From assembly GCA_002163135.1 (NCBI GenBank), contig MAAN01000012.1, positions 62,001 through 126,000 of the forward strand: DNA of 64,000 nucleotides, in the 5' to 3' direction. The first letter of the stretch is position 1. Each line of letters begins with the position of its first letter. Below, in pieces: positions 1-64,000 of this stretch. The notes beneath the pieces are model-generated. The model ran no database searches, was not told the origin of the DNA, and saw nothing but the letters and a program-made list of their open reading frames with translations. This DNA comes from Alphaproteobacteria bacterium 46_93_T64 (lineage in GTDB: Bacteria > Pseudomonadota > Alphaproteobacteria > Sneathiellales > Sneathiellaceae). Position numbers and translations under genes: made by a program.

Positions 1-2
1 TA

Positions 3-1052
3 TTGGCAAGTTTGCTTGATGCTGCTGAAGCGGAGCCAACCGTTATCAATGGTGGGATTATTAATGCCTACGGCACGAATGCACGGCTTGGTAATGGTGA
101 CTGGATGGTCGTTGAGGCCGACGAGTCTGATGGGAGTTTTGTTAAGTTGCCTGCCACGATCGCAGTGGTGACAAATATCGATCCTGAACATCTTGACTTC
201 TATGGTGATTTTGACGGCGTTAAAGAAGCGTTTTTGACGTTTGTCGAAAACATTCCATTCTACGGTTTCGCGGCGCTTTGCATTGACCATGCTGAGGTGC
301 AGGCACTCATCGGTAAAATATCAGATCGCAGGTTGGTTACGTTTGGCCTATCCCCGCAGGCAGATTATCGCGCAGTCGATGTTCGTTTTGAGGCTGGAGG
401 CGCTCGCTTCAACGTATCTGTAAGTGATCGTATAAGTGCTGATAAGCGGATGATGAAGGGGTTCGAATTTCCAATGCCGGGTGCCCATAACGTTCAGAAT
501 GCAATGGCCGCGGTCGCTGTCGGGGCGGAAATGGGATTTGACGAGGTCACTTTGAAAAAAGGCCTTCGCGAATTCGGAGGCGTGAAACGCCGCTTTACAA
601 AAGTAGGTGTTACAAATGGTGTAACTGTAATCGATGATTATGGTCACCATCCAGTTGAGATATCCTCCGTTTTATCTGCTGCTCGCCAAGCATATGACGG
701 AAAAATTATAGCGGTGGTTCAACCTCACCGTTATTCAAGATTGAACGATTTGTTCGAAGACTTCTGTACCTGTTTTAACGACGCGGACACTGTGGTCGTT
801 GCCGATATTTATGCTGCCGGTGAAGATCCAATTGAAGGTGTCAGCCAGGATAGTTATGTTGAAGGTCTGCGGACACGTGGTCATCAACATGTTCTACCGC
901 TTTCAAGTCCAGAAAAGTTAGCGGAATTGATCATACAAGAGGCTGAACCGGGAGACGTTGTTGTATGCTTGGGTGCGGGTTCTATTTCATTGTGGGCAAA
1001 CCGATTGCCATCTGAATTGGCTGCCCTTCAGGAAAACGGGGCTGCGGAATGA
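3..1052 (+). CDS. murC: UDP-N-acetylmuramate--L-alanine ligase (5' end cut off by window)
   Basis: MurC joins L-alanine to UDP-MurNAc with ATP in the cytoplasm, the first amino-acid addition in building the peptidoglycan stem peptide. The reading frame is open to the left edge, so the N-terminal domain with the ATP-binding GKT loop lies outside; about 350 of a usual 460-480 residues remain. Visible are [10 protein letters not shown] and [11 protein letters not shown] of the central ATPase domain and [10 protein letters not shown] and QPHRYSRL of the C-terminal ligase domain, a combination typical of MurC rather than MurD, MurE or MurF. The stop overlaps the murB start by four bases (ATGA), implying translational coupling inside the division and cell-wall operon. 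Confidence 0.96.
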
Positions 1053-2002
1053 CTGCAATACTTCGCGCTGATATTCCATTGATTGAAAGGTTGCCAGAAG
1101 TCAAAGGTAGACTACGCGAAAATGTGGCGTTGAATAAAGTGACATGGTTCCAAGTGGGCGGTCCGGCAGACATTCTATATAAGCCTGAAGACGAAACTGA
1201 TCTCGCATTTTTCCTGAAAAACACACCCGTTGATATACCCCTATTCGTCCTTGGCGTCGGATCCAACCTACTGGTTAGAGATAGTGGATTTCGCGGTGTT
1301 GTTTTGCGTTTGGGACGTAATTTCGTGAAAATGAATTGCCTCGAAGGTAATCGTTTGCGGGTCGGAGCAGGGTCGCTTGATGTATATGTTTCGCATTTTG
1401 CCGCCGATAATGGTTTGACAGGGGCAGAGTTTCTAAGCGGTATCCCCGGAAGCATTGGCGGCGCACTCCGAATGAACGCAGGGGCTTATGGTTCTGAAAT
1501 GAAAGAAGTGCTGATTTCTGCCGTCGCGTACGATCGTGCCGGGGAACGTCATGAGCTCAATCTAGAGGATATGGGATTTTCTTATCGTCATTGCGATATC
1601 CCCACTGACTGGATATTTACTGAAGCTGTTCTGCAGTTGCAGCCAGGAAAAGCTGAAAAAATCACTCAGAAGATGAAAGAAATTGCTACGAGCCGGGAAG
1701 GCAGCCAGCCTGTAAAAAGCAGAACAGGAGGTTCTACTTTTGCTAATCCTGATGGGAAAAAGGCATGGGAGCTTATTGATGCTGTGGGCGGCCGTGGACT
1801 AAGCATTGGCGGTGCGAAAATTTCCGATAAACACTGCAATTTTCTAATTAATACAGGCGGAGCGACCGCTGCAGAATTAGAGGCAGTCGGCGAAGAAGCC
1901 CGCAGGCGCGTGTTTAAAGAATTTGATACGTTACTTCGCTGGGAAATTGTGCGTCTTGGCGATGTAGATGAAACCGCAACGACTAGGGAAAGTAAAGACT
2001 AA
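1049..2002 (+). CDS. murB: UDP-N-acetylenolpyruvoylglucosamine reductase
   Basis: MurB is the FAD-dependent, NADPH-using reductase that turns UDP-GlcNAc-enolpyruvate into UDP-MurNAc, the substrate of MurC. At 317 residues it has family length. The FAD-binding half is shown by [27 protein letters not shown] and [21 protein letters not shown] and the [12 protein letters not shown] loop with the candidate catalytic Ser follow. The absence of the extra loop found in E. coli MurB fits a type II enzyme, as is common outside gammaproteobacteria. It overlaps murC by four bases and its TAA shares one base with the ddl ATG, so the three genes are almost certainly cotranscribed. Confidence 0.96.
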
Positions 2003-2910
2003 TGAAGCATGTAGCGGTTTTGATGGGTGGTTGGTCAGCAGAGAGAGATGTGTCTCTTAAAAGCGGGGATGCTTGTGCCGCAGCTTTGGTTCGCTGCGGC
2101 TATAAAGTTACGCCCATCGATGTAGATCGCAATATTGCGAACGTCTTGGATGCTGTAAAACCTGATGTTTGTTTTAATGCTCTTCATGGGCGCTACGGTG
2201 AAGACGGTACTGTTCAAGGTGTACTGGAAGTTTTGGGAATTCCGTATACCCACTCAGGTGTTTTAGCCTCAGCCCTTGCCATGGACAAGCCTGTTGCCAA
2301 GAAGATATTTTCGGCAAAAGGCTTGAAATGCGCAGAGGGCAGGGTCATGACGCGTAAAGAGATACTGGATGGAGAAGAATATCCATTACCTCTTGTTATT
2401 AAGCCACTCAACGAAGGCTCAAGCGTTGGCGTAACTATTCTTTTGGAAAACGAAAATCGTCACCTATCGGATATTCCTTGGACTTTTGGAAATGAAGTCC
2501 TTGTTGAAACCTATGTTCCGGGACGCGAATTCCATGTGGCCGTAATGGGTGACCATGCGTTGGGGGCGGTTGAAATTCGTCCTCTAGGTCGTTTCTATGA
2601 CTATGAGGCGAAGTACACATCAGGTAAGGCCGAACATATTATGCCTGCGCCGCTTGAAAAGGATCGCTACGAAGAATTATTGGAAATGGGATTACAAGCA
2701 CATAGCGCTCTTGGATGCCGTGGCGTTAGCCGGACTGATTTCCGGTTTGATGATACAGCAACAGGTCCATCCGAATTTGTGGTTTTGGAAACGAACACAC
2801 AGCCAGGAATGACTGAGCTAAGCCTGGTTCCGGAAATTGCAGCGCATAGCGGTATAAATTTTGACGATTTGGTTCGTTGGATGGTGGAGGACGCATCATG
2901 CGACAGATAA
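2002..2910 (+). CDS. ddl: D-alanine--D-alanine ligase
   Basis: Ddl makes the D-Ala-D-Ala dipeptide with ATP for addition to the peptidoglycan stem by MurF. The 302-residue protein has the ATP-grasp layout: VLMGGWSAERDVSLKSG at the N-terminus, LHGRYGEDGTVQG, the lid and ATP-binding stretch LPLVIKPLNEGSSVGV, VETYVPGREF, and the C-terminal metal and substrate site with SRTDFRFDD and LETNTQPGMT. Its ATG overlaps the murB stop, and its 3' end runs 13 bases into ftsQ. The tyrosine position expected of a D-Ala-D-Lac ligase was not examined in detail, but gene context favours the D-Ala enzyme. Confidence 0.96.
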   Translation: MKHVAVLMGGWSAERDVSLKSGDACAAALVRCGYKVTPIDVDRNIANVLDAVKPDVCFNALHGRYGEDGTVQGVLEVLGIPYTHSGVLASALAMDKPVAKKIFSAKGLKCAEGRVMTRKEILDGEEYPLPLVIKPLNEGSSVGVTILLENENRHLSDIPWTFGNEVLVETYVPGREFHVAVMGDHALGAVEIRPLGRFYDYEAKYTSGKAEHIMPAPLEKDRYEELLEMGLQAHSALGCRGVSRTDFRFDDTATGPSEFVVLETNTQPGMTELSLVPEIAAHSGINFDDLVRWMVEDASCDR

Positions 2911-3929
2911 AAATATCCGCGGATGATCGTCCCTTTCAGGACACTGGCAAACCAAAACGGCAAGCAAAGAAAAGGCGGACATCCAAAAAAAAAGGGTCAA
3001 GCAATACACAATTTTTGTCGTCCTTACTGTCTCGTTTCATAATAATTTTCAAGGTGATCATAAAACTCTGTAAGGCTCCGTTTTCCTTTTTTTGGAAAAA
3101 AAACAATCGATCAAAAACCAGTAGTCGCCGCAAACAGTCTGGAGTATGGGTCAAGGTCGCCGTGTTAGGCGGTGGATTTGCTTTCCTTGTCGCATTGGTT
3201 GGATTTTCGGGCTTCTATGTCGTCAAAAATGGATTGATTGATGAAGCTGGATTATGGGCACGGGACTTACGCCTTACGGCTCTGGGCGGAGTTGGTATGG
3301 TTGTTCAAGAGGTTAGTGTCGCCGGACGCGATAAAACGCCGGCTAAATCCTTGATGACGGAACTAAACGTCGTCCGCGGTGACAGTATTGTTGATTTTGA
3401 CCCCAATTTAGCGCGTACCAGAATTGAAAAACTGGGCTGGGTAGAGCACGCATCAGTTATGCGCCGTTTTCCGGATGAAATTTTTATCAGAATTCAGGAA
3501 CGCCGCCCTTTCGCCAGATGGCAAATTAATGGAAAAACTGCAATTATTGACCGTAAAGGTGTGGTGATTGAGCATTCAGATAACGTCGAATTCCAGCATC
3601 TTCCAAAAGTGGTTGGTATTGGTGCGAACGAGCGCGCAGCCGAACTCTTTGATTTGCTCGCCGACACTCCTACGCTTTTTACGCGTCTGCAAAATGCTGT
3701 CAGGGTAAGAGATCGCAGATGGAATTTGGAATTTAGTAATGGTGTGAAAGTACTTCTTCCCGAAGAGGGAAGTGCCGTCGCTTGGGCCAAGTTGAATGAC
3801 TTGCAACAGGAAAAGAAAATCTTGAATAAAGGTGTTCTTTCCATCGATTTACGTGCTGCTGATAGAATGTATGTTCGCTTGAGACCTGCAGATGCAGAGT
3901 TTCGGCGAGACCCAGAGAAGAAAACCTGA
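2898..3929 (+). CDS. ftsQ: cell division protein FtsQ
   Basis: FtsQ is the bitopic divisome protein that joins the early FtsZ/FtsA ring to FtsB, FtsL and the late synthases. I chose the ATG preceded by GGTGGAGG at good spacing; an in-frame TTG 21 bases upstream is less likely. The 343-residue protein has a long, very basic cytoplasmic N-terminus (roughly residues 1-80, many Lys and Arg), one membrane helix around residues 85-108, a POTRA domain (about 120-200, ending in VMRRFPDEIFIRIQERRPFA) and a C-terminal beta domain. The Lys/Arg-rich tail is longer than in E. coli FtsQ. It starts inside ddl, consistent with an operon. Confidence 0.93.
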   Translation: MRQIKISADDRPFQDTGKPKRQAKKRRTSKKKGSSNTQFLSSLLSRFIIIFKVIIKLCKAPFSFFWKKNNRSKTSSRRKQSGVWVKVAVLGGGFAFLVALVGFSGFYVVKNGLIDEAGLWARDLRLTALGGVGMVVQEVSVAGRDKTPAKSLMTELNVVRGDSIVDFDPNLARTRIEKLGWVEHASVMRRFPDEIFIRIQERRPFARWQINGKTAIIDRKGVVIEHSDNVEFQHLPKVVGIGANERAAELFDLLADTPTLFTRLQNAVRVRDRRWNLEFSNGVKVLLPEEGSAVAWAKLNDLQQEKKILNKGVLSIDLRAADRMYVRLRPADAEFRRDPEKKT

Positions 3930-3972
3930 CGAAGATGGCTTGCGCCAAGAAAGAATAAGGGACTTAAGCCGG

Positions 3973-5214
3973 ATGGCAACAGGACGTAACGGACCTATAG
4001 CAGCTTTGGATATTGGCACTACAAAAGTGTGCTGTTTTGTTGCTGTTGAGGAAGCCGGAGGATTACGGATTAAGGGGATCGGGCATCAAGTCGCACGGGG
4101 TATGCGCGCAGGTGCAATCACCAATATGGAAAGAGCAGAAGAGTCTATCCGTTCTGCTGTTGATGCGGCTGAACGTATGGCAGGCGAGACCATTCGAGAG
4201 GTTTATCTTAGCGTGACTGCGGGGCAACCTGCGTCTCAAACGGTGGATGTGGAAATGTCCATTGCCGGTCAGGAGATTGGCGAAAAAGACCTTATTCGGA
4301 CCTTGAAAGAAGCTCAATCAAGCTATAATCCTGAAAATAGAACTGTTATTCATGCGCTCCCGGTTGGCTATAAAGTAGATGGAAATCGCGGTATACGGGA
4401 TCCACGTGGTATGTACGGCGACAGCTTCGGGGTCAGTATGCATATGGTCTCGGTCCAAAATAACCATGTAAGAAATCTGACAAATTGCGTTGAACGCTGC
4501 CATCTAAGTGTCGCCAAACTCGTCTCGGCACCTTACGCCTCTGGTTTGGCGTCCTTGGTTGAAGATGAGATGGATTTAGGTGTTACCGTTATTGATATGG
4601 GCGGCGGAGCGACAACATTCGCGGTCTTCTATGACGGAGAGATGGTCTATAACGAGGTTATTCCGGTTGGCGGTGGACATGTAAGCAATGATATCGCCCG
4701 TGGTTTGTCCACCTCTCTTGCGAATGCTGAACGGATGAAAACACTGTATGGCAGTGCGCTTGCCAGTCCATCCGATGAAAAGGAAATTATTGATGTTCCG
4801 CTTATTGGTGAAACTGAGCATGAGGTAGCAAATCATGTTCCGCGTTCGATGCTGGTCGGTATCATCAAACCAAGAATTGAAGAAATTCTGGAGATTGTCA
4901 GAGACCGACTTGCAATGTCCGGTTTTGCCAAGGTCGCAGGACGTCGTGCCGTACTTGTTGGTGGGGCATCGCAATTGGCCGGAGTGCAAGATTTAGCAGG
5001 ACGTATATTAGGCAAGCAGATGCGCATGGGTAAACCTATACGTGTCAAATCATTGGCCGAAGCTGTCGAAGGTCCGGCCTTTGCAACTGCAGCCGGGTTA
5101 TTGTCCTTTGCAGTGCGGAAAAATTTTAATGATCAACTAAGTGGCGGAGGGGAGGGAAAAAACCCGCAAAACCGCCTTTTACGCATCGGAAGTTGGTTCA
5201 AAGAAAACTTTTAA
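3973..5214 (+). CDS. ftsA: cell division protein FtsA
   Basis: FtsA is the actin-like ATPase that tethers FtsZ to the inner membrane. It has the phosphate-1 loop AALDIGTTKVCCF at the N-terminus, the phosphate-2 loop VIDMGGGATTFAVF, the adenosine motif VLVGGASQLAGV and a C-terminal amphipathic membrane-targeting helix RLLRIGSWFKENF. The start is uncertain: an in-frame ATG at 3892 would overlap ftsQ by 38 bases and add 27 poorly conserved, charged residues; I prefer 3973, where the family's conserved sequence begins. The order ftsQ-ftsA-ftsZ is the standard one. A gap of about 107 bases separates it from ftsZ and may hold an ftsZ promoter. Confidence 0.94.
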   Translation: MATGRNGPIAALDIGTTKVCCFVAVEEAGGLRIKGIGHQVARGMRAGAITNMERAEESIRSAVDAAERMAGETIREVYLSVTAGQPASQTVDVEMSIAGQEIGEKDLIRTLKEAQSSYNPENRTVIHALPVGYKVDGNRGIRDPRGMYGDSFGVSMHMVSVQNNHVRNLTNCVERCHLSVAKLVSAPYASGLASLVEDEMDLGVTVIDMGGGATTFAVFYDGEMVYNEVIPVGGGHVSNDIARGLSTSLANAERMKTLYGSALASPSDEKEIIDVPLIGETEHEVANHVPRSMLVGIIKPRIEEILEIVRDRLAMSGFAKVAGRRAVLVGGASQLAGVQDLAGRILGKQMRMGKPIRVKSLAEAVEGPAFATAAGLLSFAVRKNFNDQLSGGGEGKNPQNRLLRIGSWFKENF

Positions 5215-5321
5215 ACAGAAAAAAATCATGTTTTTCCATCAATATGTAAGAAGTAGGGTTCCATTACCCACAATATTTGGTATTAATTAGGGTAGAACGT
5301 GTCATTAAGGAGGGTGTTGCT

Positions 5322-7016
5322 GTGGGGATAAATTTATCAGTACCGGACCAAACTGAACTAAAGCCTAGAATTCTGGTGTTGGGTGTGGGTGGAGCCGGTG
5401 GAAATGCTGTCAACAACATGATCCAATCTGAGCTTCAGGGCGTTGAGTTTGTTGTTGCCAACACCGATGCGCAGGCATTGAAGCAAAGTTTGGCAGATAG
5501 TCGTATTCAACTGGGAGCTGAGCTCACAGAAGGCCTCGGCGCTGGATCGAAACCTCAAATTGGTGCGAGTGCTGCTGAAGAGGCGATCGAGGAAATTACC
5601 TCTCACCTTAAAGGTGTTCACATGTGCTTTATCACTGCCGGTATGGGCGGTGGTACAGGTACGGGTGCGGGCCCTATTGTTGCAAAAGCAGCAAAGGAAC
5701 TTGGTATCCTGACAGTTGGCGTAGTGACGAAGCCCTTCCAGTTTGAAGGTAATCACAGAATGCGTACGGCTGAAGCCGGTATCGAAGAGCTTCAAAGATA
5801 TGTGGACACACTGATTATTATCCCTAATCAGAACCTGTTCCGTATCGCGAACGAAAAAACAACATTTGCTGACGCCTTTAACATGGCGGACGATGTCCTG
5901 CATTCAGGTGTTCGCGGCGTAACTGACCTTATGGTTATGCCGGGCTTGATTAATCTCGATTTTGCCGACGTGAATACTGTTATGGGCGAAATGGGCAAGG
6001 CAATGATGGGGACTGGTGAGGCCACTGGCGAAAATCGAGCTATAGAAGCCGCCGAAGCCGCTATTTCCAACCCACTTCTTGATGACGTATCCATGAAGGG
6101 TGCGCGAGGCGTATTGATTAATATCACTGGTGGTATGGATCTGACCCTTTATGAGCTGGATGAGGCCGCAAATCGCATTCGTAGCGAAGTTGATCCAGAT
6201 GCTAACATTATTGTTGGTTCTACCTTTAATCCCGATATGGATGGCACCATGCGTGTGTCTGTTGTTGCGACTGGGATAGATGCCGCGGAATTGATGCAGC
6301 CTGTTGCCCCTAACGTTACTTCCCTTCTTAAAGTAACTGGCGGCGGTATGGATCGGCCAAGCAGCTTTGGTGCTCCAGTAGCAAGAGCGACAACAGGAAG
6401 TATGGCAGCTGTTCATGCTAGTGGCTTTGGTGCCTCCGTTCCTGAGGGGATTCCTGCAGGTCAACCAATGATGAGCGGTGAAGCTTCGGATGTGTCTGGC
6501 TTAACAGTGGGACATTCAGAAGGCGCTTCAGCGGAAACTAATCTTGCCCGTAATATTGAGCCAGACTTGTTATCTGAAATTGAAGATGTGATGGAGGAAA
6601 GTGACGCTACGTCTGCAGAAGTGCAGGGTCGCGAAGCGCCGTTCAAAGCACCTCCGGTCATCAAGGTTGACAAGCGAGCAGAAGATTTGGTCAATCCCGC
6701 TGGAAAGCAAAGCGCGGAAAACGCTGTAGAACCCAAGCGCAAGCGCAAGGGGCCTAGCTTGTTTGAAAGAATGACTGGTGTTGGTCGATTGAGCCGTAAA
6801 GCTGAGGCTGAGCGCAAACAAACAGCTGCAGCTAGTGAGCCTGTTATCCGCAGGGAGCCAGTTGCTTCCAGTGCTCCAGTAGAGGCCAAGCCGCAATCCG
6901 CAGTAGCGCAGCCGCAGAAAGAAGAAACCTTATCTTCATCTGTTCGTATCGAACAGAAAAAAGAAGATGAAGACCTTTTGGATATTCCGGCTTTCTTAAG
7001 GCGCCAGGCTAACTAA
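5322..7016 (+). CDS. ftsZ: cell division protein FtsZ, GTG start
   Basis: FtsZ is the tubulin-like GTPase that forms the cytokinetic ring. The start is taken as the GTG at 5322 because a near-perfect AAGGAGGG lies seven bases upstream; an in-frame TTG 15 codons earlier has no such site. The 564-residue protein has [15 protein letters not shown], the tubulin signature [10 protein letters not shown], and [18 protein letters not shown] at the end of the GTPase core (about residue 320). A long disordered linker of roughly 220 residues, rich in Ala, Glu and Ser, follows, then the conserved tail [13 protein letters not shown] that binds FtsA and other partners. Long linkers of this kind are common in alphaproteobacteria. 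A terminator follows the gene. Confidence 0.96.
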
Positions 7017-7071
7017 GAATTCGAAAACATACGGCTCTATTTATAGAGTAAGTTGATTGAAAGAATAAACG

Positions 7072-7100
7072 GGGGTCGCATATATTTGCGATCCCTTTTC
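7072..7100 (+). terminator. rho-independent terminator after ftsZ
   Basis: A 9-bp stem (GGGGTCGCA pairing with TGCGATCCC, one G-U pair) with a 6-base loop is followed by TTTTC. It lies about 55 bases past the ftsZ stop and would end the division operon before lpxC. Confidence 0.75.
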
Positions 7101-7241
7101 TATTTTCTAAATCATAATTATCTTACGAGTTAACGTTTGTTTCATCATGGAAATAATTGGTAACAAAGAGTGATTTGTGTTTCGGGGGAGTGTTCATTAG
7201 TAATAGGCTTAGATAAAAATTAAACGGAAGCGTACAATACA

Positions 7242-8177
7242 ATGATTATTTTTCAAAAAACCCTACGCAACAGCATAAGCTGTACTGGTGTTGGGGTTCA
7301 TAGCGGAAACGTTGTAAATATGACTTTGAAGCCAGCTGCTGCTGGTACTGGTATTGTCTTCCGTCGATTGGATGTTGCACCTGAGGTTTCTGAAATACCG
7401 GCTCTCTATAACACAGTTAGCGAATTGGTAATGTGTACAACAATAGCAAACGCAGCGAATGTTAAGGTTGCAACAATCGAACATTTGATGGCGGCCTTTT
7501 CTGGTAGTGGTATCGATAACGCAATCGTAGAGCTTGATGGCCCTGAAGTCCCTGTGATGGATGGTTCTGCAGCTCCGTTTATTTTTCTAATTGAATGTGC
7601 TGACATTATTGAACAAGAACTTCCGCGCCAGTATATTAAGGTTTTGAAAGAAATTGAAGCCCGTGACGGCGATGCTGCAGCGATACTGTCTCCGGGAGAC
7701 AATGTGTCGATCGCTTTTGAAATTGCATTTGATAATCAAAGAATTGGGCGCCAGAGTTGCAGCTTTAATATGCGCAATGGCACTTTTAAAAACGAACTGT
7801 CACGCGCGCGTACCTTTGGTTTCCTTGGAGAGTTAGAGCAATTGAAGTCTATGGGGCTGGCAAAGGGTGGATCTCTTGAAAATGCCATCGTCCTGAGCGG
7901 TGAAGAAGTCTTGAACGAAGAAGGTTTGCGCTATCAAGACGAATTTGTCCGTCACAAAGCTTTGGATGCTGTGGGAGATTTGTATCTGGCTGGAGCTCCA
8001 ATTATTGGGCAGTTCCACGGATATCGTTCTGGACACGCATTAAATAACAAATTGCTACATGCCTTCCTAAGTGATGAAAATGCTTGGTGCTATACAAGTG
8101 AAGCGCCGGTTCGCGCCTCTAATGTTGGCGGCGCCTATTGGCCAGAACAAAAAGCCGCGGCCCCAATTACAGCATAG
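7242..8177 (+). CDS. lpxC: UDP-3-O-acyl-N-acetylglucosamine deacetylase
   Basis: LpxC is the zinc deacetylase of the committed step of lipid A synthesis and acts in the cytoplasm. The 311-residue protein shows the family motifs in order: GVGVHSG near the N-terminus, TIEHLMAAFSGSGIDNA with the first zinc His, the substrate loop VPVMDGSAAPF, and the C-terminal RHKALDAVGDLYLAG and FHGYRSGHALN carrying the remaining zinc ligands and catalytic His. It lies downstream of ftsZ, as in many proteobacteria, but is separated by a terminator and a 140-base AT-rich leader, so it probably has its own promoter. A strong terminator follows. Confidence 0.97.
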   Translation: MIIFQKTLRNSISCTGVGVHSGNVVNMTLKPAAAGTGIVFRRLDVAPEVSEIPALYNTVSELVMCTTIANAANVKVATIEHLMAAFSGSGIDNAIVELDGPEVPVMDGSAAPFIFLIECADIIEQELPRQYIKVLKEIEARDGDAAAILSPGDNVSIAFEIAFDNQRIGRQSCSFNMRNGTFKNELSRARTFGFLGELEQLKSMGLAKGGSLENAIVLSGEEVLNEEGLRYQDEFVRHKALDAVGDLYLAGAPIIGQFHGYRSGHALNNKLLHAFLSDENAWCYTSEAPVRASNVGGAYWPEQKAAAPITA

Positions 8178-8220
8178 TGTTGGTCATACTTAGAGGCTAA
8201 ATATCACGAAGATAAAGAAA

Positions 8221-8248
8221 AAGGCACGGAGCGATCCGTGCCTTTTTT
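8221..8248. terminator. bidirectional terminator between lpxC and the XRE gene
   Basis: A perfect stem (AAGGCACGGA with TCCGTGCCTT, GCGA loop) has a T run on its right and an A run on its left. It can therefore end both lpxC and the convergent XRE gene, whose stop is only about 14 bases away. Confidence 0.88.
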
Positions 8249-8261
8249 CATTGTATACATG

Positions 8262-8648
8262 TTAAGCAGTTTTGCGCTTGCGTTCTCGACCAGCAAGGCT
8301 TTTGATCAAACCGCTTACGGCAGAACGTATGGCAGGTTCGTCGATTTCGCTATAGTTGCGAACAAGTTCGATAGTTGAACGGTTCTTTCCACCATGTTCA
8401 AGCGGAGAGCTGGATGTTAGAGGCTCAAGTTGATCAAAGAAGTAAGAAACATCTACTTCTAGACGTTGGCCAATTTCATACAGACGTCCGGCACTGACGC
8501 GATTGGCGCCAGTTTCATATTTCTGTACTTGCTGATAGGAGATTTCTAATGCTTGCGCTAAGTGTTCCTGCGTTAGACCCATCATTGTGCGTCTCTCACG
8601 GATACGCTCACCGACGTGGTCGTCAACTCGTTTGGCGAGTTTACTCAT
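8262..8648 (-). CDS. XRE-family (PraR-like) transcriptional regulator
   Basis: A DNA-binding regulator of 128 residues. The start is the Met of MSKLAKRVDDHVG; the frame stays open for another 64 codons upstream, but that part looks unlike the family. Residues about 12-65 form a Cro/C1-type helix-turn-helix (RIRERRTMMGLTQEHLA, then ISYQQVQKYETGANRVS), followed by a short tail ending in basic residues. The closely conserved HTH is widespread in alphaproteobacteria, where relatives such as rhizobial PraR act on quorum sensing and biofilm formation. That role is not shown here. It is convergent with lpxC and divergent from bamD. Confidence 0.85.
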   Translation of the reverse strand: MSKLAKRVDDHVGERIRERRTMMGLTQEHLAQALEISYQQVQKYETGANRVSAGRLYEIGQRLEVDVSYFFDQLEPLTSSSPLEHGGKNRSTIELVRNYSEIDEPAIRSAVSGLIKSLAGRERKRKTA

Positions 8649-9020
8649 TAGCTGGTACCTTTCATTCACTTTGGGCTTGTGGGGTGCCCATAAACATTTA
8701 CTACATACCGTAACGGGTATGAGGGCGTCTAAATCAGTGATCTGTCGGATTCTCCCATAGGAAGAAGATCCATAAAATATAACTACCCTTACTATTAATC
8801 TAGCACACTGACTGCAAAAATCAAAATGCGATATATACAACTTCTGATAAATTCATATAAAAGAAAGGGTTAGGGGGAGACAAACCGGTTTTAAATCGCT
8901 CGTCAGTAGAAAATTTATGAAAAATCTTCACGTAACAAGAAAAGAATAACCTGTGCTTTCCAAGGGACGATTGTTTGGATAAAATACATTTAACGAATAG
9001 CATCAACATAGGTCGAAGTG
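8649..9020. other. divergent intergenic region, XRE gene / bamD
   Basis: About 370 bases hold no convincing gene. The open frames here are extensions of, or antisense to, neighbouring genes and resemble no protein I know. It should contain the promoters of both divergent genes; I could not place a clear -35/-10 pair or an operator repeat. Confidence 0.4.
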
Positions 9021-9851
9021 ATGGCGAAGTTCTGCGTAAATGCATTTCAGGGGAAAGCCCTGACAGTTATAATCCTAGCGGCATTCTTATTAACGGGATG
9101 TAGTTCGGATGTTGTCGAGACATATCAGGAAAAACCTGTACAACTATTGTACAACAAAGCACTAGCTGACCTGAATTCTGAAAACTACATTGAAGCGGCT
9201 AAAGGATTTGATGAAGTTGAACGTCAGCATCCTTATTCTGTTTGGTCAACCAAGGCGCAAGTCATGTCGGCGTTTGCCTATTATCAAAGCAATAGATATG
9301 ACCAAGCTATTTTGGCAGCTGACAGGTTTATTGAACTTCATCCGGGAAGTAAAGATGTTCCATATGCTTATTACTTAAAATCAATCTCTTATTACGAGCA
9401 GATAACTGGTGTTGGACGAGATCAGAAAGTAACGAGACAAGCCTTGGATGCATTAGAGAAAGTTGTTCGCCGTTTTCCTAATTCGGAATATGCACGTGAT
9501 GCAAGACTCAAAATTGATTTAACGAGAGATCACCTCGCGGGTAAGGAAATGGAAATTGGGCGATATTATCTGAACTCAAAACACTATATCGCTGCAATTA
9601 ATCGATTCAGGTCGGTCGTGGAAACATATCAGACAACCTCGCACGTACCTGAAGCATTACATCGTCTGACTGAATCTTATTTATCCCTTGGCATTACGGA
9701 TGAAGCGAAAACTGCTGCGGCAGTACTGGGCCACAATTTTCCAGGAAGTAACTGGTATCAGGACAGCTATGCGCTCTTGGACGATGCATATCTCAAACCT
9801 GAAGTGAAAGAAGATTCCTGGCTGACTAAAGCCTGGAAGAAAGTATTTTAG
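9021..9851 (+). CDS. bamD: outer-membrane assembly lipoprotein BamD
   Basis: BamD is the essential lipoprotein of the BAM complex, which inserts beta-barrel proteins into the outer membrane. The start is the ATG next to an in-frame GTG. The 276-residue precursor has a hydrophobic signal and a lipobox FLLTGC, with the lipidated Cys at residue 27. Five TPR-like helical pairs follow, recognisable from YNKALADLNSENYIEAAKG, HPYSVWSTKAQV, FIELHPGSKDVPYAYY and FPNSEYARDAR, the usual BamD (ComL/YfiO) pattern. Only 12 bases separate it from recN, a bamD-recN order often seen in alphaproteobacteria. Confidence 0.95.
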   Translation: MAKFCVNAFQGKALTVIILAAFLLTGCSSDVVETYQEKPVQLLYNKALADLNSENYIEAAKGFDEVERQHPYSVWSTKAQVMSAFAYYQSNRYDQAILAADRFIELHPGSKDVPYAYYLKSISYYEQITGVGRDQKVTRQALDALEKVVRRFPNSEYARDARLKIDLTRDHLAGKEMEIGRYYLNSKHYIAAINRFRSVVETYQTTSHVPEALHRLTESYLSLGITDEAKTAAAVLGHNFPGSNWYQDSYALLDDAYLKPEVKEDSWLTKAWKKVF

Positions 9852-9863
9852 GTCAGTAACCAG

Positions 9864-11525
9864 ATGCTAGCATCCCTTTCAATTCGCAATATTGTCCTCA
9901 TCGACAAGCTGGACCTGACTTTTGATAGCGGTCTATGTGTTCTCACTGGTGAGACAGGCGCAGGTAAATCTATTTTGCTGGATAGTCTTGCGTTGGCACT
10001 TGGCTCACGTGCTGATACGGGATTGATCCGTGCCGGTGAAGAAAAAGGCAGTGTTGTCGCTGAATTCGTGCTGCCGGTTGGTCACCCAGTATTTGAAATG
10101 TTGAAAGATCTGGAGATCGAACAGGATGAACCGTTAATTTTGCGTCGAGTGATCAGTGCCGATGGTCGAAATCGGGCAAGCATTAATGATCAATCCATCA
10201 GCGCTGCGCTTTTGCGATCTGTCGGGGAGGCGCTTGTTGAAATTCATGGACAAAATGCAGAGAGAGGCCTTCTTGATGCCAAAGGGCACAGGCAGATTCT
10301 GGATCTGTATGGGAGACTTGGTAAGCGACTAAAGGATGTCGGTGTAAAATTTTCCAAGTTACAAGATTTAAAGAATACTCTTTCTGCCGCAGAGCGTGAA
10401 ATCGAACAAGCCCGCGTTGATGAAGAATATCTAAGACATGTGGTCGCAGAGCTAGAAGACTTGGCGCCAGTTGAAGGGGAAGAGGATGAACTGGCTGAAG
10501 CTAGGTCCGACTTCATGCATGCAGAAAAAATTGCGGATGCGCTGAAAGATGCGCGTAAATATTTGAACGATAATGGTGGTGTTGAGGGGAAAATTCGATC
10601 CGCGACACGTGCCATTGAACGTGTTGTTGAAAAAGCATCTGGTAAATTGGATCCTGCTCTGGAAAGCCTCGAGAGAGCGGCCATCGAGATGGGTGAAGCC
10701 GCCATGATCATTGATACTATTGGTCGTGATTTAGATATTGATCCCGGCGGTCTTGAACACGTGGAAGAGCGATTATTTGCCTTAAGAGCGGCCGCACGTA
10801 AGCATAAATGCGAGGTTTCTGGGCTCATTGCGACGTTGTCGGACTTTAAATCAAAATTAGCCGCTGTTGAACATGGCGACGCTGAAGTGAAACGACTTCG
10901 AGAAGAAGTTCAGGTTGCGCGGCAGGCGTTTCATACTGCTGCAGGAGAGCTGAGAGAAAAACGTCTTTCGTCTGCAACGCAGATGGATAAGGCCGTAAAG
11001 GCTGAGTTAGGACCCCTGAAGTTAGGGAGCGCAAAATTCGAAACTTTAGTTCAAGAATTGCCCGAAGAGAGCTGGTCTGAATTCGGAATGGACAAAGTAG
11101 AATTTCAGATCGCGACAAACCCGGGAAGTATGCCCGGAGCTCTGATAAAGATTGCGTCCGGTGGTGAATTGTCACGTTTTATGTTGGCACTGAAAGTGGT
11201 TTTGGCGCGCTCAGGTTCTGCTCCGACTTTAGTATTTGATGAAGTGGACCGCGGTGTTGGCGGTGCGACAGCAGATGCGGTTGGCGAAAGACTATCCCGC
11301 CTTTCCGAAGAATTACAGTTACTGGTTATTACGCATTCTCCGCAAGTTGCGGCGGCAGGCGCTGCCCACTGGAACATTTTCAAGGCCGGCAGCAAAACTA
11401 CTACCACAACATCAGTCGAGCGTTTAAGTGACGATGCCCGTAAGGAAGAAATTGCGCGCATGCTTTCCGGTGCCAGTATTACTAAAGAAGCCCGCGCTGC
11501 AGCTCAAAGTTTGATAGAAGGTTAA
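9864..11525 (+). CDS. recN: DNA repair protein RecN
   Basis: RecN is an SMC-like ATPase of double-strand break repair. The 553-residue protein has the N-terminal SIRNIVLIDKLDL, Walker A GETGAGKS, a central coiled-coil region (about residues 150-380, rich in Glu, Lys and Ala), and then the signature ASGGELSRFMLALK, Walker B PTLVFDEVDRGVGG and the His switch ITHSPQVAA. Length matches the family. In many bacteria recN is SOS-regulated; here it follows bamD closely and no LexA-type box is evident immediately upstream, so it probably shares the bamD transcript. ligA follows after only six bases. Confidence 0.96.
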   Translation: MLASLSIRNIVLIDKLDLTFDSGLCVLTGETGAGKSILLDSLALALGSRADTGLIRAGEEKGSVVAEFVLPVGHPVFEMLKDLEIEQDEPLILRRVISADGRNRASINDQSISAALLRSVGEALVEIHGQNAERGLLDAKGHRQILDLYGRLGKRLKDVGVKFSKLQDLKNTLSAAEREIEQARVDEEYLRHVVAELEDLAPVEGEEDELAEARSDFMHAEKIADALKDARKYLNDNGGVEGKIRSATRAIERVVEKASGKLDPALESLERAAIEMGEAAMIIDTIGRDLDIDPGGLEHVEERLFALRAAARKHKCEVSGLIATLSDFKSKLAAVEHGDAEVKRLREEVQVARQAFHTAAGELREKRLSSATQMDKAVKAELGPLKLGSAKFETLVQELPEESWSEFGMDKVEFQIATNPGSMPGALIKIASGGELSRFMLALKVVLARSGSAPTLVFDEVDRGVGGATADAVGERLSRLSEELQLLVITHSPQVAAAGAAHWNIFKAGSKTTTTTSVERLSDDARKEEIARMLSGASITKEARAAAQSLIEG

Positions 11526-13663
<2,138 letters not shown>

Positions 13664-13670
13664 GACGTAC

Positions 13671-15479
13671 CTAAATAGCTGAAGTTGCCAACTTCAGCCA
13701 TTCCTTCGTTTCACCTACTACAAATGGCGATATCTTGTCCCATACTGATTTATGGTAGCCGTTTAACCACTGTTTTTCGGTGTCATTCAGAATGCCGACG
13801 TTAATAGTGTTCTTGTCGATTGGTGCGTAGGTGAGGGTTTCAAACCCTAGAAGTGGGCGCTCTGCACCTGTTGGCGGTACCATATCCATAACAGCAACGA
13901 GATTTTCAATGCGGATACCATATTCACCGGTTTTGTAGTATCCGGGCTCGTTAGATAAAATCATACCTTTTCTCAACGCGATTACTGACGGCATCTTGGA
14001 GATACGCTGCGGTCCTTCATGTACGGATAAGTAGCTGCCAACGCCATGCCCCGTTCCATGATCATAGTCCAAACCTTGTTGCCATAGAGGCATACGTGCA
14101 AGTGTATCAAGCTGGCTACCAGTTGTCCCGATAGGGAATTTTGCAAGGGCGAGGGCAATATGCCCTTTAAGAACCAGTGTGAAACGATCTTTCATTTCAT
14201 CAGTTGGTTTGCCGATAGCAATGGTACGTGTGATGTCAGTGGTACCATCTAGATATTGCCCGCCGCTATCTACAAGATAGAGATTGCCAGGTTCCAGTTT
14301 TCTATTCGTCTCAGGTGTGGCGCGGTAGTGGACTATCGCACCATTTGGGCCGGCACCGGAAATGGTGGAGAAACTTGTATCTTTGAAATTCTCGCCTTCA
14401 GCGCGGAATTCGTACAGTTTGTTTTCAGCGGCCATCTCATCAACATCTCCTGTCATTGCTTCAGAAGATAACCAATGTAGGAATTTTGTAACCGCTACAC
14501 CGTCTCTAACATGGGCATCACGTGTTCCCATGAGTTCGGTTTCGTTCTTTGTGGCTTTTGGAAGCATACAAGGGTCTGCGGCTCGAATAATTATTGTCTC
14601 TGCCTCTACCAGCTTATCAACAATCCATTGGCTGGTTGAAGACGGATCGATTTGTACTTTCAAACCTTTAAGCGCGCCAATCTGTTCTGCAAAAGCATCT
14701 GGCGTATGCAGGCGAACACCATTTCCTAAATGGGCAGAGAGATCGTGTGACAGTTTCTCTGGTGGTATGAAAAGATCAACGGTTTGATCTTGGCGCAATA
14801 TGGAAAATCCCAGTGCAAATGGAGTACTCGGTAAATCAGCACCGCGAATATTCAAAAGCCATGCCGTAACATCAGGTAATGTATGAATTGTTGCATCCAC
14901 GCCTTCCTTTGTCATAATTTCAGAGATCTCTGCTCTTTTATCGCGGCTGGATTGACCTGAAAAGGCGTCAAGATGGGGAACAACCAAAGCTAACGGTGAT
15001 GAAGGGCGGTCTTTCCAAATCGTATCAATTAGGTTAGACGTCACGGGCCTAAGGTTGATTTGTGATTTCCGTAACGTAGTTTCTAAGGCTGTTACGTTGT
15101 TTTCAGTATGGAGCCATGGATCAAATGCCATCACTTCACCATAGCCCATATTTTCGGAAAGCCATTCAGAAAGGGGTTCACCAGACACGTGGCGCGGAGT
15201 GAAAAGTGTAATGTCCACTTCCTGACGAACTTGCAGGGTATAGCGTCCATCAACAAAAATGGCAGCTTTGTCTTTTAATACCGCCGCCATACCAGCCGAA
15301 CCGGTAAATCCAGTAAGCCACTTCAATCGTTCAGAAGCGGCCGGGGCAGCTTCTCCATGAAATTCGTCATTTAAAGGAATAATGAACCCGTCAACATTCT
15401 GGCGCTGCATCTCTACGCGCAAATCCTTTAGGCGTGTACTGGACAGTTCTGGTGCGAGCACAGTCGACTGGATGTCCAT
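13671..15479 (-). CDS. M24-family Xaa-Pro aminopeptidase (aminopeptidase P)
   Basis: A cytosolic metallopeptidase predicted to remove an N-terminal residue preceding proline. From the chosen ATG it has 602 residues, the usual length of the long form: a creatinase-like N-terminal domain (LRVEMQRQNVDGFIIP, LTGFTGSAGMAAVL), a second such domain, and a C-terminal pita-bread domain with metal ligands in YLVDSGGQYLDGTTDITRT, DHGTGHGVGSYLSVHEGP, SNEPGYYKTGEYGIRIEN and GFETLTYAPID. The frame stays open upstream to a TTG at 15713, adding 78 residues without a recognised domain; neither start has a clear ribosome site. It is convergent with ligA. I am sure of the family but not the start. Confidence 0.9.
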   Translation of the reverse strand: MDIQSTVLAPELSSTRLKDLRVEMQRQNVDGFIIPLNDEFHGEAAPAASERLKWLTGFTGSAGMAAVLKDKAAIFVDGRYTLQVRQEVDITLFTPRHVSGEPLSEWLSENMGYGEVMAFDPWLHTENNVTALETTLRKSQINLRPVTSNLIDTIWKDRPSSPLALVVPHLDAFSGQSSRDKRAEISEIMTKEGVDATIHTLPDVTAWLLNIRGADLPSTPFALGFSILRQDQTVDLFIPPEKLSHDLSAHLGNGVRLHTPDAFAEQIGALKGLKVQIDPSSTSQWIVDKLVEAETIIIRAADPCMLPKATKNETELMGTRDAHVRDGVAVTKFLHWLSSEAMTGDVDEMAAENKLYEFRAEGENFKDTSFSTISGAGPNGAIVHYRATPETNRKLEPGNLYLVDSGGQYLDGTTDITRTIAIGKPTDEMKDRFTLVLKGHIALALAKFPIGTTGSQLDTLARMPLWQQGLDYDHGTGHGVGSYLSVHEGPQRISKMPSVIALRKGMILSNEPGYYKTGEYGIRIENLVAVMDMVPPTGAERPLLGFETLTYAPIDKNTINVGILNDTEKQWLNGYHKSVWDKISPFVVGETKEWLKLATSAI

Positions 15480-15885
15480 TGATAGTTGAAAACATGTTTT
15501 CTTGATGAGCGAATCTAATTTGTCAGACCTATTTGGCAGGAAATGATCATAGATATCGTCGCTATCGATGCGAGCAGGTGCTGCGGCAGCGGCAAGAAGT
15601 TGGGGTTTGAGTTCTGCAAGGTTCAAGTCACTCCGCTCATTGCGGATATATTCTTCTAGGTCCTTGAAGGCGTTTGTATGAGATTTTGGCAAAGGTTTTC
15701 CCCATGTTTTCAAATGTTTGCTATGCGATTATGCCCTATCTGTTACAGGAATTCAATTGAAGCTATGCGTTTTCTGCAATGCACCATTTCGAACATAGCG
15801 GGCAAATTTGGACCTTAACCCATTGTTTTTTATTGTGTGCAGTGCAATATATAATCCATCAAGAACACTTACTAAGGAGATCATG

Positions 15886-16170
15886 ATGTTCACTAGAAAC
15901 GAAAAATATGGTCAAGCGTTGCACCTACAATACGGCAACACAACCCAAGCGCCAATGAAGAAGGCCGCAGTCAAGGGTTCGCTTGTTTCAAATATTATTT
16001 CGCTCTTTTCAATAACTGGTGAAAAGCCAGTATTGAACGAACAAAATACGCCTTTGGAAATGACGATGGACAAAACGTTTATCGGTCAAGCTGTTCTACA
16101 CGAACTTAGAAATACAGAAGCAGCTGCTAATGAAAACGGTGCAGCTCGTTTACACGAAGAAATCGCTTAA
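15886..16170 (+). CDS. small hypothetical protein upstream of the DUF1127 gene
   Basis: A 94-residue protein I do not recognise. The start is set by AAGGAGA five bases before the second ATG of a TCATGATG stretch. It begins MFTRNEKYGQ, has a basic segment near residue 27 (MKKAAVKG), a short hydrophobic stretch SLVSNIISLFSI, and an acidic, Ala/Glu-rich C-terminus. No membrane helix or signal peptide is convincing. It lies 47 bases before the DUF1127-domain gene on the same strand, and both have strong ribosome sites, so cotranscription is likely. An imperfect inverted repeat (around CTCGGACCGAG) lies between them. Confidence 0.65.
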   Translation: MFTRNEKYGQALHLQYGNTTQAPMKKAAVKGSLVSNIISLFSITGEKPVLNEQNTPLEMTMDKTFIGQAVLHELRNTEAAANENGAARLHEEIA

Positions 16171-16217
16171 TTTTACCTGGCTCGGACCGAGAGGCCAAGT
16201 AGTGAAGGAATATGGAA

Positions 16218-16745
16218 ATGTTTAGTTTTACAGAAAAAGACCTAGATGCAGTTGCCCTATTGAACCCAGCAACAGCAAACAACAACGCAGTTGATGTTCA
16301 AAGTGCAGTTACAAAAGCCCATCATGTTCGCAGCGAATACTTACATGATCTTGTTGGCTCTGCGGTTTCTGGTCTTTTCAATCGTTACAAAGATTATAGC
16401 GCAAAACAAAAAGCGATGGCGCAACTTGGTGCAATGTCAAACCTCGAGTTGTCTGACTTGGGTGTCACACGCAGCAACATCAGACATGCAGTTATGGGCG
16501 ACACACCAGCACAAACACCACTTATTACATATTTCAGCAAAGCAATTGTTTCAGTTGTTAAGGGCTTGGAAGGATGGCGCCGTCGTCGTTCCGGTTATGC
16601 ACAATTGATGGCTATGGATGCACGTCAGTTAAGTGATATTGGTCTGACACGAGGTGATATTGCTTCTGCGATGACTTATGGTCGCGGCCTTGCAAATGAC
16701 AATTTGGTCGCAGTGAACGGTAACAACGGTCGTAAAGTAAGCTAA
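16218..16745 (+). CDS. protein with two DUF1127 domains
   Basis: A 175-residue protein made of an unrecognised N-terminal region (about 1-50) and two DUF1127-like domains. The first, near residues 52-93, has MAQLGAMSNLELSDLGVTR; the second, near 113-153, has YAQLMAMDARQLSDIGLTR. Each shows the family's pattern of a basic helix, an L.M..L.DIG turn and a second helix. DUF1127 proteins are usually 45-75 residues with one domain; studies in Agrobacterium and Rhodobacter link them to RNA turnover and to carbon or phosphate metabolism. The second of two nearby ATGs has the better spacing from AAGGA. A strong terminator follows. Confidence 0.85.
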   Translation: MFSFTEKDLDAVALLNPATANNNAVDVQSAVTKAHHVRSEYLHDLVGSAVSGLFNRYKDYSAKQKAMAQLGAMSNLELSDLGVTRSNIRHAVMGDTPAQTPLITYFSKAIVSVVKGLEGWRRRRSGYAQLMAMDARQLSDIGLTRGDIASAMTYGRGLANDNLVAVNGNNGRKVS

Positions 16746-16785
16746 TCTGATCTGATCTGATCAAGCTTGCACGATTAGAAATTAG

Positions 16786-16815
16786 AAGGCCCGATAGTGA
16801 TATCGGGCCTTTTTA
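16786..16815 (+). terminator. rho-independent terminator after the DUF1127 gene
   Basis: An 11-bp perfect stem (AGGCCCGATA with TATCGGGCCT plus flanking A-T) with a GTGA loop and a following T run. Just before it, at 16745-16761, is a short TCTGA tandem repeat of unknown meaning. Confidence 0.9.
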
Positions 16816-17082
16816 TTTTCTAATTATACTTTGATCTAGTTTGGTCCGGTTGTATTTGAATGCTTGAAATTTGAACGATACAAGTTTTGAGATGAGCCAT
16901 AAATGAATGAAAAAAAGCACAAGATAATGGCGTCAAAATCGTCCTCTTTAGCCACGAACTTTTCATGCAAAATAGAATCTATTAGAGCAATCAAACTTAC
17001 TTAACTTAAACTTAATATAAGAAATTATATACTAGCTTTGACGTGATATGAATATGTACTTCTGCTAAAATAGGTTGTGGCT
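16816..17082. other. AT-rich leader upstream of the PhnD-like gene
   Basis: Together with the preceding terminator region, about 335 bases here lack a gene. The sequence is AT-rich with short homopolymer runs and should hold the promoter of the sensor pair that follows. I see no clear operator. Confidence 0.35.
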
Positions 17083-17997
17083 ATGCAAAATTCTTTACCA
17101 ATGATTAGATGGTTTCGTTTTTGTCTTATCCTAGTTGTTTGTATTGTTTCCATTTCCCATGTTAGTCGCGCTGAAACAATAACCATTGGAACCATCAGTA
17201 TCGACCCGATTGATGAAGCCCGAACTTTTAAACCTTTTTCAGAGTATCTTACAAGGCAGTTAGCGACCATAGGGGTGCAATCCGTCGATATAAAGATCGC
17301 AAGGGATATTGATGATGCGATCGCAATGTTGAAGGAAAAGAAAATCGATTTTTTCATCGATAGTTCAGTGACAGCTTCTTATATTAACAGCAGATCCGGA
17401 TCCAAATTCCTACTAAGGCGGTGGAAGAAAGCAAAGGGGAAATACAGAAGCGTCATTTTTGTCAACTCAGATAGCCCAATTAAAGATCTTTCAGAATTAC
17501 TGGGTAAAACTGTGGCTTTTGAGGAGCCATTCTCAACTTCAGGATATATGCTACCTGGTGTAGCAATGCTGCGTTCTGGTTTAAGATTATCTCGTTTGGA
17601 ATCTTTTCGGTCTAAAGCGCCAACTGATAAAGTTGGATTTGTAATGGCCAACGACAATGAAACCCAGATAGCTTGGGTGGAGCGCGATATCGTCGAGGCA
17701 GCAGCGATGTCTGAAGGGGATTTTAGAGAATTTATTAAAAGTGCGCTGAAACCGATGCGCATTTTACATACAACTTCTTATGTCCCCTACCACGTTATTA
17801 CTCATCGTGCAGACTTAGACCAGAAGTATGTTAAGCGCATGAAAGACGTGTTACTTGCCGCCCATGAAACCGATGATGGGAAAAAATACTTGGCCAGTTT
17901 TGAACGTACCTTAAAATTCGACGAGATTCCGGATGGGTTACTTGCGGAGGTTAAGAAACTGGCGCCATATATTTCAAATCTCCAATTAACTAGATAG
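17083..17997 (+). CDS. PhnD-like periplasmic substrate-binding protein
   Basis: A 304-residue secreted protein of the PhnD/phosphonate-binding type (periplasmic binding fold, type 2). A signal peptide with the hydrophobic run FCLILVVCIVSIS ends near SRAE. The mature part begins ITIGTISIDPIDEARTFKPF and holds DFFIDSSVTASYI, RSVIFVNSDSPIKDLSELLG and GKTVAFEEPFSTSGYMLP, the pattern by which such proteins hold anionic ligands with Ser, Thr and backbone groups. No ABC permease or ATPase lies nearby; instead the gene sits eight bases before a hybrid histidine kinase. It is therefore more likely the ligand-sensing partner of that kinase than a transport component. The ligand is unknown. Confidence 0.85.
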   Translation: MQNSLPMIRWFRFCLILVVCIVSISHVSRAETITIGTISIDPIDEARTFKPFSEYLTRQLATIGVQSVDIKIARDIDDAIAMLKEKKIDFFIDSSVTASYINSRSGSKFLLRRWKKAKGKYRSVIFVNSDSPIKDLSELLGKTVAFEEPFSTSGYMLPGVAMLRSGLRLSRLESFRSKAPTDKVGFVMANDNETQIAWVERDIVEAAAMSEGDFREFIKSALKPMRILHTTSYVPYHVITHRADLDQKYVKRMKDVLLAAHETDDGKKYLASFERTLKFDEIPDGLLAEVKKLAPYISNLQLTR

Positions 17998-18005
17998 AAT
18001 AAATC

Positions 18006-20012
18006 ATGAGGTTAGGATTAAAATCTAAGATCTCCCTTTTTGCGTCAGGGCTGGTTTTTTTGATTGGCGTTGGACTTTTTTCAATAACATATTATTTGGA
18101 AATCACCTCGAAGCGTGCATTGCAATACGAACAGATTTCAAGCGTGGTATCCCGTATTAATGCGTTGGTAGAGACACCATTGTTTATGTTTGATGTAAGG
18201 AGAATTCGAGATGTCGTTTCGATAATCGCGCAAAGTGGTGAGTTCGATACAGTTTGGGTTCTTGACCCTGCGGGCAGAATAATTACGGATGGAAGTAAAG
18301 AAAACCCTTTGCGTAATCAAAAACCAAACTCTCCCATTGTTACCAAATTAATGTCGCTGGGCGCTGCTGCGCAAGAGGTCGATTCAGACCATGTTTGGTT
18401 TGGTACTTCAGTGAAAGGCACCAATTCGGAAATTCTGGGATACGTGGTTGTTGGAATAAGTTCCAAAAAAATAAATGAGCCATTGAATGACGCAATCCAA
18501 ATTCAATTATTTGTACTGATCCCAGCACTTTTATTCAGTGTTTTAGCCGCCAATTTTTTCGCACGCCGCATTATTCGGCCATTGAGTAAATTGACCGAAA
18601 TAGCAAATCAGATTGGCAAAGGAAACTTGGATAAGCGTAATGTACACCTCTCTAACGATGAAATTGGTGACTTATCGGCTTCGATCAATTTAATGGCCGA
18701 AAATCTCTCAGAGATAACAATTTCACGTGATGATATCCAAAAGCGTGCCGATGAAGATGCTAAACTACGAGAGGTGGCAGAATCTGCAACTGTAGCAAAA
18801 TCGAATTTCCTTGCCACTATGAGCCATGAAATACGAACCCCGTTAAATGGGGTGTTGGGGCTCGCCCAACTGTTAAAAGATACCAATCTTGATCACGAGC
18901 AAGTGGCAAAAGTGAATACAATTCTTTCTTCTGGTCAAACCCTACTTGCAATAATCAACGACGTTTTAGATATGAGTAAAATTGAGGCAGGAGCATTGCA
19001 ACTTGAGGAAAGAGCTTTTTCATTGGGCGACTTGATCTCAACAATCGTTTCCCCCTTTCAGGCTTTGGCCGATGACAAAGGGTTGGAGTTAGTCGTGACT
19101 AGTAATGTACCGTCTGACCACATTATTGTGGGAGATCCTGTTCGGCTACGTCAGATCTTATGGAACTTACTTAGCAATGCCATCAAATTTACTAGTGAAG
19201 GTAATATCATTGTAGAGGTTCAGATAGTTGACCAAACCATGGAAATCGGAAAAATATTACCTGAACAAAAAGACCAATTAATTTACTTCACAGTTGAAGA
19301 TTCAGGTGCCGGTATTTCATCTGATCGACTGAATATTGTGTTTGATCCCTTTACTCAAGAGGACACCACAATCACCCGTAAACATGGCGGTACTGGCTTA
19401 GGTCTATCTATCGTCAAACAACTAATCGAATTGATGGGCGGAACAATCGACGCGAAAAGCGAGATTGATGTAGGAAGTACTTTTATTGTCTACCTACCTT
19501 TCTCTGAACCAACAAATGAAGAAATTGAATTTGTATCAATGCGCCGTGAGGACACTCCAACCCAAAAAACCAAACCATTGAAGGTTCTTCTCGCTGAGGA
19601 TAACGAAGTAAACGCTATGATCGCAAAATCATTTTTGAAGAAGCTTGGCCACGAAGTGAAACATGTGGCAAACGGTAAGCTGGCGGTCGATGCTGCAAGT
19701 GAAGTCTGGGCGGATTTAATTTTGATGGACATTCATATGCCAGAGATGAACGGAATTGAGGCAACGAAATTAATTCGGAAATCGGAGTATGGAATAAACA
19801 TCCCTATCATCGGCTTGACGGCTGAAGCCTTTGCAGAACGTCATGTTCTGTTTCTCGAAGCAGGTATGAACGCTGTTCTCACCAAACCCTTCACGGAGCA
19901 GCAACTTACCGATATACTTGCCGCTAACAGACTAGTTGAAAGGCGTCACGTCGACCGCGAAGAAGCTCAATTTTCTGAACTTCCTGTGTTGCAGAATGCC
20001 CACAAAGAGTAG
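18006..20012 (+). CDS. hybrid sensor histidine kinase / response regulator
   Basis: An inner-membrane sensor kinase of 668 residues. A first helix (about 10-32) and a second (about 162-182) bracket a periplasmic sensor of about 130 residues ([27 protein letters not shown]). HAMP (about 183-235), a short coiled coil, HisKA with His274 in [16 protein letters not shown], and HATPase with N and G boxes ([35 protein letters not shown]) follow. A C-terminal receiver (about 522-640) has the acidic pair EDN and Asp575 in [13 protein letters not shown]. It is cotranscribed with the PhnD-like protein, which probably docks on the periplasmic domain. No output regulator lies beside it, so the downstream partner is unknown. 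Confidence 0.93.
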
Positions 20013-20040
20013 TCTGTTTAGTCATTCTTTCGCCAAGCAT

Positions 20041-20904
20041 TCAGCGGCTGAGAACTAGGGTATGCCATTCGTTGAAGATATAGCGTCTTTTAAGAGATAA
20101 GCCATGCAAACGGTAGGCATTCCGAACCATATTCTCCTGTTTACCCAATAACCCTGACAGTATCAAAGTACCATTATCTGCGAGCGCACCTGAGATTGAT
20201 GGAGCCAGTTTAACAAGAGGCCACGCGAGAATATTTGCGATGAGCAGATCGTAGGGACCATTCTTCTGTAATACACGATCATTAAGGCCCGTTGCTTCGA
20301 TGGCTCTTATTAAAGGCCGTAAGCCGTTCTTTTGAGCGTTTTCGTTAGTGACGGCGACTGCATCGGGATCAATATCACTCGCGAGAACGGGTCGACCCCA
20401 TGCTTTTGCGGCCGCAAGAGCGAGCACGCCTGATCCGCAACCTAGATCCAAAATACGCTGGGGATTTTGATATTTATGAATGTCGTGCAACGCATTTAGG
20501 CAACCATATGTTGTCTCATGCAATCCTGTTCCAAATGCGCGCCCTGCATCAATGGTCAGGTCATGCATAGAGATTGCTTTATGCTTTGGATCGTGAGAAC
20601 CGTGAATGTAGAAGCGCCCTGCCTGAACGGGAGGGAGTTGCTTCTGACTTTCAGTTACCCAGTCTTTCTGCTCCAACGGTCCAAGAGTAATTTTAAGGTC
20701 ATTTGGTATTTGAGCGACAACCCAATCCATTGGCTCTTCTGCGAACAGAATATCAAGTTGCCACAAGCTGCCATCTGAGACTGCTTCGGTCAAAGATGTT
20801 GTAAGCGCATGATCCTCGAATAAGAGTTCAAGATCCTGCGCCTGAGGAAGGGGGAGGGTGACAGAAAGCTGCCATAAATCAGCTGCGTTAGGTTGGGTCG
20901 ACAA
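20041..20904 (-). CDS. prmA: ribosomal protein L11 methyltransferase
   Basis: PrmA trimethylates ribosomal protein L11 with S-adenosylmethionine. The 287-residue protein has the variable N-terminal L11-recognition domain, the linker RAFGTGLHETTYGCL, then the Rossmann methyltransferase core with motif I LDLGCGSGVLALAAA, ASDIDPDAV, and the active-site motif DLLIANILAWPL. These are family-specific. The start overlaps the helicase gene by 17 bases, so it is the last gene of a minus-strand run: ClC channel, helicase, prmA. It converges on the hybrid kinase gene with a 28-base gap and no clear terminator. Confidence 0.95.
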   Translation of the reverse strand: MSTQPNAADLWQLSVTLPLPQAQDLELLFEDHALTTSLTEAVSDGSLWQLDILFAEEPMDWVVAQIPNDLKITLGPLEQKDWVTESQKQLPPVQAGRFYIHGSHDPKHKAISMHDLTIDAGRAFGTGLHETTYGCLNALHDIHKYQNPQRILDLGCGSGVLALAAAKAWGRPVLASDIDPDAVAVTNENAQKNGLRPLIRAIEATGLNDRVLQKNGPYDLLIANILAWPLVKLAPSISGALADNGTLILSGLLGKQENMVRNAYRLHGLSLKRRYIFNEWHTLVLSR

Positions 20905-23200
20905 AATTTTCCATTACTTTCTTGGTCCCTGCTTTATCAAAAGCAATTTCCAGTTTGTTGGCATCTTTGGCTAAGACGCGCCCATATCCAAATTTTTGGT
21001 GAAATACTCTGTCGCCAATCCCTATACCTGCATCACCAGAATTAACCGGTTTAGAGCTGTTGTCTGTCAGTTGTTTGTTTTGGGCGGCCCGTTTTTGCAA
21101 AATATCAGAAAGGTGGGAAGCTGTGTTGGTTTGCCAATTTGTCTGAACAGTCTCCTCGTTTGAGGAGCGGGAATAAAGCCCGGCCTCACCTTGTTCTACG
21201 ATATGCTCGTTCGGGAGTTCGTGAACAAAGCGACTGGGAAGTGAGTTTTGCCATTGCCCATGGATTTGGCGGTTGCTTGCATGGCTGATGTAACATCTTT
21301 TCTTTGCGCGTGTAATTCCCACATAAGCAAGGCGGCGTTCTTCCTCTAGCGCTTTTAGCCCGTTTTCGTCGAGTGCTCGTTGATGTGGGAATAGGCCTTC
21401 TTCCCAACCAGGAAGAAAAACAACCTCATATTCAAGACCTTTTGCAGCGTGCAGCGTCATTACACTCACCATTTCTGCGTTTATATCCTGATTATTGTCC
21501 ATCACTAATGCGACATGCTCTAAGAACTGGTTAAGCGTTTCATATTCGGTGAGAGCTTCGACCAATTCTTTTAGGTTTTCAACTTTACCTTCTGCTTCTG
21601 TGGATTTGTCATCCTTCCACATTTGCAGATATCCGCTCCCATCAAGAACCATTTCAACCAATTCAGACGGCGAAATATAGTCCTTTTGTTCCCGCCAACC
21701 CGTGAAGTTTTTCGAAACTTCGGCCAGTGCGGCCAAGGCTTTACCTTTAAACAGGCTATGTTCAACAGCGTAGTCCGCACTTTGTGCTAGCGAAAGACGT
21801 AAATCCCGTCCAATTGTCCTGAGTTTTTCAAGAGCTTTAGGGCCGAGGCCGCGTTTAGGCAGATTATAAATTCGTTCAAACGCCAGATCGTCATTTTGCT
21901 GGTTTATGACACGAAGATAAGCAATGACATCGCGAATTTCCCGGCGCTCGTAAAATCTTAGCCCGCCAATAACGCGGTATGTGATCCCCGCCGAGTTAAA
22001 GCACTCTTCAAAGTCCCGTGTCTGGAAACTGGCGCGAACAAGGATTGCCATATTATCTAGGCTAACGCCTTTTCGTTGATGAGTTTCGATTTCATCCGCA
22101 ATCCAGCGAGCCTCGGATTTCCCATCCCAAATACCCCGAAGAGTTACTTTGTCGCCGTCGTTATCTTCCGTCCAAAGTGTCTTCCCAAGACGGTCTTCAT
22201 TTTTTTCGATCAATCCTGAGGCGGCGCCAAGGATATGGGCTGTGGAGCGATAATTTCGCTCTAGTCGGACAACAGCCGCTCCGGGGAAATCATCTTCAAA
22301 CCTGAGAATGTTTCCAACTTCTGCGCCTCGCCAGCCGTAGATGGATTGATCATCATCGCCAACGCAGCAAATGTTTTTATGCTTTTGTGCTAGGAGCCTT
22401 AATAGAAGATACTGCGCAACGTTTGTATCCTGATACTCATCCACCAGAATGTACTTGAAGCGATTTTGGTATTTCTCCAATAAATCTGCATGAGTTTGAA
22501 AGAGTGTCAGAGGATGCAGTAGAAGATCCCCGAAATCACATGTATTGAGGGTTTGAAGTCGCGCTTGATAAATTTTGTAAAGCGCGGCGGCACGACCATG
22601 CGCAAAACCTTCACCGTTAGAACTTGTTACCTGTTCTGGTCGTAAGCCTTTATCTTTCCATCTATCAATAACAGATGCCAACCCGCGTGGCGGCCATTTT
22701 TTGACATCGACGCCTTCTTCAACGAGGATTTGCTTGAGAAGCCTAATCTGGTCATCAGGATCTAAAATTGTGTAGTTTGTTTGCAAACCGACCAGTTCGG
22801 CGTGGCGGCGAAGAAGCCACACCCCTAGTGCGTGAAAGGTGCCGAGCTTAATTTCAATGGCGCTTGGTCCAATAATGGCAGCCGTTCTCTCGCGCATCTC
22901 TTGCGCGGCTTTGTTTGTAAACGTAACTGCTAGAATTTCCCACGGCTTTATATTTCGGGTGTACAAAATATGAGCCAGACGCGTTATAAGAACGCGGGTT
23001 TTACCAGTGCCAGCACCTGCAAGAACAAGAACAGGTCCGTCTACTGCTTCAACAGCGGCGAGTTGGCCTTCATTCAAACCGTCCAGATATTCAGTGCTGG
23101 GAGCTGCTTGCGAGGGCAGAGCGTCGAAATTTGCGATGTCAAAATTGTCTTCCATAACATCATGGTATAAACCATGGTCGCGTTTTGTTCCAGACCTCAC
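20888..23200 (-). CDS. UvrD/PcrA-type ATP-dependent DNA helicase
   Basis: A superfamily 1A 3'-5' helicase used in repair and in clearing replication obstacles. It has LNEGQLAAVEAVDGPVLV (Q motif), Walker A LAGAGTGKTR, FTNKAAQEM, VDEYQDTN (Walker B), GDDDQSIYGWRGA, LERNYRSTA, VMTLHAAKGLEYEVVF, and AYVGITRAKKR. The C-terminal 50 residues form the Tudor-like domain (VFHQKFGYGRVL). I keep the GTG start because it overlaps the upstream stop as GTGA; an internal ATG at 23155 would remove 15 residues. UvrD and PcrA cannot be separated safely from the sequence. The flanking genes suggest a three-gene transcript. Confidence 0.94.
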   Translation of the reverse strand: MRSGTKRDHGLYHDVMEDNFDIANFDALPSQAAPSTEYLDGLNEGQLAAVEAVDGPVLVLAGAGTGKTRVLITRLAHILYTRNIKPWEILAVTFTNKAAQEMRERTAAIIGPSAIEIKLGTFHALGVWLLRRHAELVGLQTNYTILDPDDQIRLLKQILVEEGVDVKKWPPRGLASVIDRWKDKGLRPEQVTSSNGEGFAHGRAAALYKIYQARLQTLNTCDFGDLLLHPLTLFQTHADLLEKYQNRFKYILVDEYQDTNVAQYLLLRLLAQKHKNICCVGDDDQSIYGWRGAEVGNILRFEDDFPGAAVVRLERNYRSTAHILGAASGLIEKNEDRLGKTLWTEDNDGDKVTLRGIWDGKSEARWIADEIETHQRKGVSLDNMAILVRASFQTRDFEECFNSAGITYRVIGGLRFYERREIRDVIAYLRVINQQNDDLAFERIYNLPKRGLGPKALEKLRTIGRDLRLSLAQSADYAVEHSLFKGKALAALAEVSKNFTGWREQKDYISPSELVEMVLDGSGYLQMWKDDKSTEAEGKVENLKELVEALTEYETLNQFLEHVALVMDNNQDINAEMVSVMTLHAAKGLEYEVVFLPGWEEGLFPHQRALDENGLKALEEERRLAYVGITRAKKRCYISHASNRQIHGQWQNSLPSRFVHELPNEHIVEQGEAGLYSRSSNEETVQTNWQTNTASHLSDILQKRAAQNKQLTDNSSKPVNSGDAGIGIGDRVFHQKFGYGRVLAKDANKLEIAFDKAGTKKVMENFVDPT

Positions 23201-25002
23201 ATCACAGTTCGACTCTTTCTTTTGCCGTTTTCATTATTTTGCATATGAAGCAGTGCCTCATTATATTCACGAAGCAAATCTTTATAGTGTAACAGCCCGA
23301 TAAGTCGTGTTTCTTTGGCTGTATCGATGACAGCCAGACAGTCTTCTCCTGAGTTTTCCATAATGGCCAACGCGGATTTTAAACTTGAATCTGGGAAAAT
23401 GACGGGGCTGTTTAATCTTGCTAGCTCTCCGGCAGTTGCTGGATCATTGATTGCATCCCCGAAAACGTGGGATTTCAAGTCTGAAAACTCGATGCGCCCA
23501 ATAAAAGAATGATTTTTCAGGCTAATAACAACGAATTTGTCATGCACAGTGTTACTGACGATTTCACGCAAGTCGACCATGGTTGTATCTGAAGAAATTT
23601 CTGTAAATTCCCGGTCCATGATGCTACGCACCTGTCTGAATTTCAGGTATCGAAGTGCGCTGTTCTCGCTTAGATCGACATTTCGCCTGGCGAGTTGCAT
23701 TTGGAAAATGCTTCTGTCAATCAACTGCTTTGTCACCAAAGTGGCAAGGCCGACAGTTACCATGACAGCAATCGAAATTTCGTAATCACCTGTAAGTTCA
23801 AACACGATCAGAATAGTGGAAATCGGGGCGCCTAGCACAGAGGCTGAGACAGCCGTCATCCCCAAAATTGCGTAAAGTCCGTGTCCCGCCGCCATTTCTG
23901 GGAAAAACGAGCTCGCGATGATACCAAATGCACCACCCGTCATCGCGCCTATAAACAAAGAAGGAGAGAAAAAACCTCCGCCAAAGCGACTTCCTGATGT
24001 AATCCCCACAGCAATTGTTTTTACGACAATTAGAGATAAGAGCAGAATCAGATCGTATTCTTCCTTTAAAGCACTATCAGTTGCTTCGTAACCAACACCA
24101 ATAATTTGAGGGAAGGCGAGGGCAATGATGCCGAGCACAAGACCACCTGATGCTGGTCTTAAAATTTCTGGAATTTTGAAACGATCAATTGTGCGTTCTG
24201 AGAAACCCATTCCCCAGATAAACAACAAAGCAACAACGGCCGAGACTAATCCTAGAATGGCAAAGGCTGGTATCTCCCACCAGCTTGCAATTTGGTAATT
24301 GGGAATAATGAAGGCGGGAAAGTCACCAATATGGATGCGGCTTACGACTGTTCCGATGACAGATGCCAAAACAATCGGTGCAACAGCTTGTGTTGCAAAG
24401 GATCCGATGACAACTTCAAGAGCGAAGAACATGCCGGCAATTGGCGCATTAAAAGACGCCGCCACACCTGATGCTACTCCGCAGCCAATAAGCGTGGTGT
24501 AATAATGGGATGGGAGGCGAAGGCGCTGTCCGATCTGGCTTCCGAGAAACGCACCGAAATGTACTACAGGGCCCTCGCGTCCCCCAGATCCACCTGTACC
24601 GAGAGAGACAGCGCTCACTAAAAAAGATCCAAGGCCAGAAAATATTCCCATTTTTCCGCGTTTGATTAGAACAGCCTCAATGACATCGGCTACACCTTGA
24701 GGGCGCCTTTCTGGGACTACGAATTTAAGTAATACGCCGACGATTAGCCCGCCAATAACTGGTATCAGCATAATTTGCCACCACGGCAGTCCGGCAGCGC
24801 CTGTTACGACAAGTTCGCTGCCAAATCCGTAGAAGAAGGTTTGTGTTTCGCTAATGAGTCTTCGAAAAGCGAGGGCACCGTATCCTGCCAATAACCCGAC
24901 AATCAGCGAGCAAAGCATGAGTTTTAGAGGCATGTTCCCGCGGATAGCACGTAGAGAGGAAATAAATTTTTCTACTGAAAATTTGTTGCCGGTGCGGAAC
25001 AT
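23197..25002 (-). CDS. ClC-family chloride channel or Cl-/H+ antiporter with CBS domains
   Basis: A polytopic inner-membrane protein of 601 residues with about a dozen hydrophobic segments (residues 25-440) and a C-terminal pair of CBS domains (about 450-580). The family's pore motif GSGGREGPVVHFGAFLG, with the gating Glu, and the later FGGGFFSPSLFIGA are clear. CBS domains usually bind adenine nucleotides and tune gating. Whether it is a channel or an exchanger depends on the internal proton Glu, which I could not assign. Its stop overlaps the helicase start by four bases, an unusual functional pairing that may be only transcriptional. Confidence 0.92.
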   Translation of the reverse strand: MFRTGNKFSVEKFISSLRAIRGNMPLKLMLCSLIVGLLAGYGALAFRRLISETQTFFYGFGSELVVTGAAGLPWWQIMLIPVIGGLIVGVLLKFVVPERRPQGVADVIEAVLIKRGKMGIFSGLGSFLVSAVSLGTGGSGGREGPVVHFGAFLGSQIGQRLRLPSHYYTTLIGCGVASGVAASFNAPIAGMFFALEVVIGSFATQAVAPIVLASVIGTVVSRIHIGDFPAFIIPNYQIASWWEIPAFAILGLVSAVVALLFIWGMGFSERTIDRFKIPEILRPASGGLVLGIIALAFPQIIGVGYEATDSALKEEYDLILLLSLIVVKTIAVGITSGSRFGGGFFSPSLFIGAMTGGAFGIIASSFFPEMAAGHGLYAILGMTAVSASVLGAPISTILIVFELTGDYEISIAVMVTVGLATLVTKQLIDRSIFQMQLARRNVDLSENSALRYLKFRQVRSIMDREFTEISSDTTMVDLREIVSNTVHDKFVVISLKNHSFIGRIEFSDLKSHVFGDAINDPATAGELARLNSPVIFPDSSLKSALAIMENSGEDCLAVIDTAKETRLIGLLHYKDLLREYNEALLHMQNNENGKRKSRTVM

Positions 25003-25096
25003 CTAATTTCTTTTTCTAATTGGAGTAGCGTCCAATTTATATATACATCATTTTTGTTTCAAAAATCTGTATACCCATTGGCCAACCAATTCAATG

Positions 25097-25888
25097 CTAT
25101 GCGTGTTCTGCTGCCAAATATTTTTCTGCCCAAACGAGTGTTTCCTGTGTCGTGCTGGAGGGCTTATATTCACATCCGACCCAACCGGAGTACCCGGCAT
25201 CCACAATTACATCGAACAAGTGCGGGAAATTTAGCTCACCAAAATCAGGTTCATTTCGGCCCGGTGGATTGGCGATTTGAATATGTCCAGTGATAGGGAG
25301 ATATTTTGAAAGACGGTTTGGCACTTCGCCGTGAATTTTTTGGCAATGGTAGATATCAAACTGCAATTTCAAATTTGGCAAATTTAATGTTTCGATGATT
25401 TCTGCTGCATGCTCAAAATCAGACAGGAAGTAGTTTGGCATGTCTTGTCTGTTAATGGGCTCAATTAATAAGTCGATGTCGTAAGCGTTAGCTTTTGCAG
25501 ACGCCCATAACAAATTTTCGACAAAAACACCTTCTTGCTGTTGCTTGGATACGCTTTGCGCTGTCAGCCCTGCCATAACATGCAGACTCCTGCAATCAAG
25601 CTCCGCCGCATAGTCGAGGGCTTGAGAGACAGTTTCTTGAAAATCCAACTGCCTATCGGGGAGGCTTGCTAGTCCGCGCTCCCCCTTATTCCAATCCCCC
25701 GGTGACAAATTGAACAGAACTTGTTTCAATCCGTTGTCTTCAAGGTGCTTTTTTAGGACTAATGGTTGCCAATCGTATGGAAAAAGATATTCAACACCTG
25801 TAAACCCATCTCTGGTTGCCATAGAGAAACGATCAAGAAACTCAAATTCTTGATAGAGGAAAGCTAAATTTGCAGCCAGCTTAATCAT
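25097..25888 (-). CDS. hyi: hydroxypyruvate isomerase family protein (TIM barrel)
   Basis: A cytosolic xylose-isomerase-like TIM-barrel enzyme of 263 residues, expected to interconvert hydroxypyruvate and tartronate semialdehyde, or to act as the related OtnI isomerase. Typical stretches are ANLAFLYQEFEFLDRF, GFTGVEYLFPYDW, LFNLSPGDWNKGERGL, LLIEPINRQDMPNYFLSD with a metal Glu, LQFDIYHCQKIHGE and GWVGCEYKP with the second metal Glu. The usual glyoxylate carboligase and tartronate semialdehyde reductase genes are absent nearby, so the pathway is not established by context. It ends 16 bases before gpt begins in the same direction of transcription, gpt being upstream. Confidence 0.85.
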   Translation of the reverse strand: MIKLAANLAFLYQEFEFLDRFSMATRDGFTGVEYLFPYDWQPLVLKKHLEDNGLKQVLFNLSPGDWNKGERGLASLPDRQLDFQETVSQALDYAAELDCRSLHVMAGLTAQSVSKQQQEGVFVENLLWASAKANAYDIDLLIEPINRQDMPNYFLSDFEHAAEIIETLNLPNLKLQFDIYHCQKIHGEVPNRLSKYLPITGHIQIANPPGRNEPDFGELNFPHLFDVIVDAGYSGWVGCEYKPSSTTQETLVWAEKYLAAEHA

Positions 25889-25903
25889 TGGAATTGGATC
25901 TAC

Positions 25904-26392
25904 TTATTCACCTTGAACCAGTGGCTCTGCAAATGAGGGAGCCTGATCCCAAGGGAACAAAATCCATGTGTCTTGACTTACTTCAGTGATAAATGTGTCC
26001 ACTCTCTCAACGCCTTTTGGTTTGGCGTAAAGGGTCGCAAAATGGGCTTCTGGGATCATTTCCCGCACATACTTAGCTGTAATGCCACTATCGACAAGGT
26101 CATCAACGATTAGCCAGCCTTTGCCATTGTTTGGAAGGTCCAGACCTTTTGTGATATTTACTTCACCAACGGACTTGTCATCGCGGTATGCCGCGATACA
26201 CACAGTTTCGATATGGCGAATGTTTAACTCACGGGCAACAATAGCAGCAGGGACAAGGCCGCCGCGAGTGACCGCCACAATGCCTTCAAAAGGTCCTTTT
26301 TCCATTAACCGCCAAGCAAGAGCTCGACCGTTTCTGTGAAGCTCTTCCCAAGAGACTGGAAAGTATTTTATATAACCGGGTGTTTCCGCCAT
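25904..26392 (-). CDS. gpt: xanthine phosphoribosyltransferase
   Basis: Gpt salvages xanthine and guanine to their nucleotides using PRPP. The start is the ATG of [15 protein letters not shown], which has an AAGGA eight bases upstream; a longer frame exists but lacks such a site. The 162-residue protein has [19 protein letters not shown], the PRPP loop [17 protein letters not shown], and a C-terminal [12 protein letters not shown] typical of the XGPRT branch. E. coli Gpt is slightly shorter at 152. Upstream lies a short tandem repeat shared with the divergent small gene's promoter region. Confidence 0.93.
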
Positions 26393-26480
26393 TGAACCAT
26401 TCCTTAAAGCAAATCGCATTAATTCTGTATTCGCGCCTGTGTAGACTGATCCTTAGCGTTTGAAAAGCCCTGCTATGCAA

Positions 26481-26498
26481 TGAATTTCGTGAATTTCG
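26481..26498. repeat. two tandem copies of a 9-base unit
   Basis: TGAATTTCG occurs twice in direct succession, followed by TGAAAT. It lies in the divergent region between gpt and a small gene and could be an operator or a chance repeat. Confidence 0.5.
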
Positions 26499-26541
26499 TG
26501 AAATGTTGAAAAAATCAGCGTTTTTACGTTAGAATATTCAA

Positions 26542-26787
26542 ATGATCCACAAGACACCGACAAAAGCGCAAATTGGTTACCTTAAATTGGGTCGCCTGCA
26601 AGCAGGAGGAAAATTACCCTTGTTTGATCGAAATGGACAGCAAATCAGCCCCGTGACTATTCGCAGTTGCATCGCTAAAGGTTGGGCGCAGCCTTGGTTT
26701 GAAAATCCGATCAAAAAGGATTGGCTTGTTTGCAGATTAACGGATGAAGGACGTCGGGTCGTCGAAAAGGTACCTTCTCAAAAGTGA
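26542..26787 (+). CDS. small hypothetical protein, possible winged-helix fold
   Basis: An 81-residue basic protein without a recognised family. It begins MIHKTPTKAQIGYLKLGRLQ, has a Gly/Pro-containing middle and ends WLVCRLTDEGRRVVEK. The last stretch resembles the wing and final helix of MarR-like or other winged-helix proteins (LT.EGR.VV), but the protein is too short for a full domain, so this is only a hint. No signal peptide or membrane helix. No strong ribosome site is seen, though it stands alone in a clear gap and its composition looks coding. Confidence 0.6.
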   Translation: MIHKTPTKAQIGYLKLGRLQAGGKLPLFDRNGQQISPVTIRSCIAKGWAQPWFENPIKKDWLVCRLTDEGRRVVEKVPSQK

Positions 26788-26880
26788 TCCATATCGCATA
26801 ATGGCCTCATTTTTATTTTTATAACTGTGAGAGTTATGGTCTTTATGCGAAGTTGACGAAACTGATGACTAGGGGGATCT

Positions 26881-27573
26881 ATGACGGGAACAATTTTCAG
26901 CTTGCTGTTATCGACAGCAGCATTTATCGCAATACATATCATTCCATCCAGTTTTTTGCGGGGCAAGCTGACTGCGAAAATCGGGACACCTGCATATCTT
27001 GGAATATATAGCCTATTATCCGCTGCATTTCTGATTTGGATGGTAATGGCCTATTTTGCGGCCCCATACGGCCCGACTTTGTGGGAATTTGGAGGATGGA
27101 CCAGGTATGTCGCCATTGTTGGTATGGTGCTGGCGTCAATATTGTTTATCGGACCTTACACAGGCCGAAGCCCAACTGGAATTGGGGGGCAAAAAACAGT
27201 AAATAATCCGGCCTCACAGGCCGGACTTAATGCTATTACGCGGCACCCGTTAATGTGGTCTTTCGTGATTTGGTCTGTGGTTCACTTACTCAATAACGGT
27301 GACTTGAAATCCGTGATTTTCTTTGTTGGTTTTGGTGGGATGGGTCTGCTCGGCACCATTATGATCGACAGGAAACGAGCAAAAGAGCTAGGGGCCGACT
27401 GGACAGAGTACACAAAATCTACTTCCAATATCCCGTTTCTAGCAGTTCTTCAGGGCCGTGCATCTCTATCTGTTAAAGCGCTGTGGTGGCGTGTACTCGT
27501 TGGCTTGTTTGTTTTTATGGCCTTTTTCCACCTTCACACCATGATCATCGGCGTCTCCCCGTTTCCGATTTGA
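26881..27573 (+). CDS. NnrU family membrane protein
   Basis: A 230-residue inner-membrane protein with about six hydrophobic helices. The NnrU family was named from genes near nitrite and nitric oxide reductases, and its members resemble isoprenylcysteine-methyltransferase-like membrane proteins; the molecular role is unsettled. Visible signatures are HIIPSSFLRGKL, GPTLWEFGGWTRY, the loop GLNAITRHPLMWSF with its conserved Arg-His-Pro, and HLLNNGDLKSVIFF. A GGGGGA site precedes the ATG. No denitrification gene lies in the window, so a role in that process is not supported by context. Confidence 0.88.
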   Translation: MTGTIFSLLLSTAAFIAIHIIPSSFLRGKLTAKIGTPAYLGIYSLLSAAFLIWMVMAYFAAPYGPTLWEFGGWTRYVAIVGMVLASILFIGPYTGRSPTGIGGQKTVNNPASQAGLNAITRHPLMWSFVIWSVVHLLNNGDLKSVIFFVGFGGMGLLGTIMIDRKRAKELGADWTEYTKSTSNIPFLAVLQGRASLSVKALWWRVLVGLFVFMAFFHLHTMIIGVSPFPI

Positions 27574-27593
27574 CGAGGATCCACCGATTTAGA

Positions 27594-28058
27594 CTATAGG
27601 ATAGCGCAGGTCGTGCTGCCGTGGGCGTAGAGTTTACCGTCTTCGCCCACAAGTCTAGCCTCAGCTGTGGCAATTCTCCGGCCTTTGTGAACAACTTCAC
27701 CTGTGCAGATAACGGCGCCCATTCCGGGGCGCATAGCCCGAATATATTTCACGTTCAAATCAACAGTTGTATAGCGTTCGCCCGGCTCCAGCATCGTATG
27801 AATACTGCAGCCTAACGCGGAGTCCAGCAAAGTTGCCGCATACCCACCATGAATAGTACCAATAGGGTTCATATGATTTTCCGCAGGGTACCCCGTGAAA
27901 ACAACTTTACCTTTTTCCATTTCAGTCATGCCAAAATCAAGCGTATCGCCAATCGGGGCGCGTTGTGCACCATCAAAAAACGCAAGTTTCAGTTGTTGTA
28001 AACCGTCTAGTTCCGCGGCGTTATCTGGCAAATAGGAAGCGTTTATTGGTTTGTTCAT
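27594..28058 (-). CDS. PaaI-family hotdog-fold thioesterase
   Basis: A cytosolic acyl-CoA thioesterase-like protein of 154 residues. The start is the Met of MNKPINASYLP, preceded by GGAG at good spacing. The hotdog fold is indicated by MNPIGTIHGGYAATLLDSALG, with the HGG motif and the catalytic acidic residue following, then YTTVDLNVKYIRAMRPG and the closing strand IATAEARLVGEDGKLYAHGSTTC. This pattern is that of the PaaI/phenylacetate thioesterase group, but phenylacetate genes are absent, so the substrate is unknown. It is convergent with the NnrU gene and downstream of the phosphate transporter gene. Confidence 0.9.
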   Translation of the reverse strand: MNKPINASYLPDNAAELDGLQQLKLAFFDGAQRAPIGDTLDFGMTEMEKGKVVFTGYPAENHMNPIGTIHGGYAATLLDSALGCSIHTMLEPGERYTTVDLNVKYIRAMRPGMGAVICTGEVVHKGRRIATAEARLVGEDGKLYAHGSTTCAIL

Positions 28059-28122
28059 TTTATAGCTCCGATTAGAAAAATACTGATACTCATATGCTTT
28101 CTTATGGCGGAGCATGTTGCTG

Positions 28123-28156
28123 TAAACCAGAGAAACCTGATGGCAGCTCTGGTTTA
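28123..28156. terminator. inverted repeat between the phosphate transporter and thioesterase genes
   Basis: A perfect 10-bp stem (TAAACCAGAG with CTCTGGTTTA) with a 14-base loop, past the transporter stop. It lacks a T run on the minus strand, so termination is only possible, not shown. Confidence 0.45.
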
Positions 28157-28197
28157 AACACTAATTTGAGATGTCCGTCACAACCCCGACGACAGAT

Positions 28198-29691
28198 TTA
28201 ACCGGTAAATGTGGAAATTGCCAAGAAAATTCCGGCAGCCAATAGTGCGGCGCAAGGGACTGTTATGATCCAAGCCGCAGCGATCGTCATGACATGAGAG
28301 CGGCGAACCAGTTTCTTCTTTTGAGAGATACGGGTTTCAGCTTCCTGTTCCACAGGAAGATTACTTTCAGGGTGAATTTTGGTCCCGCGAAGCTCTGCAC
28401 GAAGTTCTCGCGCACGGCGCTCGGTAATCCATTCTCTGAAAAACCCAACACCAAACACGGCGCCAACAGCAATATGAGTAGAGCTTACCGGTAGGCCTAG
28501 TGCAGAGGCAATCAATACTGTTATGCCGGCTGAAAGAGCAACGCAGAACGCTCGCATGGGGTTCATTTTGGTGATTTGTTCACCTACGGTGCGGATCAGT
28601 TTTGGCCCGAAAAGGAATAATCCAGCACTTATGCCGACAGCGCCGATAACCATCACCCAAAGTGGAATACCAACTTTACCTTCAACGGCACCAGATGCTG
28701 TTGTCCCAACGATTGCTGCAAGAGGGCCAACCGCATTTGCAACATCATTCGCCCCGTGAGCAAAACTGAGAAGAGCAGCCGACAGGATAAGAGGAATAGT
28801 AAAAAGAGCGCGAACCGATTTGTTACGGTTTTCCATTCCCGCAGCGGCTTTGGCGACAAGAGGACGCATAATCAGGTATGTCGCAGCAAATACGCCGACC
28901 GCAAGTCCGATTAAGGTTGTCGCATCCGGTTGCCAGACCCTTTTAAGGCCCTTCATGATTAAGTAAGATGAGAATACGCCGGCCATAACCGCGACGAGGA
29001 CTGGGACCCATCGCTTTGAGGCTGCAATTTTGTCTTCTTTATAAATGATATTGAATTTGATAAATGCCAAAAATGCGGCAGCAATGATACCGCCCATAAC
29101 CGGCGAAATTACCCAACTGGCGGCTATTTTATACATAGTTGGCCAGTTGACGACACTGAAACCGGCTGCCGCGATGCCTGCTCCCATAACACCGCCAACA
29201 ACGGCATGTGTTGTGCTGACGGGGGCGCCAACCCAAGTCGCGATATTCACCCAAGCCGCCGCCGCGAAAAGGGCACTCATCATTACCCAAATGAAGACCT
29301 GGCTGTCTTGCATACCAGCAGGGTCAATAATGCCTTTTTTGATAGTAGAGACCACTTCTCCGCCGGCGATAATAGCACCGGCGGCTTCGAAAACAGCTGC
29401 AATTATCAAAGCGCCGCCCATCGTAAGGGCTTTTGAGCCTACTGCAGGACCCACATTGTTAGCGACATCATTCGCGCCGATGTTGAGGGCCATGTAGCCG
29501 CCGATAATAGCGGCAATAATAACAAGTGTAGAATGTTCGCTGGCGCCGATCACACTGGCGGCGAAAACCCATACAAGAAGAAGGAAAAGAAGCGCTAGAG
29601 CCAGAGATTTGTAGGTCTGGGTCGCTTTCAAAGTCTGAATCTCGATCTGAACAATTCGGTCCAGATCTTTATCAAGAGTCTTTTTTACCAC
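28198..29691 (-). CDS. inorganic phosphate transporter, PiT family
   Basis: A 497-residue polytopic inner-membrane protein of the Pit/PHO-4 family, which takes up metal-phosphate with a proton or sodium ion. The two inverted family repeats each carry the signature: GANDVANNVGPAVGSKALT in the first half and HGANDVANAVGPL in the second; VSTTHAVVGGVMGAG and VSSTHIAVGAVFGVGF are the paired loops. A long soluble loop with many Arg and Glu lies near residues 420-460. The start is a GTG with AGGA seven bases before it. The PhoU-like partner often found beside pit is absent. Confidence 0.94.
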   Translation of the reverse strand: MVKKTLDKDLDRIVQIEIQTLKATQTYKSLALALLFLLLVWVFAASVIGASEHSTLVIIAAIIGGYMALNIGANDVANNVGPAVGSKALTMGGALIIAAVFEAAGAIIAGGEVVSTIKKGIIDPAGMQDSQVFIWVMMSALFAAAAWVNIATWVGAPVSTTHAVVGGVMGAGIAAAGFSVVNWPTMYKIAASWVISPVMGGIIAAAFLAFIKFNIIYKEDKIAASKRWVPVLVAVMAGVFSSYLIMKGLKRVWQPDATTLIGLAVGVFAATYLIMRPLVAKAAAGMENRNKSVRALFTIPLILSAALLSFAHGANDVANAVGPLAAIVGTTASGAVEGKVGIPLWVMVIGAVGISAGLFLFGPKLIRTVGEQITKMNPMRAFCVALSAGITVLIASALGLPVSSTHIAVGAVFGVGFFREWITERRARELRAELRGTKIHPESNLPVEQEAETRISQKKKLVRRSHVMTIAAAWIITVPCAALLAAGIFLAISTFTG

Positions 29692-30003
29692 GAAAATATC
29701 CTATTAAATGACGGTCCGATTTTAACAGGCCGTCTTTAAGGGGTGACAATTGTTGGGTATGTCTTAGAAACATTGAAACAGAAACGCAATCATTGAATCA
29801 TAATTTTGGCTTATAACACTAATATTTTCTGGTTCTGCAGAATGTGTAGCAAGAGCATTTGGTCGTTAAATGTGGAAAGTTCGTTTCTTTTGTAATTAAT
29901 GGCTTGTTCAAACCTCATCGCTTGGCCAGTATGTTTTCCAGAAAATTGGTCGACCAGTTTAACTACCCATTTGATTAATGATTTCATTTCGAGGGCATAA
30001 ATA
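29692..30003. other. divergent intergenic region, phosphate transporter / M20 gene
   Basis: About 310 AT-rich bases without a convincing gene. It must hold both divergent promoters. I looked for a Pho box (repeated TGTCA with 11-base spacing) and saw only single matches. Confidence 0.4.
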
Positions 30004-31179
30004 ATGAAGATCCTTCCTGAACTTCAGGCAATACATGACGAACTGACAGAATGGCGGCATACAATTCATATGCATCCTGAAACAGCGTTTGAAGAGTATA
30101 AAACATCAGATTTTGTTGCAGAGAAATTGGAGAGCTTCGGTCTTGAAGTTCATCGTGGCCTTGCGAAAACTGGTGTTGTCGGAACGTTGAAGGCGGGGAA
30201 TGGTAATCGTGCCATCGGTCTTCGGGCGGATATGGATGCCTTGGATCTTCAGGAGTTGAACGAGTTCGAACATCGCTCACGAATAGACGGAAAAATGCAT
30301 GGCTGTGGGCATGATGGTCATACTGTGATGTTGCTTGGCGCTGCCAAATATCTTTCTGAAACGAAGAATTTTGACGGGACTGTCCAATTTATCTTTCAGC
30401 CAGCAGAAGAAAATGTGGCCGGCGGCCGTGTGATGATCAGTGATGGTCTGTTCGATCTGTTCCCGGTTGATAGTGTCTATGGTATGCACAATATGCCTGG
30501 CTTCAATGTTGGTGAATTCGCGGTCTGTAAAGGACCGATGATGGCTTCAGCAGATTTCTTTGAAGCGAAGATCATTGGAAATGGCGGTCACGGTGCGTTC
30601 CCGCATCAGACAGTTGACCCGATTGTTATTGCAGCAGAAGTTGTAACTGCATGGCAGAATATCGTCAGTCGAAATGTTGACCCGCTAAAGGCTGCAGTTG
30701 TTACTGTAGGTGAAATTCATGGCGGCCACACAACAAATGTTATTCCTGAAGAAGTTATCATGCGCGGAACGACACGTGCGTTTGATGATGACGTTCAAGA
30801 TTTGATTGAAGCCAATATGGAACGCGTTCTCAATGGTATTTGCGCTGCTCATGGAGCCAAAGCCGAATTTACCTATGATCGCCGATATGCTCCAACCGTG
30901 AATACTTCAGATGAAACTGATGAGGCTATTGCCACAGCGCGGGAGCTTGTGGGCGTAGACGCAGTGAACACAAACGTGACACCGGTGATGGGGGCTGAAG
31001 ATTTTTCATGGATGCTTCGCGAACGTCCAGGCTGTTATATTATGATTGCGAACGGAGCTGGAGAGGGGAGTTGCCATATCCACAATCCCAATTATGATTT
31101 CAATGACAAGATTCTTCCACTAGGGTCAAGTTATTGGGCACGGCTAACTGAGCGCTTATTGTCAAAAGATGCCGCGTAA
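30004..31179 (+). CDS. M20-family amidohydrolase (hippurate hydrolase-like)
   Basis: A cytosolic zinc amidohydrolase of 391 residues, expected to cleave N-acyl amino acids or similar amides. Metal ligands and catalytic residues are visible in order: MHPETAFEEY, GLRADMDALDLQE, MHGCGHDGHTVMLLGAA, FQPAEENVAGG, GMHNMPG, the dimerisation (lid) domain from about residue 185 to 300 with GNGGHGAFPHQTVDP, and PVMGAEDFSWML near the C-terminus. A GAGGG ribosome site precedes the ATG. The substrate cannot be read from the sequence; relatives include hippuricase and IAA-amino acid hydrolases. Confidence 0.92.
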   Translation: MKILPELQAIHDELTEWRHTIHMHPETAFEEYKTSDFVAEKLESFGLEVHRGLAKTGVVGTLKAGNGNRAIGLRADMDALDLQELNEFEHRSRIDGKMHGCGHDGHTVMLLGAAKYLSETKNFDGTVQFIFQPAEENVAGGRVMISDGLFDLFPVDSVYGMHNMPGFNVGEFAVCKGPMMASADFFEAKIIGNGGHGAFPHQTVDPIVIAAEVVTAWQNIVSRNVDPLKAAVVTVGEIHGGHTTNVIPEEVIMRGTTRAFDDDVQDLIEANMERVLNGICAAHGAKAEFTYDRRYAPTVNTSDETDEAIATARELVGVDAVNTNVTPVMGAEDFSWMLRERPGCYIMIANGAGEGSCHIHNPNYDFNDKILPLGSSYWARLTERLLSKDAA

Positions 31180-31325
31180 TAGGATTTATTGAGTAAAATC
31201 GCTTTAATGCCGGGTTTGGGGCGTGATGGTGGACACAAAATCGTGATATAAGGTTTTGCATTCGCCGTTTCAATGCCCCAAATTGAGTATATTAACTTTT
31301 TGATGCGTAACGTTGGTAGGTGTTC

Positions 31326-32186
31326 ATGGGTATACAGGTCAAATTCTGGGGTGTTCGAGGGTCGATAGCTACTCCCTCTGCTGACCACATGAAATATGGT
31401 GGTAATACTTCATGTGTCGAAATTGTCCTGGATGACCGTATCATTATTCTCGATGCAGGCACTGGTGTACGGATGCTTGGGAACTGTTTACTCAGCCGCG
31501 ATATTAAAAAGTATTTGTTCCTGCAATCTCATACACATTGGGATCACATCAACGGCTTCCCGTTTTTTGCTCCGGTTTATTGTGAAGATGTTAGCATTGA
31601 TTTTCATGCAGGACATCTTTCTTGTTGCGGTGGGATTAAACAGGTTCTGTCGTCTCAAATGTGTCAACCAACGTTCCCAGTTCCGTTTGAAGAACTCTCT
31701 GCGACAATCAATTTCAAAGATTTTGTTGCTGGTGAGAGCTTTTCATTGGGGGGCGGTGCAGAAGTAAAGACGGCGCCTCTTAATCACCCCGACGGTGGAA
31801 CGGGATATCGAATTGAATATGACGGTGTATCTGTATGCTACGTGACCGATACAGAACACAGGCCTGGCGAGCTGGATGCCAATATTCTCGGCCTTATAGA
31901 GGGCGCGGATCTGGTGATTTACGATAGTACCTATACCGACGAAGAATATCCCAAATTTGCTGGATGGGGGCATTCTACTTGGCAAGAAGGCATTCGATTA
32001 TGTAAAGCCGCTGGTGCCAAGCAATTGGCAATTTTTCATCATGACCCATCTCACGACGACGCTTTTATGGATGATATCGCACAGCAAGCAAAAACCATGT
32101 GGTCTGGTGCCTTTGTTGCACAAGAGGGATCTTGCATTGCACTAGAGCAGGACAAAGAAACTCTTCTTAAAACTGCAGCAGGATGA
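31326..32186 (+). CDS. metallo-beta-lactamase fold hydrolase
   Basis: A 286-residue protein with the metallo-hydrolase fold. The N-terminal strand VKFWGVRGSIATPS followed by GGNTSCVEI is typical of a subfamily related to phosphodiesterases and RNase Z-like enzymes. The metal site is shown by QSHTHWDHINGFPFF (HxHxDH), a His in LNHPDGGTGY, an Asp in YVTDTEH and a His near the C-terminus (FHHDPSHDD). The start is the ATG after TAGGTG, six bases past an in-frame GTG. Cyclic nucleotide, nucleic acid or phosphonate-ester substrates are all possible. Confidence 0.87.
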   Translation: MGIQVKFWGVRGSIATPSADHMKYGGNTSCVEIVLDDRIIILDAGTGVRMLGNCLLSRDIKKYLFLQSHTHWDHINGFPFFAPVYCEDVSIDFHAGHLSCCGGIKQVLSSQMCQPTFPVPFEELSATINFKDFVAGESFSLGGGAEVKTAPLNHPDGGTGYRIEYDGVSVCYVTDTEHRPGELDANILGLIEGADLVIYDSTYTDEEYPKFAGWGHSTWQEGIRLCKAAGAKQLAIFHHDPSHDDAFMDDIAQQAKTMWSGAFVAQEGSCIALEQDKETLLKTAAG

Positions 32187-32211
32187 GTGAGCATTCTATT
32201 TACTACTCACT

Positions 32212-33079
32212 CTAAAAGTCCTTTGACTGCCATCCTTCTATGTATGTGGTGATTAGAGGCACATCTCTTCTATCTTTGTGATACGCGAGATATTCCAGAT
32301 GCATGATTTCACAACCAACGATAGGGATGGACACCAATCGTCTGTCATGTGCTACTTCTTTTCGAGGTGAGATTGACACACCTTCTGCGTGAGCAACGGC
32401 TTCTATCAGCATTTCTCTACTTTTGAACGATACGATATTCTCATCAGGTATGTTTGAAAGATGTATCAGGTTCTCAGCAGCTGAAGAATAGCCGTAATTG
32501 TCTTTGTATAACAAGATTTTCAAATCAAGTAATTCGGGAGGAATTACTTGATGAACAGAGGCAAGCTTGTGATTTAGAGGTAGGGTTAAAGTCAATTTTT
32601 CAGATAAAAGAATCTCATAGCCGAGTTCATATCCTCTTGGCTCTCTTCCTGTTATGGCAATATCAATTAGATGATCAGTTAGTTTTTCTTGAACTTGTTG
32701 CTGATCGTAAACTACGAAGTCTAGCTCAACTTCTGGGTAACGCTTTTTAAAGTTAGGTGCACCTGGAAAAATTCTGTAGGCGGCGTCACAGGCAACTCGA
32801 ATTCGTCCGGACTGAAAAAGTTCTATTGAGCTTAATAGCTGATGAACTTCGGATTCAATGTTGAATTACCGACTGGAAAGTCGGAGTAACTGCATCCCAG
32901 ATTTCGTGAGTTTAACCTGCCGACCGCGGAGTTCAAATAGACATGTTTTATACGCGTTTTCTAATGCTTTTACTTGCAGGGTAATGGCAGGCCTGGCTCA
33001 GGCCCAGGGCTTTTGCCGCTAATGTGAAACCTCCTGCATTTGCAACAGCGTGAAACGCATTAAGCTGTGTGTGGTTCAT
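32212..33079 (-). pseudogene. decayed LysR-family regulator (one frameshift, one stop)
   Basis: Read on the minus strand from the ATG at 33079, the sequence gives a LysR helix-turn-helix (MNHTQLNAFHAVANAGGF, LAAKALGLSQ). An extra base near 32992 then shifts the frame; in the new frame it continues PAITLQVKALENAYKTCLF up to an in-frame TAA at 32866-32868. Past that stop the same frame continues FNIESEVHQLLSSIELFQSG and the effector domain (IRVACDAAYRIFPGAPNF, LVSIPIVGCE) to the normal end. The two lesions are independent, so this is a gene in decay rather than two genes. It is convergent with the metallo-hydrolase gene and divergent from a histidine phosphatase gene, one of which it may once have controlled. 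Confidence 0.85.
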
Positions 33080-33352
33080 GTCAGGCCTTTTTCAAAATTC
33101 TAGCCAACAAAGTTTCTATGTATTTTATTCCAAGGGAGGAATGTCTAGTAAGAAACTGATACAACTTACATTCACTTAAAAATGTATTGTTCTAGTCAAG
33201 TGGTATAATAGGTTGTGTGCTAAAAGTAAGTTATTTCACGTATTTGTATGATTTATTGTTTCAATTTCATGCATGGGTGGTGTTCAACTCTCTTTCAAAC
33301 AAAATGATAGAATGTTAGATTAATAAAAATTAAGAAATTTGAAGGACAGAAA

Positions 33353-33904
33353 ATGGCCAACTTGTATTTTGTACGGCACGGAGAAGCCAGCAGCTCATGG
33401 GAAACCTCTTCTGACCCGGGATTGAGTGATCTTGGTTGGAGGCAGGCTGAAGAGGTTGCGAACGAGATTGATCTTCAGATCAAACCCGTCGCTATATATT
33501 CGAGCCCGTTGTTGCGTGCAAAACACACAGCCTCTCCTCTTGAAAAGAAGTGGAACAGGCAAGCCGATATAATTCCTGCAATATCTGAAATCCCTTCTGG
33601 TAATATCTCGATGGATGAACGACGAAATTGGTTAAATCAATTAATGACAGGACAATGGAAAGAGCAACCCGATCATTTGATGTCCTGGCGTTCTGGTATC
33701 TTGGATGTTTTGAACTCTCAAACCGAAGATGCTGTGTTTTTTACCCATTTTATGGTGTTGAATGTTATTGTGGGAGCGATCAGTGGCGCGAGCGGCATCG
33801 TGTCTTTTCGGCCTGATAATTGTGCTGTTACTAAAGTCGATGTCACTAATGGTATAGCTAGGTTAGTGAATAAAGGTGATGAAGCGCATACAATAGTTAG
33901 CTAA
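33353..33904 (+). CDS. histidine phosphatase family protein
   Basis: A 183-residue phosphoglycerate-mutase-like phosphatase. The catalytic RHG motif is in LYFVRHGEASSS, followed by PGLSDLGWRQAEEVANEI, a second Arg in YSSPLLRAKHTASPL and the distal His in VFFTHFMVLNVIVG. The architecture fits SixA-like or CobC-like members rather than a glycolytic mutase; the substrate is unknown. GAAGGA precedes the ATG. About 60 bases follow before the marR-type gene on the same strand. Its divergent neighbour is the decayed LysR gene, about 270 bases away. Confidence 0.9.
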   Translation: MANLYFVRHGEASSSWETSSDPGLSDLGWRQAEEVANEIDLQIKPVAIYSSPLLRAKHTASPLEKKWNRQADIIPAISEIPSGNISMDERRNWLNQLMTGQWKEQPDHLMSWRSGILDVLNSQTEDAVFFTHFMVLNVIVGAISGASGIVSFRPDNCAVTKVDVTNGIARLVNKGDEAHTIVS

Positions 33905-33963
33905 ACTAGTATGTTAGTTTCAATGATATGACAGAACAGATGTGGCTCTCGAAAGGCGTTTAG

Positions 33964-34413
33964 ATGGAAGAAACTGATCAGAAAAATCAAATATCTGAAA
34001 CTACATATAGAGTTGAAGATCAAATCGGTTTCCTGTTAAGAAAAGCACATCAACGGGCGAGTGCCCTCTTTCAAAGCCAGTTTTCGGAATATCAGACAAC
34101 ACCCACTCAATTTTCAACTCTATGTAAGTTGAAAGATGAGGGAGAGATTTCGCAAAACCACCTCGGGCGATTGACCGCTATGGATCCTGCAACAATCCAA
34201 GGTGTTACTCGAAGGCTAATCGATCGCGGATTGGTGCAGACGCGACCAGATGACAAGGATCGTCGTCGGATGCTGTTACGCTTGACAGACGAAGGCCAAG
34301 GGGTCATTGACAGTTTGATATTAAAAGGTAAATCTGTAACAAAAAAGACGCTTTCTCCTCTGTCACAAGAAGAGCAGCTAAAACTAATTGAGTTGTTGAA
34401 TAAGATTTCGTGA
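33964..34413 (+). CDS. MarR-family transcriptional regulator
   Basis: A 149-residue winged-helix regulator. The helix-turn-helix is in FSTLCKLKDEGEISQNHLG and ATIQGVTRRLIDRGLV, and the wing in RPDDKDRRRMLLRLTDEGQ, the standard MarR pattern. Members bind DNA as dimers and release it on binding phenolic or other small ligands or on oxidation; there is no Cys in the conserved redox positions I could see. It lies 16 bases before the receiver gene, and three genes in a row here share close spacing, so it may regulate its own short operon. Confidence 0.92.
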   Translation: MEETDQKNQISETTYRVEDQIGFLLRKAHQRASALFQSQFSEYQTTPTQFSTLCKLKDEGEISQNHLGRLTAMDPATIQGVTRRLIDRGLVQTRPDDKDRRRMLLRLTDEGQGVIDSLILKGKSVTKKTLSPLSQEEQLKLIELLNKIS

Positions 34414-34428
34414 GCGTGAGGGCGTAAG

Positions 34429-34980
34429 ATGGCTGACTTAGATCTATCAGGTTTTACAGTACTAGTAGTGGATGATAACCCCTATATGGTGTCGCTGATA
34501 AGCTCCACTCTGTTAGGTCTTGGGGTTGGCAAAGTTAAAAAATTCTCTGACGCAAAACAAGCCATCGAATTTATAAAATTGGTCGCTGAAAATCCTGTGA
34601 AAGCAGGAGTCATGCAGCTTGACTTTATAGTGTCGAATTGGCAAATGGCCCCCATTGATGGGCTAATGTTTTTGCGCTGGGTCCGGACCCATAAAGAAAG
34701 CGAAAGCCGGTTTATTCCTTTTTTGATGGTAACTGGTTTTGGTGACAAATCAAAAGTGGAAGAGGCGCGAGATCTTGGGGTGAGTGAGGTTTTGGCCAAG
34801 CCGTTTTCGGTGAATTCAGTTGCGGATAAATTAATGCAAGTCATTGGGACTAGTAGGCAGTATGTCCAAAACGCTAGGTATTTTGGGCCAGATAGAAGGC
34901 GCCAGAACCTTCCCTATAAAGGTGCGGAACAGCGCATACTCACTGAAAAAGATCCTGAAGTAAAAGTAATCTACGAATAG
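34429..34980 (+). CDS. CheY-like receiver protein with Asn at the phospho-acceptor site
   Basis: A 183-residue stand-alone receiver. The fold is clear: VLVVDDNPYMVSLI with the acidic pair Asp15-Asp16, FLMVTGF with the conserved Thr, and VLAKPFSVNS with the conserved Lys. The expected acceptor in the strand-3 loop is replaced: the loop reads DFIVSNWQMAPIDG, with Asn70 where family members have Asp. It should not be phosphorylated in the usual way. A C-terminal tail with YFGPDRRRQ follows; that GPDRRR pattern recurs in alphaproteobacterial receiver proteins. GAGGG precedes the ATG. Ten bases separate it from the HPt-like gene, suggesting a functional pair. Confidence 0.9.
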   Translation: MADLDLSGFTVLVVDDNPYMVSLISSTLLGLGVGKVKKFSDAKQAIEFIKLVAENPVKAGVMQLDFIVSNWQMAPIDGLMFLRWVRTHKESESRFIPFLMVTGFGDKSKVEEARDLGVSEVLAKPFSVNSVADKLMQVIGTSRQYVQNARYFGPDRRRQNLPYKGAEQRILTEKDPEVKVIYE

Positions 34981-34989
34981 GAGAGCAAC

Positions 34990-35490
34990 ATGAATAAGCC
35001 AAAAATTTCTGTCCGCCTCTATCGTATGAGAAATCGATTGATGGAAAAAGCCGGCGGCATCGGAGCAACTGCTGCAACAAGTGCTTTTCCAAAGCATATG
35101 CTGGAAGAAACAGAAGAGCTCTTTCAGGAAATGATTTCGGACTATCCAGATTGGGTGCAGGAAACTCTGAATAAATTAACCGCCTTGGTTGAAGTGTGCG
35201 TTAATTTCGAGGAAAAGCGGATTGTGAGCTATAAAACCATCCAAGAGATTGCCCATGAAATGAAAGGGCAGGGCGGGACTTTCGGCTATCCGCTTGTTTC
35301 GACATTTGGCGACAGCCTGTATGATTTTACAGGCCCGAATGCAGGTCTGTCTGACAATCATGTTAAAATCATAAAGGCCCATGTAGACGCTATGAAAGCA
35401 ACGATTAATGGCCGGATACAAGGGGATGGCGGCCAAATCGGTACTGAATTGAAAACAATGCTCGCTGCAGCGATCAAGCAGTTTCAATAA
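34990..35490 (+). CDS. HPt-like (histidine phosphotransfer) protein
   Basis: A 166-residue, mostly helical cytosolic protein. The stretch IAHEMKGQGGTFGYP around His89 matches the HPt phospho-acceptor helix (AH.LKG..G.FG), so His89 is the likely phosphate carrier. The N-terminal 35 residues are basic (RLYRMRNRLMEK) and the region up to about 75 is helical. The overall family is not one I can name. It directly follows the Asn-receiver gene and has its own TAGGAG ribosome site. A strong hairpin terminator lies about 110 bases after the stop, ending the marR-receiver-HPt group before the large RHS gene. Confidence 0.8.
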   Translation: MNKPKISVRLYRMRNRLMEKAGGIGATAATSAFPKHMLEETEELFQEMISDYPDWVQETLNKLTALVEVCVNFEEKRIVSYKTIQEIAHEMKGQGGTFGYPLVSTFGDSLYDFTGPNAGLSDNHVKIIKAHVDAMKATINGRIQGDGGQIGTELKTMLAAAIKQFQ

Positions 35491-35601
35491 GTGGATAACT
35501 GAGTAAAGATTTCTATTTTCCGTAAAAACTGTTGCATTAATAGTCCTGAGTTCTTCTAGAATTTTATCACAAAGTTACTTCATCTGTCGTTTTGGGACAT
35601 C

Positions 35602-35638
35602 AGAGGTACGCAAATCTTTTGCCGTGCCTCTAGTTTTT
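35602..35638 (+). terminator. terminator between the HPt-like and RHS genes
   Basis: AGAGGTACG pairs with CGTGCCTCT (one G-U), and the loop contains a further CAAA/TTTG pairing with one bulged base. TAGTTTTTG follows. The RHS gene's own start is only about 25 bases later, so its promoter overlaps or precedes this hairpin. Confidence 0.8.
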
Positions 35639-35664
35639 GCCAATTCAGCAGAGAGGCTTTGCGG

Positions 35665-38600
35665 ATGTCCAGTTCGTTTACGTGTACCCGTTTCTCAATA
35701 GCAGTCATTACTTTACTGTTTCTATTCTACACCACGTCCATTTCCCATTCTAGAAATGCGCCCTATAAAAATGGCGATATAATTGATGTGGATAGAGGAC
35801 AAATATCAACGGGCGAGGTTCTTAAAAAGGACTTTCTGCCGTTGGATAATGTGTCTTTGTTTACAGACGCTAGTTTTCGAAACGCCAAAATTTTGTCTCG
35901 CGTAGAGGCACCGTTTTATTTGAATGTTGATAGGTTTCAGGCGCAAGCCTATATCAATTATCCAATAACGGTTGCGCCCGGCACAAACGGGTTTACTCCT
36001 GAAATTAGATTGAAAATTTCCAATGTCAAAAACGGCTCTTCGCTAACGGATGAACTTGTTGCCGGCGACGTAATTGCTAGTTGCAGCGGACTAAGCGGTC
36101 TATGCCTTGGCGAAGATCAATTGGTTGAAGTGGAGGTTTCCGGGAGCGACCGCACATACACTCTGAAAACAGATCCCAGAGTAAATATTACCAAAACACC
36201 TATTGGCTTTGTGCTGATCAACGGCGAAGGTCTGAAGCAGTTTTATGAGACAATTACAGCCGATGATGGAAGCCGTATTCATAGGCTTAGGTTCAGCATA
36301 GATTGGTTCGAAAACCATATATTCTATGAATATGATCTTGATACCGGGGCATTGTCAACGATCCGCTATGGTCAGGACAAAGTGTTATTTTCTCATCAAA
36401 GAACAATCCATTTTCGTTATGGGAATGAAAAACCGGGGCTTTTGACGCAAATTGAAAGTCGCATTAGTGGTCGTGTTGTCCGTGTGTATCAAATCGGGCG
36501 GAACCAGAAAAATCAGGTAATCACTCTACAAGAATGTGCGCCACAAACCGAAGGGACTTTGAAATTGTCCTGCTTCTCTCCGACTAGATTTGGGTGGATA
36601 GCGGATAACTCTGGCGGTGAAGCGATATTAAGAAGTGTCCAGAACGGCAAAGGAGCAGAAACAGTTGTTCAATACACGCTATCAAACAATGATCCAGTTC
36701 TGAAGACACTTATCTTGTATGAAGATGGCAAAAAGGTGGGTCAGACGGATTATGCGTTTTCTCAGCCGATTATAGATAACGGGGCCATAGTTGGATATTC
36801 GAAATCTTGGTCTCAAGCAACCGGACAACCAATTGGTGAGTATAAGCAGTATGGACAAGGAATATTGTCTGGAATGCTTGTCGCGGAGGGAATGTTCCAA
36901 AACGATGCTCATGAGGAGCTGCGTGCCACGGATTATCCATTGATATCGAAATCTGAGTATGTGCGAGGTGGAAAAGACGCAGACGGTGCAGAACTTCCTG
37001 TGTTTCTTAATCGAAAAATCCAGACCGTATTCGGCGAAAATGGAATAGTTCAAACGCAATCCGAAACAACTTATCGGTATGATAACAGAAACCGTATTAA
37101 GCGAATTGTTACGCCTGAGAGCAAGGAAGTATTCACGTATCTTGGTGAGAAGAATGCCGATCATTTTGATAAAGATACCGGAAATCTCGTCGTGGATAAG
37201 TCGATCTTTAACTTGAAACTTGGTAAGTTAAGTCAACGCCGTGTTTGGGAATACAGTTTTAGTGGATCTCGTCTTACAGGTTCCAAATCAAGAATTGAAA
37301 AAAATGGCGAAATTCTGGATGACCTCACAACGAAACAGCTGTTGGATGAACATGGAAATATTGTTGAAACTGTAACACGGGATAAGAAAACTAAATTTGG
37401 GTTTGACCCATTATACAAAACCTACCCAGTGAATGCCGAAGTCGTTGTCGTCGGGCAAAAAAGCTCCATCGACTGGCAATATGATGCAGCTTCAGGCAAG
37501 CAGGTCATGGAGAAATTTGAAGATGGATCACAGGTATGGACAGAGTTGAACGAGCTCGGACAGACTACCGATGTAACGACGATATTAACGGACCCTAAAA
37601 AAGCTTCCAGTGGTGAACCTTCTGGCGATGTCGAGACTAAAGAAGCGACCCGTATAACAGACCTAGGTGATGGTCGCATTCGCATGACAAAAGTGATCGA
37701 GAAAGCTGCCGTTCACACAAATAATGCTGAAGTACTAAAATTTGTAACTGTTACTGATGGGCTAGGGCGTGTCGTCAATATTAACGGAGAAGCGCGGGAT
37801 AAGCACGGCGTGTTGCTTCGTGAGAGTTCACTCGAAAACGAGTATACATCAATCGGGCAGACAACAACTGTCATTGACGAAACCGGTCGGGTTCAAAAAA
37901 CCAGGTTTGATCAGCTGGGCAGAGTTGTTTCTGAAGAAACCGAAGGTTATGGAGCAACTGAGTTTCTGTACAATGCTGACAATCTAGTCTCCCAGATTAT
38001 TCGCAATGGCAAAACAATCGGACTTGCATATGATGAGCGGGCCCGTCTTGTTAGCAAGAAGTTACCAGACGGGTTTGAATATTCATATGAATATGATGTG
38101 AGACATCCCACAAAAGTAAGCCGGACTGTTCTCCCCTCAAAAAAAGTTATTGAATATACATTTACCGATGAAGGCAAACCTTCTGAAAAACGCGTCATAA
38201 TTCCGGATGTTATCGGCGACGACGTTGAGTTCGTTACTTCATTTGAATATCAAAACGGTCAGCTTTCCAAGGTTACATATCCGGATACTTCGGAGGTGTA
38301 TTATCAATATGAGGGCTCCCGCCTCGAAAATATTCGGTGGGGCAACAATCCGCCAAAAGAGTGGAAGAGTGCAAATATTCCTATTGCTTCCTATCAATCT
38401 GACTTCCTGAAGTCTGGAGATGCTGTTCTTGTAAAGGAATTGGGCAATGGTATCTTAGAGAAGTACCGGTGGACTAAAAACGGAAATCTGCACTCTATTG
38501 ACTTTGAACGCAATGGAAATGTTGCGGAAAACAATGGGTCAATTGCCAGTCTTTTTTATGAGTTTACAGAAGATGCAAATTTATTAAAAAATGAAACGAG

Positions 38601-41196
38601 AAAAGATGCCTTAAGAAATGGTATCCACACATCGGAAACTCGATATCTCTACGATGAAAATGGGAGGTTGGTAGAAAGCACCGATAGTCATAATAACAAT
38701 GCTGTTGCTGCAACAAATTTTTCAATCCTTAATAGACAGTTAGATAGTGTGGACGAAAAAATTCAGCTGCATCGGGTTCCTGTAGAGCTGACGTTTGACC
38801 AAAACGCAAATATCACTGGTATGAAAACCCGCGACCGTGACGTGACATTTGATTTTGACGTAGAAAATCACCTTCTTGCCAGTTCCGTTCGTACGGATCG
38901 TTCAACTCGGAACTTCACTTACGAGTATGATCATACGGGGCAGCGTATCGAAAAAGATGAATTGGATGGTGCTGTTACCTACTATATCGACGAATTCTAT
39001 GAAATTACGGTGCTTCCTGACGGAACGATGCAACAAACACGATATGTGTGGGATCATATGGGGCGGATCGCCGCCTTTACAGATCGAGTTACTGACGAAG
39101 ATTTAGAAATATTTGCTACGGTTGTTCCCACTGCTATCAGCGATGAGACTGGAGGTGGAGTTGCTGCAGGTTTGAAATATGTTTCGACGGCTTCCGCTCA
39201 AATCTCGAAATTTCTGTCTCCAGTTACTGGCCATGCCCTCTTGCCGTTGTTGATTTTTTTTGGGATTGCATTGACCTTGATCTCAGTATTTGAGCGAGCT
39301 ACAGGTTCAGCAAGAATGACAATCGTTGCACGTCCGGATTTTGTGTTAGGTAGGATCAGAAGAGTATCTCTGGCGTTAGTGACGTTTGTTTTTACGACGA
39401 TGATTATTACACCAAGTGTGCACGCTGCACTTGAAGGGGGCGATGGATCTCCGAAAGTTGATCAAGTTACATTTTATCATCACGATATTCGTGGGAGCGT
39501 TATTGCAGTATCAGGTGAAGATGGACAGCAGAGTGCGTCAGTAGGTTATACTCCTTATGGTGCGATGTCGGATGACCAGTTGTCGGCCGGAAATAATAAC
39601 TTTCGATTTAAATTTGCTGGTATGGAGTTTGATGAAGAAACCCAGTTATACTACGATATAGCACGTTACTATTCCCCAGAGCTGGGACGTTTTTTAAGCC
39701 CTGATCCGGCTAGAAGTACAAAAAACCCCTATGCGTATACGAACGGTGATCCTGTAAATTACATTGATCCCGATGGACGGATGATGTTGCCGGTTCATAT
39801 GGCAGCAATGCATCGAGCCGTGGTCACACAACCTTCACGCCAAACCGTTCCCACGACTGATGTAGAAGCTCAAGTTGATAATGATGGGGGTTCCTGGTTC
39901 CGCTATCCATCTTTCTGGAACTGGACGTTTAAAAAATCCCATGATTTTGTGACTTCTGGCGAAGATGAAGAGGGAGCCGCGAGACCTGCCGCTGATCCAA
40001 CAGATGAGGACCGTGCCGCATATGACAGGCTTGCGAGAAGTGATTATATGCAAAGCTATACGCGAATGGGAGGTTACCTTCAGAGTGTCTTTGGTGCCGC
40101 TCTGTTAGCTTGGTTAGCACCAACTTCCTATCAGTATGAAGATGGGAGTGAAATATCAGCGGGTTTTGGCGTGGATCTTGCCGTTTATTTTTTAACTGTT
40201 ACTGCGTTCTCAGCTTACGGAAAAGGATATACGGCCAATGAAAGCGAATATTGGAATGGTATAAAAGCGAGAAGCGCAAATGGGGCTGACTACGTCCGCT
40301 TAGCTGCTCGACGGATGCTATGGAAAGTCGGCGTTCAAATAACCGCCTTCACAGGAATAAAATTGCTTGCTTCCGTCGCAAGTGGGTATCCGCTATTTGA
40401 GGGTGCCACATCTACAGACGCGGTTTTGAGCTCTCTTGGTTTGTTGGTTGCTCGGTATTTGGTTTATAGCATTGGAGGCAATTCAGCGCTTCTTCCTTAC
40501 TATCTAATGACAAAAGAGCCGAAGGGCGGGTATGACGATACAATGACGGCAGAGAAGCTCAATGCAATGCCGTGGTGGAAGAGGTGGGTCGTTAAAGCTT
40601 CTATTTGGTATCGCGGTTACACATCAAGGAAGGGATTTTGGGCCGAAAAAAGTGAAGCCGGTACGTTGAAACGATATAGACAAAACCTTTGGTACCCTTC
40701 TTATGTCTTGCAGATGTATGGATTATATATGTTGAGCTCGCTGGGGTATTACGGTGGATTGGCAAGTATAATGCCGGCAATCCCGAGCTTGAATGAAGAT
40801 GTGTTTTTCAGCGCATGGCGAAGTAACTTGATTTTGATTATCCTTGCACCCGCTGCAAGTCCATTGGCAGCTCTAAATTATTGGAGAAAATCTTTTACAA
40901 TCGTCAAGAAAAGGGCTGCAAATAATCCTAGAACCAGTGGTTTGTGGTTCCGGCTTTTAGGGCCAATTGAAGGACTGCGGCTCGCAAAATATGACGACAG
41001 AGCCTATTTGCCGGACGATACTTGGATGCAAATTCTCCGCGAAAACAGCGGATCTGCAGTAGCGGATCTGGAAATGCAATCACAAGAAGAGGATTTATCA
41101 GACGATGGTGGAGAGCCTCTCGGAAACTCCAGTCAAGAAATTGAGGAAGGAAAAGAGGCGGGGCAAGTGGATCCGAGATCGATAGTTTCTGAATAA
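35665..41196 (+). CDS. large RHS/YD-repeat protein with internal and C-terminal membrane segments
   Basis: A 1843-residue secreted RHS protein. The ATG is chosen for its spacing from AGAGAGG. A Sec-type signal peptide (about 1-30) is followed by a beta-rich N-terminal region and many degenerate YD repeats (about 480-1130, e.g. RYLYDENGRLVESTD). The RHS core is interrupted after YVWDHMGRIAAF (near 1126) by about 140 residues with two hydrophobic helices (near 1190-1210 and 1234-1254) flanking a basic loop; it resumes at FYHHDIRGSVIAV (near 1270) and ends in RYYSPELGRFLSPDPA (1334) and NYIDPDGR (1372). The last 470 residues, where RHS proteins carry variable effectors, hold about six hydrophobic segments (1470-1740) and an acidic tail. 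No nuclease, deaminase or ADP-ribosyltransferase motif was recognised. Two hairpins follow. Confidence 0.9.
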   Translation: MSSSFTCTRFSIAVITLLFLFYTTSISHSRNAPYKNGDIIDVDRGQISTGEVLKKDFLPLDNVSLFTDASFRNAKILSRVEAPFYLNVDRFQAQAYINYPITVAPGTNGFTPEIRLKISNVKNGSSLTDELVAGDVIASCSGLSGLCLGEDQLVEVEVSGSDRTYTLKTDPRVNITKTPIGFVLINGEGLKQFYETITADDGSRIHRLRFSIDWFENHIFYEYDLDTGALSTIRYGQDKVLFSHQRTIHFRYGNEKPGLLTQIESRISGRVVRVYQIGRNQKNQVITLQECAPQTEGTLKLSCFSPTRFGWIADNSGGEAILRSVQNGKGAETVVQYTLSNNDPVLKTLILYEDGKKVGQTDYAFSQPIIDNGAIVGYSKSWSQATGQPIGEYKQYGQGILSGMLVAEGMFQNDAHEELRATDYPLISKSEYVRGGKDADGAELPVFLNRKIQTVFGENGIVQTQSETTYRYDNRNRIKRIVTPESKEVFTYLGEKNADHFDKDTGNLVVDKSIFNLKLGKLSQRRVWEYSFSGSRLTGSKSRIEKNGEILDDLTTKQLLDEHGNIVETVTRDKKTKFGFDPLYKTYPVNAEVVVVGQKSSIDWQYDAASGKQVMEKFEDGSQVWTELNELGQTTDVTTILTDPKKASSGEPSGDVETKEATRITDLGDGRIRMTKVIEKAAVHTNNAEVLKFVTVTDGLGRVVNINGEARDKHGVLLRESSLENEYTSIGQTTTVIDETGRVQKTRFDQLGRVVSEETEGYGATEFLYNADNLVSQIIRNGKTIGLAYDERARLVSKKLPDGFEYSYEYDVRHPTKVSRTVLPSKKVIEYTFTDEGKPSEKRVIIPDVIGDDVEFVTSFEYQNGQLSKVTYPDTSEVYYQYEGSRLENIRWGNNPPKEWKSANIPIASYQSDFLKSGDAVLVKELGNGILEKYRWTKNGNLHSIDFERNGNVAENNGSIASLFYEFTEDANLLKNETRKDALRNGIHTSETRYLYDENGRLVESTDSHNNNAVAATNFSILNRQLDSVDEKIQLHRVPVELTFDQNANITGMKTRDRDVTFDFDVENHLLASSVRTDRSTRNFTYEYDHTGQRIEKDELDGAVTYYIDEFYEITVLPDGTMQQTRYVWDHMGRIAAFTDRVTDEDLEIFATVVPTAISDETGGGVAAGLKYVSTASAQISKFLSPVTGHALLPLLIFFGIALTLISVFERATGSARMTIVARPDFVLGRIRRVSLALVTFVFTTMIITPSVHAALEGGDGSPKVDQVTFYHHDIRGSVIAVSGEDGQQSASVGYTPYGAMSDDQLSAGNNNFRFKFAGMEFDEETQLYYDIARYYSPELGRFLSPDPARSTKNPYAYTNGDPVNYIDPDGRMMLPVHMAAMHRAVVTQPSRQTVPTTDVEAQVDNDGGSWFRYPSFWNWTFKKSHDFVTSGEDEEGAARPAADPTDEDRAAYDRLARSDYMQSYTRMGGYLQSVFGAALLAWLAPTSYQYEDGSEISAGFGVDLAVYFLTVTAFSAYGKGYTANESEYWNGIKARSANGADYVRLAARRMLWKVGVQITAFTGIKLLASVASGYPLFEGATSTDAVLSSLGLLVARYLVYSIGGNSALLPYYLMTKEPKGGYDDTMTAEKLNAMPWWKRWVVKASIWYRGYTSRKGFWAEKSEAGTLKRYRQNLWYPSYVLQMYGLYMLSSLGYYGGLASIMPAIPSLNEDVFFSAWRSNLILIILAPAASPLAALNYWRKSFTIVKKRAANNPRTSGLWFRLLGPIEGLRLAKYDDRAYLPDDTWMQILRENSGSAVADLEMQSQEEDLSDDGGEPLGNSSQEIEEGKEAGQVDPRSIVSE

Positions 41197-41199
41197 GAG

Positions 41200-41240
41200 A
41201 GGGCTGAACCAATAGAATAATTATTGGGCCAACCCTTTTA
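41200..41240 (+). terminator. imperfect hairpin after the RHS gene
   Basis: AGGGCTGAACCAATA pairs imperfectly (about 12 of 15) with TATTGGGCCAACCCT, followed by TTTTA. It begins just past the RHS stop and is the first of two hairpins in tandem. Confidence 0.6.
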
Positions 41241-41251
41241 CTCACTAATTG

Positions 41252-41280
41252 ATGGCTTCGTTTGAAAACGAAGCCATTTT
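41252..41280 (+). terminator. strong terminator after the RHS gene
   Basis: ATGGCTTCGTT pairs with AACGAAGCCAT around a short loop and is followed by TTTTTATG. This should end RHS transcription before the small membrane-protein gene. Confidence 0.85.
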
Positions 41281-41341
41281 TATGACTGTCAGCAGTCCAC
41301 TCATCCTGTATAAACGATCATAGAACGGGAGATTGCTAGAA

Positions 41342-41890
41342 ATGCATGATTTTTTTGAACGTATTCTTATTGGTCGATCAACGCGACAGACCTTATCAAA
41401 ATATGCAAAAGGCATTGACCGATGGCTCGGTGTGGTAACGTTGATATCAGCCGCACTTTTGGGGACTGCGATTGCGATGCCGTTAGGGGCTTCCGATGAT
41501 TTCCTAGGGCTTGAAGGGTCGCTTTCTTTATTTCTCAGTTTAGTCGCATTAGTTAAAACTGGGGAAGGCACATTTGCATTAGCAGGCAGTGCGCTCTTTA
41601 TAGCCTTACCAATTTATAATATCTCTACTGCGTTTGATATTTGGTACAAACATGAAATCCATGGCGAAAAATTTGATAAATATGTAACTCGAGTGGGTGC
41701 ATGTGGCCGACTGTGGTTTCTGTTGGCGATTGGCTCAGTAGGGCTGATCTATCTTATCCAGACAAGTGAGAACGGGACAGTTTATTTGCCGGTATATTAT
41801 TTGCTATTGAGTATCATGTTGCAGAAGCTTGTTTTAACGCGTCTTGGGCGCTTAACTTCCGCCGTTAGATTTGTAGATGAAATAGAGTGA
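41342..41890 (+). CDS. small PqiA-like four-helix membrane protein
   Basis: A 182-residue inner-membrane protein with about four to five helices (WLGVVTLISAALLGTAIAM; LSLFLSLVALVKTGEGTFA and on to FIALPIYNISTAF; LWFLLAIGSVGLIYLI; VYYLLLSIMLQKLVL). The stretch with GEGTFALAGSALFIALPIYN, followed by GRLWFLLAI, resembles one half of a PqiA domain, a family linked to lipid trafficking across the envelope. It follows the RHS gene in the same direction at 145 bases, in the place where immunity genes usually lie, but two terminators intervene. PqiA-like or immunity function cannot be decided here. Its TGA takes part in an inverted repeat shared with the convergent gene. Confidence 0.75.
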   Translation: MHDFFERILIGRSTRQTLSKYAKGIDRWLGVVTLISAALLGTAIAMPLGASDDFLGLEGSLSLFLSLVALVKTGEGTFALAGSALFIALPIYNISTAFDIWYKHEIHGEKFDKYVTRVGACGRLWFLLAIGSVGLIYLIQTSENGTVYLPVYYLLLSIMLQKLVLTRLGRLTSAVRFVDEIE

Positions 41891-41906
41891 GCCGACTAGC
41901 GGCTCA
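41888..41906. terminator. inverted repeat holding the stops of two convergent genes
   Basis: TGAGCCG and CGGCTCA form a 7-bp stem around ACTAG. The left arm starts with the stop of the plus-strand gene and the loop holds the stop (TAG) of the minus-strand VWA gene. There is no T run. Confidence 0.5.
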
Positions 41907-43074
41907 ACTCTTTCATTGCATCTTCAAGGCCACCAATGGTGAGCGGGTACATGCGGTCTGTCATCAGTTGTTTTACCATTTGAACAGAAGGCGTGTATTC
42001 CCAGTATTTTTCGGGCACCGGGTTTAGCCAAACTGCTTTATGATAGATGTCCAGAACACGCTGGAACCACACTTGGCCTGGCTCCTCATTCCAATGTTCA
42101 ACACTACCACCTGCATAAGCAATTTCGTAGGGTGACATCGTCGCATCGCCAACGAAAATGAGTTTATAATCGGCTGCATACGTATGTAAGACGTCCCAAG
42201 TTGCCTTGAAATCTGCATGGCGACGACGATTGTCTTTCCATAGTTTCTCATACAAGAAATTGTGGAAATAGTAGAATTCCAGATGTTTGAACTCAGTCCT
42301 GGCTGCTGAAAATAACTCTTCGCAGGTCCTGATATGGTCGTCCATAGAACCGCCAATATCAAACAGGATAAGCACTTTGACCGTGTTATGCTTTTCTGGC
42401 CGCATTTTCAGATCAAGATAACCTGCATTGCGGGCTGTTGACCGAATTGTATCATCCAAATCCAATTCATCCGCAGCGCCTTGACGAGCAAACTGACGAA
42501 GGCGTTTCATGGCTACCTTAATATTCCGGGTGCCAAGCTCTACATCATCATCCAGATTTTTGTATTCGCGTTTATCCCAAACTTTAACCGCTCTGCGGTG
42601 TCTGCTTTCTTTCTGGCCAATACGAATACCCTCGGGATTATAGCCGTAAGCTCCAAAAGGAGAGCGACCTGCAGTCCCAATCCATTTATTGCCTCCCTGA
42701 TGCCGCTTTTCCTGCTCTTTAAGTCGTTCTTGCAGGGTCTCCATCAGCTTTTCCCAACCGCCGAGTGCTTCCACTTGCGCTTTCTCTTCATCGGTAAGAG
42801 TAAGTTCGGCGAGTTTTTTAAGCCACTCGTCTGGGAGCTCCACTGTTTCGTCATCGGCTATAAACTCAATGCCGTTAAAGCAATGGCCGAAAACCTGATC
42901 AAACTTATCGAGGTTTTTCTCATCCTTCACTAAAGTCGTTCGGGAAAGATAATAGAAGTCATTTACTGAAAATCCAGCGACACCAGCTTTTAGAGCTTCG
43001 ATCAAGGTCAGGTATTCCCGTATTGTAACGGGAAGTTTTGCTTCTCTTAAGGTGAAAAAGAACTTCGCAAACAT
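41896..43074 (-). CDS. VWA-domain protein, CoxE-like
   Basis: A 392-residue protein of the CoxE-like VWA family. The N-terminal part (MFAKFFFTLREAKLPVTIREY to about residue 180) is helical and charged. The C-terminal VWA domain has a degenerate metal-ion site: LFDIGGSMDDHIRTCEEL, where DIGGSMD stands for the DxSxS motif, and later KLIFVGDATMSPYEI. Such proteins work with MoxR AAA+ ATPases as chaperone-like pairs that mature metal enzymes or other complexes; the ATPase gene lies 15 bases upstream in the same operon. No target enzyme gene (for example CO dehydrogenase) is nearby. Confidence 0.88.
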   Translation of the reverse strand: MFAKFFFTLREAKLPVTIREYLTLIEALKAGVAGFSVNDFYYLSRTTLVKDEKNLDKFDQVFGHCFNGIEFIADDETVELPDEWLKKLAELTLTDEEKAQVEALGGWEKLMETLQERLKEQEKRHQGGNKWIGTAGRSPFGAYGYNPEGIRIGQKESRHRRAVKVWDKREYKNLDDDVELGTRNIKVAMKRLRQFARQGAADELDLDDTIRSTARNAGYLDLKMRPEKHNTVKVLILFDIGGSMDDHIRTCEELFSAARTEFKHLEFYYFHNFLYEKLWKDNRRRHADFKATWDVLHTYAADYKLIFVGDATMSPYEIAYAGGSVEHWNEEPGQVWFQRVLDIYHKAVWLNPVPEKYWEYTPSVQMVKQLMTDRMYPLTIGGLEDAMKELSR

Positions 43075-43089
43075 GATTTAGTACCTAAG

Positions 43090-43935
43090 TTAGCGTTGCT
43101 CACGTCGAGACAAAAATGCCAATCGTTCGAACAAATGAACATCTTGCTCGTTCTTCAAAAGGGCCCCATGAAGCGGAGGAATTAGCTTTGAAGGATCTTT
43201 CGATTTCAAAATGTCTTCAGGCAGATCTTCACTCATGAGAAGTTTAAGCCAATCGAGCAATTCACTCGTAGACGGCTTTTTCTTCAAGCCCGGAGTTTCA
43301 CGTACACCGAAGAATACATTCAGGGCATCACGTACAAGTTCCTGCTTCGCATTCGGGTGATGAACGTCGACAATTCTCTCCATTGTCTCCTGATCTGGGA
43401 ATGTAATGTAATGGAAAAAGCAGCGACGTAAGAAAGCGTCTGGCAGTTCTTTTTCATTATTAGATGTAATGATCACCAAGGGGCGGTGCTTTGCTTTAAT
43501 AGTTTCCTGTGTCTCATACACATAGAATTCCATGCGATCGAGTTCTTGCAACAAGTCGTTTGGAAATTCGATATCGGCTTTATCAATTTCGTCAATCAAA
43601 AGAACTGGGCTTTCGTCCTGGGTGAAAGCTTCCCACATTTTTCCTGGGCGAATGTAATTGGCGATATCGTGTACTTTGTCATCCCCTAGTTGCGAATCCC
43701 GAAGACGAGAAACGGCGTCATATTCGTAAAGGCCCTGTTGGGCTTTCGTTGTAGATTTAATGTTCCACTCAATAAATTTTTTGCCAAGAGATTTAGCAAC
43801 CTCTTGCGCCAAAACGGTTTTCCCTGTGCCGGGCTCTCCTTTGATTAAAAGCGGGCGTTGCAATGTTACAGCTGCATTCACTGCAATCATCAGGTCTTCT
43901 GTGGCAATATATTGTTCTGTACCTTGGAATTTCAT
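43090..43935 (-). CDS. MoxR-family AAA+ ATPase
   Basis: A 281-residue AAA+ ATPase. The start is the Met of MKFQGTEQYIATEDL; an upstream in-frame Met would add 28 basic residues. Walker A is LIKGEPGTGKTVLAQE, Walker B is PVLLIDEIDKADIEF, sensor 1 is VIITSNNEKELPDAFLRRC with an arginine finger, and the lid follows. MoxR proteins act with VWA partners to assemble or activate other complexes, often metal enzymes, using ATP hydrolysis. It lies immediately upstream of the CoxE-like VWA gene, so the two very likely function together. Confidence 0.93.
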   Translation of the reverse strand: MKFQGTEQYIATEDLMIAVNAAVTLQRPLLIKGEPGTGKTVLAQEVAKSLGKKFIEWNIKSTTKAQQGLYEYDAVSRLRDSQLGDDKVHDIANYIRPGKMWEAFTQDESPVLLIDEIDKADIEFPNDLLQELDRMEFYVYETQETIKAKHRPLVIITSNNEKELPDAFLRRCFFHYITFPDQETMERIVDVHHPNAKQELVRDALNVFFGVRETPGLKKKPSTSELLDWLKLLMSEDLPEDILKSKDPSKLIPPLHGALLKNEQDVHLFERLAFLSRREQR

Positions 43936-44085
43936 TCGTCTACTCGGTTCTGTTATTGTTTTGTTGCGAGGACGTCGCAATCTTCGTTCGTTGTCTTGAA
44001 AATATGCGCACATGATCAAATGATCAAGTCATTTGACAAAAAGTCAAAATGAGCGGATCGTAGGAGAAAAGAAAGAAACCTCCGC

Positions 44086-45321
44086 ATGTCCACTGCCGTC
44101 GCAGCTACGCAAACCCATCGCCGGGCTTATTATATATTTATCATCTGCGCAGTTCTCTTTGGTCTTGGACAGTTTCACCGTTTGTCAGGTGCCGTTACGA
44201 TACCACCTGTTGCCGCAGAGCTGGGGTTCGCGGTTGATAGTCTCGGATTTTTAGCCGCAGCCCTCTTTTTTACCTCTGCAGTGTTGCAAATTCCAAATGG
44301 TTTATTACTCGACCGTTTTGGGGCTCGACGTGTCGTTCCTATTTATGTGGGCGTTGCTATTTTTGCATGCATTCTACTCGCCTATGCAACAACGTATGAA
44401 GAGGTTCTGGTGGCGCGGATGCTGCTAGGAGGCGGCTTCTCTGTCACAATGATGTCGTCGTATGTCCTGTTTTCAAAATGGTTTCCGGCAGATCGCTTTG
44501 CAACCATTGTATCCTGGCTCATGGCGGCATCAAGTATGGGAAGCATTCTGGCGTCCTACCCACTTGCCTTTTTTATTGCCGAATTCGGCTGGCGTCCGGC
44601 TTATTTGATTATCGCTGCCGTTACTCTTATCGCGGTTCTTGCAGGTGCTTTCATTATTAGGGATGTCCCGCCGGATTATGAGGTGCACGATAACCAGCCT
44701 AAAAGCCTGATGCAGAGCATCAAGGGATATAGCGTTGTTCTTTTCTATCCAAGGTTTTTCTTCTTCCTAGCAATGGGCTTCGTAGCCTTCGGACCCTCCA
44801 CAACTATTCTTGGAATGTGGGGAGGGCCGTTTCTTGAAACAGAATACGGACTTGACGGCGTGGAACGCGGTCAAATTCTTTTTTTGATGGTCGTGGCTAT
44901 TCCCGTCGGTGCGCTATTTTTCGGGCCGCTTGATCGCGTTTTCAAAAGCCGTAAGAAAATAGTGCTCGCAGCGGTTACGGCTGAAGTGGTTGTATTTATG
45001 ATATTGGGATTTTACGAGGAACTTCCGCTGTGGGCTGTTTGTGTTCTCTTCGTTGTGATTGCTTTTTTGCAACAACATTATGTTGTACTAGCCGCGCAGT
45101 GTCGCGCATCCTTTCCTGATTATCTGGTTGGCCGCGCAAACTCGACGCTAAATTTGACCAGTATTTTAGGGGTTGGCTTTATGCAATCCCTATTTGGGTG
45201 GGGGCTTTTGTATTCACCAACGTCAGGCTACCAGATTTCTTTTTTGACAATTGCAGGTCTTCTGGTCGTTGCAATGGTTTTTTACATGGGATTTCGTGAA
45301 AACACAGGTAGCACAAGCTAA
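44086..45321 (+). CDS. MFS transporter
   Basis: A 411-residue inner-membrane transporter of the major facilitator superfamily with 12 predicted helices. The loop between helices 2 and 3 carries the superfamily motif as LLLDRFGARRVVPI, and the first helix reads YIFIICAVLFGLGQFHRLSG. A short charged cytosolic loop (about residues 195-215) separates the two halves. The subfamily and substrate are not identifiable from the sequence. It is divergent from the MoxR gene; the two share a 150-base region. Confidence 0.88.
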   Translation: MSTAVAATQTHRRAYYIFIICAVLFGLGQFHRLSGAVTIPPVAAELGFAVDSLGFLAAALFFTSAVLQIPNGLLLDRFGARRVVPIYVGVAIFACILLAYATTYEEVLVARMLLGGGFSVTMMSSYVLFSKWFPADRFATIVSWLMAASSMGSILASYPLAFFIAEFGWRPAYLIIAAVTLIAVLAGAFIIRDVPPDYEVHDNQPKSLMQSIKGYSVVLFYPRFFFFLAMGFVAFGPSTTILGMWGGPFLETEYGLDGVERGQILFLMVVAIPVGALFFGPLDRVFKSRKKIVLAAVTAEVVVFMILGFYEELPLWAVCVLFVVIAFLQQHYVVLAAQCRASFPDYLVGRANSTLNLTSILGVGFMQSLFGWGLLYSPTSGYQISFLTIAGLLVVAMVFYMGFRENTGSTS

Positions 45322-45500
45322 AGAAACATTCACTTTCCGAGAGGAAACAGTAAATTTTGTATATATACATATAAAATAATATTAGAATTAGTATAATGTG
45401 CTTGAATTATCTTTGAAATGGAGTAATAATTCAGAAAAAACTAATAAAGTCAGTGCTCAGGGAAACTAAATATTTCACTTGACGAAAGGGTGGAAATACA

Positions 45501-46391
45501 ATGCCCACACGTGACGCGATTAGCACATTAAAAAGAAATAGAGCCTTCATATCCTCTGTAATGTCTGCCCCTATGCTTACTCGGGAAAGAGAGTTTGAAA
45601 TTGCCAGATTATGGCGTGAAGATGGAAACGAAGATGCTCTGCATGAACTGGTAACAGCCTATGTTCGCCTTGTCGTTTCTATGGCCTCCAAGTTCAGTAA
45701 TTATGGATTGCCACTTGGCGATTTGGTGCAAGAGGGGAATATTGGATTGATGCAGGCCGCATTCCGCTTTGAACCAGAGCGAGAAATACGGTTTTCCACT
45801 TACGCCAGTTGGTGGATAAAATCAGCCATGCAAGACTATATTTTGCGCAATTGGTCAATTGTTCGATCTGGTACAAGCGCAGCACAAAAATCCTTGTTCT
45901 TCAATTTACGATGGTTGCGGGCTAAAATTCAAAATCCTGAAGAAGGGAAAGTTTCTTCAGATACACTAAAGGCGATAGCTGAAAAGCTAAGAGTTGGTCT
46001 GAAGGACGTTGAAAATATGTCAAACCGGCTAGCCAGCCGTGATCAGTCTTTGAGTGCCCCCATAAGCGAGGAGGGGGAAGACAGCTTGGAGGACTTCCTA
46101 CCAGATAACAAACCTAATCCAGAAGAAGTTACGATTCGTGTATGCGATGGAGAAATTAGAGGCCGTTGGCTGCGTTCTGCTATGAAGGAGTTATCTGATC
46201 GGGAGCAGCTTATCATACGTGAGCGGCGCCTGAATGAAGATAAAGTTACGCTGGAGGCTTTGGGAAACCGACTTGGTATTACAAAAGAGCGTGTCCGACA
46301 AATCGAACATAAAGCATTTGAGAAACTGAAATGTTCTGTTGTACGGATAAGCCGTGATCCTAGTGAAGCTGGCTTGTACCCAGAACATTAG
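45501..46391 (+). CDS. rpoH: RpoH-type alternative sigma factor (sigma-32 family)
   Basis: A 296-residue group 3 sigma factor. Region 2 is seen in YVRLVVSMASKFSNYGLPL, GDLVQEGNIGLMQAAFRF and RFSTYASWWIKSAMQDYIL; the RpoH box just after reads QKSLFFNLRWLRAKI, which marks this as RpoH rather than RpoD. Region 4 has TLEALGNRLGITKERVRQIE. Several alphaproteobacteria have two RpoH genes, one for heat and another for oxidative or singlet-oxygen stress; this one is somewhat divergent and may be the second, but the window cannot show this. It has a GGGTGG ribosome site and converges on the SRAP gene. Confidence 0.92.
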   Translation: MPTRDAISTLKRNRAFISSVMSAPMLTREREFEIARLWREDGNEDALHELVTAYVRLVVSMASKFSNYGLPLGDLVQEGNIGLMQAAFRFEPEREIRFSTYASWWIKSAMQDYILRNWSIVRSGTSAAQKSLFFNLRWLRAKIQNPEEGKVSSDTLKAIAEKLRVGLKDVENMSNRLASRDQSLSAPISEEGEDSLEDFLPDNKPNPEEVTIRVCDGEIRGRWLRSAMKELSDREQLIIRERRLNEDKVTLEALGNRLGITKERVRQIEHKAFEKLKCSVVRISRDPSEAGLYPEH

Positions 46392-46405
46392 CCTTGAGAG
46401 AGCCG

Positions 46406-47101
46406 CTAGAATAAGCTGCGCTGTATAGGCGTGTCAGAAATCTCTATTCTCTTGATCAGGTCGGCATCGTTTTCACGAACGTTGCCGACCCGTTTGTTGA
46501 CAGGATATGCTGTGAAGACAGCTTGTGAGTTATGTGGCGGTAGGCTGCTGTTGTCGCTGCCAACTAGCCAATTCTCATGATAGTCAGGATTTACTGTGAC
46601 CGGCATCCTACTATGGATGCTCTCGAATTCTGATGTGGCTGCTTGTGTTAGAAGTGTACAGCTTTCAATAATTGTTCCATCTGTGGCAGTCCAATTTTCC
46701 CAAAGTCCGGCAAAAGAAAAAATAGGCTGGTTTTCAGCTTGAATGTAATAAGGCTGCTTTGTACCGTCTTCTGTTTTCTTCCATTCAAAAAAACCGCTTG
46801 CAGGTATTAGGCAACGCCTACTTTTGAAAGCTGACCTAAAAGAGGGTTTTTCAGAAACTGTTTCAGATCGGGCGTTAATCAACTTGGCAGCTATGGATTT
46901 GTCCTTGGCCCAAGTTGGGATCAATCCCCACTGCGGCATAAAGTATCTCAAATTTTCGTCAGGGTATTCAGGTGCGCGAACCGCAAATACGCTATTTGTT
47001 GGGGCAATATTGTATGAAGCCCTCAAATTGGGGCTCTCGTTAAGCTTGAATAAATTCCGTACTGCTTCGATCGGGCTTGTCAGACTAAAACGGGCGCACA
47101 T
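46406..47101 (-). CDS. SOS response-associated peptidase (SRAP/HMCES family)
   Basis: A 231-residue protein of the YedK/HMCES family, which shields abasic sites in single-stranded DNA by forming a thiazolidine link through Cys2. The start is the ATG after GGAGAG, giving MCARFSLTSP with the catalytic Cys exposed after Met removal; a longer frame upstream would bury it and is wrong. Other signature residues are in KLINARSETVSEKPSFR, RRCLIPASGFFEWKKTEDG with the active-site Glu, and IHSRMPVTV with the His. It is convergent with rpoH and divergent from a small membrane-protein gene. Confidence 0.94.
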   Translation of the reverse strand: MCARFSLTSPIEAVRNLFKLNESPNLRASYNIAPTNSVFAVRAPEYPDENLRYFMPQWGLIPTWAKDKSIAAKLINARSETVSEKPSFRSAFKSRRCLIPASGFFEWKKTEDGTKQPYYIQAENQPIFSFAGLWENWTATDGTIIESCTLLTQAATSEFESIHSRMPVTVNPDYHENWLVGSDNSSLPPHNSQAVFTAYPVNKRVGNVRENDADLIKRIEISDTPIQRSLF

Positions 47102-47292
47102 TTGTCTCTCCATGTTTGCAGGAAAGTTAAGTGTATTTGTGACAGTGATTACATTCAACATACATATGGCGGAAACTGGCTCACAGTTCGTTGAACAGTG
47201 ATTGAAGCCAGCGAATTGAATACTAAATCAGCCTCGTGAGACAAAAAAATATTTTCTCTGATCGAGTTCAATTCGCATTTACTGGAATACAA

Positions 47293-47490
47293 ATGAAAGA
47301 CAAAATTACTTCAACATGGTTTATTGTAGCGTTCCTACTTGGCGCAATGTTCCTGTTTTCTTTCCTCCCTGCGCATAGCCCAAATCTAAGTGCAGAGCCT
47401 GCTATCAACAACCTAAGCTATGACAACGATGTTATCGATCAAAGCATATCGAAAATTGAACGCGGGGAAACTAACTTAAACGCAAATTGA
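47293..47490 (+). CDS. small single-helix membrane protein, hypothetical
   Basis: A 65-residue protein starting MKDKITSTWF with one hydrophobic helix (FIVAFLLGAMFLFSFL) and a polar, Asp/Asn-rich tail. I do not recognise it. The frame extends 19 codons upstream, but the ATG with TGGAA nearby is the better start. It sits alone between the SRAP gene and the convergent ccdA-type gene, whose stop is six bases beyond its own. Function unknown; a small membrane modulator is only a guess. Confidence 0.5.
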   Translation: MKDKITSTWFIVAFLLGAMFLFSFLPAHSPNLSAEPAINNLSYDNDVIDQSISKIERGETNLNAN

Positions 47491-47495
47491 TTTGC

Positions 47496-48245
47496 CTAGC
47501 CTAAATTGGCAAGTCCGGGAATTAGTTCGAGAAACCAGTAAGCAAGTATTTGAAACTGTCCTGTAAAGATTAGAACGCCAGTTGCAGTTATCACAGCCCC
47601 GGTCGCGATCTCCATAGCTTTGAAATATCTTTTGAAATGACGCATGAAGCGCAAAAACGGATTTATCGCAAACGCGGCGATCATAAATGGAATGCCCAGC
47701 CCTAGCGCATAAACACTCAACAGGCCGACACCATGCGACATAGAGCTATCACTCGCAGCAAGCGCGAGAATGGTTCCAAGGATAGGGCCAATGCAAGGTG
47801 TCCAACCAAATCCAAACGCTAATCCAATAACATAGGCACCCAGCCAATTTTGCGGTTTGTCGATATCATTAAATCGTGCTTCACGATAGAGGAGTGGGAT
47901 GCGAATAATACCCGTCATATGAACGCCAAAAATAACGATCACACCACCGGCAATTTGGGAAAGAATATCCAGATGTTGTATTAAAATCCGGTTGATGACA
48001 GAGGCCCCAGCCCCCAATAAAACAAACACAGTTGAAAAACCAAGCACAAAAATCAACGCCATCAAAATTACTTTGACGTTTAGTGCCGAAGCCTTTTTTT
48101 GACTAGCTTGCAGTTCCAGTTGTTCCAGGCTGGTGCCGGCGACTAAGCAAATATACGCGGGGACCAATGGTAATACACAAGGGCTTAAGAAGCTGGCAAT
48201 GCCGCCTCCTGCTGCTACAAGGTATGATATTTCTGAAATTGCCAT
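47496..48245 (-). CDS. ccdA: CcdA-type cytochrome c biogenesis / thiol-redox membrane protein
   Basis: A 249-residue inner-membrane protein of the CcdA/DsbD transmembrane family, which carries reducing equivalents across the membrane for cytochrome c maturation or other periplasmic thiols. Six hydrophobic helices are visible. The redox Cys pair is clear: ASFLSPCVLPLVPAYICLVAG in helix 1 and FGWTPCIGPILGTILALAA in helix 4. The ATG of MAISEISYLVA is preferred over a longer frame. No ResA- or CcmG-like partner is beside it. It is divergent from the quinone oxidoreductase gene. Confidence 0.92.
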   Translation of the reverse strand: MAISEISYLVAAGGGIASFLSPCVLPLVPAYICLVAGTSLEQLELQASQKKASALNVKVILMALIFVLGFSTVFVLLGAGASVINRILIQHLDILSQIAGGVIVIFGVHMTGIIRIPLLYREARFNDIDKPQNWLGAYVIGLAFGFGWTPCIGPILGTILALAASDSSMSHGVGLLSVYALGLGIPFMIAAFAINPFLRFMRHFKRYFKAMEIATGAVITATGVLIFTGQFQILAYWFLELIPGLANLG

Positions 48246-48382
48246 CGAAAGATCCGCTAATTTGATACACAAAAAGAACTGCTTCACAAATATACTTTTA
48301 ACAAGGCATATTCCAGTCACAACATCGTAGAAAAAGTTGAAATAGCAAAAAATGGTGAGTGAAAACGCTCAAAGGACTCAAA

Positions 48383-49393
48383 ATGATAGAAAAAAATGTC
48401 CAGTTTCTCTCTGCTGTATGTACATCCTTGAGCGGCCCCGATGCGGTCAAAATAATTGAAACGCCAATACGTACTTTAGGCGTAAACGAAGTCCTGATCA
48501 AAGTGCGCGCAGCTTCATTAAATTTTCCAGATTTGCTCATGACATATGGAAAATACCAATACAAGCCGGAGATCCCATTCATTGTCGGATTGGAGGGTTC
48601 AGGCGCTGTTCAGTCCGTTGGCGCTGAGGTGCAGAAATTCAAAGTCGGAGACATCGTAATGTTCAGGGGAAAAACGGGAGCGTGCGCAGAGTTTAAGATT
48701 GCGAATGAAGATGACGTTCTTCCTGTGCCATCCAATCTGAGCTTTGAAGAAGCAGCAGCGTTTGGTGTGACGTTTCAAACGGCCTATGTCGCCCTTGTAC
48801 GGCGCGGTAGACTACAGGCTGGTGAGTGGCTTCTTGTTCACGGCGCTGGGGGTGGGGTTGGTCAGGCGTGCGTTGCTGTTGGGAAGGCTTTAGGGGCTAA
48901 AGTAATTGCAACGGCGAGCAGTGCAGGAAAACGAGGAATCGCACTAATGTCCGGTGCCGATCATGTTGTTGACTATCATGACGGTGTGTTCACTCAAGAA
49001 ATAATGAGCCTTACAGCGGGTCAGGGTGTCTCGGTTGTAATGGATCCGGTTGGGGGGCATGTGCTGAATGAAAGCGTAAACTGCCTTGGCTGGCAGGGGC
49101 GTTTGTTAAGCGTTGGTTTTGCAAGTGGTGAATTTGGAAACATAAATTTAGAAGAGTTACGTCGACGTGGGGGAGAATTGATCGGAGTTAGAGCTGGGGA
49201 ATATGGTCGTAAAAACCCTGAAGCGGGTAGAACAGCTCATAGTGAATTGTTAGAGCTTGTTGAATGCCACAATTTGCGTCCTTATATAGGGAAAATCTGG
49301 AAGGGACAGGAGATTGTGTCCGCACTCAAAGCCATGGAGAGCCGTGAAGTTGCGGGCAAGCAAGTTATCTCGTTTTCAGAGAAAGCCTATTAG
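48383..49393 (+). CDS. NADPH:quinone oxidoreductase family protein
   Basis: A 336-residue medium-chain dehydrogenase/reductase of the zinc-free quinone oxidoreductase type. The start follows AAAGGA by six bases. The N-terminal GroES-like domain has VRAASLNFPDLLMTYGKY and PFIVGLEGSGAVQSVGAEV; the Rossmann domain has LLVHGAGGGVGQACVAVGKA, the NADP-binding pattern. The Cys and His zinc ligands of alcohol dehydrogenases are missing. Substrate unknown; quinones or enoyl compounds are usual. It converges on the ArsR gene, with inverted repeats in the gap. Confidence 0.9.
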   Translation: MIEKNVQFLSAVCTSLSGPDAVKIIETPIRTLGVNEVLIKVRAASLNFPDLLMTYGKYQYKPEIPFIVGLEGSGAVQSVGAEVQKFKVGDIVMFRGKTGACAEFKIANEDDVLPVPSNLSFEEAAAFGVTFQTAYVALVRRGRLQAGEWLLVHGAGGGVGQACVAVGKALGAKVIATASSAGKRGIALMSGADHVVDYHDGVFTQEIMSLTAGQGVSVVMDPVGGHVLNESVNCLGWQGRLLSVGFASGEFGNINLEELRRRGGELIGVRAGEYGRKNPEAGRTAHSELLELVECHNLRPYIGKIWKGQEIVSALKAMESREVAGKQVISFSEKAY

Positions 49394-49428
49394 CTCACGA
49401 AAAGTAAGCCTTATTCGAAGGGCAATCA

Positions 49429-49456
49429 GTCCCGGAACCTATAAGAACTCCGGGAC
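49429..49456. terminator. inverted repeats between convergent quinone oxidoreductase and ArsR genes
   Basis: GTCCCGGA pairs with TCCGGGAC over a 12-base loop. A second repeat (GAAGTAGC with GCTACTTC, 49470-49490) overlaps the end of the arsR-type gene. Neither has a T run. Confidence 0.5.
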
Positions 49457-49478
49457 ACAACTGCTTTGGGAAGTAGCC

Positions 49479-49811
49479 TTACGCTACTTCTGCCAAGTTA
49501 CTTTCTTCGCCAAGGAAGATGTCATATAGAACTTCCAAAACGTCGATAACGCTTTCGTCGTCGAGCGAATAGTAAATAGTTTGAGCTTCACGACGCGTTT
49601 TAACGATTTCTTCTTTACGCAGGCGTGCCAAATGCTGAGACAAAGCAGATTGGCTTAGTCCAACTATTTTTTCTAGTTCACCAACAGAACGTTCTGCATC
49701 AACAAGATTACAAAGAATTAGCAACCGATGCTTGTTTGACATAGCTTTCAGAAAACGACTAGCTTCTAGTGACTTTCCTTGAAGTGCTGTGATATCCATA
49801 TACTCTACCAT
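49479..49811 (-). CDS. ArsR-family regulator (BigR/SqrR-like)
   Basis: A 110-residue winged-helix repressor. The HTH is in VGELEKIVGLSQSALSQHLARL and the wing in VKTRREAQTIYYSL. The surrounding sequence (ILCNLVDAERSVGEL and VLYDIFLGEE) closely follows the BigR/SqrR group, which senses reactive sulfur through two Cys. Here the first Cys is kept (ILCNL), but the second position, YxIFC in BigR, reads YDIFL, so the dithiol switch is incomplete. No sulfide-oxidising gene is nearby. It has an 800-base region upstream in which its operator should lie; TTCATTTAATGAA at 49882 is a possible site. Confidence 0.88.
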   Translation of the reverse strand: MVEYMDITALQGKSLEASRFLKAMSNKHRLLILCNLVDAERSVGELEKIVGLSQSALSQHLARLRKEEIVKTRREAQTIYYSLDDESVIDVLEVLYDIFLGEESNLAEVA

Positions 49812-50623
49812 TACATAAAAAAATGAAACAAATTCAAGATAGCTGATATAACAAAACAGTATATTGATGCAAGTAAAACAATTCATTTAATGAAAAAAAA
49901 AGAATAATCGTTACATGTTGATCATTCGCTACAACTTTCATCTAGGTATGGGGTTGCAATATTACCATAAATGTATATGCAGTAAATCTTCATTACGATC
50001 CAAGATGTAGTACTTTAGGGCTATTTTAGACTCGTAAGATTGAGAATGGCGCCAACGGATTAAATAAATCAGAAAAGCTCGTTTAGGTGGAATAAAGTTT
50101 AGTCAAATTTTAGATAAACCTGTAATCACTGCGGTTCAAATTGTTTTTGTAGGTATTTTTCTAAATTATCATTCATCTAAATTAGCCGTTTTCTGCGGGT
50201 TTTTCTCTTTTTAAACTTTCGTCAGGCGATTCTTGTAGAATTTCCAAAAATAATGCCTAAATCATTAAACTTGTATGTAAAGTATCAGGAGCGAGGCAAA
50301 TATTTTCTCAGGAATATAAAACCGAAGATTTTATCTTTTGTTGATGTTAAGTCATTGATTTTTAACTATTGATTTTTCTGTTTGAACTGGCGGCAATTAC
50401 CAATCTGTGATTTCTCCACCTAAGAATGCCACTATCTTTTATAGATTATGGTTAACAAAATGACTAAGAAATCCGTTATTCACCCCATATATGGGTGATG
50501 AATAGTTACGAAAGTTCTTGGTACAATATACGTGAATTTATTAAAGGTCCGGCCAATGGCATTGCTTCACTCTATTTGGAGGTAAGCGATGAGGCCTGTC
50601 TGTTAAAAAAGTGAGTAGCAAGT
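49812..50623. other. 812-base gene-poor region upstream of the SleB-type gene
   Basis: An AT-rich stretch with no convincing gene on either strand. It contains a dyad TTCATTTAATGAA (49882-49894), two direct copies of ATTGATTTTT (50354 and 50368), and a perfect 12-base palindrome CCCATATATGGG (50484-50495). It may hold promoters of the arsR-type and SleB-type genes or a small RNA; I see no tRNA-like or riboswitch-like fold. Confidence 0.4.
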
Positions 50624-51331
50624 ATGATTAGAGATTTTGGGCCAAATGCCTTGAGTTACCGGATGGGACTCGGCTTAGGGGCGGCGGCGGTAATATTTTT
50701 GATGGCGGTGAGCTTTACTCTTTTGTTCAATATGGGAACAAGAGACAGTGAGCTGCGCGCAAATTACTTAAACGCACGTTATAACGTTTCTTCTCCTCAA
50801 GAGCTGGAAAATAAGCTGGTGTCACTTGGTAGGGTGACCTCGCAAGGGCAAAAAGTGCTTAAAAATATGGATATGCCCGCTTATGGCAGTACTGAAGCTA
50901 CTATCGAAAATGTGAATTTGTTTGAAAGAGTATTTTCAACGCAAGAGCTGTGTCTGGCTCAAGCGGTGTATTTTGAAGCTCGTGGTGAGCCATTGATCGG
51001 GCAAGTTGCTATTGCTGAAGTCGTTTTGAACCGGGTCGCCAACAAGAAGTATCCTGATAATGTTTGCGGTGTGGTTTTCCAAAATCAGCATCTTTCTAAT
51101 CGATGCCAATTTTCATTTGCCTGTGATGGGAAATCTGATCGGCCGAGAAATATACATTCATGGGAGCGTTCGTTAAAGATCGTTGCCTTGGTGATGGCAG
51201 GTGAAAGAAGCGGCGTAGCCAAGAAAGCTACGCATTACCACGCCTCTTATGTATCCCCCGGATGGAGATTACGCTTAGATAAAGTCGGTGAAATAGGCCG
51301 CCATATATTTTACAGATCCGATCATATCTAA
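50624..51331 (+). CDS. SleB-family cell wall hydrolase
   Basis: A 235-residue envelope protein with one N-terminal membrane helix or uncleaved signal (LGLGAAAVIFLMAVSFTLLF) and a C-terminal Hydrolase_2 (SleB-type) domain. The domain begins ELCLAQAVYFEARGEPLIGQ with the catalytic Glu and continues AIAEVVLNRVANKKYPDNVCGVV, NRCQFSFACDGK and THYHASYVSPGW. In spore formers SleB cleaves cortex peptidoglycan; alphaproteobacterial homologues are thought to act on the periplasmic wall in growth or division. It is convergent with the DMT transporter gene, with an eight-base gap. Confidence 0.92.
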   Translation: MIRDFGPNALSYRMGLGLGAAAVIFLMAVSFTLLFNMGTRDSELRANYLNARYNVSSPQELENKLVSLGRVTSQGQKVLKNMDMPAYGSTEATIENVNLFERVFSTQELCLAQAVYFEARGEPLIGQVAIAEVVLNRVANKKYPDNVCGVVFQNQHLSNRCQFSFACDGKSDRPRNIHSWERSLKIVALVMAGERSGVAKKATHYHASYVSPGWRLRLDKVGEIGRHIFYRSDHI

Positions 51332-51338
51332 ATCACAA

Positions 51339-52226
51339 CTAGGCTGAAACTGCGCCCCTTGCGCGTACGCGTGCATTGTAAATTGTATGGACTGCGAGGG
51401 TGGTGAGAACCAAACCACCACCAATTAGCGTCTCAAATGACGGTTCTTCCCCAATTGCAAGCCAAACCCATAAGGGGCCAAGAAACGTTTCAAGCAGCAT
51501 TAGCAAACTAACTTCTGCTGCAGGTATATAGCGTGGACCGATGGTGATCAGCCCGAATGCAATTGGCAATACAATAAAGCCCAATATGAGAAGTAATCCC
51601 ATATCAGTGCTGCTAACAGATAGCGTTTCAGCAAAAATGAGCGCGATAAGTGCCACTAGAATACCGCTGAAACCAAGCGAAGGGACCATATCCACTGATC
51701 GTGAACGTCTGACAGTTGTAATTTGGCTTGCAATGCTTAACGCGGATGCGAGAGCAAACATGTCGCCCATGAGATGATCGCTGGAAAGGCCTCCTTTAAA
51801 TATGAAAGCGATGCCACCACAACTAACCAAAATTGCAAGAAGCGTAGATCTGCTGATCTTTTCTTTAAGAAATATGCGAGAGAGTAGAGCCGCAAAGAAA
51901 GGAGCAGTTGCGATCAAGACAAGCGTGTTTGCAACGCTGGTGTGATGTAGAGCTTGTACAAAAAATAGCGTGCTTAAAGTGAATAGAAGACTGGCTTGAA
52001 GCCCCAACCACCCTATGTTTCGAAATCTGAATATGGCACCGCTGCCGTATCTGAGGAAATAAAACCCTAGGATAGCGGTGCCGAAGAGCAGGCCGCGCCA
52101 AAACAAAAGTGTCCAAGCCTCAGCACTGATTAATCTAACCAAAAGCCCGTCCGGTGTTAAGACAAGGACACCCAATGCGGTGAGAAGTGTGCCGTACAAA
52201 TGATCTGAGATTTTAGGCATATACAT
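51339..52226 (-). CDS. EamA/DMT-family transporter
   Basis: A 295-residue inner-membrane protein with ten predicted helices in two EamA repeats, the drug/metabolite transporter layout. Repeat 1 starts TLLTALGVLVLTPDGLLVRL and includes WRGLLFGTAILGFYFL; repeat 2 includes FALASALSIASQITTV and ends LLMLLETFLGPLWVWLAIGEEPS, the characteristic LE..F.....L..GE stretch. Substrate unknown; homologues export amino acids or other metabolites. It lies downstream of cueR in the same direction, at about 130 bases, without a clear terminator between. Confidence 0.9.
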   Translation of the reverse strand: MYMPKISDHLYGTLLTALGVLVLTPDGLLVRLISAEAWTLLFWRGLLFGTAILGFYFLRYGSGAIFRFRNIGWLGLQASLLFTLSTLFFVQALHHTSVANTLVLIATAPFFAALLSRIFLKEKISRSTLLAILVSCGGIAFIFKGGLSSDHLMGDMFALASALSIASQITTVRRSRSVDMVPSLGFSGILVALIALIFAETLSVSSTDMGLLLILGFIVLPIAFGLITIGPRYIPAAEVSLLMLLETFLGPLWVWLAIGEEPSFETLIGGGLVLTTLAVHTIYNARVRARGAVSA

Positions 52227-52353
52227 TTACTTTTCGAGACAAAAATGATGGAGGATGTTTTGCTTCCAGCCATCGCGTGTAGCCTAAATTTTTAATATCA
52301 GCAAGGCTTCTGAAGTGGGACGGGTAACACACCCTACCTATTTATCGAATTTT

Positions 52354-52749
52354 CTAAATTGTAGCCTTGCCCGCTATTTCGTCCAGAATTGGACAATCGG
52401 GCCTGTTATCGCCGTGGCAGCTTTGAGCGAGTTTACTTAGCATATTTTTCATTGATGTGAGTTCCAGGATTTTTGCCTCAATAGTTTCAACTTTTTGGAG
52501 CGCGAGCGTTTTTACTTCGCTGCTGGATCTTTCGGTATCGTTGTAAAGCGATAAAAGAAGTCTGCACTCACTAACTGAGAAGCCAAGTTTTCGAGCCCGA
52601 TTTAGAAAATTTAGATACAAAACGTCATCTTTTGAATAAAAGCGATATCCGTTTTCGGCTCTAGCTGGTTTCACAAGGTCTATTTCCTCGTAATACCTAA
52701 TTGTTTTTACTGGCAATCCTGAAAGTTCAGACGCGTTACCTATATTCAT
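52354..52749 (-). CDS. cueR: Cu(I)-responsive MerR-family regulator
   Basis: A 131-residue MerR-type activator of copper efflux. The HTH is at the N-terminus (MNIGNASELSGLPVKTIRYY, EIDLVKPARAENGYRFY), followed by the long dimerisation helix and the metal loop CHGDNRPDCPI, with the two Cys spaced as in CueR and HmrR; the zinc or mercury pattern is absent. It overlaps copA by four bases and is its last-encoded partner. Its probable operator is the dyad in the copA promoter, a copper-sensing feedback loop. Specificity for silver or gold cannot be excluded. Confidence 0.95.
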   Translation of the reverse strand: MNIGNASELSGLPVKTIRYYEEIDLVKPARAENGYRFYSKDDVLYLNFLNRARKLGFSVSECRLLLSLYNDTERSSSEVKTLALQKVETIEAKILELTSMKNMLSKLAQSCHGDNRPDCPILDEIAGKATI

Positions 52750-55109
52750 TGGTTCACCTTTTCACTTAGTGAAATGTTCCGAAGGCGCAATGCATTTGAA
52801 ATCACGGAAACAGAAGACAAGCTCATCGCGGCAGCTGCAATCATTGGGGACAGCAGGGTTTCAGTAAACGGATATAAAATACCTGCTGCAATGGGGACGC
52901 AAATAATGTTGTAGCCGAATGCAAATACTAGATTTTGCTTGATATTACGAAGTGTTAGAGCCGAAAGTTTATATGCGCGCAAGATAGCAGAGATGTCCCC
53001 TTTTAGCAGTGTTATCCCGGCACTTTGAAGGCTAACATCAGATCCTGTTCCCATAGCGATACCGACATTGGCCTGTGCAAGAGCCGGTGCGTCATTTACG
53101 CCGTCGCCGGCCATGGCCACCACATGCCCCCGTTCTTGCCACTCTTCAATGATGCGTTTTTTGTCCTGAGGTAAAACATTTGCATAAACCTGATCAATAC
53201 CAAGAAGCTTGGCGACGTGTGCTGCAGCACCTTTATTATCTCCGGTTGCCATCACAACCTGAATATTGTGTTCCTTTAGCTTGGCAACCACGGATTTTGC
53301 ATTTGATTTTATTGTATCCGACAGGCTGAATGCCGCTACTAGTGCATTGTTTTTAGCCAAGTAGAGAATGGTTTCACCGTTGTTTTCGGCTTCAACTGAA
53401 AAATCGCCGACGTTAGACAAAGTGATGCCATTACTACTCATAAATGCTGCGTTGCCAAAGATCACGATTTCATTGTTATGAAGGGCCTGAATTCCTAAAC
53501 CCGTGATATTTTCGAAATTAGTGACTTGGGCGGGCTGAATTTTTGAATTACTTGCAGCTTTCAATATGGCTTCGCCAAGCGGATGTTCTGAACCTGTCTC
53601 CAACCCTGCCGCAATTGATAGGGCTTCTTCTTCACTGAGAATTCCAGACAGCTCGATTTTGTTCAAGCTGGGTTTTCCCTCTGTTAATGTGCCGGTTTTA
53701 TCCATGATAATGACACTGGCATGGGAGAACTGTTCCAGTGCTTCGGCGTCTTGTACAAGGACACCTGCAAGGGCGCCGCGCCCAGTAGCTGTCATTATTG
53801 ACATTGGGGTTGCAAGACCCAATGCACACGGACATGCAATAATTAAAACGGATACCGCAGATAGTAGAGCGAATACAAATTTTGGATCTGGGCCAATGAA
53901 CGCCCAAACTACAAATGATAAAACCGCTGATAGCACGACCACGGGCACAAAATAACCGGCGACCTTATCGGCAAGTCCTTGGATAGGTGCGCGGGAGCGT
54001 TGAGCCGATGCGACCATTTCTACAATTTGTGAAAGAAGTGTATCCGAGCCGACTTTCTGAGCAAGCACGACAAGTGTACCTGATTTATTGAGGGTGCCGC
54101 CTGTCACAGTGTCGCCAGAGGTTTTTTCGACTGGAATAGGTTCTCCGGACAGCATGCTTTCATCAATGGCGGAATTACCTTCCAGAACCAAACCGTCCAC
54201 AGGCACGCGCTCGCCTGGACGAATACGGAGTTTGTCTTCTTCTAGAATATTTTCAATGGGCACATCACGCTCAATACCATTTGAATTTATTCTTCGTGCT
54301 GTCGTTGGTGCTAGTTGCATCAACGATTTGATAGCTTCACCGGTTCGCTCGCGTGCTTTTAGTTCCAGTATTTGGCCAAGAAAGACCAACACTATAATCA
54401 CTGCTGCGGATTCGAAATAAATCGGGATTAGGCCATTATTCATTTGGAAGTCAGGCGGAAAAATATCAGGTAGAGCAACGGCGATACTACTGTAGATAAA
54501 TGCAGTCCCGACCCCGATGGCGATTAAGGTCCACATGTTTGGGCTTCTGTTCAGTATTGAGCCCCAGCCGCGTTTGAAAAATGGCCAGCCTGCCCACAAT
54601 ACAACGGGCGTCGCCAAAGCGAGCTCGATCCAGTTAGCAATATTTTCCCCGAAAATGTTACGAACAGGTAGCCCCACCATTGGTGCCATGGCGATAAAGA
54701 TGAGGGGAATTGTAAAGAATGCAGAAATCCAGAAACGCCGTGTGAAGTCAATGAGCTCTGGATTTGGACCATCATCCGGGATCCCCATGGGCTCCAACGC
54801 CATACCACACAAAGGACAATCAATTAGGTGATCCTCTATAATTTCTGGATGCATTGGACATGTATACAGCGTGTCCTTGGGAGCAGTTTTTGCTTTTCTT
54901 TTGTGAGATCCCGTCAGATAAAATTCCGGATCAGAAGAAAATTTGTCGCTGCAGCCTGTCGCACAGAAATGATAGATTGTGCCCTCGTGGTCAAAAGATG
55001 GTTTACCGTTTCCCAAAGAAACCGTCATTCCGCAAACAGGGTCAATCGTTGTTCCTTGATCGTCTTCCCCATGGGGAGAGGTATTGGATTTTCCTGTTCG
55101 CACTGACAT
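52746..55109 (-). CDS. copA: Cu(I)-exporting P-type ATPase with YHS and metal-binding N-terminal domains
   Basis: A 787-residue P1B-type ATPase. Instead of the usual HMA domain, the N-terminus has a YHS domain (DPVCGMTVSLGNGKP, YHFCATGCSDKF) and a short heavy-metal-binding domain (YTCPMHPEIIEDHLIDCPLCG). The transmembrane metal site is IIACPCALGLATP; the A domain has SGEPIPVEK, the P domain DKTGTLTEGKP with the phosphorylated Asp, and the N domain SEHPLGEAI. GDGVNDAPALAQA closes the catalytic core, and two helices follow. It should export Cu(I) to the periplasm. It heads the copA-cueR operon behind a CueR-type promoter. Confidence 0.95.
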   Translation of the reverse strand: MSVRTGKSNTSPHGEDDQGTTIDPVCGMTVSLGNGKPSFDHEGTIYHFCATGCSDKFSSDPEFYLTGSHKRKAKTAPKDTLYTCPMHPEIIEDHLIDCPLCGMALEPMGIPDDGPNPELIDFTRRFWISAFFTIPLIFIAMAPMVGLPVRNIFGENIANWIELALATPVVLWAGWPFFKRGWGSILNRSPNMWTLIAIGVGTAFIYSSIAVALPDIFPPDFQMNNGLIPIYFESAAVIIVLVFLGQILELKARERTGEAIKSLMQLAPTTARRINSNGIERDVPIENILEEDKLRIRPGERVPVDGLVLEGNSAIDESMLSGEPIPVEKTSGDTVTGGTLNKSGTLVVLAQKVGSDTLLSQIVEMVASAQRSRAPIQGLADKVAGYFVPVVVLSAVLSFVVWAFIGPDPKFVFALLSAVSVLIIACPCALGLATPMSIMTATGRGALAGVLVQDAEALEQFSHASVIIMDKTGTLTEGKPSLNKIELSGILSEEEALSIAAGLETGSEHPLGEAILKAASNSKIQPAQVTNFENITGLGIQALHNNEIVIFGNAAFMSSNGITLSNVGDFSVEAENNGETILYLAKNNALVAAFSLSDTIKSNAKSVVAKLKEHNIQVVMATGDNKGAAAHVAKLLGIDQVYANVLPQDKKRIIEEWQERGHVVAMAGDGVNDAPALAQANVGIAMGTGSDVSLQSAGITLLKGDISAILRAYKLSALTLRNIKQNLVFAFGYNIICVPIAAGILYPFTETLLSPMIAAAAMSLSSVSVISNALRLRNISLSEKVNQ

Positions 55110-55144
55110 GGCTGTTTTATCCTATCATTAGTATCTATGATCTA

Positions 55145-55175
55145 GATAAAGCCTCCAGTAACTGGAAGGTCAAGC
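55145..55175 (-). promoter_or_regulatory. CueR-type promoter and operator of copA
   Basis: On the minus strand TTGACC (55175-55170) and TATCTA (55150-55145) are separated by 19 bases, the over-long spacer typical of MerR-controlled promoters. The spacer and -35 edge hold the dyad CCTTCCAGTTACTGGAGG (55171-55154), nearly the same as the known E. coli copA site. The predicted start of transcription is about 30 bases before the copA ATG. The site lies just beyond the stop of the upstream kinase gene, so copA is independently controlled. Confidence 0.88.
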
Positions 55176-55188
55176 TGTTAAATGAGAA

Positions 55189-57078
55189 TTACACTTTTGT
55201 CACTTGAGTATCCGCCATCAAAGCGATTTTTAACTGCAATGCGAGTTCCCTTCGCTGGAAGGGTTTTGTTAGTAGGATATCATTCGGATCCCAGCTGTTA
55301 GATTTTTGGGTTGTTGCCGCGGCCTCAGTGGGATAGCCGGACATATAAATGATTTTTTGGGTGGAGATTATATCCTTATTTTCCTTGAAAAATTCAGGAC
55401 CGCTCATACCTCCAGGGAGCACCACATCAGATAATATCAAATCTATTTTTTGGTTTGATTTCAATACTTGAAGCGCTGTTTCTGTGTCATTTGTGGGAAC
55501 AACGTTATAGTTCAAGGATGTCAGTATTTTCCCTGCAAGTATGAGGACGTCTTTGTCGTCCTCCAGGACAAGAATAGTCTCGCCATTCCCTTGTGGGATA
55601 TCAGACGAAGATAAATGAGAGAGTGGGCTTTCATGACTTTCCAGCGCCCTCGGTAAATAAATCATGATTGAGGTCCCAAGACCTTCTTCACTATAGAGAT
55701 CAATATGCCCTCCTGATTGCTTCACGAAGCCATAAACCATGGAAAGCCCTAGTCCAGACCCTTTGCCGACGTCTTTTGTTGTAAAAAACGGCTCAAACGC
55801 GTGCTCCATAGTGTCTTTTGACATGCCAGTTCCAGTGTCTGAAACACAAAGAAGTACGTAATCACCTGCAACCGCATCAGTTAGATGTATTGCATCCGTT
55901 TCTTCTAAAATGAAATTACTTATGTCGATGCTAAGTTGCCCACCATTCGGCATCGCATGACGCGCATTTACGGCAAGATTTAGAACTGCATTTTCCACTT
56001 GGGCGGCATCTGCAAGTGCTGTCCAAATGTTCTCTTCCGCGTTAATTTTTACACTGATTGTTTCGCCCAACGAACGATCGAGAAGATCCGTTATGCTTTC
56101 TACGAGTGAAAGTAAATTAAGGGATTCTGGGCGAAGAGGCTGCTTGCGGGAAAATGCCAGTAGCCTTTGCGTTAGATCGCTACCGCGAGCGGTTGCTTTG
56201 ATAATTGGCTTAATGAGGCGGACATTTTCTTCTTTTACTAGAGTTTCCAGTAATTCCGCATTTCCCTGTATAATGGCCAGCAGGTTATTAAAATCATGGG
56301 CAATGCCACCAGTAAGTTGACCTACCATCTCCATTTTTTGGGATTGCACCAGTTTTGCTTCCAGCTTTTCTCTTTCCTGAATTTCATCTTTTAAAATCTG
56401 GTTGGTTTTCCGTAAGTCCAGAGTGCTTTCTAAAATCCGTTCCTCCAAATGTTGTGTCAGACTATTAAGCGATTTACGCTCCCGCCAGAGAATTGCAGCC
56501 ACTAGAAATCCCGTCACAAGTATACTTGGAAGTAGAATACGCGCCCAATAGCCCACAATTTTCAATTCGGTGTGAAGTCGCGTGCTATCAATTGTGGCTT
56601 TTCTCGCGGCGGCGATAGTGATCTGATGAAGAGACGGAACTAGATCCCGATATCGTTTTGCCAATTGAGCTAGAGTATTGGTGTCTTTTCTTTTTAGGGA
56701 TAGAACCGCTTCCTCTGTTTCAATAAGTGTAATATGGAATTGATTGAGAAATTCAGGAGCCTTTGGAAGTTGTTTGAAGGCAGCGCCGACTTTTCCTAAA
56801 GTGTTTGTTTTTCTGCGGCTCCAAAGTATATCGTACCGAGTAATAAGTTGTTGCTTGCTAATGCTGGAATTGCTGAGTTTGTATTGGTTAAGTGAGTAAA
56901 TAAACTGGTGCAACTCATAGCTTGTTTGAGAGGCAACACCAATTAGTATATCACGTGCTACGCTTTCCAATTTGGTAGATTCCTGTACGACACCACTTAT
57001 TAGCCAATAAGCCGATGCCGTCATGGAGAATGTTGCAATGATTAATACTGCGTAGAGATATCTAATATTACGAAACAT
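55189..57078 (-). CDS. hybrid sensor histidine kinase / response regulator
   Basis: A 629-residue inner-membrane kinase. Helix 1 (about 7-27) and helix 2 (about 178-198) enclose a helical periplasmic domain of about 150 residues. A coiled coil leads to HisKA with His261 in LTGGIAHDFNNLLAI, HATPase (VLNLAVNARHAMPNGG, VSDTGTGMS, GLGLSMVYGFVKQSGG) and a C-terminal receiver (about 500-620) with the acidic pair LEDDKD and Asp551 in LILSDVVLPGG. The GGIAHDFNNLL box marks the group of kinases with a C-terminal receiver. It follows a small periplasmic protein gene by 23 bases, in the same order as the PhnD-like/kinase pair at 17-20 kb. Confidence 0.93.
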   Translation of the reverse strand: MFRNIRYLYAVLIIATFSMTASAYWLISGVVQESTKLESVARDILIGVASQTSYELHQFIYSLNQYKLSNSSISKQQLITRYDILWSRRKTNTLGKVGAAFKQLPKAPEFLNQFHITLIETEEAVLSLKRKDTNTLAQLAKRYRDLVPSLHQITIAAARKATIDSTRLHTELKIVGYWARILLPSILVTGFLVAAILWRERKSLNSLTQHLEERILESTLDLRKTNQILKDEIQEREKLEAKLVQSQKMEMVGQLTGGIAHDFNNLLAIIQGNAELLETLVKEENVRLIKPIIKATARGSDLTQRLLAFSRKQPLRPESLNLLSLVESITDLLDRSLGETISVKINAEENIWTALADAAQVENAVLNLAVNARHAMPNGGQLSIDISNFILEETDAIHLTDAVAGDYVLLCVSDTGTGMSKDTMEHAFEPFFTTKDVGKGSGLGLSMVYGFVKQSGGHIDLYSEEGLGTSIMIYLPRALESHESPLSHLSSSDIPQGNGETILVLEDDKDVLILAGKILTSLNYNVVPTNDTETALQVLKSNQKIDLILSDVVLPGGMSGPEFFKENKDIISTQKIIYMSGYPTEAAATTQKSNSWDPNDILLTKPFQRRELALQLKIALMADTQVTKV

Positions 57079-57101
57079 GGATTGGATGTTTAAAACCTAC
57101 G

Positions 57102-57617
57102 TTATTTGACGGAAATTTTGTTCAGTTGCCAAATTGATCGAGAGTGAAAAATCTCGGTTTGAATAGCTGGATTGTCTGACCATGGGTATATCACCCATAA
57201 AGGTCCCTTATCTCGAACGCTCATTAAATTTCCGTTCATCTTATAGGCCAAAATCACATCATATTTTAGGAAGTCTTCAACTGGAATATCTACAGTATAG
57301 TCGTTTATAGCTGTTGCTTTTAGCGATTGGCCTGTCGCTTTAAGCAGTTCCATAAGGTCTCTAAGAAGAACTCCCTCAAATTTGACGACACCATCTGTCC
57401 ACGGTGTTTCAGTTTCAATTTTCGTTGCTGGGAGGCTCATTAGGATTGCTCTGTCAAAAACAGCTTTTCCGTCATCAGTATTTGTCACAGCAATATTGCC
57501 GGACACTTGCAGGACTACATCGCCTTTAACGGGTTCCAAAGCTGATGAGGTCGATACGGAAAGGAGCAGGCTGAAAATCCCAGCGATGAAATAGGAGCAT
57601 TGTTTGTAAATAGTCAT
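57102..57617 (-). CDS. periplasmic protein with molybdopterin-oxidoreductase-like fold
   Basis: A 171-residue secreted protein with a signal peptide (SYFIAGIFSLLLSVSTSSA). The mature part resembles the cofactor domain of the sulfite-oxidase family: VVLQVSGNIAVTN, WTDGVVKFEGVLLRDLMELL, DYTVDIPVEDFLKYDVILAY and GPLWVIYPWSD. The Cys that holds the molybdenum in sulfite oxidases is not present: the only Cys lies in the signal peptide. It therefore may not be a molybdoenzyme, and perhaps works as a ligand-binding partner for the adjacent hybrid kinase. Assigning it an oxidoreductase role would be unsafe. Confidence 0.78.
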   Translation of the reverse strand: MTIYKQCSYFIAGIFSLLLSVSTSSALEPVKGDVVLQVSGNIAVTNTDDGKAVFDRAILMSLPATKIETETPWTDGVVKFEGVLLRDLMELLKATGQSLKATAINDYTVDIPVEDFLKYDVILAYKMNGNLMSVRDKGPLWVIYPWSDNPAIQTEIFHSRSIWQLNKISVK

Positions 57618-57736
57618 AATTTTGGTGCCGCCGTTAGATGATATTCTTCAGTCTATTCTTTTAAGACTAATCCAATAGGAGGAAGATACAATCTGGATTC
57701 TAACAAAATGATAACATTAGTATATTTGCTGCATTC

Positions 57737-58627
57737 TTAAATATTGTTGATCGAATTTTGTTTGAACCACCGTAAAAGTGATTGTTCTGTCTGATTAAGT
57801 GGAATATCCGCCTCATAGGTAAGGAAGTGTCCATTATCGCTAACATATTGAATATCGGAAATTTCAGCTAATTCGCCTGAATTGATTTCATGATCAATCA
57901 GGGGGCGAGAGCCCAATAAAATACCTGCACCAGCTTTAGCAGCCGACAACGCGGCAACAAACGTATCAAATCGATGAACTGGTGGCGCAGGGATCTGCAT
58001 ATCGGCTTCGTCAAACCAGTCTGCCCACATTTCCCTTCCGCCGGAGACGCTCAGCAACGGCATGCTTTTCCACACTGCGGCGGATGTAGAATGTCGCAGT
58101 GTTGCCGCGGACACAACTGGAACCAGATATTCCTTAGTAAGGCGAAGCGCGTTGCGGCCAGAAAAATATCCAATCCCATATCTAATATGCAAATTATTGT
58201 CTTCGGATTTATAATCAGCCGGTAAGTGGACGGTTTTTATGTCAAGGCTGATATGAGGTAGGTCTTGCGATAATGCCTTTAATCTTGGTGCAAGCCAAAG
58301 AGACGTAAAGGAGATTGGGCTGTGAAGTATGATCCTTCTATTTGCCGCTTTTCCGAATAATTCTCCAGAGCTTCTGGCGAGAGTACCGAACGCTGATTGC
58401 ACGTGCGGTAAAAAGGCAGCACCTGCTGCAGTGATTGTGACACCTCTTCTTTGGCGTTCGAATAGCGGCTCGCCAAACTCCTGTTCAAGAAGTTTAATTT
58501 GTTGACTGACGGCAGCTTGTGACAATCCGAGTTCTCGTGCGGCTTCAGAAAAATTCATACGTCGGGCTGCAGCCTCGAAAGTTCTTAACCATGGAAGGTA
58601 GGAGAGAATTCGATTTTGATCTGGCAT
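57737..58627 (-). CDS. LysR-family regulator, divergent from tmpA
   Basis: A 296-residue LysR protein of the GcvA-like group. The N-terminal HTH is in TFEAAARRMNFSEAARELGL and SQAAVSQQIKLLEQEFG; the C-terminal effector domain spans about 95-290 (FTSLWLAPRLKALSQDLP). It is transcribed away from tmpA with about 100 bases between, the standard layout for a LysR activator and its target. A pair of direct repeats in this gap may be its site. The likely effector is a phosphonate or its product, an inference from the neighbours. Confidence 0.92.
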   Translation of the reverse strand: MPDQNRILSYLPWLRTFEAAARRMNFSEAARELGLSQAAVSQQIKLLEQEFGEPLFERQRRGVTITAAGAAFLPHVQSAFGTLARSSGELFGKAANRRIILHSPISFTSLWLAPRLKALSQDLPHISLDIKTVHLPADYKSEDNNLHIRYGIGYFSGRNALRLTKEYLVPVVSAATLRHSTSAAVWKSMPLLSVSGGREMWADWFDEADMQIPAPPVHRFDTFVAALSAAKAGAGILLGSRPLIDHEINSGELAEISDIQYVSDNGHFLTYEADIPLNQTEQSLLRWFKQNSINNI

Positions 58628-58633
58628 AAGTAA

Positions 58634-58671
58634 AATTTCATCAATGTGTCAAAAATGATAATTTCATCGAT
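58634..58671. promoter_or_regulatory. direct repeat in the LysR / tmpA intergenic region, candidate operator
   Basis: AATTTCATC occurs at 58634 and again at 58660, 26 bases apart; extended to 12 bases the copies differ at one position. The first copy abuts the LysR start codon. A T-N11-A half-site could not be fixed with confidence. Confidence 0.4.
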
Positions 58672-58725
58672 ACCATAAATACCCTTATTGTCAAGATAGG
58701 TACCTCAACTTGAATAGGTGTGGAG

Positions 58726-59883
58726 ATGAAATTAACAAGTGCAACCGTTTTATCGGGTGGTAAAGCAGTGGAAGTGGTGTGGACGGATGGGCAAAAGGCT
58801 CGTTTTCATGCCGTATGGCTTAGAGATAATGCTCAAGACGTTGAAACTCGAAGCGCAGAGAACGGACAACGGTTAATTACTCTTCAGCAAATACCACGTT
58901 GCAACAATATAACCGACGTGTCGGTCACCGGTGTTGATGAACTACAATTGGTAATTACGCCGGAGATGAAAAGACTAAAATTTGATGGAGACTGGTTGAG
59001 ACAGAATATCTACGATTCTAACCGGGAAGCCGTCAAAGGGTATGTTTCGAAAAGAAATGAAACATGGGGATCTGAGTTGCAAAATAGGGTGCCTACTGGA
59101 GATTGGAGCATTATTTCTAAATCAGACGAGGCTCTAATTACTTGGTTGTCAGCGGTTCAGAAGTACGGCTTCGCGGTACTCAACGGTGTGCCGACTAATT
59201 CTGGTGATTTATGTCAGGTCGCTGAAAAATTTGGTTATATTCGTGAAACCAATTATGGCCGATGGTTTGATGTCCGCTCAGAGGTGAATCCAAGCAATCT
59301 GGCCTATACAAATCTTGGACTTCAGGCACATACAGATAATCCATATAGAGATCCCGTACCGACACTTCAATTACTGTCTTGCCTAGAGAATACTGTTGAA
59401 GGTGGCGATTCAATTGTGGTCGACGGTTTCCACGTTGCTTCTGTTTTGAAGGCTGAGAATAGTTCTGCCTTTGAACTATTGACAAAATATAGCGCTAATT
59501 TCGAGTATGCTGGTTCAAATTCGGTTCACTTAAAAGCTGACAGGCCCATGATCGAATTAACCCCCGAAGGAGAAATAAAAGCTGTGAGGTTTAATAACCG
59601 CTCCTGTGCGCCTCTTGTTCACGTCCCCTATGACGAAATGGAAGCCTATTACGACGCCTATCGCAGATTTGGTGAGATTGTAGAGGATGAAGCCATGCAA
59701 GTGAGTTTCAAGCTTTCTCCTGGTGAATTATTTATTGTGGATAACACAAGAGTGATGCACGCTCGGAAAGCCTTTTCAGGGACGGGTTCGCGCTGGTTGC
59801 AAGGATGTTATGCAGACAAAGATGGGCTATTGTCTACGCTTTCAATATTGGAAAATCTACAAGCAAATGGAAAACACTCATGA
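58726..59883 (+). CDS. tmpA: 2-trimethylaminoethylphosphonate dioxygenase (BBOX-like)
   Basis: An Fe(II)/2-oxoglutarate oxygenase of 385 residues, related to gamma-butyrobetaine hydroxylase. TmpA enzymes hydroxylate 2-trimethylaminoethylphosphonate at C1. The iron ligands are His202 and Asp204 in LQAHTDNPYRDP and His345 in NTRVMHARKAF, with Arg356 for 2-oxoglutarate. The N-terminal domain (VWTDGQKARFHAVWLRDNAQD) resembles the BBOX zinc domain but lacks its Cys ligands. The ATG after AGG is preferred to an in-frame GTG. Pairing with a PhnZ-like gene, overlapping by four bases, is what separates it from carnitine-pathway BBOX enzymes. The phosphonate assignment is inference from this pairing. 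Confidence 0.85.
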   Translation: MKLTSATVLSGGKAVEVVWTDGQKARFHAVWLRDNAQDVETRSAENGQRLITLQQIPRCNNITDVSVTGVDELQLVITPEMKRLKFDGDWLRQNIYDSNREAVKGYVSKRNETWGSELQNRVPTGDWSIISKSDEALITWLSAVQKYGFAVLNGVPTNSGDLCQVAEKFGYIRETNYGRWFDVRSEVNPSNLAYTNLGLQAHTDNPYRDPVPTLQLLSCLENTVEGGDSIVVDGFHVASVLKAENSSAFELLTKYSANFEYAGSNSVHLKADRPMIELTPEGEIKAVRFNNRSCAPLVHVPYDEMEAYYDAYRRFGEIVEDEAMQVSFKLSPGELFIVDNTRVMHARKAFSGTGSRWLQGCYADKDGLLSTLSILENLQANGKHS

Positions 59884-60449
59884 GACAGCAGGAATTGAAT
59901 AAATCCAATATTGTTGCCTTCCTTGCTGATATATTTCAACGTCGCGGGGCTGAGAGTTACTTGGGAGAAGACGTGACTATGGCTGAGCATATGCTGCAAG
60001 GGGCTATGTTAGCTGAAAAGGAAAACGCACCGGATGAGTTAGTCGTTGCCGCACTTCTTCATGATATCGGCCATTATACGAGCGAATTTGGTGTCTACTC
60101 CCCTGAAGATACTGAAGACAATTATCATGATGCGGCTGGTGGGCGGGTTCTAAGACCTTACTTTCCGCAAGTTGTTACGCAATGTGTTGCTTTGCATGTG
60201 AGAGCCAAACGCTATCTGTGTGCTGTTGATCCTGATTATATGGGGAAACTTTCCGAAGCCTCTGTTCATTCGCTCTCTTTGCAAGGTGGGCCTATGCAGC
60301 CCGAAGAAGTTTCGGAGTTCGAACAACAGCCTTTTTACAAAGAAGCTCTTAAAGTTCGGATATGGGATGATGAGGGTAAAGTTGCTGGCGTGAAAACCAA
60401 AAATTTCAACGATTATGAAGCTGTCATTCAGCGTGTGGTCGAGAGCTAA
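59880..60449 (+). CDS. tmpB: HD-domain mixed-valent diiron oxygenase, PhnZ/TmpB-like
   Basis: A 189-residue oxygenase that should cleave (R)-1-hydroxy-2-trimethylaminoethylphosphonate to glycine betaine and phosphate. The diiron ligands of PhnZ all have counterparts at a nearly constant offset: His37, His61, Asp62, His83, His106 and Asp163 (in MAEHML, LLHDIGHY, YHDAAGG, LHVRAKRY, RIWDD). Tyr27 and Glu30 match the PhnZ residues that close over the substrate. The C-terminal LSLQGGPMQPEE and FYKEALKVRIWDD are also PhnZ-like. The ATG overlaps the tmpA stop (ATGA); a longer frame upstream is spurious. Confidence 0.87.
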   Translation: MRQQELNKSNIVAFLADIFQRRGAESYLGEDVTMAEHMLQGAMLAEKENAPDELVVAALLHDIGHYTSEFGVYSPEDTEDNYHDAAGGRVLRPYFPQVVTQCVALHVRAKRYLCAVDPDYMGKLSEASVHSLSLQGGPMQPEEVSEFEQQPFYKEALKVRIWDDEGKVAGVKTKNFNDYEAVIQRVVES

Positions 60450-60572
60450 ATCTCGCTAAGTTGGAAAGCACAGGAGGCTAGTTGATAAGGAAAAGGACGG
60501 TGTTATGCAATCTTTGCATTTTTATCAATCCCGAAGCCGCCTGTGTTCTCACAATTAATATTGGTTCCAGAA

Positions 60573-61172
60573 TTATTGAAATGTTTTTCCCTGAACGAGC
60601 GTCACTCGATCGAAATAATCCCATGTTTTCTTCATTGCATATTTTACAGCCTCTGGCGGGGGTTGCTGCCGATAACTGACACGTCTTGGTGGCCCCGTGT
60701 AGACCATTTGAAAACCGAACGAAATGCGTAGATCCTTCGCTCGTTCCAACATTACTACGTTGATAATGGTTTCAAAGTTACTATCGTGAAGTTGAAAATA
60801 CTGTGATTGCCAGTTGCCAACAACGGAGGCTGCAATAGATTGCATTTGAGGTTCTTCTACTTTTTTAATAGCGGCCCATTCGGCTTTGCTTAACGGAATC
60901 GGAATTGGTGCCTTTGCAACGATGAACCCACTGATGTAACTGAGATTTTGTACAACAAAGCCAAGCTCGTTCAAACTAATCAGCATGGCCTGAAAAGCCG
61001 CTTTCTTCTCCAATTGGTAATTGCGCACACCTAAAGTCTTTTTGAGTTTTGTATTTGCACTTCCCCATGCGGTGTCAACCTTGTCAATCGCACGCTGCAT
61101 ATCATTCTGTCCGTTAGTACAGGCGCCGAGAAGAGGGGTGACAATGAGGATTGCTATGGCAATATATCTCAT
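60573..61172 (-). CDS. lipoprotein of unknown function
   Basis: A 199-residue precursor with a signal peptide and lipobox (IVTPLLGACTNG, Cys18), so lipidated and periplasm-facing. The mature part is alpha/beta: AFQAMLISLNELGFVVQNLS, then GFIVAKAPIPIPLS, FQLHDSNFETIINVVMLER and RISFGFQMVYTG. I do not recognise the family, but the pattern suggests a small, globular periplasmic domain. It begins one base after the stop of the upstream lipoprotein gene, so the two are cotranscribed, and it converges on tmpB. Confidence 0.8.
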   Translation of the reverse strand: MRYIAIAILIVTPLLGACTNGQNDMQRAIDKVDTAWGSANTKLKKTLGVRNYQLEKKAAFQAMLISLNELGFVVQNLSYISGFIVAKAPIPIPLSKAEWAAIKKVEEPQMQSIAASVVGNWQSQYFQLHDSNFETIINVVMLERAKDLRISFGFQMVYTGPPRRVSYRQQPPPEAVKYAMKKTWDYFDRVTLVQGKTFQ

Positions 61173-61173
61173 T

Positions 61174-61740
61174 TTAATATCTCCCTTCTCGTACTAGTAG
61201 TTCACGTAAAATCTGGGATTGATCAAATTCGAGAATAACGGTTAGAGTTTTCGTGGCAGATATCATTTTACTATGATTGCCGCTTTCTCCCACGTTGAAC
61301 CCTAGTCCGCCAATAGAAGAGGATCCGAAACCACCGAAACCTATGTTGATGCCGGCATTACTTCTATGGCTGTCACTCGCCAGCTCTGTGTGAATTCGAT
61401 CATAGATCCAGATTTCTAATCCTGAGCCATTTATTGTCATGTTGTTGGGAGACCCAAGTAATCTTATGACATCTGATTGACTTGAGATCCCTATTCGTAA
61501 GTGCTTTTTAACAGCACCAAAGCTCAATTGGTTGGACTGATAACTTATTTGGTGGCTCTCAGGAGTGTTAGCTCGAGAAGTCGGTGACGGGTGTTGATAA
61601 CTCTGTACGGGAGTTGTTGCTACATTATGTGCCGTATGTGGGTATGTCGTTTGATGGCAGGCGAAAAGTGGCAACATGATTGTCACTGAAAACAAGTGTT
61701 TTCCAAAAGCCGTCAATTTGCTGGTTGATGAAATATACAT
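61174..61740 (-). CDS. lipoprotein with SmpA/OmlA-like (BamE-like) domain
   Basis: A 188-residue precursor. The start, MYISSTSK, has GGGAGA at good spacing. After a hydrophobic segment comes a lipobox-like LPLFAC, then about 45 polar Thr/Ser/His-rich residues. The C-terminal part holds HLRIGISSQSDVIRLLGSPN, the G.S..DV...LG.P pattern of the SmpA/OmlA fold, and ends LTVILEFDQSQILRELLV. A Gly-rich insertion (NIGFGGFGSSSIGGLGFNVG) is unusual. BamE is one member of this fold, but this protein need not be in the BAM complex. It is cotranscribed with the next lipoprotein gene. Confidence 0.75.
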   Translation of the reverse strand: MYISSTSKLTAFGKHLFSVTIMLPLFACHQTTYPHTAHNVATTPVQSYQHPSPTSRANTPESHQISYQSNQLSFGAVKKHLRIGISSQSDVIRLLGSPNNMTINGSGLEIWIYDRIHTELASDSHRSNAGINIGFGGFGSSSIGGLGFNVGESGNHSKMISATKTLTVILEFDQSQILRELLVREGRY

Positions 61741-61888
61741 TTTCGGATCTCCCAATATTGCCAATTGTGGCGACGTGTGTGGATATTGGTAAATCCTACG
61801 AGAGGGCCCGTTCTATTCGCATCATTCGAGCATTAAACTTGCATCAATCTCTGTCAAATATGAGATAAATCAATTTTATGAAGAGGGC

Positions 61889-63955
61889 TCAGAGGCTGGA
61901 GCTAATCCGCTGGATTGACGAGAGTAATTTTTTGCGGGTGACATCATCTTTGTAAGGGAAAGCGGTTAAAGTCACTTTACTCAACAAATCCGATTGAAGA
62001 GAGGCTGCAAAGACAAATGCAAGACGAGCGTCTTCAGGCTGTTCCAGATGATCGTAAATTGCTGTCAGATATAAATAGGTGGGTACAAAATCGGGTTTAA
62101 GGGCTTTCAGATTTCTAAATTCAACCAATGCCTCTTCGTAACGCTCAGCCACAAAATGTGCGTGCGCCTTATGCCAGACATAGGTGAAGGGGAAATGCGG
62201 GTTTAGTCTGATGGCAGTCACAATATGATCCATACCCTCATCGGGCTGACCGGCCCATATCAAGATATCACCCATCTTGGCGTAAATGCTGGCGCTGCTT
62301 GGATTAAGAATGAGCGCTTTGTTTAACTCCTCAATGGCGAGATCATGTTGTCCTGCCCATAGGTATGCATCTCCCAGTGCTTCATGGCCGTCTGGGCCGA
62401 AGTTGTCCAAGGCAACTGCACGGGCTGCATTTTTGAACGCCAATTGTAAAGACAGGGGCGCTGATGCGCTCCACCCCATGCGCATATCGTTTAGATGAGT
62501 CCAAGAGAGGTAGGCATGTGCACGTGCGTAGGTGGAGTCCAGATTTATCGCTTTCAAATATAAATCTCGCGCACGTCTATTAGATACAGGTGTCAGGTTA
62601 AACAAATATTGTCGGCCTCTTAGAACATAATCATATGCTTTCAGATTTGCGGTATCTTTACGAAACGCGAGCTTCGCCGAATGAGTAATCGTTTCAGCTT
62701 GAATCGCCCCAACTATTCGCAAAGTGACATCGTCCTGCAATGCAAAAAGATTATCCATTTTCCTCTCGAACTGTTCAGCCCAGATTTGTTGTGCTGAAAT
62801 AGCATCAATCAATTGTGCATTTATTCTAACTCTACCGTTATGAGACTGAATGTTGCCGCGTAAGACGTAACGTACACCAAGTTCTGCCGCCACTCGTTTG
62901 GTCGTAATATCTATATTCTTATAGGAAAAGACAGAGTGTTGATCGATAACAAACAGATCCGGTACACGTGATAACTTAGTGATGATATCTGCTGTGATGC
63001 CATCGGAAAAATAATTTCGAAGCGCATTGTCTGTCATATCGACAAACGGAAAGACCGCAATAGAAGGTTTGTCCGGTAAGGCTAAGGGGCGAGGGGGTGT
63101 CGCTACATAAATAGATGTCGCTGCGATCGCGATGGCTAAGATACTAACCAAGCTGAACACAAAGCCCCAACGTTTGGTTGGTCGACGCGAAGTCCACTTT
63201 TGGGGAATGGCTCTGTACATCACAGATTTTCGGGTTTGAATATGTTCAAAAAGTCTTGTTGTTTCTGGCTCTGGCTCAACATCCAGCTCTGTTCGTGCGA
63301 TGCTTGAACATATTTGATATTGGCGTAAGGCTTCATTTCGCCGCCCACTAGAGGCATAAAGCTGCATTAAATATCGGTGACCTTGCTCTTTTAATGGATC
63401 TAGAGAGACAAGTTTTCTCGCTGTTTCAATTGCTTCGCTTTGCAAATTTTGACTACTCAGCATCTCAGTGAGGCGGAGTGCCGTTGAATATGCGGTTTCA
63501 GATAACCGGCTGCGGTAGGAATCAAGCCATTCGCCCATGCCGGGATCCAATAAATCAAGGTCAGCCGCGAAATTGTGGCTGTAAGCAGTTAGTGCCTCCC
63601 GTAGGTCAGGAATCGAATGGGCATCGGCCAAATGTTGAAATTGCAGCACATCTACCTGTAGGATATTATTTTGAAGAAAAATCCAGTCCCCTTCGCTAGA
63701 AAAAATATCAAATCCTTCTTGAGTAAACAGATGGCGAAGATCGTATAGGGTTTGGCGCAAGCTGGCCCGGGCTTGTTCATCAAAACGATCTCCCCACAAC
63801 AGCATAGAAAGTTGTGCACGTGTTTCTTTTTGACCCGGACAAATCGCTAAGTAGGCAAGTAACATTTTACCTTTACGACTCACTAGATTAAGCGAGCTGC
63901 CGTCTGCGCGCTGAACCTCAAATCTGCCAAATAGATTTAGCTGTAGTTTCTGCAT
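61889..63955 (-). CDS. SARP-like regulator: BTAD domain, membrane helix, TolB-like and TPR domains
   Basis: A 688-residue membrane-anchored regulator. The N-terminus has an OmpR-like winged helix (LNLFGRFEVQRADGSSL, YLAICPGQKETRAQLSMLLW), then a BTAD helical domain (about 95-245, with HRYLMQLYASSGRRNEALR). A single helix near 270-290 (FVFSLVSILAIAIAATSIYV) leads to a TolB-N-like domain (SIAVFPFVDMTDNALRNYFS, ADIITKLSRVPDLFVI) and then TPR repeats (about 430-670). This layout, seen with adenylate cyclases and CadC-like regulators, suggests signal reception across the membrane. The target is unknown; the neighbouring lipoprotein genes lie downstream on the same strand. The start without a clear ribosome site is uncertain. 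Confidence 0.88.
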   Translation of the reverse strand: MQKLQLNLFGRFEVQRADGSSLNLVSRKGKMLLAYLAICPGQKETRAQLSMLLWGDRFDEQARASLRQTLYDLRHLFTQEGFDIFSSEGDWIFLQNNILQVDVLQFQHLADAHSIPDLREALTAYSHNFAADLDLLDPGMGEWLDSYRSRLSETAYSTALRLTEMLSSQNLQSEAIETARKLVSLDPLKEQGHRYLMQLYASSGRRNEALRQYQICSSIARTELDVEPEPETTRLFEHIQTRKSVMYRAIPQKWTSRRPTKRWGFVFSLVSILAIAIAATSIYVATPPRPLALPDKPSIAVFPFVDMTDNALRNYFSDGITADIITKLSRVPDLFVIDQHSVFSYKNIDITTKRVAAELGVRYVLRGNIQSHNGRVRINAQLIDAISAQQIWAEQFERKMDNLFALQDDVTLRIVGAIQAETITHSAKLAFRKDTANLKAYDYVLRGRQYLFNLTPVSNRRARDLYLKAINLDSTYARAHAYLSWTHLNDMRMGWSASAPLSLQLAFKNAARAVALDNFGPDGHEALGDAYLWAGQHDLAIEELNKALILNPSSASIYAKMGDILIWAGQPDEGMDHIVTAIRLNPHFPFTYVWHKAHAHFVAERYEEALVEFRNLKALKPDFVPTYLYLTAIYDHLEQPEDARLAFVFAASLQSDLLSKVTLTAFPYKDDVTRKKLLSSIQRISSSL

Positions 63956-64000
63956 TATCTGTTTGTTTTTGCCGTATAGGATCAAAAACAATATAGGTTT

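Follow-up and report, generated by a model that had tools for sequence, protein, structure and literature searches.

A conserved asparagine-type pseudo-receiver with a Cle-like Arg-rich C-terminus and its linked Hpt protein in Alphaproteobacteria

Within the stretch of 64,000 nucleotides that was analysed (the window), we identified a gene for a 183-residue receiver protein (34429..34980, forward strand), assigned by the match of its residues 11–133 to Pfam Response_reg (E 7.6e-16) and by its orthologues and their tree. The pocket residues D15, D16, T102 and K124 are in place and the phospho-acceptor position is occupied by an asparagine (N70, codon AAT at 34636..34638, forward strand), as the initial annotation had read them. 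Where a canonical response regulator has its acceptor aspartate, 37 of the 38 sequences of the clade, the window receiver among them, have asparagine, and a receiver of this composition belongs to the Aspartate-less pseudo-receivers as these are defined in PMC12632262. The receiver domain is followed by an Arg-rich region (residues 143–169; 34855..34935, forward strand), and the protein ends in a conserved VKVIYE motif (34960..34977, forward strand) that recurs in the linker of fused relatives; the one model that makes it a strand is of low confidence. A ribosome-binding-like AGGAG (34979..34983, forward strand) overlaps the receiver stop codon, and the gene for a 166-residue Hpt-like protein (34990..35490, forward strand) starts nine bases past that stop.

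Directly upstream of the receiver lies a gene for a MarR-family regulator (33964..34413, forward strand; Pfam MarR E 3.9e-11). The order His-phosphatase, MarR, receiver, Hpt recurs in the Asn-type regions of Sneathiella that were read (L114–L117, L119 and L023; L021 is the locus of L117), which makes the MarR gene a possible operon partner and regulation of the pair by the MarR protein possible in this genus. The search gave no MarR match next to the receiver in L118 and L124–L133. In L124, L125 and L127, outside Sneathiella, oxoacid:ferredoxin oxidoreductase genes lie upstream; considered as a functional clue, they were taken instead as old gene order. On the other side of the pair, the window encodes an 1845-residue YD/RHS-like protein (35659–41196), named from its repeats by reading, and then a gene with no Pfam match (41333–41890). 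Among the Sneathiella relatives, a diverged large gene is found 3' of the Hpt gene in L116 and L119, and a relative of the small gene in L114, L117 and L022. The window also carries the two hybrid kinases that had been annotated (18006–20012, forward strand, and 55189–57078, reverse strand).

The downstream protein was named Hpt from its HxxKG motif together with weak family matches. The motif histidine already annotated, H89 (codon CAT at 35254..35256, forward strand), lies inside IAHEMKGQGG (H89-E-M-K-G). The Pfam Hpt match of the window protein (E 0.0013, 19.4 bits) falls below the gathering cut-off of 24.6 bits; three relatives gave E values of 5e-5 to 2e-4, also below the cut-off, and the relatives scanned reach 23.8 bits at most. 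The model of this protein is a helical bundle (pLDDT 63) whose similarity to 1tqg (Z 12.3) and 3kyj (Z 11.2) is tied with that to unrelated designed bundles and is below the value of about 13 set by the tool for helical bundles; no Foldseek match was obtained with the model at E 0.001 or better. Its N-terminal element VRLYRMRNRLMEK (35011..35049, forward strand) is conserved and also occurs between the Arg-rich region and the Hpt part of fused relatives. The 4.0 Mb genome around the locus contains eight further Hpt matches. In Sneathiella glossodoripedis (L021, 3562–4055; the locus of L057), the Hpt frame breaks after about residue 109, beyond the histidine, which suggests a sequencing error or a pseudogene.

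Residues 143–169 of the receiver (RQYVQNARYFGPDRRRQNLPYKGAEQR) resemble the Arg-rich region of the Caulobacter Cle proteins, which is reported to bind c-di-GMP (Nesper et al. 2017, PMC5677366). This segment contains R143, a first repeat that agrees exactly with the Cle-type pattern (YFGPDRR, residues 151–157) and a degenerate second repeat (YKGAEQR, residues 163–169). A search of PDB sequences with the tail gave a single match at E up to 10, namely CleD (PDB 6sft, E 0.0056), and a profile of ten tail sequences returned the same single match at E 4e-6. According to the same paper, R156 of CleD matters, R169 does so less strongly, and an arginine of helix alpha4 (R113 in CleD) contributes in both CleA and CleD (PMC5677366). 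The window counterparts are R156, R169 and R114 (34768..34770, forward strand), the last being one number on from R113. R114, R143, F152, P154, D155, R156, R157 and R169 are invariant in all 38 sequences of the clade, and the first repeat persists in each of the 84 Asn- and Asp-type rows of our alignment, with Glu in place of its Gly once. Acidic residues follow the Arg-rich region at varying places. A search with the CleD peptide also gave three CleD-like proteins in other genomes (L143–L145); aligned with the receiver, they have Glu where it has Asn70, and Arg where it has R114, R143, R156, R157 and R169. Signalling by c-di-GMP is plausible in the host because its genome contains 20 GGDEF matches. 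We consider it very likely that the window receiver, judged by its sequence, binds c-di-GMP.

Two more degenerate receivers with Arg-rich-like tails (YCGPERR and YIGPNRH, then PNSLKAK or PNALRMK) are encoded in the same genome: L016 (1429–2370, forward strand; near G000:C7:33749) and L003 (1030–1995, reverse strand; near G000:C6:36679). Both have a Pfam receiver match and no Hpt match, with a weak FliH match in L003, and they may be paralogues of this module that have decayed.

Relatives of the receiver were searched for at E 1e-12 or better, and the matches include Asp-type relatives. A match was found in 173 of the 385 genomes sampled from the class Alphaproteobacteria, where at most eight candidates were scored per genome, and in 22 of the 25 genomes of the order to which the window belongs. 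These 25 genomes (loci L001, L028–L030 and L057–L074) comprise nine with the full Asn type, one with just a fragment, at the end of a contig, 12 with the Asp or Glu type only and three with no match at this threshold. A set of 97 receiver rows was assembled from the best loci of the searches and 20 fetched regions; as its rows were chosen for likeness to the window, the proportions of Asn and Asp among them are not prevalences. With the window added, 11 of the 98 rows were dropped before tree building: L001 (the window again), L021, L023 and L024 (Asn-type copies of L057, L059 and L035), L002, L003, L004, L016 and two rows of L025 (weak matches outside the family), and L082 (Asn-type with a broken tail). 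L043 was retained despite an apparently frame-shifted tail past the first repeat.

The acceptor position of the 87 aligned receivers is occupied by Asn in 37, Asp in 47, Glu in two and Ala in one. In a tree calculated without column 70, the Asn and Asp rows form the two sides of one branch, with moderate support (76/79) and open forks around it; this split falls on one branch in 72% of 200 bootstrap trees, and none of 500 shuffles gave a value as low. The Asn rows and L031, which has Ala, make up the clade of 38, spanning several families at a mean identity of 55% (minimum 33%). Trp71 is present in all 38 sequences, and position 69 of the 37 Asn-type rows is Ser in 31 and Ala in six. The asparagine codon in the 36 Asn relatives is AAC in 25 and AAT, as in the window, in 11. 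Among the relatives read, all those more than 52% identical to the window carry Asn, and L031, at 51%, carries Ala. Since Asn is found in 37 of 38 sequences at this divergence and both codons are in use, Asn70 is, on this comparison, a selected residue and not a slip; a recent mutation or sequencing error, the alternative to which the initial annotation had drawn attention, is ruled out on these grounds. We also considered whether the Asn and Asp types are alleles of a single Sneathiella locus and rejected this, as none of the other six window neighbour genes that were looked for turned up in L120–L123, the four of 12 Asp- or Glu-type regions that were read. One genome (G423) encodes an Asn-type split pair (L084) and a fused Asp-type protein (L090) together. 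A search of a plasmid collection gave one match, from Niveispirillum, without an annotated feature.

The receiver is linked to the Hpt gene across the family. Using an Hpt profile built from the Hpt rows of the receiver-linked family itself, we found a match in the next gene downstream for 64 of the 97 rows, upstream for one and in the same open frame for 23; of the nine rows with no match, six match the receiver weakly and lie outside the family. Each of the 37 Asn rows in the tree has a downstream match (a fragment in L089, one cut by the contig end in L053). The 23 fused proteins, single polypeptides composed of receiver, Arg-rich region and Hpt, make up one clade; an open fork places it beside the Asn groups. 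Their acceptor residue is Asp in every case, and more distant split pairs can have Asp as well. On either side of their linker, the fused proteins carry two elements that resemble protein ends in most split Asn pairs: the C-terminus of the receiver ([DE][IV]E[IV][IV][YH]) and the N-terminus of the Hpt (V+x[YF]...N+LxxK). Because this neighbouring clade carries the three modules as one protein, we think it probable from such comparisons that the receiver and Hpt of the window are physical partners. A model of the joined pair (pTM 0.43) was too poor to show an interface, and none was taken from it. Read-through of the receiver stop in frame into the Hpt gene was considered as well; the receiver and Hpt genes are in one frame in the window and in several relatives from Sneathiella, and in different frames in others, L022, L029 and L060 among them, so that read-through is no conserved device. 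Scans of three fused proteins in Pfam gave E 0.056, E 0.0076 and no match for the Hpt part. In L100, L102 and L107, which are fused and keep the Asp, the Hpt histidine is replaced by Leu.

The Hpt position corresponding to H89 is His in 34 of the 37 Asn-type rows and Asn in one (L061), and has no letter in L089, where most of the Hpt is gone and only its C-terminal part is left, and in L053, where the contig ends before the histidine. The DD pair, T/S and K of the receiver pocket are intact in 34 of the 37, and all 34 have the Hpt histidine; the exceptions are the same three loci. A Fisher test of pocket against histidine gave 0.0016 on the 36 readable rows and 0.0045 with L031, which has a broken pocket and keeps the Hpt histidine; as the test was post hoc and the rows are related, these values are descriptive. 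The association rests on two losses, one of which (L089) could be an assembly fault, and it fails in the Asp group, where seven of 45 partners are without the histidine although the receiver pocket is intact. These Asp-group receivers may have other phosphate donors. On the tree, the His state requires at least six changes and the Asp state three. Phosphate transfer inside the pair thus seems dispensable, in contrast to the first Arg-rich repeat with its retention in all Asn- and Asp-type rows. The retention of the histidine in the Asn clade indicates that the Hpt probably exchanges phosphate with other receivers, as the initial annotation had suggested.

The explanation that we favour for the whole, and to which we give about an even chance, is that the protein is a c-di-GMP-operated pseudo-receiver of the Cle kind that docks on phospho-Hpt. 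A c-di-GMP dimer would be bound by the C-terminal Arg-rich peptide and Arg114 of helix alpha4, and the conformation of the receiver would be set by this ligand, not by phosphorylation at residue 70. The receiver would hold the adjacent Hpt like the two halves of the fused proteins, and the Hpt, through its kept histidine, would exchange phosphate with other receivers, for instance those of the hybrid kinases. With its metal- and phosphate-coordinating residues kept, the Asn receiver could dock on phospho-Hpt without taking the phosphate, perhaps trapping it; c-di-GMP would decide the docking and hence the amount of phosphate flow. Both the direction and the outcome of such gating are predicted. 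This explanation draws on CleD as the sole PDB match, the invariant arginines, the Asn/Asp split on one branch, the 23 fused proteins, the Hpt linkage, the retained pocket and histidine, and the GGDEF and Hpt counts of the genome; it is weakened by the degenerate second repeat, by the post hoc pocket–histidine association that fails in the Asp group and by the moderate branch support. Control of a phosphate relay through the pair by c-di-GMP is probable. That gating proceeds by docking on phospho-Hpt is a proposition we hold with somewhat less than even confidence. More tentative is the suggestion of a natural substrate trap, in which Asp has become Asn, the metal, Thr/Ser and Lys contacts are kept, and a c-di-GMP-controlled receiver holds phospho-Hpt without discharging it; if true, a second messenger would directly control a phosphorelay at the Hpt step. 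The initial annotation thus captured the pseudo-receiver, the linked Hpt and a probable action by binding; it overlooked the Cle-type C-terminus with its likely c-di-GMP input, and the Asp-bearing clade in which the three modules are one polypeptide.

The Cle likeness could also be read as that of a c-di-GMP effector acting on the flagellar switch protein FliM, like CleA and CleD, with the Hpt belonging to an unrelated relay and merely co-expressed. The Arg-rich region and alpha4 Arg are the same as in the Cle proteins, and the FliM N-terminus encoded in this genome (LNQDEIDSLL) resembles the CheY-binding motif LSQxEIDxLL given in PMC5677366. Such an effector would leave the family-wide Hpt linkage and the clade of 23 fused proteins unexplained, and no Hpt match was found in the open frames of L143–L145, the three loci nearest to CleD, compared with such matches for six of the ten other loci found with the CleD peptide; we regard this explanation as unlikely. 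A similarly low probability attaches to the receiver doing no more than localising the Hpt or serving as its scaffold, in dependence on c-di-GMP, with no part for the Asn pocket in contacting the phospho-His. L061 and L031 would fit this role, since much of their pocket is lost and both the Arg-rich region and the Hpt gene next door remain, but the DD, T/S and K residues are mostly intact in the other Asn receivers (34 of 37), whereas in pseudo-receivers generally about 80% are non-acidic at the second D of DD, in a set partly defined by such losses, according to PMC12632262.

Phosphorylation might instead persist at another residue, such as Ser69 beside Asn70. In CheY D57N, phosphorylation is reportedly found on Ser56, and the 31 Asn-type rows with Ser69, along with the otherwise intact pocket in 34 of 37, would allow for something similar. 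With Ala at position 69 in six of 37 rows, and with CleA and CleD functioning independently of the acceptor (PMC5677366), we hold this to be very improbable. L061, L089 and L053 suggest decay within the clade; as an account of the window receiver itself, a decaying relic or sequencing error is scarcely credible, being contradicted by the conservation of Asn in 37 of 38 sequences at a mean identity of 55% (minimum 33%) with both codons used.

A search of the titles and abstract openings of open-licence papers found none that joined Arg-rich c-di-GMP receivers with Hpt proteins; the components described here, a Cle-type Arg-rich region, a pseudo-receiver and an Hpt, are known ones in a combination not found in that literature. 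For the meeting of c-di-GMP and phosphorelay signalling, the clade provides a case that is directly testable: its pseudo-receiver has a predicted ligand and a predicted partner, and fused relatives that carry Asp are at hand for comparison. As in the pseudo-receiver of Caulobacter ShkA, described in PMC7010744 and PMC12632262 and a precedent for c-di-GMP-controlled action on a histidine domain, a c-di-GMP-binding pseudo-receiver would control phosphate flow. The ShkA domain, however, is part of a hybrid kinase, whose HisKA domain is its target, whereas the window receiver is a protein of its own encoded next to an Hpt and is predicted to bind c-di-GMP by way of an Arg-rich tail added to it. 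The fused proteins of other Alphaproteobacteria share with the window pair the three modules, their order and the linker elements, and differ from it in being one polypeptide, in the Asp acceptor (23 of 23) and in an Hpt part with a low Pfam score or none. Closest to the receiver itself are the Cle proteins of Caulobacter crescentus (CleA–CleE; PMC5677366), which are likewise single receivers with an alpha4 Arg and a C-terminal Arg-rich region of the same pattern. CleA and CleD are described as functioning without their acceptor residue (D67 in CleA, E70 in CleD), and the domain survey published for the Arg-rich region names other extra domains and not Hpt (PMC5677366). In contrast to the Glu at the acceptor position of CleD, the window receiver has Asn with the rest of the pocket kept, and unlike the CleD-like L143–L145, with no Hpt match in their open frames, it is accompanied by an Hpt partner gene. 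If the proposed mechanism holds, the Cle idea would extend from the flagellar motor to Hpt proteins.
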